From a virus: 40,240 nt of DNA. Below the pieces are notes generated by a model, which ran no database searches, was not told the DNA's origin, and was given only the letters and a program-made list of their open reading frames with translations. A program made the position numbers and the translations under genes. Shown here in pieces: positions 1 to 40,240 of this stretch. The number at the start of each line of letters is the position of its first letter. Within the stretch, counting starts at the first letter, position 1. The DNA is taken from the IMG/VR virus record IMGVR_UViG_3300013093_000009, positions 1-40,240 of that record; one strand, written 5' to 3'.

Positions 1-111
1 AACACTGACGCGCCGCTTCCTGTGATGCCGTTGAAGGGGCCGACGAGGGTGTACCAGATGCCGTTGAAGTATTGCAGAACGTAGTCGGTGTAGAGGTAAG
101 GGAGGCTGAAC
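1..111. repeat. Terminal direct repeat, copy 1 (circular contig overlap)
   Basis: Bases 1-111 are identical to 40130-40240. The tail-fibre frame continues in phase across the join, so this is most simply an assembly overlap of a circular or circularly permuted genome of 40,129 bp. A true 111-bp terminal repeat lying in the middle of a coding frame would be unlikely. Confidence 0.95.
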
Positions 112-1745
112 GACGAGACACTGCTCGCGCCGTTTTGGATTTTGTCCGTGCCACCTGCTTGAAGGGTGAAGCCGTAAGCCGTGTTCTGAATGGCGATGTA
201 GTTGATGGTGCCGTTTGCCGGAGCCGAGGGCAGGGTGAGGGTGAGCGCACCCGTAACGCCCGACGAGGGGACTACCGAGAACTCACCAGCCGTGACGGTG
301 GGGTTGCTCGCGGTGTTGTGCGTGACGGTTGTAGAGGGCAGTTGCGACAGGACGGTGGCCTGCGTCGAGGTGATGCTCTTGCCCTGCACCTTTGCAACGG
401 TCGAGGCGGTGGCGGTTCCAGTCACGTCACCCGACAGAGGGAGTGCGCCGGTCGATGAGTTTGTGCCACCGTTGGCGATGGGAAGGACGCCCGTGACGCC
501 AGTGGTCAGGGGCAAGCCGGTAGCGTTGGTCAGGACTGCGCTTGAGGGAGTGCCCAGGCTAGGGGTCGAGGAAAGGGCAAACGTAGTCTGACCGTTGGCG
601 TAGGTGACAACGATGTTGCCGCTGCTGTCGGTGTTGAGCGAGGCAACAGCAGACGCCCAGTTGCTTGTCGTTTCCGTAACACCAAACCAGTACGCACCTG
701 GGGCAATCCAAATAGGGCTGTTCGCGCTTGCGCCGTCGATACTCTGACTGCCACCAATGCAAGGCCAGATGGCAAGCCAGTGAGTGCTGTCGACGTTATC
801 AACCCAAACGGTCTGGCCGGTCGATGAGATGTAGGGCAGGTGAACACCCGTGCCTGAACCACCGTTGGTTGTAGCGGTCGCGCCAGAAACAATGTTGTAG
901 TTGTACGTCAGCGCCGCCACGCTCGTCTGCGAAGAACCTGTGGCGGTGATGGTGCCAATGGTGCCAACCGTGCCGCTGCCAGCCGTGATGTTGGTGTTCG
1001 TTACCGAGGTGACACGTCCGTAGGCGTCAGTCGTAATAACTGGAACCTGCGTGGCCGACCCATACGTACCAGCGGTACCAGCGGTCGACAAGCCAATGTT
1101 GGCCGAGGTGCTGGTGCCGGAGTTGGTAATTGGTGCCGTGACAGCAATGACGCCAGAAGGTCCCTGAGCACCTGTTGCTCCAGTTGCTCCAGTGGGGCCT
1201 GTAGCGCCCGTAGCGCCTTGCGGAATGGTGAAGTTGAGTACGGCTGCGGAAGAGGTTCCAGAGTTCGTTACAGAGGCGCTGGTGCCCGCTGCGCCAGTGG
1301 TGGTGCTACCAACCGAAATGGTTGCCGCTGCGCCAGCCGCACCCGTGGGTCCAGCAGGACCGGTCGGACCAGCAGGCCCCGTGGCACCGGGCAAGCCCTG
1401 AGCAACGAGCGAATCGTCCAGTGTCCAATAGACGTGGGCGTTGGTGGAGTTCGGCGGGTACACCGAGGCGACGTAGTACAACTGGCTCGTAGGGATGACG
1501 GGGCTGGCGCTGGGTGTTTCCCACTGGCCGGGGCCACCGTTTGCGGTGCCGGTGTAGTACGGGCCAAAGAAGTTGGTGCCTTGGACCACGGTGACACCAT
1601 TCGACGTACCACCCACGGTGGGCAGGGACGTGCCAGCGGTGGGCGGTGAGGCGAACAGGGATGAACTGCAGACGTAGACGGCCGCGCCATTGACGGCACC
1701 GGAAGGGCCGAACACTACACCTGAGAGAATCCCGTATGTGGTCAT
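1..1745 (-). CDS. Collagen-like tail fibre, N-terminal part (runs across the contig cut)
   Basis: This frame opens with ATG at 1745, overlapping the upstream stop as TAATG, and stays open to base 1. After closing the circle it continues from 40129 to a stop at 39736, giving 712 residues. The N-terminal ~125 residues look like a virion-attachment domain. They are followed by two Gly-X-Y blocks (GLPGATGPAGPTGPAG and GATGATGPTGATGATG types) and then long Ser/Thr/Gly-rich beta-repeat sequence containing the TNATGLPLTTGVTG and LPIANGGTNSSTG patterns common in phage fibres. It probably forms a trimeric receptor-binding fibre. The order after the connector genes and before other tail genes fits. The function is inferred from repeat architecture, not from a catalytic motif. 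Confidence 0.85.
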   Translation of the reverse strand, partial: MTTYGILSGVVFGPSGAVNGAAVYVCSSSLFASPPTAGTSLPTVGGTSNGVTVVQGTNFFGPYYTGTANGGPGQWETPSASPVIPTSQLYYVASVYPPNSTNAHVYWTLDDSLVAQGLPGATGPAGPTGPAGPTGAAGAAATISVGSTTTGAAGTSASVTNSGTSSAAVLNFTIPQGATGATGPTGATGATGAQGPSGVIAVTAPITNSGTSTSANIGLSTAGTAGTYGSATQVPVITTDAYGRVTSVTNTNITAGSGTVGTIGTITATGSSQTSVAALTYNYNIVSGATATTNGGSGTGVHLPYISSTGQTVWVDNVDSTHWLAIWPCIGGSQSIDGASANSPIWIAPGAYWFGVTETTSNWASAVASLNTDSSGNIVVTYANGQTTFALSSTPSLGTPSSAVLTNATGLPLTTGVTGVLPIANGGTNSSTGALPLSGDVTGTATASTVAKVQGKSITSTQATVLSQLPSTTVTHNTASNPTVTAGEFSVVPSSGVTGALTLTLPSAPANGTINYIAIQNTAYGFTLQAGGTDKIQNGASSVSSFSLPYLYTDYVLQYFNGIWYTLVGPFNGITGSGASV

Positions 1746-2083
1746 TAGATTACTGATTCACCTTTGTTGATAGCACCCTGAATTTCGTCCAGTTGCTTGC
1801 CCAGTTTCTTGTCACCTTGCAGACTCATGCCCGTCTCGACTTCCCATTTGGAGTCGGCACGTGATTCGAGTGCTGCTGAGCCTTCAACCGTTTTGGGCTG
1901 AAGTCCGTTCTTGCGTAGGCGTCGATACGCGTCTACGTCTTTGTGCATCTTCTTCGTAGCCCGCTCGGTGTAACCAGCGTCAGAGCGCGTGGGCATCGTC
2001 GATGGGGCGAAAGAGATTGAAGCAACCTTGCACCCGAAGCATCCTTCGGGGCAAAAGCCTTGGTTGTGTGGTCGTGCGGTCAT
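1745..2083 (-). CDS. Small virion-region protein with CPEGCFGC cysteine cluster
   Basis: The product is 112 residues and not assigned to a family. It starts near MTARPHNQGFCPEGCFGCK, with three cysteines in eight residues that could bind metal. A charged, helical C-terminal half follows (DAYRRLRKNGLQ, KLGKQLDEIQGAINKG). Its ATG overlaps the stop of the gene at 2080 as ATGA, and its stop overlaps the tail-fibre start as TAATG, so it is embedded in the structural operon between connector-like genes and the fibre. A minor virion or assembly role is inferred only from position. Confidence 0.75.
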   Translation of the reverse strand: MTARPHNQGFCPEGCFGCKVASISFAPSTMPTRSDAGYTERATKKMHKDVDAYRRLRKNGLQPKTVEGSAALESRADSKWEVETGMSLQGDKKLGKQLDEIQGAINKGESVI

Positions 2084-2493
2084 GAGAAATGTGCTGCTCC
2101 GTACCCGGCGTTGAGAAGCGCCGTCTCTTCGGCCGAGGTAACGTACGTCGGCCCCATGTACACTTTAGTAATCCAAGGGTTCTGGATTACGACGGTCTTG
2201 GTTGGTTCCGGTGGAGACTGGCTGTAGTCGATGTAGTACGAAGTCGAGTACGGTGAAGCAGGATCGTCGGGGTTGTACGGGTACGGAACGTTTGTGTTGG
2301 TGATGCTGACAACGCCACCCTTAGGGTCGAACCCATTAGGCGTGTCCTGTACAAACGTGCCATCACTCAACGCAAAGACGTAGATGTAGCGAGGGCGATT
2401 CGGGAAGTAACGGAACAGCCGGTTCGCTAATCCGCCCACCCCCGGAAGGATGGGCGGATTGTCAAACGCGACAGGCGGAGTGAAAGTTGCCAC
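2080..2493 (-). CDS. Hypothetical head-tail/tail protein, 137 aa
   Basis: The protein is unrecognised. It is proline- and aromatic-rich (RLFRYFPNRPRYIYVFALSDG, then a YNPDDPASPYSTSYYIDY stretch) with no membrane segment, and looks like a compact beta-rich structural protein. It lies six bases after the 75-residue gene and overlaps the next gene by four bases (ATGA). The position between capsid and tail-fibre genes suggests a connector, completion or minor tail role; this is inference from gene order. Confidence 0.75.
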   Translation of the reverse strand: MATFTPPVAFDNPPILPGVGGLANRLFRYFPNRPRYIYVFALSDGTFVQDTPNGFDPKGGVVSITNTNVPYPYNPDDPASPYSTSYYIDYSQSPPEPTKTVVIQNPWITKVYMGPTYVTSAEETALLNAGYGAAHFS

Positions 2494-2499
2494 TCCGTA

Positions 2500-2727
2500 C
2501 TACTTTCGACCAGTTGCTCCGAGGCGGGTCGCTGCTTCCGTGTCCGTGAGGTTGCGGCCACCCGTGGTCTGAATCTCGGGTCGTGGCGAAGTTGCATCGC
2601 CAACCGGCATGTTCACACGGTTGCCACCCATCTGGCTCTGCTCAAGCAAAGTCGTAGGGCGGAAGTCCATTACGAACCCCTCGCGTGGCGCATCAACGCT
2701 ATAGGCGGGGTCAAAACGACTGGGCAT
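2500..2727 (-). CDS. Hypothetical small structural-operon protein, 75 aa
   Basis: The product is short, polar and probably largely disordered, rich in Gly, Arg, Thr and Pro (MPSRFDPAYSVDAPREGF; GGRNLTDTEAATRLGATGRK). The ATG at 2727 overlaps the stop of the preceding gene as TAATG, which supports translation by coupling. No motif was recognised. It may be a minor capsid or connector accessory, judged only by position. Confidence 0.7.
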   Translation of the reverse strand: MPSRFDPAYSVDAPREGFVMDFRPTTLLEQSQMGGNRVNMPVGDATSPRPEIQTTGGRNLTDTEAATRLGATGRK

Positions 2728-2984
2728 TAGTGGTCCTCTCGAACTCGGAATGGCATGACTTCGGGCTGAATGGTTGCAGCCGCGTACTCAATGTTGGTGA
2801 TACCGGTAATAACTGGCGACTGCCAGCCGTCACGGTTGGTGTTTGCTTCGATGCCACGGTTAGCCGGGCCAGACGTTTCCGTTGAGGTCACGCTGGGCGG
2901 GATAATGCCAGTGTCAATAGTGTTTGCGGCGCCACTGCGGAGGTCGAACTCCGAAATGGTTTTGAATGCGGCGCGTGATTCCAT
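2727..2984 (-). CDS. Hypothetical small structural-operon protein, 85 aa
   Basis: The chosen start is the ATG at 2984 (MESRAAFKTISEF), because it overlaps the stop of the upstream 59-residue gene as TAATG. A longer frame reaching 3029 would overlap that gene by 45 bases. The product is a polar, Thr/Ile-rich protein with no recognised domain. It belongs to the run of four to six tiny coupled genes between the major capsid protein and tail fibre. Confidence 0.65.
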   Translation of the reverse strand: MESRAAFKTISEFDLRSGAANTIDTGIIPPSVTSTETSGPANRGIEANTNRDGWQSPVITGITNIEYAAATIQPEVMPFRVREDH

Positions 2985-3163
2985 TACTTCCACCTTGCGT
3001 CGACGAGCGAGCACTGACCGCAATAACATGGGTCAGAGGTTTCGCCCTTTACAGCCTTCGCGTCGTTGGCCTTAGCAGCAGCAACTCGGTCGTAGGTGCG
3101 ACCCGGAATCTGACCAGCGGCGTCGAGGCCACGAGTCAGGCCGAGGCCTGTGGGTACTGTCAT
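2984..3163 (-). CDS. Small protein with CYCGQC motif, 59 aa
   Basis: The frame starts MTVPTGLGLTRGLDAAGQIP and ends near DPCYCGQCSLVDARWK. Three cysteines close to the C-terminus suggest a metal-binding knuckle. The start overlaps the stop of the upstream 49-residue gene (ATGA) and the stop overlaps the next start (TAATG), so coupling on both sides supports it despite its length. An RVAAAKANDAKAVKGE stretch is probably helical. No family is recognised. Confidence 0.65.
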   Translation of the reverse strand: MTVPTGLGLTRGLDAAGQIPGRTYDRVAAAKANDAKAVKGETSDPCYCGQCSLVDARWK

Positions 3164-3309
3164 AGTTCCTCCGATGCTTGTTGCTCGGAAAGGGGGACGA
3201 GTACGCCGTTGAGGTCAGTGAGTCGGTCGCAGCGCAAGCAGTGGATTTCATCAATCCCTGCCTGCACGTCGAACGAACCACATGCGGCGCAACTACGCGG
3301 CCAAGGCAT
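3160..3309 (-). CDS. Small zinc-ribbon-like protein, 49 aa
   Basis: This is a short frame directly downstream of the major capsid gene, beginning MPWPRSCAACGSFDVQAG. It has a CAAC knuckle followed about 16 residues later by CLRC, the spacing expected of a small zinc ribbon. It ends with an ATGA overlap into the next gene. Metal binding is inferred from the paired CxxC. The role is unknown; the position suggests a virion or assembly accessory. Confidence 0.65.
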   Translation of the reverse strand: MPWPRSCAACGSFDVQAGIDEIHCLRCDRLTDLNGVLVPLSEQQASEEL

Positions 3310-3330
3310 ACTCGTCCCCTATTCCCGTGA

Positions 3331-4629
3331 CTAAGCCAACGGTGAGCCGGACTCACCCAAGTTGACTGATGGGTCGTACTGCGAGTCGATGTCTCCACCG
3401 ATGGTCGTAGCGTGCTCAATGCGCAGGACTGAGGCCTGACGGAAGATGCTGTAAGCACCCAGCCAGTACCAACCCAGCGGCACGTAGCGGCGCAGACGGT
3501 CGGTGATGGGACCGGGCACGACGTGTGGGAACGCGCCGTTGCCGTCGACCATCGAGTACGCCTTGGCGAGAGCCTGACGACCCAGGATGAGGGTACCGTA
3601 GACGTTCACACCGGTCAGCGAAGCCGAAGCCGTAACCGTACCAGCAGCCGTAGGAGCACCCACGGTCGAGGAGAAGGTGAACTGGTTGCCGTTCACGTAG
3701 GTCACGGTGTTCGTGCCCTGCAGCGTGGCCGTACCAGCCGTCAGCGTGGCGCCGATGGTGGGGGCAGCACCCGTGAAGGTACCAGTGAGCGAGCCGACCG
3801 AAACCGTACCGGCGAAGGCAGACTGAGCACCAGCGGCACCAGCACCCTCGTAGATAGGCGCACGAGGCGTCTCAATCCAACGAACGCCTTCGAAGGCACC
3901 CATCTCACCGGTCCAGATTTCACCTGGCTGCGAGTACGTGTGCGGGGCACGCCAACCCATGTTGTTCAGACCCGAGAACGTTTCGCCCTGAATGTCTGCA
4001 ACGGTGTCGGGGTGCACGTAACCGATGTACATGCCACCGAAGGTAGGCACGTTCTGCGAGCGCAGACGGGCACGGGCAACGCGGATGTCGACGGAGCCAA
4101 GGGTGCTGGACGTAGCGACCGAACCACGAGCAGTGATGCTCGACTGAACGGACGAAGCGCCAAGGCCCGAACCGAACATGACGTTGGTACCGCTGTCAAG
4201 AGCAGCACGGGCAATCGTGTCGATGGACACACCAGCGTTGTAACCAACCACGTTGGCAACAACAGGGTCAATGTCCACGAACGAGGTGCCGCGCAACTTG
4301 GCAGTGGTCAGCACAGCATTACCGTATTCGGCCAAAGTCAGCGTGACCTGCGAGTCCGAGAGGGCAACGGTGTTTACGTCCTGCGATTCCGTCAGGGCCG
4401 AGGCCGAGATGGGGAGGTCGTTGACAATAGTGAACGTTACCGAGGCACCAGGCATCGACTGTGCAGTGGGCTGCACGTCAGCGGCGGCGTCAAAGTAAAG
4501 TTCGGGGCGGAGAGCAAAGTATGCCAGTCGATCATACGCTGCCTTGGAAAAGTCAAGAGCAGAAGTACTGTTCGAACCGGTACCGGTGTAAGCATCGGTA
4601 CCAGCAGTTGTGTAGGCGTCAGTCGCCAT
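3331..4629 (-). CDS. Major capsid protein, N4-gp56-like family, with inserted beta domain
   Basis: This 432-residue protein follows the scaffold gene, the usual order. Recognisable features are the central HPDTVADIQ region and a GEIWTGEMGAFEGVRWIETP segment, which matches the pattern I know from the N4-gp56 family of HK97-fold capsid proteins. Between about residues 272 and 338 there is a Thr/Gly/Ala-rich, beta-repeat-like insertion (VSVGSLTGTFTGAAPTIGA onward). The capsid fold then resumes, with GTLILGRQALAKAYSM. This insertion is probably an Ig-like or surface-decoration domain. The ATG at 4629 is preceded by AAAGGAAA. The family call rests on pattern recognition, not on alignment. Confidence 0.85.
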   Translation of the reverse strand: MATDAYTTAGTDAYTGTGSNSTSALDFSKAAYDRLAYFALRPELYFDAAADVQPTAQSMPGASVTFTIVNDLPISASALTESQDVNTVALSDSQVTLTLAEYGNAVLTTAKLRGTSFVDIDPVVANVVGYNAGVSIDTIARAALDSGTNVMFGSGLGASSVQSSITARGSVATSSTLGSVDIRVARARLRSQNVPTFGGMYIGYVHPDTVADIQGETFSGLNNMGWRAPHTYSQPGEIWTGEMGAFEGVRWIETPRAPIYEGAGAAGAQSAFAGTVSVGSLTGTFTGAAPTIGATLTAGTATLQGTNTVTYVNGNQFTFSSTVGAPTAAGTVTASASLTGVNVYGTLILGRQALAKAYSMVDGNGAFPHVVPGPITDRLRRYVPLGWYWLGAYSIFRQASVLRIEHATTIGGDIDSQYDPSVNLGESGSPLA

Positions 4630-4662
4630 TATGGGTGTTTCCTTTCAGGGAAGTTGAAAGGC

Positions 4663-5145
4663 TTAGTACATCCCCACACCAGAGACTCCGACCTTGCGGC
4701 CGATGTCGCTGTTCGCGATACGCATGACTTCCTCTACGCTACCCGCGTTCGCCAATGCCGCGAGGAACTCCTGCTGGGGGTCTGGCATTGCGCCAACCGT
4801 TCCAATAGTCGCACCCTGCGCCCGGCGAAGGGCTTCGAGTTCAAGGTCATTCGACGGTGTTGCCTGCTGCTGCGGGGTTTCCAAGATACCGTACTCACGG
4901 GCCTTTTCGCGAATTGCGTCTAGGTCTGCTTCGCCACGGTACGCATCACGGAAAAGATTTCCAAGAGGCGAATCGGGAATACCTGCTTTAGCCAGCAATA
5001 CTTCACGCTTCTGATTCTCAAGTTCGTGGCGCATCTGCTCCAGTTCCTTGCGAGCCTTCTCAGCCTCACGCAACTGCTTCCGAATGTTCGGGTCTAGCGG
5101 TTGGTTGTGCTGTTCGTTCTCTTCAAATTCGTCGTCGTATGCCAT
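4663..5145 (-). CDS. Scaffolding protein
   Basis: The protein is 160 residues, acidic and coiled-coil-rich. Residues ~20-50 are almost entirely charged helix (RKQLREAEKARKELEQMRHE), followed by a proline/glutamine linker and a C-terminal helical part. Size, composition and position immediately upstream of the major capsid gene are typical of phage scaffolds. It would act inside the procapsid and be released before packaging. No protease domain is visible in it. Confidence 0.8.
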   Translation of the reverse strand: MAYDDEFEENEQHNQPLDPNIRKQLREAEKARKELEQMRHELENQKREVLLAKAGIPDSPLGNLFRDAYRGEADLDAIREKAREYGILETPQQQATPSNDLELEALRRAQGATIGTVGAMPDPQQEFLAALANAGSVEEVMRIANSDIGRKVGVSGVGMY

Positions 5146-5335
5146 GCAATCGCTCCTTGCGGGTACGCACTTTGCCAGAGGGTAACAAAGCGGAAAATCA
5201 ATAAAACAGTTGATGCACGCTGGTACGCACTAGAGGTTGTGCAACCCCCTAATGGGTTCGGAAGCCAGCGCGCCTGCGGCCAAACAGGGCCAACTACCTA
5301 CCTAAATTGTACAGTAGGCGACCCTTGATGTTACG
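5146..5335 (-). promoter_or_regulatory. 190-bp leader before scaffold/capsid genes, possible promoter
   Basis: This is the largest coding gap in the structural operon. On the minus strand it contains TGTACAAT (the -10-like TACAAT is at 5306-5311) with no clear -35. It also has two direct copies of GGTACGCACT (5162-5171 and 5222-5231) and a near-palindrome GGTTGTGCAACC around 5234-5245. A separate capsid promoter with an operator would fit the need for high capsid expression, but only the motifs are seen. Confidence 0.35.
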
Positions 5336-6844
5336 CTAGGTCCGAGCAGAGCCCAGGCCTGTAACGCCCTTGGCGTTTTCTACGTAGCCACCACCTTTTT
5401 CAAACGGCGCGGTTTTGGCTTGTTCAGCACGTGCGACCTGAGTCTGAGCAGCCACCTGACTGGTACCGCCGAAACCTGCCAACTGGGAGGCGATAAGAGT
5501 GTTGGTGTTCACGGTGGGGGCAGACTGCCCAGGAAGGTTCCTGGTCAAAGCCACGTCGCGGCTAGCGTTAAGCAGCGATTGTTCGATTTGGCCTACACCG
5601 TACCCCAAGCCCTGGTTTCCAACGGTGCCAGTCAGCTTGGCCATGTCGGCTGCTTGTTCGGCGCCCGTCCGTGAAAGGCCCGTAAGGCCTACACGGCTGG
5701 CGTAGTCCTGGATTTCCGTTGAGGCCACCTGGCGCTGCATCGTCTGCAAAGCAACATTTGGGTTCATGAAGTAATGCATAAGGTTTTGCTGGGAAACACC
5801 GTATTCAGTCTGGAGCAGACGCTTTACGTTGGGGTCGGCGTTGGATACTGCAGCGTAAATGTCTGTGACTCGCTGCTGGTATTCGGCGGCCGAAACGTGG
5901 TGGTTAAGCAACTCTCCAACTTCTTGGGCGGTAGGCATTGGCGCACCGTACTGCGTGGCCGAATTTAAAATGGCTTGCACGTACGCGCTGTACTGGGTTT
6001 CGCTCATGCGGTTGGCAGTTGGCTGGTTGTTGTATGAGGTAAGGCCCGGGTATGCCTGTTCATAGTCTTGCCTAATCTTGGCGTCAACGGCGTTTCCAAG
6101 ACCCGAAGGGATCTGCCCGCGCATAATGCCAGTAAGCAGTTCAACATTGGTCAAGTGATTGCCCTGCCTGGTGATCAACGCCAACACCGTGTTGGCCATC
6201 CAGCTCTTTTGCGTGGGCGTCAAGTTCCAAGATTCAATAGTGTTTTGAATTGTGTCAAATGCGTTAACTTCTTGCGTGGCCGTAACGCTCTTGAGTCCGG
6301 CCGTAATGCCCATTTGTACGTCATTTTTTAACGCAGTAATTTGAGCATTAAGGTCTTGGTATGCCAATGGCGGAACCTTGGCAAAGTTCCAATTGTTTTG
6401 TTCCAGCGTAGTAAAGATATTTTGCCAACCGGTTTTTGCGGCTGGGGTATCTATAAAACTCAAGTCATAATATGAAGCAGCGGCGGCGGCTACGTTTGGG
6501 TAGCTGGCAGCCAGCTGGTTCATTGCTTCTTCAAAATTGCTCTTTGTAATCGGAGCAGCGACACCTGTCGTTGGGTCCGTGTAGGTAAGCACGGTTTTTG
6601 ACAAGTCGTTTTTGTTGCCGCTTGAGTCAACCTGCGTGGTGCTCAAACCAAGAATGTGAAGCAAATTGCTAAGTGGGATCTGAATAAAATCCTGGCTTGC
6701 GCCAAATGATGTAATACCAAAGCTGTTTGACGAACCAGCCGCTGGGGCGCCAGTTGTGTTAAGCGTTGTTTGGCCCACGACTCCAGGGGCGCCACTAAAT
6801 CCAGTAGCGCCCGTTACTCCTGTAGGTCCTGTAGATCCGGCCAT
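5336..6844 (-). CDS. Virion protein with short collagen-like N-terminus, 502 aa
   Basis: The first ~22 residues are Gly-X-Y repeats (GSTGPTGVTGATGFSGAPG). The remainder is helix-rich and Ala/Gln/Asn-rich without membrane segments or catalytic motifs. Its start overlaps the stop of the 164-residue gene (TAATG), and it lies between the giant protein and the scaffold. Such helix- and Gln-rich proteins beside a giant virion protein are often internal, ejected proteins. An internal virion role is my inference. The Gly-X-Y head recalls the one in the tail fibre and is unusual for an internal protein. Confidence 0.7.
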   Translation of the reverse strand: MAGSTGPTGVTGATGFSGAPGVVGQTTLNTTGAPAAGSSNSFGITSFGASQDFIQIPLSNLLHILGLSTTQVDSSGNKNDLSKTVLTYTDPTTGVAAPITKSNFEEAMNQLAASYPNVAAAAASYYDLSFIDTPAAKTGWQNIFTTLEQNNWNFAKVPPLAYQDLNAQITALKNDVQMGITAGLKSVTATQEVNAFDTIQNTIESWNLTPTQKSWMANTVLALITRQGNHLTNVELLTGIMRGQIPSGLGNAVDAKIRQDYEQAYPGLTSYNNQPTANRMSETQYSAYVQAILNSATQYGAPMPTAQEVGELLNHHVSAAEYQQRVTDIYAAVSNADPNVKRLLQTEYGVSQQNLMHYFMNPNVALQTMQRQVASTEIQDYASRVGLTGLSRTGAEQAADMAKLTGTVGNQGLGYGVGQIEQSLLNASRDVALTRNLPGQSAPTVNTNTLIASQLAGFGGTSQVAAQTQVARAEQAKTAPFEKGGGYVENAKGVTGLGSART

Positions 6845-7338
6845 TAGACGCCCAATCCTTTCTTAAGGTTGCCAAGCATCATCTCTGCGCGAGCATGTGC
6901 TTCTGGTGTGTATGCCCAGCCAAACGCTGGTTCGTTGCGAATGTGATCCTGCCATTCGCCAATTGACATTGGCACAGGTCGGCCCGTCTTGGGGTCACGG
7001 CTCCCCATCAAAGCCGCCTGGGACTTAACGTCATTAACAAAATCTGGCTCAAAATTTTCGCCAAGCATTTGCTTTGCAACTTGACGATACGGGTCAAGCA
7101 AATATGCCGTTGGTATGCCATTGGCAATCTGCTCAGCAAACGATGGGTACAGGCCCTGCGCTGCTGTCTTGAGATAATTTTCAAAAGCGCCAACCCGTCC
7201 AGCATCGGCGCCGTCACCAGCAATTTGCTTAATAGTTTCTTCGCTCATGGGCACCTGATAGTTGTGAGCCATTTGTGCCAATTCGGAAAAGCCCATGACC
7301 TTTTCGGCCGGGGCCTCGGGTGTTGGTGTGTCTGTCAC
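6844..7338 (-). CDS. Virion-associated protein, 164 aa
   Basis: The start is GTG at 7338, with AGGAGGAACG just upstream. The protein is helical and hydrophilic (GFSELAQMAHNYQVPMSEET, then an LDPYRQVAKQMLGENFEPDF segment). It sits between the giant protein, eight bases away, and the 502-residue gene, with which it is translationally coupled. No domain was recognised. I place it with the internal or ejection protein module purely by context. Confidence 0.7.
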   Translation of the reverse strand: MTDTPTPEAPAEKVMGFSELAQMAHNYQVPMSEETIKQIAGDGADAGRVGAFENYLKTAAQGLYPSFAEQIANGIPTAYLLDPYRQVAKQMLGENFEPDFVNDVKSQAALMGSRDPKTGRPVPMSIGEWQDHIRNEPAFGWAYTPEAHARAEMMLGNLKKGLGV

Positions 7339-7346
7339 CGTTCCTC

Positions 7347-10300
7347 CTAGTTACCGTACTTGTTTGGCAGTGAAGCCAAAGCGTGTTGAATAAAATATGC
7401 CTGGGTCTTAAATTGCGGGTCCGCGGCGACTTCTTGGCACCAGTTGTACCACTGGTTCTCAAGGCCCGTGGCGCTGCCGTTTCCGCTAATTATTGCCTGC
7501 ACCTTGGACACAGCCGAGTCGTAATTTTCAAGAAGAAACGCAAACTTTTCCCGGTCGGTTTTGGTCATGATGTTTTCTGTAACCAATGGGTCCTTAACCA
7601 AGGAGCGCATTTCGTTAATAGAGTTGATCTCTGCGTTGTACCGAGATGCACCCTGGAAGTTGGCAAGCCACGTTGGGTTCATCGAGCGACCGTAATTCAA
7701 TGCCTGGTCGTTCAACGCCTTGTATTCCTGGTAGCCAATGTTTGTGCCCGGGGCCATTCCGTTACCACCAAAAGCAGGCTGAGCGGCCAAATAGTTGTAG
7801 TAATAGTCATTGCCTGCGGCCACAAGGATTGCGTCCAAGTATTGCTGTGGGGTATCCTTGGCTCGAAGGTTAAGAGAAACCTCAAGCGTGTAGGCCACAG
7901 GCGAGTACTTGCCGTTGCGGCTAATGGTGTAGGCAAAAGCGTACGGGTATTTGGCAGCAAGTTGCTGGCCTTGCACCGTTGACAGAATTGCCGCACTTGA
8001 CACCGTTTCTGGGTACGGCGTGTAATTGCTGGAGCTGTGGGCAACAAGGTCAAAAATGTTGTTGGGGTATTCAACCGCAAACTTATTAGCCGCTTCGGTA
8101 AAGGGCATGCGCGCCGACAGCGCCTGAAATTCTGGGCTCTTTGAGAACTGTTCCTGAATACTTAAAGCCGCAGGGGAAGCAAACGCCAATACGCCCTTGA
8201 CAAGCATCATCATGACAGCTGCACCGCGAGCGTGGTCCAAGAACGTTTGGAAGTTCTGAGGATTGTTGAAGTAGTCAGAAACATACAAGTCAGCTTGTGC
8301 ACGAAGGAACGCAATCTTTTCGTTGGGGGTCCATGGTCTGCCGGTGTTGGGGTTTGTCTGCTCCAACGCTTTTTGGTAGTGCTTCCATGCCAAGTCATAT
8401 TGCTGCGAGTACAGGTTGTCCAACGCATTGTTAAGAACCAAGTTTTCAGTGCTTCGCATAGCAGACGTGTTTAGGTCAGTAATGCCCGCAGCGTTTGCCA
8501 GCGCGACCGAAGCGTCCAAAAGGTTGCGGCCAATGGTGCTTGGAAAGAAGTCACTGTACAAAGACGAGTTGTTTGAGACTGGACCAAGGATTGCCGCCAA
8601 AACTTTTGTGGCCAAAACGCCTGAGCTGGTTGCTCCGCTAAACATCTTTTCGGCAATCTTCAACGGCATTGTGACTAGCGGGCCCCACGATGGGCGGAAC
8701 AAACCAAGGGCACCAGCAGCGCCGCTTTCTGATCCGGTGGGCACAACCGATGCAATTGAACCCGGGTCAATGGAAAGCCCAAAGCCAAGGTGGCCAAATG
8801 CGCCGTTTGTAAAGCTGCCGACGTTGCCGCCAATTACACCAGCGTTGCCCAAGAACGTAGATCCTGGGACAGCAATACTTGGGTTATTGCCGCCAGCCGA
8901 AGCATTGCTAATGTAATTGGTGACACCAAGGCAAAGTTTCAAGTATCGCTCAAACGCGCCTGGGTCATTGCGAAGCACGCGGAAAGCACGACGCCATGCC
9001 TGGTTCTGGGCAAAGTAGAACGGCGCAAGCACGCGCATGTTTACTTCCCACAAGGTCTTGTCTTGTGGGTTGTGAACGTATTTGTGCATGTTAATAAACG
9101 CGTCACGGTCTGCAATCATGTGAGCCGTTGGTTCGTCAATCAAGTTGCGTTCAATAAGCGGGCGCAAACGCTCCATCTGCAAATGCTGTTCAAGCAAGAA
9201 GATTGGTTCGCGAACCATCTTGTTTACAATTGGCCCAAGGACTGCGTCGTGTCCTTTTTCGGCTACACGAGTAATAAGGTCGGACATCGAACCTTCAACA
9301 AGGCCGCTGTGGCCGCCGATCGAAGGGATGTCTTCAGGGGCAAGATTGCCCATCTTTCGGACATCTTCGCGGAAGTCTTCAAGGCCCTTAAGCTTGTCTG
9401 GGTTTGCCGCCTGGGTTACAAGTGCTGGGTGGAAATAGTGGTCAACGTATTGCAACGTGCCATTGTTGTCCTCAAAGTAACCGCTACCAGAAACGCTGGC
9501 AATAGCGTTTTCGGCAATGACGGCAGCCCACTCTTCGTGCGCGTTGCTGCGAGCAAACTTGCTTGTTGGCGGGATGCGGCCCGTGTCGCGCTGGAAACGG
9601 GAAACCTCTTCTGGCGGCAATGCCTCGATGGTTTCAAGAGCCTTCTTTTCCATTGCTGCCCGCAACGCGTCAACTTCAGTTGGCCCTATGTACTTAACGC
9701 CTTGGCGAATAATTTCTTCGCGAGTAAACCCAAATTCATCTTCTGGGCTGGTAATTGCACCGTGAACAACTGCTTGCTGAAGGCCATAATTGTACAGCCA
9801 TTCTTCCATTTCTTTTGAAACAGGAGCAAGCAACGGGTCGTTGGCAATACGAGCAATCTGCATGCGCAAGTCTGACTCGTAATTAGGGGCGCCAGGCATT
9901 GACAATGCAACGCCATTGCGTCCGTGCTTGGTTGACGGAACCCATTCGCCATTGTCGTTTTTTTCAAGAAGGATGCCAGACATTGTCTGCTCAACGGTCT
10001 TTTCATCAAAAACATCGTTCTTGGAACTGTGAACGCCACCGGGCAAGTGTCCATCGTGTCGCATGATAGTGCCGACAAAGTCGTCAAGCATGCGGTTGCG
10101 CTTTGCCTGATCCATGCCAAGAATCAAATTCTTTTGCATGCCTGTAAGGACACCGGCAACAACGTCGCGAATCAGCTTGCCTTCGTACGAATCGCGAACG
10201 TAAGAATTTAATTCTTCCACGCTCATCTTTTGAGGGTCGAGTCCCTGTTTGGCCAAACGGGCAACAACTTCGTCTACCTTTTCACGGAACAAACGAGCGC

Positions 10301-13300
10301 CATACGCTTCATGCTTGGCGATCGAGGCCATGACTTTTGCATCAAAAGATTGCCAGCCGCCAAAACGAAGACTGTTCAACATGGCTTCTGAGGCGCCTAC
10401 GCGCAGGGCCCAGCCACCAGAAAACAAAGCCATTGGCACAAAAGTGCGGCTAAGGAATCGATTGAGGGCGTCAGCCGTGTATTGCCAACCCATGATGTAC
10501 GGGCTGCGCTTGCTGTACAAACGAGCAAGCTCTGTCTGCAAATTGGTTTCCGGTTTTTCGGCAAGAATTTCTTGGAAATTTTTACGGTCAATGTTGGCCG
10601 AACGAATTCTCAAAGGAAGGTCTTCGGAATTGCCTAGGTAGCGGCTTTCCATAAAATTGTCAAAGACATTGTCCAGCAGTTCTGAAGAAAGCTTGTTTTT
10701 CATGCCGCTCAAAACGGAAGCAATAACAGAATGACCAAAATTTATCATTAAGTTTTCTTTGCCCGCTTCGGAAACAATTGGCGACAAAAGGTCCATTGTT
10801 CGTACCGCCAAAGATTCGGCAAAAAATTCGTCAACGCCGTGAAGCCAATAGTTTCGCCCATACGCGCTCATGGTGTAACCGGACAAGCGCGTAAAATCAA
10901 TTGTCTTTGGATCAATCGGGTTGGTTCCGTTTACGTCCAAAATGTGATTGATGTAATCCATTTCCTCGCCATGAGAATGTACCCATCCAAGGGGAACGTT
11001 ATCTTCTGTGTCTTTGTTCATGTAATCCCAAAGCGGGTGTTCCTGGAAAAACTTCTCTCGTGCGCGGTCAAAATCGTTTTCCATTTGCGCAACGTATTCT
11101 TCGGGAAGGTACGTGGAGAGGTGGTGGAACAATTCATGATATACACTGAAATCAAAATTTAACGGGGCTTCAAGTGCGGCGCTGTAAATGTTTAATATTT
11201 TTTGACCAAACATGTACGACGCAAATGCGTCTGGATTGTTGCTACGAACCATAGCAATGACACCCGCAAAAAATTTTGGTCCGATTCGGTTTACAAAATC
11301 AAGAAGTTCTTTTTCGTAATTGTCTGTTTTTTCGGCAAAGAATTTTTCAATAGCGGCCATTTCTTCAGGCGACGACGACTTAAATGTTTCCCGAAGTTTT
11401 TCAAGATCTGCTTTTTTTACAAGATCTTTATGCGTCTCAACAAGGTCTTTAATAAGCCGTTCGCCTTCTGGCGACGTGTCTTGTCGAGCGCGAATAAAAC
11501 TGTCAATTTTTGGAGGCGTGAAAATAAAATCCCGCTTCATTCCTTTGGGCATGTACCCCTTACGAAGCACTTCGCTCAAAGACCCAACATTCCATCGAGC
11601 TTCTTTAAGGTCTTCGGCAAGCCCAGCTAATTCACGCAAACTATAAACCGGAGATGCAAGAGGGCTTTGCATTGAATTTATAAATTGGTTCGTTGCCGAG
11701 ATTTTTCCACGAACCTTTTCAAGCTCGTCCATCAAAAATTGTGGCGACGAAACGTTCAGGTCAAATCCAGAATGGGCGGTAATAACTCTGCTTGAAAAAA
11801 TGCGCGTGTTGTTGAACGCAGCAATTCGGTCTTCAATTTCGCGCTTTTGCTGAAACAAGAAACGCAGCTTTGCTTCAAAAACATTAGCCGCGTGAACAAA
11901 ATGCTCAACTTCGGAAGGCTCGGGCATTGATTCGCTCGCCCCGAATTCGTACATTGGGCTAAGGCCTCTTTTAAGAATTTTTGAAAGTTCGGCTTCGGCT
12001 TCTTCGTAGCCGTCAATAAACTTACCCTTTTTAAGCGGCGGCTCCGTTGTCCACTTTTCAATGTCTTCCCGGTTGTGATCAATGATCATATTTTCGGGTT
12101 CGCCTAATTTACGGGCCCCACCTTCAGACATGGTAATCGCAGATGCATCTTTTTCCCCGGCAATGGCGTGCAACGCTTGAAGCAAGGCTGCACGGGCTTC
12201 TTTGTTCTTTGCCCCAAGGTTGTGGATTGTAAACGACCCGTCTCTTTCGGCAACATAACTAAGAACACCAACCATGCCTTCGATTTCGTCACGGGCAACA
12301 ACAATGTTTGAAGGCAAGCGGCCAAACTGCCGTTGAGCATTAAACCGCTCAAGGGCGCGGGCCATTTGATCCAGGGTTTCGCTTGTGCCGTTAACAACCG
12401 TTCCTTGCATGATTTTTTTAAATTCAGCAGCAAAGTGTTCATTAACAATTTCATGAAGTAAATAAGCGTGGGCAACGTCCGCTGGCGTATCGTTAACGTA
12501 AGCGTTTTTTCCCTGAAGCTTGTCCAGCCATGTTGGGTCATCGGCCAAACGTTCTTTTACATATTCGCGAAATTTTTCAGCGACTTCTTTGGCGCTGCCA
12601 TCTGGGCCAACCTTAAACGGATTGGCCCATTTTGACCCTTCACCAACAAACACAGAGTCTTTAGGAATAGCAAGACCGGGCTTAGTTACATAACCGGCTT
12701 TAAACCCAAGGCCTATTCCATAACCTTTTTCTTTATTGCGAATTGATTCATCAATCAAATGTTTAATAACGTCACCATGGCAAGCCAACGGCGAGCAGTT
12801 GCAGGAAATGTTTTTGCCCTTAAGCGGGTCCAGCCAATCCGGTTCTTCAGCCAAACGCTTTTTTGCGTACTCATAAAACTTTTCAATAACTTCTTCACGG
12901 GTTCCGTCCGGGCCAATCTTAAATGGATTGCCCCATGGCGTTCCTCGCCCAACATATATGGCGTCTTCCGGAGCGTCCTTTTTGTTAAAAACGCCCTTAA
13001 CCGAAATTGCTTCTTTGAACTTTTGACCCATTGTTTTGGGTGAATCGCCGCTTGGGTATTGTGCCCGCTCTTCTGGCGTTAAGGCTTTTTGAAATTCGGA
13101 ACGAATATCAGTAAGCAACTGGCCAAGTTTGTTTTGCCCAGGGGTGCCAGCGCACTTGCCACAGGAACAATCGCCCCACGTATTGTCGTGCCAGGTGTTT
13201 ACCTCAACAAGTTTTGCGTCACCAGTTTGCAACAACAAATCGCGCATGCCCGGTTCGCTAAACTTTTGGCGCACCAAGTTTTTCATTACGTCTTCGCGTA

Positions 13301-16300
13301 TTGAATTCCAATCTTCGCGCAATGGGTTTTTGCGGCCAAGCCTACGTGCAGCATTTGGGTGATTGGCGTTGCGAATTTGTTCGCGCAAGTCTTTGTCGGT
13401 TGTTTTGGCTGCTTGAAATGCGTGCTCTACCGTTGGGTATGTCTTGCCTTCAAACACAACGGGCGACTCATGGAAGTTGGAAAGGAATCTAAATTCGCCC
13501 TTAAAACCGTTTTCTTCTAATTCAATTTGTTTTAGGGTAAGTTCGCGTTTATAATTTTCGGAAGCCTCGCGCAAACGCGTAGCTTGCTGTTTGGTTTCTT
13601 CAACAAAATCGTCATGCTTTTCGGCCGCAACGGGATCGCTAATCTCGGGCTCCGAAGAATAATGGTCAACTTCTCCATTGAAATTTTCTGAATCAAGAAT
13701 TTGCTGTTTTAATTCTTCGGGGTAATCGGTAAAGTCGTACCGATCTTCGGCTTTGACGTTTGCGTAAATATGACGTTCTTTGATGTATGGCTTAGTTGCG
13801 TTTTCAACAATTCCGTCGCGCGAAACACGCGCATACTCCGCCAAACGAAGCTTTTGTTCCAAGCTCAAAAGCCGTGGTTCAATTTCTTTACCTGCCAGCG
13901 TGGTGTACAAAACGCCCGAGATGCGACGCATCTCTTTGGCCAAACCACGAAGTTCTGCGGCACGTGGAATGCGCAGTTCGCCAAGGTGGGTAGAACCAAT
14001 ACCAGCGAATCCTTCAAGGCCAGTCTTGGAGTTGCCCACGCGTGAAAGGACGCGGCCCTCCTTACCGGCTACATACAAGCCGCGATCGCCACCGCCGTCA
14101 AGGCCGGTCAGCTTCATAACTTCTTCCCAGATTTTGTTACCCATGGTGTGGGTCAAAATGCCAAGTTCGCCCTTTTCAAGACCAGCAACGGCGCGACGCA
14201 TGGTGGCGTAATACATTGCCTGGCGGTATGCATTGATGTATTCCTGCGGCCCTTCGGCGTGAAGCAACAAGTCGCCAACAGCCTTAACGGCGTCTTCGTG
14301 CATAAGGGATGAACGCAAAAGGTCCATGATTGCTGGAATGGCGTTAACACTGCCTGGGCGAATAATTTTGTTTTCGATCTTGCCGGTCAGCTCATCAATG
14401 TACGATGAGTCGCGGGTAAAACGCGTGGCCAGCCAACGAAAGAATGCAGCGGTGCCACGAATGCTTTCGTCAGGCAAAGCAAACAACAAAGCGCTGTTGG
14501 GCTTAATGTCAACGCCTGTTTCTTCGCGAATGACTTTCCATACGGACTGAATAAAAGCACCGTCGGAATTAAGCAGATTACCCAGAATGTGAAACCGGCG
14601 TCCAAGGTCGCCCTTTAGTTCTGCCTTGAAAACTTCGTACATGCTCATGGTGGGCATCATGCCATTTACAATGCTGCTGCCTTCAGCTATGTCACGGAAA
14701 ACCGCAAGGACCCCCTCTTCCGTGTTTGCTTCGCCCAGTCGCTTAATAAGCGTTCCAGCCTTAACGCTTTTGTCGGCAGAATCTTGAAACGTGTTGCGGA
14801 ATGTATCCAAGATTTCCGATGCGCTGTGACTGGCAATGTAGTGAATTGCATTGCGCACACGTGCGTATTGCTGGTACGCAAGGTCAACGTCGTCCGCGTT
14901 ACGAATGCCAAGTCCGCTAAACCAAGCACCCAGCTTGCCAGTAAAACCAGCAAACGATCGTGAAGTGTGCAAAACTTTGCCGTACGCGCCCAATGGGTCG
15001 GTACCAAGCCATTTGGTGTAAAAATCGGTCAAACCGGACACCGGAGCGAAGAAAGGGTTGCCCTTGTCGATGCCAAAGTACTGGGCCAACATTTGGCCAT
15101 CAGTGCCAATTATTTTGCCATTTGCGTCATAGGCATTTCCGTCACGTGTCTTATTCCAAAGATCAATCAACGGCTGGTCATTGCTGTTAAGAACATTTTC
15201 TTGATTCACCAAATACATGGCGTTTAAACGAACGCTGGACGTGGCCTTGCCTGCCAATCGAGCGGTTTTCATTAAATAACCCAAAGGGCGGAATGCTGCC
15301 TGCGAAGCAAGGTCCGCCAACTTGTATGCAGTGCCTCGGTCGGTGCCTGCAAACTTGCCCGATTGCAATTCGCGTTCGGCGCCAATCTTAAGGCGCTTTA
15401 AAATTGCCTGCGTGCTGCGTTGTTCTGCGGCTTTAATGGCAGCTTGGGTTTCTTCGTCTAGCGTCTTCCCCGCAGCTTTTGCTGCATTACCCATTGCAAC
15501 CAATCGGCTGTCTTCCGCCATTTGTATTGACGCTTGAAGCGCTTCGGCATTTACCGCGGCAACAGATGCGTCGGTTGACGCGCCATCGGTTGCAAGCCCC
15601 GCAAGGATGGATGGAAGCATGTAGGAAATTGCATAATTCCAACCACGCTGAGCAGCCAACGACTCGGTAAATGCCATTGTGTGCGACATCAGTTGGTATG
15701 CGTTTTGCTGGCTCCACGGATCGATCAGGCGAGTTACGCTAAGCGCAACGTTGTTTGCGGTGTTGTAAGCATCGCCAAGGCCTACAAGTGGATTCGCTTG
15801 AAAACCGTTTGGCCCAAAAAAACCAATAGTGGCAATTTCGTCAGTGGTTAACATTCCTCGCAAAGCAATGTTTTTTCCCCAATCGGCAAGGCCCACAAAG
15901 CCTTGGCCAACCCCACTTACTTTGTCCATAATGTTGTGGCCTATTGACCCCCAGAATCCATACTGGGCTTCATCGGCAGCAGTTTGCTGCACGCTGTTAT
16001 TTAAAACGTTGTATCCGTCTTTAACAACGTTTGTTGCGGCGTCCCACAAACCTGACGGGGCACCTTGCAAAAAATTGCTTGCGCCTCTCCATGCATTTGA
16101 CCACATGCCCGAAACGTCATTTGTGAAGTGGCCCCAACCGCCATCGTTGTTTGCATACCCGTGTACGTATCGACCGATCTGGTTATACGCAGTCAAGTAC
16201 TTAACGGCATTTGAAATCTGGGTAGGGCTTGCATTGTCCATGCGAGCAAGGCTTGCAATTGTTGAAGGGTTCTGGGCAATCAATGGATTGATTGAAGCAA

Positions 16301-16448
16301 TGCGGGCAAGGCCGTGTTGTTGCGTTGGGCTTAGTGCATTCATGGCGTCGGAGTCAATATTCTCCTGCGCCAAAGCAATTGCCTTTTGGCCAATCGGGCT
16401 TGTTGTTGGCGTGTCTTGCTCTAATGGGATTCCATTGATTGAGGGCAT
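7347..16448 (-). CDS. Giant polyvalent virion protein, 3033 aa (NADAR, DUF4326 x2, GNAT-like, metallopeptidase)
   Basis: This gene takes 23% of the genome and lies among virion genes; TAGGAG precedes its ATG. Residues 1-870 and ~1980-3033 are helical with hydrophobic Gly-rich patches, as in ejected internal proteins. In between come: a NADAR domain (~975-1120: FLSNF, TVEHAFQAAK, WGDCSCGKC, NKLGQLL); a DUF4326 domain (~1160-1231: YVGRGTPWGNPF, SCNCSPLACHGD); a second copy (~1258-1330) that has lost all those cysteines; a possible GNAT-like stretch (~1375-1450); and a zincin motif HELFHH at 1771-1776 with a downstream DEFFAES near 1870 supplying the likely third ligand. NADAR enzymes are known to remove ADP-ribose from nucleic acid, so delivery with the genome to counter ADP-ribosylating defence is plausible inference. 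Confidence 0.85.
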   Translation of the reverse strand: MPSINGIPLEQDTPTTSPIGQKAIALAQENIDSDAMNALSPTQQHGLARIASINPLIAQNPSTIASLARMDNASPTQISNAVKYLTAYNQIGRYVHGYANNDGGWGHFTNDVSGMWSNAWRGASNFLQGAPSGLWDAATNVVKDGYNVLNNSVQQTAADEAQYGFWGSIGHNIMDKVSGVGQGFVGLADWGKNIALRGMLTTDEIATIGFFGPNGFQANPLVGLGDAYNTANNVALSVTRLIDPWSQQNAYQLMSHTMAFTESLAAQRGWNYAISYMLPSILAGLATDGASTDASVAAVNAEALQASIQMAEDSRLVAMGNAAKAAGKTLDEETQAAIKAAEQRSTQAILKRLKIGAERELQSGKFAGTDRGTAYKLADLASQAAFRPLGYLMKTARLAGKATSSVRLNAMYLVNQENVLNSNDQPLIDLWNKTRDGNAYDANGKIIGTDGQMLAQYFGIDKGNPFFAPVSGLTDFYTKWLGTDPLGAYGKVLHTSRSFAGFTGKLGAWFSGLGIRNADDVDLAYQQYARVRNAIHYIASHSASEILDTFRNTFQDSADKSVKAGTLIKRLGEANTEEGVLAVFRDIAEGSSIVNGMMPTMSMYEVFKAELKGDLGRRFHILGNLLNSDGAFIQSVWKVIREETGVDIKPNSALLFALPDESIRGTAAFFRWLATRFTRDSSYIDELTGKIENKIIRPGSVNAIPAIMDLLRSSLMHEDAVKAVGDLLLHAEGPQEYINAYRQAMYYATMRRAVAGLEKGELGILTHTMGNKIWEEVMKLTGLDGGGDRGLYVAGKEGRVLSRVGNSKTGLEGFAGIGSTHLGELRIPRAAELRGLAKEMRRISGVLYTTLAGKEIEPRLLSLEQKLRLAEYARVSRDGIVENATKPYIKERHIYANVKAEDRYDFTDYPEELKQQILDSENFNGEVDHYSSEPEISDPVAAEKHDDFVEETKQQATRLREASENYKRELTLKQIELEENGFKGEFRFLSNFHESPVVFEGKTYPTVEHAFQAAKTTDKDLREQIRNANHPNAARRLGRKNPLREDWNSIREDVMKNLVRQKFSEPGMRDLLLQTGDAKLVEVNTWHDNTWGDCSCGKCAGTPGQNKLGQLLTDIRSEFQKALTPEERAQYPSGDSPKTMGQKFKEAISVKGVFNKKDAPEDAIYVGRGTPWGNPFKIGPDGTREEVIEKFYEYAKKRLAEEPDWLDPLKGKNISCNCSPLACHGDVIKHLIDESIRNKEKGYGIGLGFKAGYVTKPGLAIPKDSVFVGEGSKWANPFKVGPDGSAKEVAEKFREYVKERLADDPTWLDKLQGKNAYVNDTPADVAHAYLLHEIVNEHFAAEFKKIMQGTVVNGTSETLDQMARALERFNAQRQFGRLPSNIVVARDEIEGMVGVLSYVAERDGSFTIHNLGAKNKEARAALLQALHAIAGEKDASAITMSEGGARKLGEPENMIIDHNREDIEKWTTEPPLKKGKFIDGYEEAEAELSKILKRGLSPMYEFGASESMPEPSEVEHFVHAANVFEAKLRFLFQQKREIEDRIAAFNNTRIFSSRVITAHSGFDLNVSSPQFLMDELEKVRGKISATNQFINSMQSPLASPVYSLRELAGLAEDLKEARWNVGSLSEVLRKGYMPKGMKRDFIFTPPKIDSFIRARQDTSPEGERLIKDLVETHKDLVKKADLEKLRETFKSSSPEEMAAIEKFFAEKTDNYEKELLDFVNRIGPKFFAGVIAMVRSNNPDAFASYMFGQKILNIYSAALEAPLNFDFSVYHELFHHLSTYLPEEYVAQMENDFDRAREKFFQEHPLWDYMNKDTEDNVPLGWVHSHGEEMDYINHILDVNGTNPIDPKTIDFTRLSGYTMSAYGRNYWLHGVDEFFAESLAVRTMDLLSPIVSEAGKENLMINFGHSVIASVLSGMKNKLSSELLDNVFDNFMESRYLGNSEDLPLRIRSANIDRKNFQEILAEKPETNLQTELARLYSKRSPYIMGWQYTADALNRFLSRTFVPMALFSGGWALRVGASEAMLNSLRFGGWQSFDAKVMASIAKHEAYGARLFREKVDEVVARLAKQGLDPQKMSVEELNSYVRDSYEGKLIRDVVAGVLTGMQKNLILGMDQAKRNRMLDDFVGTIMRHDGHLPGGVHSSKNDVFDEKTVEQTMSGILLEKNDNGEWVPSTKHGRNGVALSMPGAPNYESDLRMQIARIANDPLLAPVSKEMEEWLYNYGLQQAVVHGAITSPEDEFGFTREEIIRQGVKYIGPTEVDALRAAMEKKALETIEALPPEEVSRFQRDTGRIPPTSKFARSNAHEEWAAVIAENAIASVSGSGYFEDNNGTLQYVDHYFHPALVTQAANPDKLKGLEDFREDVRKMGNLAPEDIPSIGGHSGLVEGSMSDLITRVAEKGHDAVLGPIVNKMVREPIFLLEQHLQMERLRPLIERNLIDEPTAHMIADRDAFINMHKYVHNPQDKTLWEVNMRVLAPFYFAQNQAWRRAFRVLRNDPGAFERYLKLCLGVTNYISNASAGGNNPSIAVPGSTFLGNAGVIGGNVGSFTNGAFGHLGFGLSIDPGSIASVVPTGSESGAAGALGLFRPSWGPLVTMPLKIAEKMFSGATSSGVLATKVLAAILGPVSNNSSLYSDFFPSTIGRNLLDASVALANAAGITDLNTSAMRSTENLVLNNALDNLYSQQYDLAWKHYQKALEQTNPNTGRPWTPNEKIAFLRAQADLYVSDYFNNPQNFQTFLDHARGAAVMMMLVKGVLAFASPAALSIQEQFSKSPEFQALSARMPFTEAANKFAVEYPNNIFDLVAHSSSNYTPYPETVSSAAILSTVQGQQLAAKYPYAFAYTISRNGKYSPVAYTLEVSLNLRAKDTPQQYLDAILVAAGNDYYYNYLAAQPAFGGNGMAPGTNIGYQEYKALNDQALNYGRSMNPTWLANFQGASRYNAEINSINEMRSLVKDPLVTENIMTKTDREKFAFLLENYDSAVSKVQAIISGNGSATGLENQWYNWCQEVAADPQFKTQAYFIQHALASLPNKYGN

Positions 16449-16455
16449 TTAGCTC

Positions 16456-16881
16456 CTAAATTCCAAGAGCACGGGCTGCGTTAGCCATGCTGTTCATAAG
16501 TGATGTTGCACCAAGGCCTTGCGAACCCATTGACAAAATTTGGCTCAGGGCTGGGGGTTGCGTTTGCGATGGACCAGCGCCAGGGCCAAATGGCAAACCC
16601 GCAGTAACGGGTTCGTTGGGGCGCTGCGTAGGAGCAATGTACGGAATGTCACCCGGCTTTACTGGTGGGGCCGATTGCATCTGCGCCATTGGTCGAGGGG
16701 CGGGAGCGGCAGCAACCGGGGAAGAACCCATTGGCACGATTTGCTGCGCTTCCCGCTGAGCTGTGGCCTTGCCGTACTCTTGGTTGGGCACGGTGGAAAT
16801 TGGCATGTTTAAATCAGAACGATTGCCGTATGCCGTACCCGGGGTTCCCTGTCGACGGCCGCCGTGACTTTTGCGTGGCAT
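16456..16881 (-). CDS. Proline/glutamine-rich protein between portal and giant protein, 141 aa
   Basis: It has a basic N-terminus (MPRKSHGGRRQGTPGTAYGN), then a long Pro/Ala/Gln/Met-rich, probably disordered middle, and a short hydrophobic helical end (SLMNSMANAARALGI). The gene starts three bases after the portal stop and ends seven bases before the giant gene. The low-complexity, Pro-rich composition resembles the portal's own C-terminal tail. No family was recognised; a flexible linker or packaging-associated virion protein is only a guess. Confidence 0.7.
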   Translation of the reverse strand: MPRKSHGGRRQGTPGTAYGNRSDLNMPISTVPNQEYGKATAQREAQQIVPMGSSPVAAAPAPRPMAQMQSAPPVKPGDIPYIAPTQRPNEPVTAGLPFGPGAGPSQTQPPALSQILSMGSQGLGATSLMNSMANAARALGI

Positions 16882-16884
16882 TTA

Positions 16885-18795
16885 CTACACTCCTGCTGGT
16901 GCTGGTGCTGGTGCCATGGCGACAGCGGGTGCCATGCCCCCCTGCGGGGGCATTCCTCCCTGCGGTGGCATACCGCCACCACCGCCACCAAGCTGTCCAA
17001 GCAAATCCTGAAGGCTGGGCTTGCCCTGTGGCTGTGCGCCCTGGATTGGGTTTTCTGGGCCAACAGCCAAACCAGGCTGCTGCTGAGCCATGGGTGCCTG
17101 CTGCTGTTGCATTGCCTGCGCTTGTGCTTGCTGCTCTTCTTGCATTTCTTTGTGAATTTGGGCCACAGCTTCTTCCAACGTAGTGTGGCGCTGGTTCTTG
17201 GCCTGAGCAATGCGGGCAATAATGCTAGGGTCTAGCGACCCTTGGGCGGCTTGCTGTTCAAGGCCCGTAAGAAGCGCTTTACGCAAACCTTCAATTTCAA
17301 CCAAGTCCGCTTCACGCGCCGGGTCTTTGATCGCCGGGTCCATGTTTCGTGCGGTTTCATTGGACATAATGCCCATGCCAACACGCTGTCCAATAGCAAC
17401 CACCATAGAATCGATGTCGCTTCCCGGCATTGGGTAGACAACTTTTGAAACGTCCGTTTCAAAAGTTTCTTTAGGCGTGTAATCAGGTCGTGCAATTTTT
17501 CCGTCCGTTCCAAAGTAAAACATGCTTGGCTTGTTGCCATAGTACGCCTTCATAATCTTTACTGCGCGACTGTTTTCCAACTCCATTGAGTTGGCCAAGA
17601 TTTCCTGGTACTCCTGAAGCGGCATGTCAATCGCGGAACCAAGAACGGTAGCACCACGGCGAGCGGTGCGGATGTTAGAACCAGATTCACCGTTGAGCTC
17701 TGACGGAATGTTACCCGTCATACGCTGAGCGCGCTCAAGGTTGCTTATGGCAATTTGGGCGTCTTGGGTCTGTTGGGGGTGGATAATTTGAATCTGTCCC
17801 TTGTCAATAACTCCTCTAATACCCATCTTGCCATCGGCTTCTTGGATAATTCGGGGACTCGTGGGTGCGTTGGCAGAGGAAACCACCCATTCGTCGGGAA
17901 AGACATTCCGGAAAACGGCGATGGTGTTAAGTGCGTCAAGTTTGGCCTCTCGTTGGTACATGCCGAGCATCTGGTCGAACTGACCCTGCAAGCGGTCAAG
18001 GGTAATGCGACCGGCAATAACGACAGGGCAAACCTCGGCACGGTTGGGGATGCGCTCCAGAATGATGTTGGAAGCACCACCCTTGCTTACTTCTTGGCTG
18101 TACGGTGTAGCCTTAGGGCGGTCTGCGCCGACGGCAACCATAACGGTCTCGTTGGCGTCCATGTACTCAAGAATCTGAAACAGGTCAGACTTACCCTTGT
18201 CGCCCTGATACAACACGCTCATCTGGCGTGGGTAGTTCTCTTGCAGCCATCCAAGGGGTCGGCGGTCGGCAAAGATGCAGTCGGTCGGCTCCATGTTGTC
18301 AGGGTCAATCATGGGCGACGGGAATGTGGCCAAAGGGTTGCGTACGCGCCAGAACGGAATCTCTCGGCGGTCGCTGGGGTCGAGGGCCACGGGCGAAAGC
18401 GAAATGGCTGACATGCCGTAGGCGGTCAAGTGACGGGCACGACGGCGCACCTTGGTGGTCATCTTGTTCATGTCCCACCAGCCAAGGTTTGCCAGTCGGC
18501 GGTCGTGCGCCTTGTTCTCGGACGCCTGGATGCCGTTGCGAAGAGCAGGGTATTGAATGTCTGGCAAAACCGACGCCACGCGCATGGAGAACTGGTCAAT
18601 ACCCTGAGCGATAAGGTTAGGAATGGCGGGGCGCTCAGCTTCGTCCAGCTCGGGCAAAGGCACAATGACATCGCCGTTGTAGTGGTCGCGGACTTCGGCC
18701 ATGCGCTTAAAGGTGCCCGAACGGCTCATCTGCCGTTCCTGGAACATAGAAACGATTTGGCCTGCAGCCTTTTCGTTGTCAAGGGCCAATGCCAT
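16885..18795 (-). CDS. Portal protein
   Basis: This 636-residue protein starts three bases after the terminase stop, the expected order. It has the size of podovirus-type portals and their usual character: an N-terminal helical region, a mixed alpha/beta wing (IPFWRVRNPLATFPSPMIDP), a long central helix region around LNTIAVFRNVFPDEW, and a stem-like ELNGESGSNIRTARRG segment. The last ~90 residues are Gln-rich, then Gly/Met/Pro repeats (GGGGGMPPQGGMPPQGGM). That tail may reach into the capsid. It would form the dodecameric DNA gate at the unique vertex. Confidence 0.85.
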   Translation of the reverse strand: MALALDNEKAAGQIVSMFQERQMSRSGTFKRMAEVRDHYNGDVIVPLPELDEAERPAIPNLIAQGIDQFSMRVASVLPDIQYPALRNGIQASENKAHDRRLANLGWWDMNKMTTKVRRRARHLTAYGMSAISLSPVALDPSDRREIPFWRVRNPLATFPSPMIDPDNMEPTDCIFADRRPLGWLQENYPRQMSVLYQGDKGKSDLFQILEYMDANETVMVAVGADRPKATPYSQEVSKGGASNIILERIPNRAEVCPVVIAGRITLDRLQGQFDQMLGMYQREAKLDALNTIAVFRNVFPDEWVVSSANAPTSPRIIQEADGKMGIRGVIDKGQIQIIHPQQTQDAQIAISNLERAQRMTGNIPSELNGESGSNIRTARRGATVLGSAIDMPLQEYQEILANSMELENSRAVKIMKAYYGNKPSMFYFGTDGKIARPDYTPKETFETDVSKVVYPMPGSDIDSMVVAIGQRVGMGIMSNETARNMDPAIKDPAREADLVEIEGLRKALLTGLEQQAAQGSLDPSIIARIAQAKNQRHTTLEEAVAQIHKEMQEEQQAQAQAMQQQQAPMAQQQPGLAVGPENPIQGAQPQGKPSLQDLLGQLGGGGGGMPPQGGMPPQGGMAPAVAMAPAPAPAGV

Positions 18796-18798
18796 GTA

Positions 18799-20712
18799 TT
18801 ACCTCAAGTTCGCTAGTTGGGTGTTGCGTACCCACTTGGGGCGCCATGCCTGGACCGCAATGGATCGTGGCTGGTGCAAGTTTGGAATGTTCCATTCAAA
18901 GAACCATTCCGCCATTACGCAGTCGTCTGTACGCCCGTGAGGGTACTTGGTTACCTCGTCAATAAGATGCATCGACCGGGTTTTGCCTTCACCCTTACCC
19001 ATCAATCTTACACGACCAAATCGCCAATGTTGGGAAATCGTCGTAACACCATAATTTGGGTCACTTTTGTTACTGGTGGTATTGTGAGGAATTACTTCGA
19101 CGCCGCTGAGTTGCCGCCATCTTTTGAAATGGTCGTACTGGAGCATGAATCGCTGGGCGGCATTTTGTTCAATAATCCACCACTGTATCGGGAAACCGAT
19201 ACTGGTCGATAAACGCTGCCATTCTTCCATGACCCCAGTGAATTCACCGAGATTGTAGTTGTATTCCAAAAACTCCGGGGCTTCCATTTTCTTGCGAATA
19301 AGGTCAAGCAAAAACCGTTGTTGGCTTTCAGGATGGTATAGCCAGCATTGAATCGACCAATAGTTAGTTGGCGACGGGTCTGCCGTGGCGATAACCATGC
19401 AATCGGCTGGATTAAGCCCCGGGGGTGTCTCCCAACGGTCTCGATCTTTGTCAATGCACCCCACGCTCCCTCCGTGTCCGTAGACCCATTCATTCCGAAC
19501 CAGCGTCTCATCTAGCGCAATGTCTTCTTGCTGGTAGACGACCGCAAAGCGTTCACCACGGTTTGACATAAGATTCGATACTTCGCGCCATGGGAGTCGA
19601 CGGGGGTCCAAAAGGCAACCCTTAGGATACGCTTCAGATCCTCTTTTGTGGAAAGCGGGGTCGCATCGATCTTCGTAATGGGCACGGTACAGCAGGTGCT
19701 TGTACTTCTTGTCGTGTCGGAGACTGGCGATTTCATCATCGGTAAGTTCGTCAAGTATTTCATCTTCCTCCAAGGGCTGGATCATGTCCAGCGCAAAGCG
19801 ATATAGGTCATCAGGAGCAAGTCGCTGGCCAATAAGGGCAAGCATGCCAGCGGGTTCCAGACGAGTCTCGGCCACGTCTTGGTACCAGTCCTCCATGGCT
19901 TCTCGCTGTTCAGCACTTCGTACTTTACGAGGGTCCACAAGGTCGTCCCAAAAACAACCATCAAAGCGGCCACCAATAAAACCTGAGTCCATACCGTAAG
20001 CACTGAGCGTTGGTTCTTTTTCTGAGATAGCACCGTTTTCTTCGGGCTGCATAACAATAAATGCTTCATTGGTCCAAAGCTCTTTTTCCAAAGGCTTAAA
20101 CCGGCCAAAGTCAAAGGCTAGGGTTGATTCGGCGTCGACCGCTTGGCCACGGGCTTTAAGGTTGTCATCGGCCAATTCAGGAATGACACGCTCTAGGGAA
20201 CGGCGAACGCGCATTAGGTTTCGCTTAGCCAGGCTCATTGTGGCCGATCCAGTCAGCAAACGCACTGCTCGGTTTCGGCAAATGATCCAGCACGTCAAAT
20301 CGTGGAGCAGGGTCGTTTTACCAGAACCCGGGGGCATGTTCATGACCACGTATTCTTTTTGCTCAGACTCTAAGAGCTTGACCAGTTCAGTACCGGCTTC
20401 TTCTTGCCACGGCGTGGCAATGCGCCCAAAGTACCGGCGCCGAAAATACCCAAAATCCTCTAGGGCCAGCTTGGCTTCTTCGCACAAACTGTCGTATGGC
20501 TTGGGCCCTTCAAGCTTGGCTTCTACTTTAAGTTCTCGGTAGTTGGACGCTGACGTGTCCATTTGATCTGTCGCTTTTAGCGTTTGGGCGGCTTTTTCTA
20601 CGCGGTAAGCCGTAGCTTCCGAAAACTTTGCTTTGCGGGCGCTGTCGGCAATGGAGAAACCAGCCGTGCGCGCTTCAAAGTATTTCTTGCGTTGGGCGGG
20701 AGTAACAGCCAT
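18799..20712 (-). CDS. terL: Terminase large subunit with N-terminal helix-turn-helix
   Basis: This 637-residue packaging motor has a Walker A at residues ~126-134 (MPPGSGKTT) and a Walker B ending in Asp256-Asp257 (FDGCFWDD). Its RNase H-like nuclease domain has ATADPSP near 445 and GRTDD at 593-597. Residues ~8-45 form a helix-turn-helix-like segment (FSIADSARKAKFSEATAYRV), normally the job of a separate small terminase, and no separate small-subunit gene was recognised nearby. A fused DNA-recognition domain is therefore likely. Its start overlaps the upstream stop. Confidence 0.92.
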   Translation of the reverse strand: MAVTPAQRKKYFEARTAGFSIADSARKAKFSEATAYRVEKAAQTLKATDQMDTSASNYRELKVEAKLEGPKPYDSLCEEAKLALEDFGYFRRRYFGRIATPWQEEAGTELVKLLESEQKEYVVMNMPPGSGKTTLLHDLTCWIICRNRAVRLLTGSATMSLAKRNLMRVRRSLERVIPELADDNLKARGQAVDAESTLAFDFGRFKPLEKELWTNEAFIVMQPEENGAISEKEPTLSAYGMDSGFIGGRFDGCFWDDLVDPRKVRSAEQREAMEDWYQDVAETRLEPAGMLALIGQRLAPDDLYRFALDMIQPLEEDEILDELTDDEIASLRHDKKYKHLLYRAHYEDRCDPAFHKRGSEAYPKGCLLDPRRLPWREVSNLMSNRGERFAVVYQQEDIALDETLVRNEWVYGHGGSVGCIDKDRDRWETPPGLNPADCMVIATADPSPTNYWSIQCWLYHPESQQRFLLDLIRKKMEAPEFLEYNYNLGEFTGVMEEWQRLSTSIGFPIQWWIIEQNAAQRFMLQYDHFKRWRQLSGVEVIPHNTTSNKSDPNYGVTTISQHWRFGRVRLMGKGEGKTRSMHLIDEVTKYPHGRTDDCVMAEWFFEWNIPNLHQPRSIAVQAWRPKWVRNTQLANLR

Positions 20713-20960
20713 TAACTATTTAATGCGGTCGTCAGCAGTCCTGCTACTCGATACGTTGGAGTATTCCCGTAAATTGTAAAGACACCGCCCCCGCCGTCGC
20801 TGTAATCACTGACAGCGACGACGAGGCAGTAGTCCTCGATGACTGGCATTTTCCACTCTTCACTTTTATCAAGGTCGTGGTTAATGGTCGTCAAAAACTT
20901 CGGAAGGTTCTCATCCAACCATTGCCGTAGCGAGGTTGCGATTGAGTCCTCGGAAGGCAT
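20712..20960 (-). CDS. Hypothetical protein, 82 aa, upstream of terminase
   Basis: This is a small acidic protein (MPSEDSIATSLRQWLDENLP; then VVAVSDYSDGGGGVFTIYG). The second half looks beta-rich with a glycine turn and an ATTALN-like C-terminus. Both ends overlap neighbours by TAATG. No family was recognised. Its place before the terminase would suit a small terminase, but at 82 residues without a clear DNA-binding motif this is weak. Confidence 0.65.
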   Translation of the reverse strand: MPSEDSIATSLRQWLDENLPKFLTTINHDLDKSEEWKMPVIEDYCLVVAVSDYSDGGGGVFTIYGNTPTYRVAGLLTTALNS

Positions 20961-21250
20961 TAGGCCTGGGGTGTCTCGGTGGGAGCAGCAGGAACAACCG
21001 GAGCGGCAGGAACGGCTTCTGACTGAGCCAGGATGTTGTTAATGAAATGAACCGCAGCAATGCTGTCCGCTTCCAAGCTGTGCTTCTTCAGAAAGTGCAG
21101 GGCCTCAAGGGCAGCCGCAAACAATGCGGGCACCGTAAAACTGATGGCCTGTACAACAGGGTTTAAGTTGAAGCCCGGGTGAATCAGGGCAACAATGGCG
21201 GTAGCCCCTGACAACAGGGCCGTGATGTGTGTGCTGATGTGCTTGGTCAT
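20960..21250 (-). CDS. Two-helix membrane protein, holin-like, first gene of the virion operon
   Basis: The chosen start is ATG at 21250 (MTKHISTHITALLSG), 96 residues. Two hydrophobic segments lie at ~9-27 (ITALLSGATAIVALIH) and ~32-52 (VVQAISFTVPALFAAALEALHF). A short amphipathic stretch and an Ala/Pro-rich tail ending in TETPQA follow. Size and topology fit a phage holin, although the main lysis genes are far away at 33.5-35 kb. It might also be a membrane anchor of unknown role. The start coincides with the predicted transcription start, so the mRNA may be leaderless. Confidence 0.6.
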   Translation of the reverse strand: MTKHISTHITALLSGATAIVALIHPGFNLNPVVQAISFTVPALFAAALEALHFLKKHSLEADSIAAVHFINNILAQSEAVPAAPVVPAAPTETPQA

Positions 21251-21256
21251 GTATTC

Positions 21257-21262
21257 AGTATA
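21257..21262 (-). promoter_or_regulatory. Promoter -10 element giving a leaderless virion-operon mRNA
   Basis: On the minus strand the sequence reads TGTGTATACT followed by GAATAC and the start ATG. The hexamer TATACT ends seven bases before the A of the ATG at 21250, so the predicted transcription start is the start codon itself. No -35 is evident; the upstream position is taken by the terminator hairpin. Leaderless transcripts are common in actinobacteria. Confidence 0.5.
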
Positions 21263-21300
21263 CACAAAAATCCCCACCAGTTACGGTGGGGATTTTTGTG
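21263..21300. terminator. Strong bidirectional terminator
   Basis: A perfect 16-bp stem (CACAAAAATCCCCACC with its complement) around the six-base loop AGTTAC, with T-runs on both strands. It insulates the virion operon, whose promoter directly abuts it, from upstream transcription. Confidence 0.9.
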
Positions 21301-21412
21301 GAAGGGTTTTGTGTGAGCGTCCTGAGGAGGGACGTTCCCAGTGTATCACGGGTGGGACCGTATGTGTGCAAAGGGGTAAAAAAATTTTTAAAGCACCGGG
21401 GTGCAAACTTGC

Positions 21413-21440
21413 AAAAAGGCCCCGTCCGGAGACGGGGGCC
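21413..21440 (-). terminator. Rho-independent terminator of the 38-aa cysteine-rich gene
   Basis: On the minus strand a GC-rich stem (GGCCCCCGTC / GACGGGGCC, one bulged G, loop TCCG) is followed by TTTTTGC. It lies ~108 bases beyond the stop at 21548. A weaker hairpin at 21393-21404 followed by TTTAAAAATTTTTTT may act as a backup. Confidence 0.75.
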
Positions 21441-21547
21441 AATTTGCATCTATGAGCAAGACGGATCGCAATGTAGGTACAAACATTATATCAGATGGAG
21501 GGCAGAGAAGGGGGGCCAGTGTGCCGCCGAATCTCATACAATTTGAA

Positions 21548-21664
21548 TCAGTAGGCGTCTGGGGCCGGAGGGTTATCGCTAATGGGCTTGCTCTCGAACT
21601 TCGCCGCAAGCGCCGCGCAACCGGGGCAGTTACACATCTTGTCGCAGCCGCAGGTGATACACAT
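21548..21664 (-). CDS. 38-aa cysteine-rich (metal-binding?) peptide
   Basis: This short frame begins MCITCGCDKMCNCPGC, six cysteines in the first sixteen residues. It continues with an Ala-rich helix (AALAAKFESKP) and a Pro-rich tail. AAAGGA lies eight bases before the ATG and a clear terminator follows, so it has the full anatomy of a gene although it is an isolated monocistron in the noncoding block. The cysteine spacing resembles metallothionein or a small zinc/iron-sulfur knuckle. No family is recognised. Confidence 0.7.
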   Translation of the reverse strand: MCITCGCDKMCNCPGCAALAAKFESKPISDNPPAPDAY

Positions 21665-21735
21665 TGTTTTTTCCTTTGTTTAAGAGTACATACAAGTGTA
21701 CCAGCGGTGATCCCAAAAAGTTACGCCAAAAGGTG

Positions 21736-21763
21736 TTGCACCGCGGCCTCGGTGGTGTATCAT
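21736..21763 (+). promoter_or_regulatory. Candidate promoter for the structured noncoding RNA
   Basis: TTGCAC at 21736-21741 and TATCAT at 21758-21763 are spaced by 16 bases, with predicted start near 21770. GTGTATCAYGGGT, which contains this -10, also occurs at 21341-21353, differing by one base. Only the motif is seen; activity is inferred. Confidence 0.4.
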
Positions 21764-21769
21764 GGGTAT

Positions 21770-22632
21770 ATCGCCATTGGCAGCGGTCGTGGGTGGGAGT
21801 CCCCGCGGAGTGTGAGTTCCTAGGAATACTCGCCGCAGTTACCCGGTTAGAGCGGGATTCGGTTGGCGCACCCTGAATGCAATTTGGTTGCTTTGGGGAA
21901 GAGTTGAGGAGTTGCATTGCTCCACAAACAGTCCTTGCGCCGTGCGGAACAGGTATTGCAGACTCTTCGGAGTTGAGGGAAATGCGGGCAGAGTTGTGAG
22001 CAAACGATACTAGCCCCCATAATCCCGAGGTAGAAAACCTTCCGCCGCGGATGAAACCCACTGATAGTACTTTTGATAGATACAACGCATAGCCGCGGCC
22101 GCGACCGCGGCGCCTGGCTTGGTGACGAGAATGACAGTTTTCGGTAGAGGGGATAACAACTCTTGGTAGCAAGACGGGCTCGGCACACACCCGGTCAAGT
22201 CGCTGGTAAACACAGAGTTTTTTTCCACACCAGAATATGTGCGCCTCGCATTTTACGGAACCTACCCGGTTCCATATCCTCCCGGGCAAACTTGGAAGGG
22301 ATACCTTCCAAAGTTTGCAGTTCCGCTTGCAACCAGCCAGAATGAGAAACAAATTGGAGGGGAAGGCGTTGGATTAGCAAGACGGCTAAAGCCGACTAAT
22401 CCGGGATCCTCCCGCTAGTAAGACGCCGACGGGGGCGTCGTCATCTTACTGCACGGGCCCCTCCCGGTTCATGGGTGTCGCCCTAAATTTGCAGCCTGCA
22501 TTTACAACGCACGTTTGCGAGGGCGTAAACCCAACGATCCGTAAGTTCGGGGAAACCCCTCTCTAACGGACTCGGTAGGTTTCACACCCTTTGAGCAAAC
22601 GCACGTTGTTGCAGGCTCAAATTTACCAAATC
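21770..22632 (+). ncRNA. Candidate large structured noncoding RNA (GOLLD/ROOL-like class)
   Basis: No convincing coding frame exists here, but helices follow one another almost without gaps: 21805-21836, 21876-21918, 21961-21974 (GACTC with UUCG loop), 22028-22040 (AGAAA loop), 22092-22111, 22203-22233, 22257-22273, 22286-22318 (14-bp stem, GATA loop), 22371-22402, 22417-22450. A closed multi-helix domain follows at 22485-22624, where AAATTT..GCCTGCA, ACAACG, CGTTTGC and TCCGT each find a partner in nested order around a GGGGAAACCCC hairpin. UUCG, GAAA and other A-rich loops make sense only on the plus strand. Size, complexity and phage context resemble GOLLD and ROOL RNAs, which are known from phages and lake samples. 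I cannot test homology. The ends are estimates. Confidence 0.6.
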
Positions 22633-23060
22633 TCGCAATTTGGACGGGCGCCACCGTCCGGCTGGGAATCGCGGCGAGCGGCCCGGCCCCAAGGGGCCTA
22701 TGGTTTGGTCAGTCCCAAAAGCGGACTGACCGCACCTATGCCGCTACGGCTTGTCCGAGGGGGGGAGTAAACCCCCCCCATCGGCCTACGCCTGTCGCCT
22801 ACGGCCAAACTCACACACAGTTGGTTCCACGGTACGGGATAAATTTCGCGTGTCAATCCGTAAACGGACGGGAGCCTGCATTGCGCCCCTGCGGGGCACA
22901 ATTCTTAGCAGGCTTCTCAGAAACTTTTCACAATTACGGCCCCCCGCAAGCGGGGACCCCCCGGAATTCTGAAAACTTCCTGCGACGCGTTCCGCGCCCT
23001 GTTGACACACGAAATCCACCCCCTTCGCCGCCCGCGCCAACGACGCACTGCGTCGTTGTC
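22633..23060 (+). other. Further hairpin-rich noncoding DNA/RNA after the main RNA domain
   Basis: Stems continue: CTCGC/GCGAG (22632-22678) enclosing GGACGG/CCGTCC (22642-22659); a 9-bp stem GGTCAGTCC at 22707-22731; a G7/C8 hairpin at 22759-22779; AGCCTGC/GCAGGCT (22873-22914) enclosing GCCCC/GGGGC; CCCCGC/GCGGGG (22942-22955); and CAACGACGCA with its exact complement one base apart (23038-23058). This may be the 3' part of the RNA, a second RNA, or an origin/packaging structure. No terminator with a T-run was found. Confidence 0.45.
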
Positions 23061-23090
23061 ACGTTCGCCTCGGCCGTTTGCTAAGCCCCA

Positions 23091-23110
23091 CACGTTCGCT
23101 AGCGAACGTG
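23091..23110. promoter_or_regulatory. Perfect 20-bp palindrome, possible operator
   Basis: CACGTTCGCTAGCGAACGTG is exactly self-complementary, lying 70 bases before the first plus-strand gene. Such a site could bind a dimeric regulator or form a cruciform. No matching regulator gene was identified. Confidence 0.5.
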
Positions 23111-23143
23111 AGTGGCAAAGCAAACGCCGTCCTCCTGTCCCAA

Positions 23144-23166
23144 CTATGCGTGAGATGCGCGCATAG
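23144..23166 (+). promoter_or_regulatory. Hairpin just before the ribosome binding site of the DUF2493 gene
   Basis: CTATGCG and CGCATAG form a 7-bp stem with a nine-base loop, ending about three bases before the purine-rich GGAAAGAGG. It could affect translation initiation of the gene at 23182. Confidence 0.35.
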
Positions 23167-23181
23167 GGAAAGAGGATGAGT

Positions 23182-23592
23182 ATGGGAAAGTTTATAACGA
23201 TTCTGGTTTGTGGGAGTCGCACGTTCAAGGACGAAGCCTTCATGCGGAACAAGTTGAGCAATGTAATTGCCGACCTCGGCGTTGAGGCAACCGACGTGAA
23301 GTTGATCACGGGTGGCGCTGCAGGTGCCGACACGATCGCTGAAAAAATCGGCCGTGGGTGGAAGTGGGAAGTGAGCGTGTTCAAAGCCGACTGGACAGCC
23401 GAACCCAAGCGTGCTGGGTACATCAGAAACCAGCGCATGCTTGACGAAGGCAAGCCGAACCTCGTGCTGGCATTTTTCGGGCCCGCTGAAGACGACTCCC
23501 GAGGCACTTCCATGATGGTTGACATCGCCCGCAAGGCTGGGGTGCCCGGCTGGTCGTACCGTCCGCACATCACGCCTGACCCGATTCCCTAG
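23182..23592 (+). CDS. DUF2493 / YspA-like SLOG-fold protein
   Basis: This 136-residue protein has the typical layout of the family: ILVCGSRTF near the N-terminus, a LITGGAAGADTIAEK nucleotide-binding-like turn, a KADW..KRAGYIRNQRM helix, and a final LAFFGP..GTSMMVDIARKAG segment. SLOG proteins bind nucleotides or nucleotide-derived ligands; this subgroup is frequent in phages without a settled function. I chose the second ATG because AAGAGG stands six bases before it and directly abuts the first ATG at 23176. It heads the plus-strand island with the amidoligase pair. Confidence 0.85.
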   Translation: MGKFITILVCGSRTFKDEAFMRNKLSNVIADLGVEATDVKLITGGAAGADTIAEKIGRGWKWEVSVFKADWTAEPKRAGYIRNQRMLDEGKPNLVLAFFGPAEDDSRGTSMMVDIARKAGVPGWSYRPHITPDPIP

Positions 23593-23663
23593 TTCGCAGT
23601 ACGGTATGGGTTCCACCGCTAAAGGGCCCAACCAACCAACTAAGTATCGAGAAAGGATACACC

Positions 23664-23918
23664 ATGCAGTTTGAATTTCAGGCAACCCTTCAGACGGTTG
23701 CAAAGCAGTTGTTCGACGCCACCTACGGGGTAGGCGTTCCGTCCAGTGAGCGCGATGGCGCGTTCAAGGCGCTTGGCGAGTTTGAGGCCCTTGCGGAAGC
23801 AGGGCACCCAGACGCCGTCTACGTTCTTGCGTGGTACGACCGCCTCATCACCGATTGGGAAGCCGAGGTCGAACGTTACGAACTCGAACTCGCTGACGCA
23901 AGTTGGGAGGTGATGTGA
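23664..23918 (+). CDS. Hypothetical acidic helical protein, 84 aa
   Basis: The AAAGGA six bases before the ATG supports it. The product is mostly alpha-helical and acidic (FEALAEAGHPDAVYVLAWYD, then EAEVERYELELADASWEV), with no membrane segment. It is 71 bases after the DUF2493 gene, and its stop overlaps the next start as TGATG. No family was recognised. Confidence 0.75.
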   Translation: MQFEFQATLQTVAKQLFDATYGVGVPSSERDGAFKALGEFEALAEAGHPDAVYVLAWYDRLITDWEAEVERYELELADASWEVM

Positions 23919-24094
23919 TGTGGGTTGACCTGCAAGCAACGCTGGTGATTGCAGCGCCGATGTTGTTCGTACTTCTCGCCTTCTTGGTCGAGGAGTGGTT
24001 CACTGACTTCACCAGCCCACAGGCAAAGCGCCGCCGCCGCCGCAACCGCCGTATCCGCGCCCGCCGCAAAGCAGCACGCAGAAGCGGTTGGTGA
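23918..24094 (+). CDS. Small membrane protein with polybasic tail, 58 aa
   Basis: Start at 23918 (MWVDLQATLVIAAPM), coupled by TGATG to the preceding gene. One hydrophobic segment (~8-24, TLVIAAPMLFVLLAFLV) is followed by an acidic/aromatic patch and then an extremely basic C-terminus: about 15 of the last 22 residues are Arg or Lys. The product would span the membrane once, with the basic end probably cytoplasmic by the positive-inside rule and able to bind nucleic acid or acidic lipid. No family is recognised. Confidence 0.65.
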   Translation: MWVDLQATLVIAAPMLFVLLAFLVEEWFTDFTSPQAKRRRRRNRRIRARRKAARRSGW

Positions 24095-24131
24095 AGTCAT
24101 GAAGTCGAAGAGAAAGAAAGGAGGTGAGACC

Positions 24132-24200
24132 ATGAGCAAGACGGAATTTGCAAGCGAGGTCGCTCGCGCAGCCGAGGCCGACGAGGAACCAAGGAAATAG
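24132..24200 (+). CDS. Possible 22-aa peptide with strong ribosome binding site
   Basis: ATG at 24132 is preceded by AAAGGAGGTGAGACC, the best ribosome binding site in the plus-strand island. The frame encodes an acidic, Ala/Glu-rich peptide starting MSKTEFASEVARAAEAD and stops at 24200. It could be a leader peptide acting with the hairpins at 24199-24214 and 24248-24285, or a small functional peptide. Its first 14 bases are also found at 21452. At this length translation is uncertain. Confidence 0.4.
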   Translation: MSKTEFASEVARAAEADEEPRK

Positions 24201-24247
24201 GGGGTAACGCCCCTAAACGGTTCAGCAATAAAAAATCCGAAGGTCGT

Positions 24248-24285
24248 ACCCTACCGAGAGGCTTTTTCAAGCCTCTCGGTAGGGT
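24248..24285 (+). promoter_or_regulatory. 17-bp perfect hairpin in the leader of the amidoligase gene
   Basis: ACCCTACCGAGAGGCTT pairs perfectly with its complement around the loop TTTC. No T-run follows, so it is not a standard terminator. It sits between the 22-residue frame and the amidoligase start at 24383, where it could attenuate, stabilise or be processed in the mRNA. Confidence 0.7.
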
Positions 24286-24382
24286 TCAGCGAAGGGTGTC
24301 TTGTATAGAGCAAGATTATCCTTTGCAATCAAAATCTGAAGGGAAAGTCCCGGAAGAAAACAAGTTACCGAGAAAGGGTAAT

Positions 24383-25597
24383 ATGCCTGAAGGCTACGAG
24401 CGTGAACTCGTAAACTCACAAGCGCCCAGTGACGTCATCACTGAATTCGCCACCATCGACGGAGAAACCATGGAGTTCGATTCGGACACCATGACCCGTT
24501 GCGAGCGAACCACCTGCGACAACGCGTGGCTCAACGATTCATATGACTATATGAATGTCTTTACGTTGGGCGGCGAACAGCAGTGGTGCGAAGACTGCGC
24601 CAACCTGCGATCATGGGTTTGTGACTCATGCTCCAACTGGTTCGACTCGTACTACGAAAGTTCCACCTGCGTTGACGACGAATCCAACGTCTGCTCTGAA
24701 TGTGACGACAACACGTGGTACTGCGACAACTGCGAAACCAATCACTGGGATAACCACACTTGCGAGCGCGTAGAACAAGAGTTGATGTCCTACAACTTCA
24801 AGCCACGTCCAATTCACAAGTTCGCCAGCAATGAGATCTGGAATGGAGCCCAAGGGTACCCCACTCCCACTTACGGCATCGAACTTGAGTCGGAAAACGT
24901 AACACACCAGTTGAACGAAGCAATCGCCGCGTTCCGCACGCACTACACGATGGACGACTTCTACCTCAAGTCGGACGGCTCGCTGTCCTACGGCATGGAG
25001 ATTGTCAGCCACCCTCGGTCGCTTGCGTCGTGGCGGGAAATTGCTCCCGAACTGGCCGTAGCGCTCAAGGAATTGAGCGGTCTCGGTCAGCGCGCTTGGT
25101 CGCAAACTCGTGCTGGTTTGCACATCCACGTTGGACGTAAGAACTTCACCACCAGCCACGCGGCTCGTTTCGTGATGTTGTTTGCGCGCAACGCAGAAGA
25201 CTGGATCCGTCTCGCCAACCGCAAGACCTCGTACGCGTCGTTCAGCGGAATCGAAGGGGCTGCCGTCATGAAGGTCAAAAACCCAACGTGGGCTGCTCAC
25301 TCCGACGCCGTCAACACTGGCGCCAACGGTGGAACAACGATCGAAATTCGTATCTTCCGTCCATCGCTGTCAGTCGGCCGCGTAATCGGTTCAATTGAGT
25401 TGGTCGATGCAGCAATTGCGTACACGCGCAACATGACCGCATACGATGCCATCCGCGGGGCTCTGGCCTACGACGAGTTCAAGAAGTACGTCATGTCGTG
25501 CGACAACTGGCCACTGGCCAAGAACATCATGCGTGGCTTGCGCTTCAACATGGAAATTCTCCCGCCCGACAATCGTGGAGACCGCTCATGTGCGTGA
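24383..25597 (+). CDS. Putative amidoligase with N-terminal cysteine-rich zinc modules
   Basis: This 404-residue protein starts at ATG 24383, preceded by GAGAAAGGG. A longer frame from GTG 24296 lacks a ribosome site. Residues 40-127 hold a dozen cysteines, mostly in CxxC pairs (69/72, 80/83, 104/107, 114/117), which look like stacked zinc ribbons. From ~164 the amidoligase-family pattern appears: YGIELESE (164-171), KSDGSLSYGMEIVSHP (196-211) and RAGLHIHVG (243-251). This family is related to glutamine-synthetase-fold COOH-NH2 ligases that use ATP to form amide bonds. It overlaps the downstream amidotransferase gene by ten bases, suggesting a joint reaction. The substrate is unknown. Confidence 0.8.
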   Translation: MPEGYERELVNSQAPSDVITEFATIDGETMEFDSDTMTRCERTTCDNAWLNDSYDYMNVFTLGGEQQWCEDCANLRSWVCDSCSNWFDSYYESSTCVDDESNVCSECDDNTWYCDNCETNHWDNHTCERVEQELMSYNFKPRPIHKFASNEIWNGAQGYPTPTYGIELESENVTHQLNEAIAAFRTHYTMDDFYLKSDGSLSYGMEIVSHPRSLASWREIAPELAVALKELSGLGQRAWSQTRAGLHIHVGRKNFTTSHAARFVMLFARNAEDWIRLANRKTSYASFSGIEGAAVMKVKNPTWAAHSDAVNTGANGGTTIEIRIFRPSLSVGRVIGSIELVDAAIAYTRNMTAYDAIRGALAYDEFKKYVMSCDNWPLAKNIMRGLRFNMEILPPDNRGDRSCA

Positions 25598-26493
25598 TGT
25601 GCGTAGGAACGACCGCCAATGAACGGCCGACACGCGCTAACCTCGTCGTTAGTTGCATCAACAACCCAGACGGCTTCGGCTGGGGAATCGTGTACGACGC
25701 ACAAGTCGAAGGAACACCAACCCGTCGACTCATGGCAAGCCACTCGATGACGTCCGAAAGCGCCATCGATTCGTACTTCGCGGCACTCGACCAGTTGGGC
25801 GAAGCAGTTGTGGGACACCTGTTCCACGCTCGCATCGCCACACGCGGTGGGGTTCACCTGAAAGGCTGTCACCCATTCTGGGTACCAGAAGGTACGCGTG
25901 AGTACGACACCAGTGCGTTGCTTGCACACAACGGAATGCTTGGCTTGAGCATCCCCAAGAACGACCAGCGGGTTGACTCGCAGGTCTTTGCGGAGGATGT
26001 GCTGCCAATGTTCGGTGGCGTCGAATCGCTGAACAAGCCGTACGTGTGGGACATCCTCAACGGTTACGTTGAGGGCGAACGCTCCAAGGTGGTAATTCTC
26101 AACACCATCTTCGAAGAGTCACCTGTCATCATCTTGGGCGAAAGCCTCGGATCGTGGGACAAGAACACCGGGCTCTGGTGGTCTAACACCTCATGGTGCA
26201 GCACTCCTTCGTATCGCACGCCAGCAAACGTGACCTACGGGTCGCGAATGCCAGCACGCGAGAGCACTTGGTCAGACTACGACATGTTTGAGTCAAAGTC
26301 AACCATGACCGAAGAAGAGTACGAAGAGTTGTTTGGCGGAATGGCATGCCTTGACACAACCTGCCCCGGCTGGGTTCTCCCAGAAGACGGACAGTTGTGC
26401 TTGGAGTGCGGCGTCTGCCAAATGTGCCTCGACACGTGGGATGAGTGTATTTGCGAAGACATTCGCGAATCACTGCCCACGGAAAAGCCATAA
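25588..26493 (+). CDS. Class II (Ntn-type) glutamine amidotransferase with cysteine-rich tail
   Basis: The start at 25588 gives MCVMCVGT, putting the catalytic Cys at position 2 after Met removal; upstream ATGs would bury it. Family signatures follow in order: NPDGFGWG (26-33), HARIATRGG (80-88), CHPF (94-97) and HNG (114-116). These correspond to glutamine binding and the oxyanion hole in YafJ-like GAT-II domains. Residues ~260-292 carry about eight cysteines (CLDTTC, CLECGVCQMC, CIC), a probable zinc module echoing the partner's. It would hydrolyse glutamine and supply ammonia, presumably to the amidoligase. There is no linked synthase domain. Confidence 0.85.
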   Translation: MCVMCVGTTANERPTRANLVVSCINNPDGFGWGIVYDAQVEGTPTRRLMASHSMTSESAIDSYFAALDQLGEAVVGHLFHARIATRGGVHLKGCHPFWVPEGTREYDTSALLAHNGMLGLSIPKNDQRVDSQVFAEDVLPMFGGVESLNKPYVWDILNGYVEGERSKVVILNTIFEESPVIILGESLGSWDKNTGLWWSNTSWCSTPSYRTPANVTYGSRMPARESTWSDYDMFESKSTMTEEEYEELFGGMACLDTTCPGWVLPEDGQLCLECGVCQMCLDTWDECICEDIRESLPTEKP

Positions 26494-26528
26494 GCGGCTC
26501 CGGCTGGCATTTCCGATATCAAAAGTAC

Positions 26529-26705
26529 ATGGACAAGGTGGCCTTCGTGGTTTGCGCCATTGAAGGCTACCTTGTCTACTCTTTTGTACACAAGTACACA
26601 GCATCCATTGTTGGAGTCAACACCACCGATCCAGTTGCCCTGTTCGCAGGCACCTCTATTGGTGGGGCCATGTGGGCCACTTGGGTGAATGCCAAGCGCA
26701 AGTAA
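26529..26705 (+). CDS. Small membrane protein, 58 aa
   Basis: Two hydrophobic stretches (KVAFVVCAIEGYLVYSF and ALFAGTSIGGAMWATWV) and a basic end (NAKRK). It begins 35 bases after the amidotransferase and is followed at once by a terminator, so it is probably the last gene of the plus-strand operon. No strong ribosome site is seen. No family was recognised. Confidence 0.6.
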   Translation: MDKVAFVVCAIEGYLVYSFVHKYTASIVGVNTTDPVALFAGTSIGGAMWATWVNAKRK

Positions 26706-26708
26706 ATA

Positions 26709-26753
26709 AATTAGGGTGGGAGTAGTCGAAAGACTGCTCTCACCCTAATTTTG
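26709..26753. terminator. Terminator ending the plus-strand island
   Basis: AATTAGGGTGGGAGTAGTC and its near-complement form a ~19-bp stem around a GAAA loop, followed by TTGT; the minus strand also gives a T-rich exit. Confidence 0.85.
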
Positions 26754-26839
26754 TATTGGTGTTGGTCGCGTTTCTCACCGACCCTAAAGGGTCACCTCAA
26801 AACACGAATACGTAAGCCGCGGCAAGCGCGGACGCCGGA

Positions 26840-26887
26840 GGCGAATTATCCTTTGGTACCGCTCCGGCGAATTATCCTTTGGCACCG
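26840..26887. repeat. Two tandem 22-bp direct repeats
   Basis: Units at 26840-26861 and 26866-26887, both beginning GGCGAATTATCCTTTGG and differing at one base (T/C at unit position 18), with a 26-bp period. They lie between convergent transcription units, in noncoding DNA. They could be protein-binding iterons or an attachment site; no integrase was found. Confidence 0.8.
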
Positions 26888-26894
26888 ACCGCAA

Positions 26895-26953
26895 AATTCC
26901 CTCGGAAGAGGGGGCCTTAAACGAGTAAGAACCCACCTCTACCCGAGGGAATT
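26895..26953 (-). terminator. Likely terminator of the 81-aa gene
   Basis: AATTCCCTCGG at 26895-26905 pairs exactly with CCGAGGGAATT at 26943-26953. On the minus strand the stem is followed by TTTTGCGG. The 37-base loop is large for a terminator. Confidence 0.55.
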
Positions 26954-26959
26954 ATGCGC

Positions 26960-27205
26960 TTAGTTGCCGATGTAGCGAATGTAAGTGCGCTGGATCTTCA
27001 CGCCGTTCTCAACCGTTCGGCGGTAAGCTCGCTCCCACTGCGGACCCTTGAACGGTCCCCATGCTGGGCGGTGAGCCGTGCCCTCGTAGAGCACAAACCA
27101 CTGGTTGGGGCGAGACTTCCCAGCCTCAACAAAGTACGCTGACTTAGTTGCTGCGTAGCCACCACGCTTTGCTGGTGCTGGCGCTTCCCACTTAATTTCT
27201 TCCAT
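26960..27205 (-). CDS. Small conserved-looking basic protein, 81 aa
   Basis: The ATG at 27205 is preceded by AAAGGAGGTAAC, a very strong ribosome site. The product has a basic N-terminal half (APAKRGGYAATKSAYFVEAG), a central NQWFVLYEG strand and an ending (PQWERAYRRTVENG, then TYIRYIG). That pattern recalls small actinophage proteins that end in a YVRY-like strand. No enzymatic motif is seen. It is transcribed alone, divergently from the 27369 gene, so early or autonomous expression is likely. Confidence 0.8.
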   Translation of the reverse strand: MEEIKWEAPAPAKRGGYAATKSAYFVEAGKSRPNQWFVLYEGTAHRPAWGPFKGPQWERAYRRTVENGVKIQRTYIRYIGN

Positions 27206-27368
27206 GTTACCTCCTTTAAGGTGATACCCACATTAATGCTTAATCCCACAAATTGCAAATCATAAGAACAGATAACGACTATCTTTATTTAAATTTGCAT
27301 TTAGTGTTGACAAGCACTAGATTTGTACTTGTGGTCGCAAGGCCATTATAACAGTAAAGGAAATGAGA
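27206..27368. promoter_or_regulatory. Divergent promoter region
   Basis: This AT-rich segment separates two divergent genes. Leftward, TTGCAA and TAATGT are 17 bases apart on the minus strand. Rightward, TTGACA (27307-27312) and TTGTAC (27323-27328) precede TATAAC (27347-27352); TTGTAC/18/TATAAC is the better-spaced pair. TTGCAAAT (27253-27260) and ATTTGCAT (27293-27300) form an imperfect inverted repeat that could be an operator. Confidence 0.45.
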
Positions 27369-27539
27369 ATGACAAACGTTTCGGGCGACGGCTTTTACAC
27401 GACCTGCAAAGGATCAATTTACAAGCCCAGCAAAAACCCCTTTGGTATCTGCGATTCGTGCTGCGAGTTGCGCACCCTCACCATTGTCTACAACGACATG
27501 GGAGACGAAATAAACTATCACTGCGACGATTGCCTGTGA
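27369..27539 (+). CDS. Small zinc-finger-like protein, 56 aa
   Basis: The frame starts MTNVSGDGFYTTCKG (an in-frame ATG lies two codons upstream) with AAAGGA before it. Cysteine pairs CDSCC and HCDDC, with a further Cys near residue 13, suggest one zinc-binding knuckle. It is the only gene in its short rightward unit and faces the WhiB operon end. The function is not known; a small regulator is possible. Confidence 0.65.
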   Translation: MTNVSGDGFYTTCKGSIYKPSKNPFGICDSCCELRTLTIVYNDMGDEINYHCDDCL

Positions 27540-27553
27540 TAAACTAAGTTCGC

Positions 27554-27629
27554 TAGGGGGGTCGAGTCTGACTTCCTCGGTAATGAGCCGACCTGTTCCC
27601 TTTCTCCAGGTGCAGCTCCCCCCCTGGCA
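27554..27629. other. Long inverted repeat AGGGGGG...CCCCCCCT
   Basis: A G-run and a C-run ~50 bases apart can form an 8-9 bp stem between the zinc-finger-like gene and the WhiB stop. I examined it for a tRNA: there is no T-arm consensus and the arms do not fold as a cloverleaf. It may be a transcript-end structure or small RNA. Confidence 0.4.
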
Positions 27630-27633
27630 CCCT

Positions 27634-28017
27634 TTAAGTAAGCCCGTTCCGTTTCTTGCGGTAACGGGCTACTCTTATTTTTGAGGCCTGATTGTATGCC
27701 TCAACACACGGCTGGCAAATGACGTGATAAGGGTCCTTGAGCTTAAGGCGGCGATGCTGTGCGTGGCCTCGCTCCGTGCCATGCTCAATCTCTTTGCGAT
27801 TGGGAGGCTCGTAGCCCAACGAAACAGCCACGATGCGTAATTCCTGATACGACAAACCGCCCCACACTCCCCATGCTTCCCGATGTTCTAAGGCCCAATA
27901 CAGGCAATCGGTTTTGATGGGGCAGGTAGCGCAAATATCACTAGCCTGTTGTGTGAGGCGGTCGTTGAAGAAGAGGTCTGTCTGCCCTATGCAAAGGGCT
28001 CTAGACCAATCCGTCAT
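27634..28017 (-). CDS. WhiB-like iron-sulfur protein with C-terminal CxxC extension
   Basis: This 127-residue protein has the four WhiB cysteines at 9, 29, 32 and 38 (CATCPIKTDC) followed by GVWGG at 50-54. WhiB proteins bind a [4Fe-4S] cluster and regulate transcription through the housekeeping sigma factor; they are confined to actinobacteria and their phages. The last ~50 residues are basic and contain HGTERGH, CQPC (101-104) and ARYRKKR, a module I have seen in other actinophage small proteins. The gene begins three bases after the SSB stop, so both are in one operon. Confidence 0.9.
   Translation of the reverse strand: MTDWSRALCIGQTDLFFNDRLTQQASDICATCPIKTDCLYWALEHREAWGVWGGLSYQELRIVAVSLGYEPPNRKEIEHGTERGHAQHRRLKLKDPYHVICQPCVEAYNQASKIRVARYRKKRNGLT
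27642..27671. terminator. Hairpin within the WhiB gene 3' end, likely convergent terminator
   Basis: AGCCCGTT and AACGGGCT pair around a 14-base loop, with ACTCTTATTTTT on the plus-strand side. It overlaps the last codons of the WhiB gene, where two transcription units converge. Confidence 0.5.
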
Positions 28018-28020
28018 GGG

Positions 28021-28383
28021 CTAGAAGTCTTCCTCGGGGGTCGACCACTTCTTGGGTGCGCCCTTAGCGTCCTCGCTGGCGTAGCGAAGATCGGCCCCTG
28101 CTCCCTCAACGGTAAGGATTACCTTTGAGACAGTCTTGCCTTCCTTGTTTTCGTAACGGTCTTGGTTCAAGTTGCCGGTGACGATGACACGCTGGCCCTT
28201 GCGCAAGTTGTCCGAGATGCCCTGAGCAAGAGTGCCCCAAGCGGTGCAGTCGAAGTAAGAAACGGACTCTTCTTCGCCCTTCTTACGGTTAACCGCAATG
28301 CTAAAATTAGCGAGGGCAGTTCCCTTGTTTGTGAACTTCAGGTCCACGTCTGCGACCATGCGGCCGATAAGAGTTGTACTCAT
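28021..28383 (-). CDS. ssb: Single-stranded DNA-binding protein
   Basis: The 120-residue OB-fold protein has the usual N-terminal strands (TLIGRMVADVDLKFTNKGTA), NFSIAVNR, the FDCTAWG core and a GQRVIVTGNL strand. It has a short linker and an acidic tip ending EEDF, which would bind partner proteins. AAAGGA lies eight bases upstream of the ATG. It probably serves replication and ERF-mediated annealing. Confidence 0.93.
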   Translation of the reverse strand: MSTTLIGRMVADVDLKFTNKGTALANFSIAVNRKKGEEESVSYFDCTAWGTLAQGISDNLRKGQRVIVTGNLNQDRYENKEGKTVSKVILTVEGAGADLRYASEDAKGAPKKWSTPEEDF

Positions 28384-28421
28384 TTCATTTCCTTTACAGT
28401 GTTTTGCCTTGCGGCTTATTT

Positions 28422-28430
28422 ATTATACCA
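28422..28430 (-). promoter_or_regulatory. Extended -10 promoter of the ssb-whiB operon
   Basis: TGGTATAAT on the minus strand is a perfect extended -10 (TG-N-TATAAT). The predicted start near 28415 leaves a ~32-base leader before the ssb ATG. No good -35 is present, as usual for extended -10 promoters. Confidence 0.7.
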
Positions 28431-28432
28431 CG

Positions 28433-28771
28433 TTAGAAGCCTGCTCGCTTAAGCAACCAAGCCATTTCTTCCAGCGTTACGACTGCGTAGCCCAGTCGAG
28501 CTGGCTTGTTCCGCCGTTTGATAACAGCGATACCAAGATCCGCCTTCGCATTGGCTCGCTCTCGGGACGCTTCGTCCATGATGCTCGCCAACGTGATGGT
28601 CTTTACATTCTTGCACTCAATCACGACCCGAGGGATACCGTTAAGGTCGCCCTTGTCCATCGTGTTGCCTGCGCCGTAGCGTCGCTCGGCATAGGGGAAC
28701 CCCATGTCGTTAAACACCTTGGCAACGTCACGTTCCCACTGGGAACCCTTTGCCTTTTCAGGCGTCGTCAT
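28433..28771 (-). CDS. PD-(D/E)XK nuclease, Holliday-junction-resolvase-like
   Basis: Starting from ATG 28771 the protein has 112 residues. Glu13 (SQWERDVAKVFNDMG), Asp42 (KGDLNG) and Glu52-x-Lys54 (VVIECKN) match the catalytic E...D...ExK layout of small Hjc-like or restriction-like nucleases. GYAVVTLEEMAWLL near the end is the usual last strand and helix. A start at 28786 is also possible. It is coupled to the 52-residue gene by a 14-base overlap. A role in resolving recombination intermediates fits the neighbouring ERF and SSB. Confidence 0.75.
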   Translation of the reverse strand: MTTPEKAKGSQWERDVAKVFNDMGFPYAERRYGAGNTMDKGDLNGIPRVVIECKNVKTITLASIMDEASRERANAKADLGIAVIKRRNKPARLGYAVVTLEEMAWLLKRAGF

Positions 28772-28916
28772 TCTCGGCGCTCTCAACCATCAAGTCGATG
28801 GCCTTCTTGACAGTCTCCTTCGTCACGCCAACCTTGACAAGTGCAGTGAGGAAATCGAGCATCATGGCGTCGACCGTCTCGTCAATTTTCTTCTGGATTT
28901 CTTCTGGTGTAGTCAT
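28758..28916 (-). CDS. Hypothetical helical protein, 52 aa
   Basis: The frame starts MTTPEEIQKKIDETVDAMML and continues as two predicted helices ending in SAENDDA. The start overlaps the upstream stop as ATGA and the end overlaps the nuclease gene. It has an acidic C-terminus and no motif. Real translation is supported only by this tight coupling. Confidence 0.6.
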   Translation of the reverse strand: MTTPEEIQKKIDETVDAMMLDFLTALVKVGVTKETVKKAIDLMVESAENDDA

Positions 28917-29434
28917 CGTGCAAAGCCTAGCACACGCTTAAAGTCCTTTGGCATAGCAATTGATTCTTCGTGCTCTTGACGCTTCTTTTCTAGGAAAGCC
29001 TTGTCAATAACGGGGATTCGAGGTCCAGTGTCCTTCACCACGATTGTCTCACCGTCACGCTGGCGCTGAGCCAGCATCGTGTGGTAGTGCTTGCGGAACT
29101 TGATCGGGGAAAAGATAACCGTGCCCCAGAAATCGTGCCCTATGCACCACGTCATCATCTCTTCGACGTTGGGCACCGGCACCTTGTCAATGCGCAACAA
29201 CTTTTCCATTGCGGAAACGTTCGTGTCGTTCATAACAAAAGGGCGGTGGGAGTTGGCAACAATGCCTTCGTTGAGGCGCTCACAAAGCGTTCGAGCCTGC
29301 GCCCATGTCTCTGTCTGCTTGGTTCGTGCCACAGTTCGGGCGTTGACGAACTTCTTCATTTCCTCCACCTCTTCCACGGTGACACGCCCCTCCTGAATTA
29401 ACAAACACAAAACTTCCTTGTACACGTCAGTCAT
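28913..29434 (-). CDS. Replication-initiator-like protein (C-terminal motif), 173 aa
   Basis: The N-terminal half is helical (EEVEEMKKFVNARTVARTKQ). The region around residues 95-122 reads PNVEEMMTWCIGHDFWGTVI, then FSPIKFRKHY and a following TMLAQ. It resembles the C-terminal HDFW..I.S..KFR..YD.L motif seen after helix-turn-helix or DnaD-like domains in phage replication proteins. No DNA-binding domain is obvious, so it might be a helicase loader or the second half of such a factor. It is the only replication-type candidate seen in this genome. It is coupled by ATGA on both sides. Confidence 0.5.
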   Translation of the reverse strand: MTDVYKEVLCLLIQEGRVTVEEVEEMKKFVNARTVARTKQTETWAQARTLCERLNEGIVANSHRPFVMNDTNVSAMEKLLRIDKVPVPNVEEMMTWCIGHDFWGTVIFSPIKFRKHYHTMLAQRQRDGETIVVKDTGPRIPVIDKAFLEKKRQEHEESIAMPKDFKRVLGFAR

Positions 29435-29634
29435 CGCGCCACATCTTCCACGTCACATAAGTCGCACTCAACTTTAGTTTTTAGGTCGCTAAACTTTAGG
29501 TTTTCGGTAGCGTCCAGTACCTTGATTACGTCGCAGGGTGATTGGGTGATGCAGGTGGCGCACACCGGAAACCATTCCGTGTGCGGATGAGGCTGGTGCT
29601 TCTCTCGTAGGGCTTGGCGTTCGGCGGGGGTCAT
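29431..29634 (-). CDS. Small cysteine-containing protein, 67 aa
   Basis: Contains CATC near residue 25, another Cys around 33 and a C-terminal CDLC, with His-rich PHPHTEW before the first pair, so a zinc site is plausible. ATGA overlaps join it to genes on both sides. No family is recognised. Confidence 0.65.
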   Translation of the reverse strand: MTPAERQALREKHQPHPHTEWFPVCATCITQSPCDVIKVLDATENLKFSDLKTKVECDLCDVEDVAR

Positions 29635-30026
29635 TGGTCGTAGGTGTCCATGATGCAGTCGTGCAAGTCCTCAAGGTCGAGCAGATGCTCAGCCGTATCG
29701 GAGCCGAACTGCTCGCCACACTTGCCACACATGCTGACAAACTCGTGCTGGTATGACCGGTACTCATCGAGGGCAATGGTCAGGTACGTAATCATGTCCA
29801 GCAGGCTGTCCTCGACGCCCTCGTTGCTAAGGCTGCCGCCAGAGGCGGCCCGTTGCAGACGCTTCATTTTGTCGTTGGCTCGCATGACTGCACCGACCCA
29901 CGAGGGGATGCCGAACTCTTCGGAGCCACGAATGTTGTAGTAGGGGTCATGAGGGCGGCCGTAATCACGAGACTTCTTATCGTGCATGGCCTGCACTTCT
30001 TTTAGAATCAGGTTGAATGATGACAT
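29631..30026 (-). CDS. MazG-like / DUF1599-type protein with C-terminal CxxC, 131 aa
   Basis: The chosen start is ATG 30026 (MSSFNLILKEVQAMH), because an AAAGGA-like site precedes it and the longer frame runs through the promoter. The HDKKSRDYGRPHDP segment, then VMRANDKMKRLQ, and later EDSLLDMITYLTIALDEY match the all-alpha MazG/DUF1599 pattern of phage nucleotide pyrophosphohydrolase-like proteins; the acidic ED..D residues would bind metal. CGKCGEQ near residue 102 adds a half zinc knuckle. It may trim unwanted nucleotides or alarmones. The enzymatic activity is inferred. Confidence 0.7.
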   Translation of the reverse strand: MSSFNLILKEVQAMHDKKSRDYGRPHDPYYNIRGSEEFGIPSWVGAVMRANDKMKRLQRAASGGSLSNEGVEDSLLDMITYLTIALDEYRSYQHEFVSMCGKCGEQFGSDTAEHLLDLEDLHDCIMDTYDQ

Positions 30027-30073
30027 GATCAGTCCTTTGGAATTCGCATAGAGGCTATGCAACAAAAAATAAT

Positions 30074-30079
30074 GATTGT
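30074..30079 (-). promoter_or_regulatory. Candidate -10 element TACAAT before the MazG-like gene
   Basis: TGTACAAT on the minus strand lies in the 70-base gap between the 44-residue gene and the start at 30026. The same TGTACAAT occurs in the scaffold leader (5306-5311). No convincing -35 is seen. Confidence 0.35.
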
Positions 30080-30096
30080 ACAGCAAATGGCGATTA

Positions 30097-30231
30097 TCAC
30101 TTGGTCTCCTTCGGGCCAGGTATATGAACAAACGCTGTGTTCAGGCTTTTGTTTTTTGGACAACGGTGCGACACATCGGTCGCAACGGCGTGAACTTTAA
30201 GGTTGCATTTTGGGCACTGGAAGTATCGCAT
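30097..30231 (-). CDS. Small zinc-ribbon protein, 44 aa
   Basis: The frame starts MRYFQCPKCNLKVHAVATDV and contains CPKC followed by HRCP, a pattern I know from many small actinophage proteins (CP.C...V.A.A..V.HRCP). AGGAAAGG lies upstream, inside the preceding gene. It overlaps the 55-residue gene by 35 bases in another frame. A structural zinc site is likely; the role is unknown. Confidence 0.7.
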   Translation of the reverse strand: MRYFQCPKCNLKVHAVATDVSHRCPKNKSLNTAFVHIPGPKETK

Positions 30232-30364
30232 ACTTTGCTGGCACCTTTCCTCGGTAGGGGATTTGTTGGTTCTCGGGCTTGAACTGCGCACCACAGCCCT
30301 TGCAAAACACAAGGGCTGGGTGCGCGGCCGACAGGTTCATGAGCCAGTCGTGCCGGTGGGTCAT
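30197..30364 (-). CDS. Small CxxC protein, 55 aa, coupled to ERF gene
   Basis: The ATG at 30364 overlaps the ERF stop (ATGA). The product begins MTHRHDWLMNLSAAHPALVF and has CKGC followed by a Pro/Lys-rich stretch. With a single CxxC it may bind zinc as a dimer or with its histidines. The last 35 bases overlap the 44-residue zinc-ribbon gene in a different frame. Confidence 0.55.
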   Translation of the reverse strand: MTHRHDWLMNLSAAHPALVFCKGCGAQFKPENQQIPYRGKVPAKYAILPVPKMQP

Positions 30365-30999
30365 TCGCCCAGTTCCAACAGGACGCCTGCAATTTCAGCG
30401 TCGGTCAGTTCGGACAACTTGCCGATGGAGCGGCCGAGGATTTTCTCTACGGCTGCCTTGCCCTTGATGGGCTCACCGAACTTGACGGCCAAGCGGTCGC
30501 GGAGTTGTGCCGTGAGGTCACGAACGCCATCGGCCGGAGTGGCTGCCTTGTACTCGGGGCTGGGCTTCGGGTGCTGCGACTGCTGTACCTTTGGTCGGCT
30601 TGCGGCGTTGCCGTCATCGTCATCGTCAGCCACGAGGCCGAGGATGGCCATGTAGGCGTAGCGTCGAGCGTAGGTGACAGCCGAGCCCTGACCCTGCGGG
30701 TCCTGCTTGGGCAGGTGCAGGAGCATCGAGTTCTGGATGTACTGACCCGACTTGTGCAGCAGGGTCGTGGTCAAGGTGTCAGCAAGGCTTCCGTCACCGT
30801 TCACGTCGAACGAGATGGATTGAGTGACAGCAAGACCGTGCTTCGTCAGGACGGGACTGGCCGAGGCCACCACGTCAGGCAAAGCGGCGTACTTGCTCTT
30901 GAAGAAGGGGTTGGTTGACCCCTTCGGGACCGCCGAAAATTCGGCTTGTGCTGCGACGAGGGCTGATGCCAACTCGTTGATTTCGGTACTGCGGTTCAT
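30361..30999 (-). CDS. erf: ERF-family single-strand annealing recombinase
   Basis: This 212-residue protein has the ERF superfamily layout: an N-terminal helix (INELASALVAAQAEFSAVPK), NPFFKSKYAALPDVV, a KHGLAVTQS strand, and the signature GSAVTYARRYAYMAILGLV followed by the acidic DDDDDGN. A flexible Lys/Pro/Gln linker leads to a C-terminal domain. It anneals complementary single strands in phage recombination, working with SSB and a nuclease; here a Cas4-like exonuclease lies two genes upstream. Confidence 0.92.
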   Translation of the reverse strand: MNRSTEINELASALVAAQAEFSAVPKGSTNPFFKSKYAALPDVVASASPVLTKHGLAVTQSISFDVNGDGSLADTLTTTLLHKSGQYIQNSMLLHLPKQDPQGQGSAVTYARRYAYMAILGLVADDDDDGNAASRPKVQQSQHPKPSPEYKAATPADGVRDLTAQLRDRLAVKFGEPIKGKAAVEKILGRSIGKLSELTDAEIAGVLLELGE

Positions 31000-31007
31000 G
31001 TTCCTCC

Positions 31008-31229
31008 TTAGAAACGGTGCTCAATAACGTACCCTAAGACACCGAAGACGGTGGCAAGGGCATTGATGTCTTCGAACGAATCTTCAAACGTTCGCTTTGT
31101 TGCGATAAGGACGTTGCCCTTCTCGTTTTCAATGAAGATGTCAAACAAACCATCTTCTGCTTGGACTGGGGTGATCTTAAAGAACACCTTCCCCTTACGG
31201 ACCCGAAGCACGGGCCAGTCTGTCTGCAT
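31008..31229 (-). CDS. Hypothetical beta-rich protein, 73 aa
   Basis: The start at 31229 (MQTDWPVLRVRKGKVFFKI) overlaps the nuclease stop by one base (TGATG). The short strands (VFFKITPV, FDIFIENEKGNVLIATK) look like a small beta-barrel and are followed by a helix (FEDINALATVFGVLGYV). It lies between the Cas4-like and ERF genes, so a recombination accessory role is possible. No family was recognised. Confidence 0.7.
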   Translation of the reverse strand: MQTDWPVLRVRKGKVFFKITPVQAEDGLFDIFIENEKGNVLIATKRTFEDSFEDINALATVFGVLGYVIEHRF

Positions 31230-32116
31230 CACTGTGCGCTCCCTTCTGCTGCGTTGCTTTGTGTGATGGTGATTGCTGCCCCACCATCGGAAATGCACAG
31301 GTCCTTGAAGGCGCAGTAGTCACACTGCCACGCACGTCCGCTAATGGGGTCCAACGATATTTGCATGCCGTTGTCGTCCTGCGCAAATCGAGCAGGCAAA
31401 TACCCCTGTTCGACTTGGTAGGCGATCTGCTCCATGCGAGCGAGTTCCTCGGACGCAAGGTCGTACCACTCTTCACGAGGCACGTAGTATTCGGCAAGGA
31501 AACGGTTGGTCCCCTCGACGCCCATGTTCGCTGCCTTGTTCTTTGACAGCGCCTCAAAAGTGATAGAGCCCATGATGAGCCAGTCGATTTCAATGTCAGG
31601 GTTTTCGTTCATGATGCCGATGGCGTTCATGCCAGCCTGAATGATTGCCTTAAGGGCAGGTCCTTCGCCCTCGTTCTGGGTGCCACCACGCATGCGGTTC
31701 CAGCCGACCTGCTTGTCAAATGAGTACGTGCCCATGGTCTTGAGTTCATACAAAGCGTGAGTGCCCGAGAAGAACTCGTCAAGCCCCTTCGTCTCAAGCA
31801 AGGCGTCGCAAGAACCGGACACGTAACTGCCGACCTGCGATGCCACCTCGAACTGTGCGCTGGGGTACTTGCGGCTGATGCAGTCCTGCAGTGCTTCGTG
31901 AATGATGGTACCTAGACCTGTCGCCCATGCACCTGCTTCGTCCATCGGGTTCGAGGGCTTTGCGTCAAACGCGGCGTATCCTTGCTGGCGTCCGCACGAA
32001 AACGCTGACGAGTAACGCATGGGCGTTCCTTTCGCCGTGGGCTTTGGTACTGCTGACTTGACGTGCAGCTCTTCAACGAGTGCACTTGTAATAATTGGTT
32101 TGTCTGCTTTAAACAC
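31229..32116 (-). CDS. Cas4/RecB-like PD-(D/E)XK exonuclease with Fe-S cysteines
   Basis: This 295-residue protein starts at GTG 32116, with AAAGGAG five bases upstream. Nuclease residues appear in order: His73 (TIIHEAL), Asp104 (SGSCDALL), Glu124-x-Lys126 (YELKTMG) and a later QAGMNAIG helix. Cys41 and a C-terminal CDYCAFKDLC (265, 268, 274) supply the four cysteines that hold an iron-sulfur cluster in Cas4 and AddB-type nucleases. There are no cas genes or arrays, so it probably provides resected ends for the ERF annealase. Confidence 0.88.
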   Translation of the reverse strand: MFKADKPIITSALVEELHVKSAVPKPTAKGTPMRYSSAFSCGRQQGYAAFDAKPSNPMDEAGAWATGLGTIIHEALQDCISRKYPSAQFEVASQVGSYVSGSCDALLETKGLDEFFSGTHALYELKTMGTYSFDKQVGWNRMRGGTQNEGEGPALKAIIQAGMNAIGIMNENPDIEIDWLIMGSITFEALSKNKAANMGVEGTNRFLAEYYVPREEWYDLASEELARMEQIAYQVEQGYLPARFAQDDNGMQISLDPISGRAWQCDYCAFKDLCISDGGAAITITQSNAAEGSAQ

Positions 32117-32135
32117 ACTAACTCCTTTTTGTAGG

Positions 32136-32309
32136 TTATTGATTGTACTGCTTGGACACGGTGCCTGTCAAACCGGCTTGGCGCTCAATTTCTTCGAGCA
32201 GGGCGCCGCATTCTTTGCCGAGTTGCCAGTCTTCGTGCTTTACTTCGATAAATGCCAGCGCAACAACCATCGTCACGTACTGGTCTGCGGTCAGTTCAAG
32301 ACTAAACAT
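32136..32309 (-). CDS. Hypothetical protein, 57 aa
   Basis: The frame starts MFSLELTADQYVTMVVALAF and continues with charged helices (EVKHEDWQLGKECGALLEEI). It overlaps the end of the WhiB gene by eight bases and ends 19 bases before the Cas4-like GTG. No motif is seen; coupling and codon content support translation. Confidence 0.6.
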   Translation of the reverse strand: MFSLELTADQYVTMVVALAFIEVKHEDWQLGKECGALLEEIERQAGLTGTVSKQYNQ

Positions 32310-32598
32310 TTTCAGCCTGTCCGCCGCTGTTCTTCATGCGCTTCTTGTAGCGACGGCGATCAAGATTGGTCGTCCCTCCATAGATGCCAACCGTGATGTT
32401 GTTTTCAATGGCGTAATCAAGGCATTCCTGTCGAACAGGGCATGCGTTGCAATACGTTAGGGCTAACCGCTTGCGGCTACCAGCCAAAGTGTCGGTGTCG
32501 TCCGGCATAAAAATGGCGGTGTCGACCCCACGGCACTGGGCTTTCTTCTTCCAGTTTGTGTATGTCATGACGGCCACAATACAGGTGGCTTGTGACAT
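32302..32598 (-). CDS. Second WhiB-like protein
   Basis: With the ATG at 32598 it has 98 residues. WhiB cysteines are at 22, 50, 53 and 59 (CNACPVRQEC), followed by GIYGGTT in place of the usual GVWGG, then a basic tail (RRRYKKRMKN). A TTG at 32604 overlaps the upstream stop, and an internal ATG at 32568 is also possible. It differs from the WhiB at 27634 in motif and tail, so the two are not a recent duplication. It is expected to bind an Fe-S cluster and adjust host or phage transcription. Confidence 0.88.
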   Translation of the reverse strand: MSQATCIVAVMTYTNWKKKAQCRGVDTAIFMPDDTDTLAGSRKRLALTYCNACPVRQECLDYAIENNITVGIYGGTTNLDRRRYKKRMKNSGGQAENV

Positions 32599-32600
32599 TG

Positions 32601-33434
32601 TCAAATCGAGACGTTGTATTTTTTTTTCATGAAGGTTTCTAAGCGCATTCCTTCATAACGGCGACACAAATAATCAAGAGAGATAAACATTGGACAGTAC
32701 GCGCCACCTTCGACTTCGTGCTTAACGACGATGCCTCGGAAGTGGGCGTTTCCCTGCGGCCCCTTGTAATCCTCATCGTGTAGATAGCACGCTCCCGCAA
32801 CCAATCCGTGTTGCGACTTGCCTGCGACAAAGCGTAAAGAGTACCCGAGCGTCTGCTGGTGGCCCATCGAGAACGAGTGCCCAATGGTCTTGAGTCGCGA
32901 GTCAATGGTTCCTCCAAAAGGCTTGCCCGTCATGGGGTTATAAAAGTAGTGCGAATAGGCCACGCCGTCGAGCCAAAGAATGTCGAGGAAGGGTACAGGG
33001 CGCCAGCCCAACTCCACGTCATTGAACTGGAAATCGCCCACCACGCCTTCCAACTGGGCGTCGGCAGACACGGCACGGTTGATGCGGTCCTCGTGGTTGC
33101 CTCGCAAGATGTAGCGTTCGGGGTGCCAGCCTGCGTGCTTGGTTTGCTTGCGTACTTTGTTGAGGTCGATCAAAGGTTGATTCAACACAACAAATGCGTC
33201 GTTGCCTGCCTTGATGTCCTCAAGAAAGCGTCGGCCCTCCATGGCCTTCTTCCCCTTGTCGTAAAGCGAAAGCGAAGGCATGTCCCAGTGGTCACCAAGG
33301 TGGATAATCTTGATGGGTTGGTCGCGGAAATGGTCGACAATGTACTGACCGATCCAGAGAAGATGGTCGGTCGGCGCACCAGGCTTGGCCTGCGTGTCGG
33401 GGATTACGACATGAACGGTTGGCTTAGGAAGCAA
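32601..33434 (-). CDS. Calcineurin-like metallophosphoesterase
   Basis: This 277-residue protein starts at TTG 33434, six bases after a strong AAGGAGGT; no ATG fits. Metal-binding motifs are in order: VIPDTQ (Asp13), HLGDHWD (Asp48) and RGNHEDR (Asn113, His114), with later histidines (AYSHYF, MGHQQTLGY). Family members cleave phosphate esters in nucleotides or nucleic acids; those in phages may act in DNA processing, but the substrate cannot be read from sequence. It stands first in the DNA-metabolism run, just after the lysis genes. Confidence 0.88.
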   Translation of the reverse strand: MLPKPTVHVVIPDTQAKPGAPTDHLLWIGQYIVDHFRDQPIKIIHLGDHWDMPSLSLYDKGKKAMEGRRFLEDIKAGNDAFVVLNQPLIDLNKVRKQTKHAGWHPERYILRGNHEDRINRAVSADAQLEGVVGDFQFNDVELGWRPVPFLDILWLDGVAYSHYFYNPMTGKPFGGTIDSRLKTIGHSFSMGHQQTLGYSLRFVAGKSQHGLVAGACYLHDEDYKGPQGNAHFRGIVVKHEVEGGAYCPMFISLDYLCRRYEGMRLETFMKKKYNVSI

Positions 33435-33464
33435 GGCAAGACCTCCTTGGTCCTGCTTAGCCTA

Positions 33465-33959
33465 TCACACGCTAGTGCAAACCTGTGCAATTTCCGCAGG
33501 CGTGCAGGTATAAACGTCGTTCAACCGCATAAGAGGCTCGTACCCAGCAAACCACAAAGCGGCGGCAGCAAGGCCAGAGCAAATCCATGTGCTGCCATGC
33601 CGAAGACAGATAGCATTTGGCAACCACATGTCAAATGCGCATGAGAAAATGGACAGCCACGAGTACTTGTCCCCCACCTGGGCGCGAGCAAACGTCAGCA
33701 ATTTCATGCGGTCGGCCTGAATGGGAAGCGGAATGACCTCGTATCGGCCACCTGGGGCCACCGAGGACAATGTCTTGTCGTTCGTTACGCCTTTGGCTTC
33801 GGCTTGAATAACATACCATTGGCCATCCACTTGTCGGTCAAGAATCGCAATGTGGTTCCATTTTGAGAACCGACTGTCTTGGAGGCGACGTTCAGCGACC
33901 CGAATGGCACGTCCGAGTATTCCTGTCGAGTGACAAAGTACCAAATCACCGGGCTTCAT
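33465..33959 (-). CDS. Permuted papain-fold (YiiX/NlpC-P60-like) hydrolase
   Basis: I start at ATG 33959 because AAGGAG lies six bases before it and touches the other ATG at 33965. The product has 164 residues, beginning MKPGDLVLCHSTG. His36 (WNHIAIL) precedes the catalytic Cys127 (WICSGLAAAALW), the reversed order typical of the circularly permuted branch. Such enzymes cut amide, lipid or peptide bonds at the cell envelope. As the second papain-fold enzyme beside an endolysin it may act on peptidoglycan or lipid during lysis; that role is inferred. Confidence 0.75.
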   Translation of the reverse strand: MKPGDLVLCHSTGILGRAIRVAERRLQDSRFSKWNHIAILDRQVDGQWYVIQAEAKGVTNDKTLSSVAPGGRYEVIPLPIQADRMKLLTFARAQVGDKYSWLSIFSCAFDMWLPNAICLRHGSTWICSGLAAAALWFAGYEPLMRLNDVYTCTPAEIAQVCTSV

Positions 33960-34314
33960 CTCCATCTCCTTCGTGGTAGGCCTCTAGGTCTTCTTCGACC
34001 TTAGCAATCAGGTCCTTGAGTTCGGCAAATTGGTGCGTCTCCATGGCAAGGATTTTGCGGATGACCTTGGCGTCGGCCTTGGTCTGCTGGTACATGGCAA
34101 TGCCCACGACCAGTTCAATCAGAACCGCCATGTACGAAGCCGTGTAGTTCCACCACTCCAGTACACCCGCCGTGTTGATGCCCCAGCAAACCACCGTAGC
34201 AAGCGTCACGGCGCCCACAAACTCCCAGCGACGAATCGCGTTCTGTGCTGTCCAAGAGAGGTGTTCCCCTAACGTGATGTTCTCACCCGTAATCGGGTGC
34301 TTCCAACGCTTCAT
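33946..34314 (-). CDS. Two-helix membrane protein in the lysis region, 122 aa
   Basis: Hydrophobic segments at ~32-50 (FVGAVTLATVVCWGINTAG) and ~60-77 (YMAVLIELVVGIAMY) are followed by a charged coiled-coil tail (FAELKDLIAKVEEDLEAYH). The N-terminus (MKRWKHPITGENITLGEHL) is polar. The start overlaps the preceding stop (TAATG). It is probably one of two holin-type proteins of this cassette. Confidence 0.7.
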   Translation of the reverse strand: MKRWKHPITGENITLGEHLSWTAQNAIRRWEFVGAVTLATVVCWGINTAGVLEWWNYTASYMAVLIELVVGIAMYQQTKADAKVIRKILAMETHQFAELKDLIAKVEEDLEAYHEGDGDEAR

Positions 34315-34577
34315 TACAATCCTTCGTGTGCGCCTAGGTGTCGGGCAAGTTCCAGTTTTACTTCGTCAATGTTGCGCTCAATGCGGTCAATGGCATCACG
34401 CATAGATGAGCCGTGATTGGGTCGCAGCTCTGCCTGTAGTTCGTGCAGGCGTTCTGTGACCGATCGGGCAAGGGCATTGTGGACTACACGCCAGACACCG
34501 ACGACTGCGCCTGCCACCACAACGACTGCTTCGGTGATGTACCAGAAGTTCGCTGAGGTGAATACCGACGCCATCAT
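34314..34577 (-). CDS. Single-span membrane protein, holin-like, 87 aa
   Basis: One N-terminal hydrophobic span (YITEAVVVVAGAVVGVW) is followed by a long amphipathic, coiled-coil-like region (VTERLHELQAELRP and IDRIERNIDEVKLELARHLG). It is coupled to the endolysin gene by ATGA. Size and place fit a holin or antiholin partner of the 122-residue neighbour. Confidence 0.7.
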   Translation of the reverse strand: MMASVFTSANFWYITEAVVVVAGAVVGVWRVVHNALARSVTERLHELQAELRPNHGSSMRDAIDRIERNIDEVKLELARHLGAHEGL

Positions 34578-35050
34578 GACTGCGGAAGGCGTGGCGTGCC
34601 TTGGGTGTTGAAGCGAAGGTAACGCTGGGGCTGGCGTCCGTCCTGCGAGACACGAACGAACGAAGGGTCGCCCTGCTGTCCCATGCTGACGGTCAGTGGG
34701 TCTGGGCCTGCCTCCACGACAAGGGCCGTGTGCCAGCCCACGCCGGGGCCGTAGACGATGGCGTCACCGGGCTGAACCTGAGCGAGCGGAATCTCGGTGC
34801 CGGTCGACAACTCGGTGCCGGTGTAGCCTTCGTGCGTAGCAAAGCCTGCCTTGTTGGTGGGGTCAGTGGCGCAGCCAGCAACCCAGTAGCACCACGTCAC
34901 GAACATGGAGCAGTCCATGAACAGGGGGAACTTCGGCGGGTACACGCCAATGGCTTCGGCGCGGTTGCCTGCCTCTGAATAGTTGAAGTGCTGCTTATTC
35001 GCCACGGCCCATTTAGCCCAGGCAACGATTGCATTACGGGTATCTGTCAT
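34574..35050 (-). CDS. NlpC/P60 or CHAP-like endolysin
   Basis: This 158-residue enzyme has the cysteine nucleophile in FMDCSMFVTWCYW (Cys47), the VQPGDAIVYG strand and the catalytic His107 in GWHTALVVEAG, the usual order for papain-fold cell-wall hydrolases. AAAGGA precedes the ATG. It has no signal peptide and no separate wall-binding domain, so export needs the neighbouring holin-like proteins. The expected action is cleavage of a peptide bond in host peptidoglycan at lysis. Confidence 0.85.
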   Translation of the reverse strand: MTDTRNAIVAWAKWAVANKQHFNYSEAGNRAEAIGVYPPKFPLFMDCSMFVTWCYWVAGCATDPTNKAGFATHEGYTGTELSTGTEIPLAQVQPGDAIVYGPGVGWHTALVVEAGPDPLTVSMGQQGDPSFVRVSQDGRQPQRYLRFNTQGTPRLPQS

Positions 35051-35059
35051 GTTTTTCCT

Positions 35060-37771
35060 TTAGGTTGATGGTTTGGTGTATGAGTAAGGTCCAAGGGTCT
35101 TGATGTCGACAACAATGTCGCCTTCGTACCCGTTTTCGTAGTTGTCTCGACGCTTGTGGGGAATCCAGTCCAGCGACTCAATGACTGAGATGCTTGCGCT
35201 GAGTGGCCCTTCTTGGTAAATCACAATGTTCTGTGCTTGGCGTAGCGACTCTAGCCAATAGAAATTGTCGTAGGGGTCCATGTAAACTTCTTGCCCATCA
35301 ACAACGTCGACCGAGAAAAGTTGCAAGACAACGCTTATCTGCGTACCAGACACCACGTTCGGGAACGCCTTGAGTGTCCAGCGGTACATGACCGGCGAGG
35401 TGTCGTTGGTGGTGGTATGCGTACCGGCGCTCAGCGTCATCACCACTTGGAACTGCGATGACTTCGGGTTGGAGACACTGCCCACCGTAGGCATTGGGTA
35501 TTCCTTGGTGGCCGTACCAATGGCGGTCGGTGAAGTGAAGGATGAGATGGGTAGCGTCAGGGCAAACGAGTCCAGCGGTTCGCAGATGACGTTGGCCTGA
35601 ATACTTGACCCGTAGTTGGTCGAGCCACCGTACTCAAAATAGACCGGCGCCTTCTGGTCAGGGATGCCGTAGTCAAAGATTGACGTAGTAAGCGTTCCGC
35701 TCGAAACATACTTGGTTGCGCTGATTACACCATTGACGTTCTTGGCGTAGGGCTGGTAGACGCCGAGGCCGCCGACTGCGATGAGTGGCAAGTTTGTTGA
35801 TGGATTCCACGCCAAAGAATTGACGGTGCCCTGGCCAGTGACCATAAGGTCGGAGGTGTAGACCGGTGCCAGTTCGTCTTGGTTGATGAACGTGGAGAGG
35901 TCTAACTTGCCAAGACCGGTGCTGCTGGTGTCGTAGTTGTTCCAAGCGAACCAAACGAAGCGACCGTCACCAATGATTGCCGTGACCGGCGAGGTGAGCG
36001 GCTGCAAGATGTTAGGAATCAACGGACCACTCTTGAGGTCGCCCGTTGCCGTAGCGGTGGGGTCGTACACACTCAACGTCTGCGCCATGCGGATGCCGCG
36101 GTTGGTGCCAATGAAGATGAAGTTGAGGTAGGATTGAATTGCCGTGGGGTATTCGTCTGGCGACATTGGAAGTGCCTGAACCGGGGAAACCAACTGGAAC
36201 GGCTGAGCCACTGTCGACGTTGATACCGTAGCCACGTTTGAGGGTGATGTGGTGCTGGAGCCAAGCAGGTCGGAGCGGTAGATGCACCCGTTGCCGTTGG
36301 TCGTGGTGCCGCTCACCGTGTGACTGGAGTAGCCAGCAAAGTACACTTGTGTCTCTCCGCCTACTGCGTCAGACCACACCCAACTGGGGTCAGGGTGACT
36401 AAACAACAGGTCGCTCACAGAATTGTTACCCATGCTTCCGCCGACCGCAAAAGTGCCGTAGGTTGATGGAGTCAGCGTTAGGCCGTTGTTATCGACAATG
36501 GTGATTTCATTGCCGCTGATTGCGCCAATAGTCCATGTGTTGTTGAACAGACTGCTGGTGGACTTGGCAATAAGGCTTGTAAACCCAGTGGTTGATGCAA
36601 GGCTTTTTGTGACCCAAGAGAACGTATTACCACTACCACCTACAGCCGACACGGTTACTGTCTCGGCCTTGTAGGTGCCGGAGAAGTTCATCTCAACGGT
36701 GATGGTGTTGCCAACTTGAAAACCGCAGTACGTTCCACTGGTGCAGGTAGCGGTAAGCGTGGTTCCGGACAATGAAAGGCTGGTGGCCTGCGCCTGCGCC
36801 TGCGTATCAGCAATGGTGATGCTTTGACCTACGACAAATTCAGTGGAAGGATTAGTCATATAGACAAACGTTCCCGATGAACCGTGACCACCGGAGCCGT
36901 TGGCAATCTGACCAATGTTTTCCGCAGTGACGGTAACGCTGAATCCAGAGCCGTAGATGGGTGCGGTGGTTGCCGAGCGGGGCTGGAAAGCATACAGTTG
37001 GTTCGAGGTTGAGCCGTAGCCACCAGCAATCAACTGGTCGTTGGCCCACGCCACCATGCCGTAAGAGCCGGAAGCAAACAACTGGAACGAACTAACACCA
37101 GGCTGGGCGAACCAGATACCCGTGTCCGTTGCCAGCCAAACGTAGGTAGGAGATGCGGCCATGTCGTGCATAACCGTTGGTGCGGTGCCGCCGTAGGTTG
37201 TTCCAAACGAGATAGGGAGCACACCTGATTGCGTCCACGCCGTGCCGATGGAGGTATTGCCGTTGAAGTAATACACCGACACCGTGCCGCCAGAACTTCC
37301 ACCCATAACGACATAGCCGTTGCAAGTTACAACCTGAACATTGGACGCGGTGCTAGCCAGAACCTTGTAGGTGTCCGGCAGGAGCGTGGCCTGCGCGGGG
37401 TAACTGAAAACGTCGATGCCCTTGCTTGCATAGAAGCGCATGTCGCTATCACCGTCACGGTGGTCAAGGTATTGCTGGCCCGCACCCATTGACCACTCGC
37501 GCTGCTCTCGACGCCACAGACCCTCAGTGTTGACCGTGCCTTCACCCATCACGTTCGTCATCTGGACTGCTTCACGCTGGGCAGGAATAGAGCGGTGACG
37601 GAAAGCCTCACGTCGATACGGCTCAAACGAGGTGTCTACTGGGAACGTGCGCGTCTGCGGTGCATACGTTCCGGTGCCGTCTGGGTAGGGAACGCCAGAG
37701 GTGTCCGTGATGGAAATGCTGTATCCCTGTAGGCCCGCAAGCCCTGTGGTCGGCGTGTAGTTGATGGTCAT
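35060..37771 (-). CDS. Large tail protein with propeller-like repeats, 903 aa
   Basis: After an N-terminal segment (FRHRSIPAQREAVQMTNVMG, then GLWRREQREWSMGAGQQYLD) the protein has repeated beta-blade-like strands (VVTCNGYVVMGGSSGG; MAASPTYVWLATDTGIWF; IGDGRFVWFAWNNYD). An inserted Thr/Ser-rich, Ig-like part lies around residues 280-430. A C-terminal jelly-roll-like region follows, with a VVDGQEVYMDPYDNFYWLES segment. It resembles nozzle or distal tail proteins in general character. The start overlaps the stop of the 422-residue gene. No enzymatic site was seen. Confidence 0.75.
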   Translation of the reverse strand: MTINYTPTTGLAGLQGYSISITDTSGVPYPDGTGTYAPQTRTFPVDTSFEPYRREAFRHRSIPAQREAVQMTNVMGEGTVNTEGLWRREQREWSMGAGQQYLDHRDGDSDMRFYASKGIDVFSYPAQATLLPDTYKVLASTASNVQVVTCNGYVVMGGSSGGTVSVYYFNGNTSIGTAWTQSGVLPISFGTTYGGTAPTVMHDMAASPTYVWLATDTGIWFAQPGVSSFQLFASGSYGMVAWANDQLIAGGYGSTSNQLYAFQPRSATTAPIYGSGFSVTVTAENIGQIANGSGGHGSSGTFVYMTNPSTEFVVGQSITIADTQAQAQATSLSLSGTTLTATCTSGTYCGFQVGNTITVEMNFSGTYKAETVTVSAVGGSGNTFSWVTKSLASTTGFTSLIAKSTSSLFNNTWTIGAISGNEITIVDNNGLTLTPSTYGTFAVGGSMGNNSVSDLLFSHPDPSWVWSDAVGGETQVYFAGYSSHTVSGTTTNGNGCIYRSDLLGSSTTSPSNVATVSTSTVAQPFQLVSPVQALPMSPDEYPTAIQSYLNFIFIGTNRGIRMAQTLSVYDPTATATGDLKSGPLIPNILQPLTSPVTAIIGDGRFVWFAWNNYDTSSTGLGKLDLSTFINQDELAPVYTSDLMVTGQGTVNSLAWNPSTNLPLIAVGGLGVYQPYAKNVNGVISATKYVSSGTLTTSIFDYGIPDQKAPVYFEYGGSTNYGSSIQANVICEPLDSFALTLPISSFTSPTAIGTATKEYPMPTVGSVSNPKSSQFQVVMTLSAGTHTTTNDTSPVMYRWTLKAFPNVVSGTQISVVLQLFSVDVVDGQEVYMDPYDNFYWLESLRQAQNIVIYQEGPLSASISVIESLDWIPHKRRDNYENGYEGDIVVDIKTLGPYSYTKPST

Positions 37772-39039
37772 TAGAGTGGGCTGACCCTCGTGTACTGACG
37801 CTGGAGTCGGTCGGCTTCTTCAGAAATGCGCTGGGCGCGACGCATGATAAGTGCATTGACTGATCCAGCCACGGCACCTGGAGCAACTTCCTGAGCCTTA
37901 CGCGGGTCAGGCTGTGACTCCATGAAGTTACGGCTGATTTCTCGTGGAATGGTCAAGTCAATCTCGGCACCTAGGGCCGGCAGGTCGAGCATCGTCGGCA
38001 CCATGTTGGGAATGGTTGTCGGCGTTGCGGCTTGAAGCGTGATGCCGGTAGCCGTCACCGAGGCGGGCTGGGTCATGTAGAATGTCGTACCGCTCGATGA
38101 GGGAATCGAGTAGATAGTGGCGTTGTTCGGGATGTAAGTATTCACGCCCGTGCTGTCGGCTACTGGCATACCTGGGCTCAACTCAGCAACCGTGGTTGCC
38201 GACACGTTCGACACCAACGTGCTACCAGCCGTGACGTTACCGGTGAAGGTGTAGGCCACCGTGTTCTCGTAGCCGTTGTAGGGTGGCGCCTCGTCGTTGG
38301 TGCCAGGCGTGTTGATGAACGAGTCCGTGGTGTCGACCATCTTGATGAACGGAGCCGAGTAGGTCACGTAGATCGGCAAGCCTGGCCATCCCGATTCGTA
38401 CAGAACCAAGCCGAGACCCGAGGGGAACGATGGGTCGGTGTTGCCTGAGTTCCAACGAATGACCTTCCAGCGGCGAATCGGTGGGAACGTACGGTAGGGC
38501 GGTGCGATGCGGTAACGAACCTCAAGGATGTCGGTGAAGTTGGCGGGCAGGGCGCCAAGGTCGTAACCGGCGAACACGGGGTTGTACGTCAGTTCGGCCA
38601 CACCCACACGGAACAAGCCGTTGGTCGGAGACGAAAGCGAACGCAAGTCATCGTTGATGGCCACACCAATGTCGTAGCGCGAGTAGCGAGGATTGATGTA
38701 GGTAACGGTGTTGTTGTTGTGCGAGTTCGCGGTTGAACCCATGTAGCCACGCTCGACGGTGGCAATGCCGGTTCCAGACACCCAAGACAGGACCAGCATC
38801 AGTTCGAGGTCGATGGCAAGGATAACGCCAGGCTGGATACCGCTCGTCTGCGAACCGGTAAGCAGAACCGTGCTGTCGGTTGGCAGGATGGCAACGCCGC
38901 TTCCGGAACTACTGGCCAGGACCGTACGCTCACGGATACCGCCCATGGTGCGACGGTACACCTTTTCAATCATGTCGCCAAACGTTGCGCCCGTTGTCGA
39001 CGTACTGGCTGAACCGCCTACTGTAATGATGGATGGCAT
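37771..39039 (-). CDS. Tail or head-tail adaptor protein, 422 aa
   Basis: The N-terminal region (FGDMIEKVYRRTMGGIRERT), then a VERGYMGSTANSH strand and an INPRYSRYDIGVAINDDLRS segment, are of the type I associate with phage proteins that sit at the head-tail junction. A beta-rich insertion follows at ~265-345. The C-terminus returns to helix (NALIMRRAQRISEEADRLQR). It is placed between the fibre-side proteins and the 903-residue protein. The exact virion position cannot be decided from sequence alone. Confidence 0.7.
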   Translation of the reverse strand: MPSIITVGGSASTSTTGATFGDMIEKVYRRTMGGIRERTVLASSSGSGVAILPTDSTVLLTGSQTSGIQPGVILAIDLELMLVLSWVSGTGIATVERGYMGSTANSHNNNTVTYINPRYSRYDIGVAINDDLRSLSSPTNGLFRVGVAELTYNPVFAGYDLGALPANFTDILEVRYRIAPPYRTFPPIRRWKVIRWNSGNTDPSFPSGLGLVLYESGWPGLPIYVTYSAPFIKMVDTTDSFINTPGTNDEAPPYNGYENTVAYTFTGNVTAGSTLVSNVSATTVAELSPGMPVADSTGVNTYIPNNATIYSIPSSSGTTFYMTQPASVTATGITLQAATPTTIPNMVPTMLDLPALGAEIDLTIPREISRNFMESQPDPRKAQEVAPGAVAGSVNALIMRRAQRISEEADRLQRQYTRVSPL

Positions 39040-39055
39040 GAGTTTCCTTTACCTG

Positions 39056-39736
39056 TTAGTTCATCGCTAGAAGCATGTTGCCGCCAGCAGTGGCAGCAGC
39101 GGGGATGATAAATCCGTAGACCGTACCGACTCCGTAGCCACTGGCTGATGCAGGGCTGACGTATGTTGCGCTGCTTCCTGATGATGAGGCAATCTGATAG
39201 TTAATAAAAGGAGCGCGAGAGTTCACAATGGATGACCCAATAAACGTGTCTGAAGCGCCAGCCCAGGTTCCGGTCGGCGTTGTCGACGCCCAGGTATAGG
39301 CTTCACCAACCGCCAACAGCAATTCGCCGGATGACCATGAAAGACCCGTTGCCGTAACCGTTGAACCAAATGTCGTGTTCGTCAATGGACCGAAGGCTGC
39401 GGTTGGAACAAATGACTTTGAGCAGCCGGAGAACATGGCAATTGAGTAACTACCCGCAGTGGTCGAAGGGTTGCTGCTCAGCGTCACCGCGCTCGACAGA
39501 TAGCCTGCTCCAGCATTGACGCCAATGGCAAACCAGTTACCCTGAGCGGCGCCACCAGAGTTGGTACCAAAGGTATACCACGTTGCGCCAGCACCGCTTG
39601 CGGTTACAGTGGTCCAGTTTGCGTTACCCGAACCAAGTGCAATGACGATGAGGTCGCCATCCACAGAGATGCGTGGCAAAGAAATAGACGTGGTAATTCC
39701 ACCGTTGTTGGTACCGTAAGCCCCGGTGATAGCCAT
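39056..39736 (-). CDS. Beta-rich tail/fibre-associated protein, 226 aa
   Basis: The start ATG 39736 (MAITGAYGTNNGGITTSI) is chosen because it overlaps the tail-fibre stop as TAATG; a frame from 39760 would overlap further. The protein is rich in Ser, Thr, Gly and Ala with regular strands (DGDLIVIALGSGNANW, LLLAVGEAYTWAS). It looks like a compact jelly-roll or concanavalin-like adhesin domain, as found in fibre or decoration proteins. No family is assigned. Confidence 0.7.
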   Translation of the reverse strand: MAITGAYGTNNGGITTSISLPRISVDGDLIVIALGSGNANWTTVTASGAGATWYTFGTNSGGAAQGNWFAIGVNAGAGYLSSAVTLSSNPSTTAGSYSIAMFSGCSKSFVPTAAFGPLTNTTFGSTVTATGLSWSSGELLLAVGEAYTWASTTPTGTWAGASDTFIGSSIVNSRAPFINYQIASSSGSSATYVSPASASGYGVGTVYGFIIPAAATAGGNMLLAMN

Positions 39737-40240
39737 TACGCCACCGCCACACAACGCCACTTAGATGTGGCACCGTTGTAGATAAAGCCAATGGTAAGCG
39801 GAAGCGTTGTTGAACCGTTGGACGAAGTCGGCACGGAAACAGTCGAGTTTTCTGTGTTGTTGAAAGACAACGTCACGGAAGAGGCGGAGTAGTCATAGAA
39901 GCGAACGATTGATTGCATGCCATCAACAGCACTTGTGGTCGACATGGTAATCGTTACAGACAAAGCGGCGTTGTTCGTTACCTTGGTTGAGGTGTACGAT
40001 GATGGCGTGACAGTGGCCGCCTGCGAAGAAACAGTTACCGAGCCAACGCTGGGGGCCAGCACGTTTGACGTGACGCTGGTGGCCGTAGCAACACCAAGAG
40101 TAGGCGTGGTGAGCGTGGGGCTGGTGGCGAACACTGACGCGCCGCTTCCTGTGATGCCGTTGAAGGGGCCGACGAGGGTGTACCAGATGCCGTTGAAGTA
40201 TTGCAGAACGTAGTCGGTGTAGAGGTAAGGGAGGCTGAAC
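39736..40240 (-). CDS. Collagen-like tail fibre, C-terminal part
   Basis: This is the continuation of the fibre that starts at 1745; bases 40130-40240 duplicate 1-111. The frame matches exactly across the join (GASVFATSP spans it). The final ~130 residues are beta-rich with repeated short Thr/Ser/Val strands (GVATATSVTSNVLAPSVGSV; IVRFYDYSASSVTLSFNN) and end in FIYNGATSKWRCVAVA, a typical fibre C-terminal pattern. It is the last part to be translated and probably carries trimerisation or receptor-contact surface. Confidence 0.85.
   Translation of the reverse strand, partial: FSLPYLYTDYVLQYFNGIWYTLVGPFNGITGSGASVFATSPTLTTPTLGVATATSVTSNVLAPSVGSVTVSSQAATVTPSSYTSTKVTNNAALSVTITMSTTSAVDGMQSIVRFYDYSASSVTLSFNNTENSTVSVPTSSNGSTTLPLTIGFIYNGATSKWRCVAVA
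40130..40240. repeat. Terminal direct repeat, copy 2
   Basis: Identical to bases 1-111, marking the point where the circular sequence was opened. Confidence 0.95.

Follow-up and report, generated by a model that had tools for sequence, protein, structure and literature searches.

A probable new family of large structured non-coding RNAs beside the terminase genes of WhiB-encoding phages

Between a small, possibly holin-like gene on the minus strand and a YspA/SLOG gene on the plus strand, the viral genome IMGVR_UViG_3300013093_000009 carries a block (21278–23176) in which no recognisable gene is present. A sequence-only reading had proposed a large ornate non-coding RNA on the plus strand at 21770–23060, and had asked whether it is GOLLD, ROOL or a new RNA. 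To our knowledge, large phage RNAs with an elaborate structure fall into very few classes, two of which, GOLLD and ROOL, form enigmatic cages.

The window, i.e., the whole stretch of DNA that was analyzed (40,240 bases), has an exact 111-bp direct terminal repeat (1–111 and 40130–40240), and the genome is therefore probably complete. Its genes include those for terminase, a portal-like protein, a major head protein, WhiB, SSB and an ERF recombinase. The presence of WhiB and a weak similarity of the terminase to that of Streptomyces phages suggest an actinobacterial host, and the phage group to which this genome belongs (~40-kb, WhiB-encoding) probably infects actinobacteria. Within the structural gene cluster we observed a 3033-aa protein with NADAR and DUF4326 domains (7347–16448, minus strand); in a possible virion protein, the NADAR domain could provide counter-defence against ADP-ribosylation.

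Homologues were collected by a terminase-guided scan of IMG/VR, which yielded 80 loci, and by an independent DNA-pattern scan that added further contigs. The comparison set comprised about 100 fetched loci, with 41 distinct RNAs analyzed over most of their length, which is about 550–700 nt in the relatives. A conserved element matching ~21769–21870 was identified in the window and in 48 fetched upstream regions; with the contigs of the pattern scan, the combined total is 45 distinct element sequences. Box B (Table 1) is present in all 41 element sequences that are long enough, 300–600 nt from the start, and a scan of the collection with the box B pattern alone returned 25 stretches, all on contigs of this RNA family. 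Boxes A and B always co-occur in the element-based and the box-B-based scans, and the order of the conserved boxes is constant. Covariance model R1 added a remote member, L058 (E = 4.7e-8), and matched L056 weakly (E = 0.32), the latter being backed by an intact box B and a P5 helix GCCCGUG/CACGGGC. The occurrence of the RNA follows the terminase lineage to about 71% identity, and no relative below this value was found to carry it; for terminase relatives at about 59–71% identity no credible covariance-model match was obtained with filters off. Three members were used as nucleotide queries against 50,697 phage records and yielded no meaningful match, and pattern scans of GTDB genomes did not find the RNA, in both cases at the sensitivity used. 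One 65-kb contig, IMGVR_UViG_3300025400_000015 (loci L004 and L005), carries two copies of the terminase, one 99% and the other 91% identical to that of the window, each with an RNA; it is either two phages joined or a chimeric assembly.

Table 1. Features of the predicted RNA gene and adjoining DNA (positions in the window).
Feature	Position	Strand	Remarks
Extended -10 promoter element TGTATCAT (TG-TANNNT)	21756–21763	+	6 nt before first helix
Predicted RNA gene, about 650 nt	21769–22415	+	both ends inferred; 3' end less certain
P1	21770–21774 with 21783–21787	+	92% of cells paired; double changes in 4 of 5 pairs; in blind scan
P2, 7-nt loop UGGGAGU	21791–21793 with 21801–21803	+	loop fits T-loop pattern
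P3	21805–21808 with 21833–21836	+	100% paired; 3 of 4 pairs double-changed; in blind scan
P3b	21814–21817 with 21828–21831	+	96% paired; clade-specific insert in apical loop
P4, invariant 7-nt loop GUUAGAG	21842–21845 with 21853–21856	+	100% paired; 3 of 4 pairs double-changed; in blind scan
P5, encloses S2 hairpin	21864–21870 with 21936–21942	+	links first element to next
S2 hairpin	21903–21929	+	outer stem 21903–21905 with 21927–21929; inner stem 21908–21911 with 21920–21923; internal loop GA/ACA
S3 hairpin ACUC-UUCG-GAGU	21962–21973	+	UUCG loop; apical stem varies among relatives
Conserved motif CUGAUAGUACUUUUGAUAG (about TGAYAGNNNTTTTGA)	22061–22079	+	between S3 and box B in most homologues
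Box B, GAGAAUGACAGUU...GGAUA...CUCGGCANACACCCGGUCA	22122–22197	+	sequence conserved
Box C motif GGAGGGGAAGGCGUUGGAUUAGC	22356–22378	+	last conserved block before homology break; recognisable in most homologues
Lineage-specific stretch rich in hairpins and palindromes	22416–23175		folds about equally on both strands

Evidence for a structured RNA comes from the helices at the 5' end. In alignment A1, which holds 33 sequences, 20 pairs were proposed for five helices; 97.1% of their cells are paired, vs 34–52% when the partner is slid by 1–3 columns, and 14 of the 20 pairs show double changes. Covariation was assessed with a G-test with APC, for which the null replays substitutions on a FastTree tree. 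Six pairs reached E below 0.05 in this tree-aware test, all of them 100% canonical and located in P2, P3, P4 and P5. The list is headed by P2, of which the center pair is G-C in 17 and C-G in 15 sequences and is 100% paired; pair 21842–21856 of P4 is also among the six. All column pairs were also scanned blindly for stems of 3 bp or more in which two or more pairs are double-changed, and this blind scan returned five compatible helices only: P1, P3, P4, P5 and the outer stem of S2.

Helix P5 forms seven or eight perfect pairs in 39 of 39 sequences, even though the bases at six of its seven pairs differ from one sequence to another. The window has TGGCGCA/TGCGCCG, and elsewhere we find GAACACG/CGTGTTC, TTGTCGCG/CGCGACAG, GGCCACG/CGTGGCC and GAGCATG/CATGCTC. 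In a set of 30 sequences, all 210 cells are paired, with six of the seven pairs double-changed, vs only 16–50% for a slid partner. The S2 hairpin enclosed by P5 may be an exchangeable module. Its outer stem is paired in 80 of 81 cells, with double changes in all three pairs, and its inner stem in 84%. Two unlike S2 hairpins (GUCGAGGC..GCCACAGAC vs GUCCAAGUAC..CGCAUCGGAC) occur in otherwise similar RNAs, such as those of L022 and L124, and the hairpin is absent in a few relatives (L019, L025, L092), suggesting recombination of RNA modules. Together with the clade-specific inserts in P3, these swaps resemble an exchange of peripheral modules around a conserved core. The S3 region has a higher complementarity of its own than with swapped partners (none of 300 swaps was as high), which is support at the level of the family, as the scoring windows clipped the stem of the window sequence itself.

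Covariation is proven for the first ~175 nt, and the later boxes are recognised by sequence conservation only. Within box B no covariation was shown, and since both box B and the part from S3 to box C are conserved without proven pairing, the secondary structure given here is only a partial one. Around box C, a closing hairpin was convincing by eye and was dropped, as own and swapped complementarity were equal (5.92 vs 5.97). Box B was also considered as a promoter and rejected, the would-be -10 lacking the final T in many sequences.

The same helices indicate the strand. Among the helix cells in 21769–21942, read on the plus strand, 71 are G-U and 4 are A-C, and the RNA is assigned to the plus strand on this ground. 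Every reading frame in the homologous core is closed in relatives and no frame is conserved, in line with the absence of a gene that had been noted for the block. An antisense frame (21630–22352, minus strand) was rejected: it has no PHROGs match and is open only in the window and L004. Loops named earlier were found in place (UUCG at 21966–21969, AGAAA at 22032–22036 and GATA at 22300–22303), and the claim of a large ornate plus-strand RNA is strongly supported by the covariation and the G-U asymmetry.

The folding energy on which that claim had leaned proved a poor guide. A 991-nt stretch does fold better than shuffled sequences, as predicted (z = -7.0), and the minus strand folds even better (z = -10.5), so that the strand could not be read from folding. 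The conserved part (21766–22200) folds in an ordinary fashion (z about +1.4 to -1.3), as do most cores of 21 relatives. The excess lies in 22200–23175 and is about equal on both strands (22420–22640, z = -9.0 plus and -9.8 minus), so that neither the RNA nor its strand can be told from fold energy. The dense hairpins that had been taken as evidence (z about -9) are mostly in the lineage-specific 22420–23175, and poor folding energy, put forward as a ground for refutation, would have wrongly rejected the true RNA core. Used alone, fold-energy z-scores would here have picked the wrong stretch and rejected the real RNA.

With respect to the ends of the RNA, the 5' end is placed at ~21769 on the basis of the -10 box and the first helix. 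A TANNNT box at a fixed distance before P1 was found in 36 of 41 homologues by pattern search and in two more by eye (L018, L035); it is mostly preceded by TG or TGN, with a variable spacing further upstream. Of the promoter-like pair suggested upstream, the extended -10 box ending at 21763 is borne out, and no -35 box could be established. A GTTACG-like motif at ~21720 and homologous positions is conserved upstream of the -10 box; as its spacing to that box varies, it is not a plain -35, and it is possibly an activator site.

At the other end, close RNAs in several clades (L027/L030, L063/L099, L019/L025 and L042/L048/L051) lose homology 9–60 nt past box C, which we take as the 3' boundary of the RNA; in the pairs L043/L044, L012/L022 and L013/L014 similarity continues farther. 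In the window the end near 22415 is an extrapolation, because its only close relatives (L003, L004) stay alike beyond this point. Position 21770, given as the start in the sequence-only reading, is the first base of the first helix, and its 3' end lies about 650 nt too far. The stretch 22416–23175, which has homologues only in the near-identical contigs L003 and L004, is probably outside the conserved RNA and may be a DNA-level element. It includes an inverted repeat (23075–23126) whose two 26-nt arms abut directly, and the supposed closed domain at 22485–22624 is indeed a long imperfect inverted repeat, again with no homologue outside near-identical contigs.

On the strand opposite to terminase and late genes, the RNA adjoins the terminase side in the relatives examined, and does so in nearly every close relative that is long enough to tell, with genes inserted between RNA and terminase in some. 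Contigs that lack the RNA are mostly truncated before the site; a possible exception is L040, which is perhaps without it, as its homology to L036 ends upstream of the site. Downstream of the RNA, the kind and direction of the genes vary among relatives. In the window, an amidoligase-like gene and a class-II glutamine amidotransferase-like gene are adjacent (24296–26493, plus strand; sub-threshold Pfam matches), and their relatives sit near the RNA in both orientations; a gene related to the amidoligase-like one (24296–25597) is present in 17 loci, on either strand.

Taken together, comparison among the relatives shows a plus-strand RNA structure under selection, non-coding, at a fixed locus and in a fixed orientation, and with a sharp 3' limit in several clades. 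The region ~21769–22415 is therefore, in our judgement, quite probably the gene of a stand-alone, trans-acting structured RNA, forming a new family in one group of ~40-kb WhiB-encoding phages.

Because the terminase adjoins the RNA, the main functional rival is a packaging RNA that would act with the neighboring terminase, likewise in trans, in a role like that of the phi29 pRNA. The latter is also the product of a phage RNA gene, and its constant location next to the holin-like and terminase genes of carrier phages, in the case of the RNA described here, together with the limit at about 71% terminase identity, would agree with such a role. The adjacency may nevertheless be simple synteny, and genes do intervene in some relatives. 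Moreover, the phi29 pRNA measures 120–174 nt; the RNA described here is about four times longer, lies on the strand opposite to the terminase, and has neither an Rfam match nor a known link to the prohead. We consider a packaging role unlikely.

It appears very unlikely that the RNA is a long leader acting in cis on a downstream gene, or a riboswitch-like 5' region of that gene. Such a role could be suspected from the plus-strand YspA/SLOG gene that follows in the window and from the P2 loop, which fits the pattern of a T-loop (U, G or U, N, R, A, N, U, closed by a short stem that covaries) and resembles modules of tRNA and cobalamin riboswitches. This likeness is that of a local motif only, as the RNA has no tRNA match (ARAGORN) or riboswitch match (Rfam). 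The first sizeable gene downstream is encoded on the opposite strand in many relatives, and the downstream genes are unlike in kind; this variation speaks against both a leader role and an operon with the amidoligase-like gene. In the window about 760 nt of unrelated hairpins separate the RNA from the gene, and homology stops just past box C whatever gene comes next.

That the RNA is a divergent GOLLD or ROOL missed by the covariance models is highly improbable. GOLLD was first named after lake samples and forms a 14-mer cage, and ROOL forms an octameric cage. Size, phage origin, extensive structure and variable peripheral parts are shared with both. Like ROOL, the RNA is phage-encoded, stand-alone, extensively covarying, similar in length and without a protein product; like GOLLD, it is large and has one conserved and one variable part. 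ROOL env-120 measures 659 nt and many GOLLD RNAs are over 800 nt, both often lie near tRNA islands (frequently, not universally, for GOLLD), and a structural RNA particle has been proposed for both (PMC12286853). In contrast, ARAGORN found no tRNA in the 40-kb window, and the RNA is shorter than GOLLD and conserved at the 5' end and in two later boxes, not at the 3' end.

The question of GOLLD, ROOL or a new RNA was addressed by running the Rfam 15 models, GOLLD and ROOL included. The window gave no match at the gathering score, and at E up to 10 neither GOLLD nor ROOL appeared and no other match was credible. The outcome at E up to 10 was the same for the homologues L087, L109 and L048, and 13 loci gave no GOLLD or ROOL at E up to 0.5. 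Self-splicing introns, RNase P RNA, tmRNA, riboswitches and other Rfam families gave no credible match either, permissive thresholds yielding chance matches. The one real Rfam match is a type II hammerhead ribozyme in L124 (3071–3132, plus strand; above gathering at 48.3 bits), immediately upstream of a small open frame; it lies about 1 kb downstream of the 5' end of the RNA, and outside it. Searches of the open-access literature revealed no account of such an RNA family in freshwater actinophages, which is weak evidence given that restriction. The RNA at 21769–22415 has the features of a large ornate phage non-coding RNA (stand-alone, several hundred nucleotides, extensive covarying structure, no protein), and we file it as a new family among these, distinct from GOLLD and ROOL.

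Finally, a DNA-level element such as a replication origin, packaging site or recombination hot spot, which the equal folding of both strands of 22416–23175 and its inverted repeat might suggest, is hardly credible for the RNA region given its excess of G-U over A-C cells and the conserved -10 box at its 5' end.

Under the preferred reading of a stand-alone RNA, transcription would start at an extended -10 promoter belonging to the RNA gene itself and would run against the direction of the late genes. The transcript is predicted to fold into a compact core, with the T-loop-like hairpin, the 7-bp helix around a swappable hairpin module and the conserved boxes, surrounded by variable peripheral hairpins. 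Action in trans is inferred from the next downstream gene, which varies in kind and direction among relatives. The least certain step, possible though doubtful, is that the RNA, by analogy with GOLLD and ROOL, might form a stable structural particle, with or without a phage protein as partner, that would be produced in the course of infection and would scaffold or sequester something.

Slightly more doubtful still is that the family represents a new class of RNA-only particles unrelated in sequence to GOLLD and ROOL; if so, phages would have evolved RNA assemblies more than once, in this case away from tRNA islands and next to packaging genes. Across dozens of related phages, natural selection has kept the shape of this RNA and not its letters. 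The finding provides an RNA family that is unrelated in sequence to GOLLD and ROOL and that nearly all of the close relatives open to checking carry, with an alignment and helices that are ready for structure and deletion tests.

Follow-up and report, generated by a model that had tools for sequence, protein, structure and literature searches.

We identified a compact pair of overlapping phage genes, encoding an amidoligase of the GCS/GS fold and a class II glutamine amidotransferase (GAT), that behaves as an obligate unit with near-absolute linkage. The reading that we prefer, and to which we give a probability of roughly 45%, is that the two products form one obligate two-subunit amidotransferase borne by mobile elements, in which ammonia from the GAT would be fixed by the amidoligase on a carboxylate. 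New here are the presence of Cys modules on both proteins of such a compact two-gene unit, the near-obligate linkage and the spread of the pair to accessory loci of Nocardia and Firmicutes.

The pair is located in the IMG/VR virus record IMGVR_UViG_3300013093_000009, whose entire stretch of 40,240 bases was analysed and is called the window below. Because a 111-base direct repeat occupies both ends (positions 1-111 and 40130-40240), the window probably represents a complete phage genome that is either circular or terminally redundant. It encodes two WhiB-type proteins, which suggests an actinobacterial host.

Gene layout

Both genes begin with ATG; the amidoligase gene ends with TGA at positions 25595-25597. 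The gene boundaries and the ten-base overlap (Table 1) are the same as those given by an earlier sequence-only reading of this DNA. As read from the sequence, AAAGGG precedes the amidoligase ATG, and GTGGAG lies about 8 nt 5' of the GAT start, inside the amidoligase gene. A ten-base overlap was found in seven of the 225 distinct viral pairs measured, a count in which the close relatives of the window were scored as 1-base overlaps from the nearer, second Met-Cys. Within this set, 63 pairs overlap, 104 are separated by 0-20 nt and 58 by 21-60 nt, with no larger spacing. Ntn hydrolases need an N-terminal nucleophile, so fusion behind the amidoligase would disable the GAT; overlap or spacing of at most 20 nt (167/225 pairs) is therefore a natural alternative to fusion.

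Table 1. Features of the amidoligase and GAT genes in window coordinates.
Feature	Position	Strand	Basis or remark
Amidoligase (GCS/GS-fold COOH-NH2 ligase), 404 aa	24383..25597	+	PF12224, PHROG 22302, AlphaFold model compared with YbdK
Amidoligase N-terminal Cys-rich module, residues 40-127	24500..24763	+	each Cys conserved in 90% or more of 49 rows; model confidence moderate
GxExE motif (G165, E167, E169)	24875..24889	+	invariant in 49 rows; present in distant members too
D198-G-S200 ... E206 motif	24974..25000	+	D198, S200 and E206 invariant, G199 at least 90% (49 rows)
GxHxH...R motif (G245, H247, H249, R252)	25115..25138	+	invariant in 49 rows
TxExR motif (T319, E321, R323)	25337..25351	+	invariant in 49 rows
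Ten bases shared by the amidoligase stop and the GAT start (ATGTGCGTGA)	25588..25597	+	sequence
Class II GAT, Ntn-hydrolase fold, 301 aa	25588..26493	+	PF13230 below cut-off; model compared with GlmS and EgtC
Predicted nucleophile Cys2 (N-terminal once Met is removed)	25591..25593	+	MC start invariant in 48 rows
Other glutaminase active-site residues (R82, T85, N115, G116, D130)	25831..25977	+	invariant in 48 rows
Predicted disordered linker, GAT residues 210-238	26215..26301	+	pLDDT below 50
GAT C-terminal 8-Cys tail (C254, C259, C271, C274, C277, C280, C287, C289)	26347..26454	+	pLDDT block means 86-92

Catalytic domains

Taken singly, the match of the window amidoligase to Amidoligase_2 (PF12224) is borderline, at 22.1 bits with the ATG start and 21.6 bits with a longer GTG start against a cut-off of 22; 49 of the 54 amidoligase family members match this profile at E <= 0.001. 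The GAT scores 21.6-21.8 bits with GATase_4 (PF13230), below the cut-off of 23, which is a detection threshold and not a defining property; membership in class II rests on fold and residues. With this profile, E is 0.05 or lower for all 48 GAT family members, the best value being 4.9e-9. Beside these borderline scores, the PHROG matches (5e-20 for the amidoligase, 5e-18 for the GAT) and the alignments with relatives leave little doubt. Predicted structures agree with both assignments, which are those of the sequence-only reading.

The AlphaFold model of the amidoligase has a mean pLDDT of 83.6. Structure searches of both proteins took in the catalytic domains, and amidoligase residues 158-391 superpose on YbdK (PDB 1r8g) with Z 12.2 over 214 residues (rmsd 3.8); YbdK, glutamine synthetases and plant glutamate-cysteine ligase are tied at Z 11.8-12.2, and Dop/PafA are among the Foldseek matches. 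The conserved positions in the alignment of the window protein with 48 relatives (49 rows) include the ExE, HxH and ExR motifs, which we take to be marks of the GCS/GS-fold amidoligase family. Fold and motifs place the ORF in this family, and ATP-dependent amide-bond formation is its predicted activity.

For the GAT model (pLDDT 86.4), residues 2-204 match the GlmS glutaminase domain (Z 14.4 and 14.3, the latter for PDB 1xff) and EgtC (PDB 4zfk, Z 13.7), which we regard as a tie. Its R-T...HNG block aligns with amidophosphoribosyltransferase, and we presume glutamine-site roles for C2, R82, N115, G116 and D130. In the alignment with 47 relatives (48 rows), every recognised catalytic residue is present in the window protein, for which glutaminase activity is predicted.

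Purifying selection acts on both genes. In a comparison of 68 independent related pairs, taken from 217 sequences of the family, dN/dS was 0.17 for the catalytic domain of the amidoligase, 0.12 for that of the GAT and 0.23 for the Cys module. Between the window and a near-identical phage (L003), the ratio was 1.47 for the amidoligase and 1.0 for the GAT, against 0-0.31 for 14 other genes, and seven of the fourteen amidoligase changes fall within residues 87-138 of the Cys module. An arms race was rejected as a general explanation, as this excess is absent from the family pairs.

Cysteine-rich modules

The amidoligase module contains about eleven conserved cysteines (C40, C45, C69, C72, C80, C83, C104, C107, C114, C117 and C127), and all eight cysteines of the GAT tail are 100% conserved in the 73 complete GATs of the first scan. 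The two modules that the sequence-only reading noticed are thus real and not chance. Its description of them as matching holds as far as both are Cys-rich. The strict tail pattern is followed by 208 of the 219 complete GATs that make up the enlarged set. The 11 others comprise seven with Asp in place of the penultimate Cys (L374, L389, L391, L393, L460, L467 and L483), two with altered spacing (L109 and L028) and two truncated ORFs (L456 and L360).

Profile comparisons make the amidoligase module weakly LIM-like or double-zinc-ribbon-like in some relatives. Among 54 amidoligases, Pfam gave LIM in two and DZR in one, the window protein not being among the listed matches; the PDB profile match of the module to a LIM protein has E 0.0023, and C2H2 fingers score alike. 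Assignment of the GAT tail to a zinc family was rejected, as a Pfam search of 48 GATs gave sporadic weak matches, the best being Zf_2nd_IFT121 in one of them. Residues of the amidoligase module change about twice as fast as those of its catalytic domain (pN 0.129 versus 0.057, higher in 59/68 pairs). Because the cysteines stay constant and the intervening residues vary at this pace, both modules are most simply read as structural or docking modules, which would bind metal.

The two modules are not always found together: MEP402 and podovirus MW202733 combine a Cys-bearing amidoligase with a tailless GAT, the pattern used detects no tail in the Firmicute GATs, and neither module is present in the PhiCh1 pair.

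Iron-sulphur clusters in place of zinc, serving oxygen or redox sensing as in the precedent of Bacillus PurF, would suit the CxxCxxCxxC stretch of the tail, which resembles cluster ligands, and a phage with two proteins of the WhiB family, which carries such clusters; we consider this very unlikely given the seven GATs with Asp for the penultimate Cys, a replacement that occurs at zinc LIM sites, and the LIM and double-zinc-ribbon matches of some amidoligases.

We found no description of the Cys modules of this pair in the literature searched, and Iyer 2009 and Mageeney 2012 may contain one. Part of the literature that mentions amidoligase, phage and zinc was examined for zinc and amidoligase and contained no link between the two.

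Linkage of the two genes in viruses

Each viral scan covered the best 80 matches. In the first, seeded with the amidoligase, 77 of the 80 viral loci have the GAT immediately downstream; in the remaining three the contig stops at the amidoligase end of the locus. The scan seeded with the GAT placed the amidoligase directly upstream in 76 of 77 new loci, the remaining locus beginning at the GAT. Three further scans brought the set to at least 238 distinct viral amidoligases, with 228 paired, nine at contig edges and one disrupted. Among the matches listed, 228 of the 229 evaluable distinct viral amidoligases therefore have a GAT directly downstream of them; because each scan gave its best 80 matches and these come mostly from related phages, the 228 paired loci are not 228 independent events. 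The sole exception (L387, 2446-4023) is a single ORF that matches both proteins but lacks the upstream frame, the end of the amidoligase and the start of the GAT. We read it as a locus that is disrupted or was misassembled, and its fused frame was for this reason rejected as proof of contact. Independent occurrence of the two genes in related phages, the observation that would have told against the partnership suggested by the sequence-only reading, was thus not seen. The relatedness of the phages shows in shared gene families: of 79 viral loci, 59 encode a WhiB-like family and 52 a terminase-like one.

In GenBank phages the amidoligase matched 23 records, of which 19 are Mycobacterium phages that also match the GAT. 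In MEP402, MW202733 and MT839723 the GAT adjoins the amidoligase. Phage AR1086-1, outside the close subfamily, has a related amidoligase with neither a Cys module nor an adjacent GAT. The order of amidoligase followed by GAT is common to Mycobacterium phage Marvin, Methylophilales phage MEP402, podovirus MW202733, phiEco32 and the PaP3-type cassettes. This near-obligate linkage supports the idea, put forward by the sequence-only reading, of a dedicated two-subunit enzyme, though not as proof of contact or chemistry.

Bacterial loci and tandem pairs in Nocardia

A scan of GTDB contigs listed 79 loci among its matches, mostly from Nocardia and other actinobacteria and from Ruminococcus and other Clostridia. 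A GAT was recognised by profile within 1.5 kb in 61 of these, and a divergent class II GAT adjoins the amidoligase in five more. Nine loci are at a contig edge, three (L185, L202 and L204; 3/70 evaluable) have no recognisable GAT beside the amidoligase, and one (L215, 1674-3842) is a single ORF that matches both profiles in one frame and keeps the internal Met-Cys. The latter would bury the Ntn nucleophile, so it may reflect a lost stop or read-through, and it was rejected as a natural fusion proving contact.

In the genus Nocardia, to which the genome of L184 (G001) belongs, the amidoligase is present in 39 of 118 genomes, usually in tandem copies spaced by about 2 kb, and is accordingly accessory. 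Gene trees were built from 58 pairs, of which 47 are actinobacterial, and the distances in the two trees show a correlation of r = 0.95. For the tandem paralogues of Nocardia, the nearest neighbour is the copy at the same position in 40/40 cases in both gene trees, a comparison made on two-copy loci, with the three-copy locus L184 and single-pair loci set aside. The tandem pairs have therefore co-duplicated without re-pairing, and partner fidelity is kept. Tandem pairs occur on the Nocardia contigs L174-L246, with three in L184; several have a DprA-like SLOG gene and a DUF4192 gene less than 10 kb away.

Of 49 non-actinobacterial loci, 17 encode a member of a tyrosine integrase family and 12 a member of a resolvase family (one member of each was named by Pfam), which suggests that these loci are on integrative elements.

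Proposed chemistry and alternative readings

In the two-subunit amidotransferase that we favour, the GAT subunit would hydrolyse glutamine through its N-terminal Cys, and the amidoligase subunit would activate a carboxylate with ATP and join it to the ammonia from the GAT, leaving an amide on the acceptor. Tight linkage and matching trees are also explicable by linkage alone. To our knowledge, ammonia-donating class II GATs are fused to their synthetase, and the characterised stand-alone ones (EgtC and Dug3) hydrolyse gamma-glutamyl bonds. The tie of EgtC with GlmS in fold and the amidoligases without an adjoining GAT (AR1086-1 and the three bacterial loci) likewise count against the amidotransferase. 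So do the gamma-glutamyl cyclotransferases that adjoin other amidoligases in published accounts (PMC3485107; PMC5513430), as these neighbours cannot donate ammonia.

The main rival is a writer and eraser pair, in which the amidoligase would act on an amine or peptide to form a gamma-glutamyl-type bond, which the GAT would remove as an EgtC-like gamma-glutamyl amidohydrolase, a relation like that of EgtA and EgtC, or in its logic of PafA and Dop. Its ligase and hydrolase chemistry fits almost as well as the amidotransferase, the active-site residues being compatible with both; as a whole we hold this reading to be possible, if somewhat unlikely. Besides the tie with EgtC, it draws on the tied fold matches of the amidoligase domain to glutamine synthetase, YbdK and plant glutamate-cysteine ligase, on the Dop/PafA matches, on the cyclotransferase neighbours mentioned above (also in PMC11318856) and on the cassette GAT being read as a degradation enzyme (PMC5498523). 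However, strict one-to-one linkage and tandem partner fidelity suit a complex better than a link through a soluble product, and a phmmer search of 248 loci found no gamma-glutamyl cyclotransferase, ATP-grasp or second cassette-type ligase except in L011, the source of several of the queries.

A further proposal names the acceptor and is compatible with either chemistry: the pair would be a stripped-down phiEco32/LUZ24 cassette that amidates or re-links the peptide stem of the host wall, blocking superinfection or tuning lysis. The shared gene order with the phiEco32 and PaP3-type cassettes points in this direction, as do the name peptidoglycan modification cassette or module given to the larger phage cassette (PMC5498523; PMC11945000) and the cell-wall idea repeated for the OM43 phage pair (PMC10580990). 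We nevertheless judge it improbable, as the cell-wall role is a prediction in the available portions of these three sources, and the cassette-type amidoligases compared lack Cys modules and match weakly (phiEco32 E 7.5e-6; StenR_269 E 3.1e-8) or, for the PaP3 type, not at all.

Reversible amide-tagging of a host macromolecule would require the amidoligase to write a gamma-glutamyl-type amide, the GAT to erase it and the Cys modules to select the target, with the Nocardia copies serving two targets. We think this doubtful; if true, it would make the pair a self-contained two-gene metal-module system of phages and integrative elements.

Relation to known systems

Genes 105-106 of Marvin and their counterparts in its relatives resemble the window pair in order, in the Cys-bearing N-terminus of the amidoligase and in the 8-Cys GAT tail; each of the 19 Mycobacterium phage records that one window protein matched was matched by the other as well. 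They differ in sharing 26-30% protein identity with the window and in having a gap of 79 bp in place of the overlap; the Marvin amidoligase carries the annotation of a protein with a glutamine amidotransferase domain. The Methylophilales (OM43) phages MEP401 and MEP402 share both the order and the ten-base overlap, but their GAT lacks the Cys tail and the N-terminus of their amidoligase is extended by a long stretch that contains fewer Cys. The cassette of phiEco32/LUZ24-like phages likewise has an amidoligase directly followed by a class II GAT, whereas it adds a COOH-NH2 ligase, an ATP-grasp protein and a gamma-glutamyl cyclotransferase, its amidoligase lacks the Cys module and its GAT is much longer. 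At the sequence level, none of the three added enzymes was found among the Pfam-scanned window proteins.

EgtA and EgtC of ergothioneine synthesis are a GCS-superfamily ligase and a stand-alone hydrolase of the class II GAT fold. The likeness to EgtC is one of fold, and that to EgtA is drawn by description; our literature search found no paper treating an amidoligase together with EgtC. YbdK, a carboxylate-amine ligase, and the GlmS glutaminase domain are among the best structural relatives of the catalytic domains, and the phage Cys modules fall outside the ranges aligned to them.

As the sequence-only reading had said, the pair itself is not new: an amidoligase-GATase pair is annotated in OM43 phages in a paper that also cites a suggested role in Marvin (PMC10580990). 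LUZ24-like phages are listed with an amidoligase, a GAT and an ATP-grasp protein (PMC3890496), and a role in nitrogen metabolism has been proposed for such genes in a deep-sea phage (PMC10945688). Phage amidoligase and GAT genes are common, and the available parts of the reports cited here assign them by annotation to auxiliary metabolism or wall modification, with no direct biochemistry. With its invariant active sites, Cys modules and near-obligate linkage, the compact pair offers the simplest form for expression and assay, and tandem pairs in Nocardia provide natural partner-swap tests. Its acceptor, once found, would inform the larger phage cassette too.

Candidate acceptors and genome context

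The sequence-only reading had offered three nearby gene products as substrates, the DUF2493/SLOG protein, the basic membrane protein and the 22-residue peptide, and none is conserved with the pair. In phmmer searches of the 248 loci, SLOG homologues were confined to the phage's own or near-identical records, L136 and the single contig of L017/L106. The basic membrane protein was restricted to near-identical records and L024/L096, and the peptide to near-identical phages. Together with an 84-aa ORF and the downstream membrane protein, these were rejected as not travelling with the pair. The acceptor is thus probably not encoded beside the pair and is probably a host molecule. Our guess, by analogy with the proposal for the larger phage cassette, would be a host acceptor such as the carboxylates of cell-wall stem peptides.

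Searches of Rfam and PADLOC returned no match, and no sigma-70-like promoter site was found, with 1.6 expected by chance. The window encodes a 3033-aa polyprotein at 7347-16448 on the minus strand, in which a NADAR domain (E 5.7e-25) is accompanied by two DUF4326 stretches (E 2.7e-31), and the same phage carries a YAcAr SLOG gene at 23176-23592. NADAR and DUF4326 have been tied to NAD-derived signals (PMC7824862). About 100 bases 5' of the amidoligase start, at 24248-24285, lies a perfect 17-nt inverted repeat with a 4-nt loop and no T run; similar hairpins are located at 21263-21300, 23075-23126 and 26708-26751.
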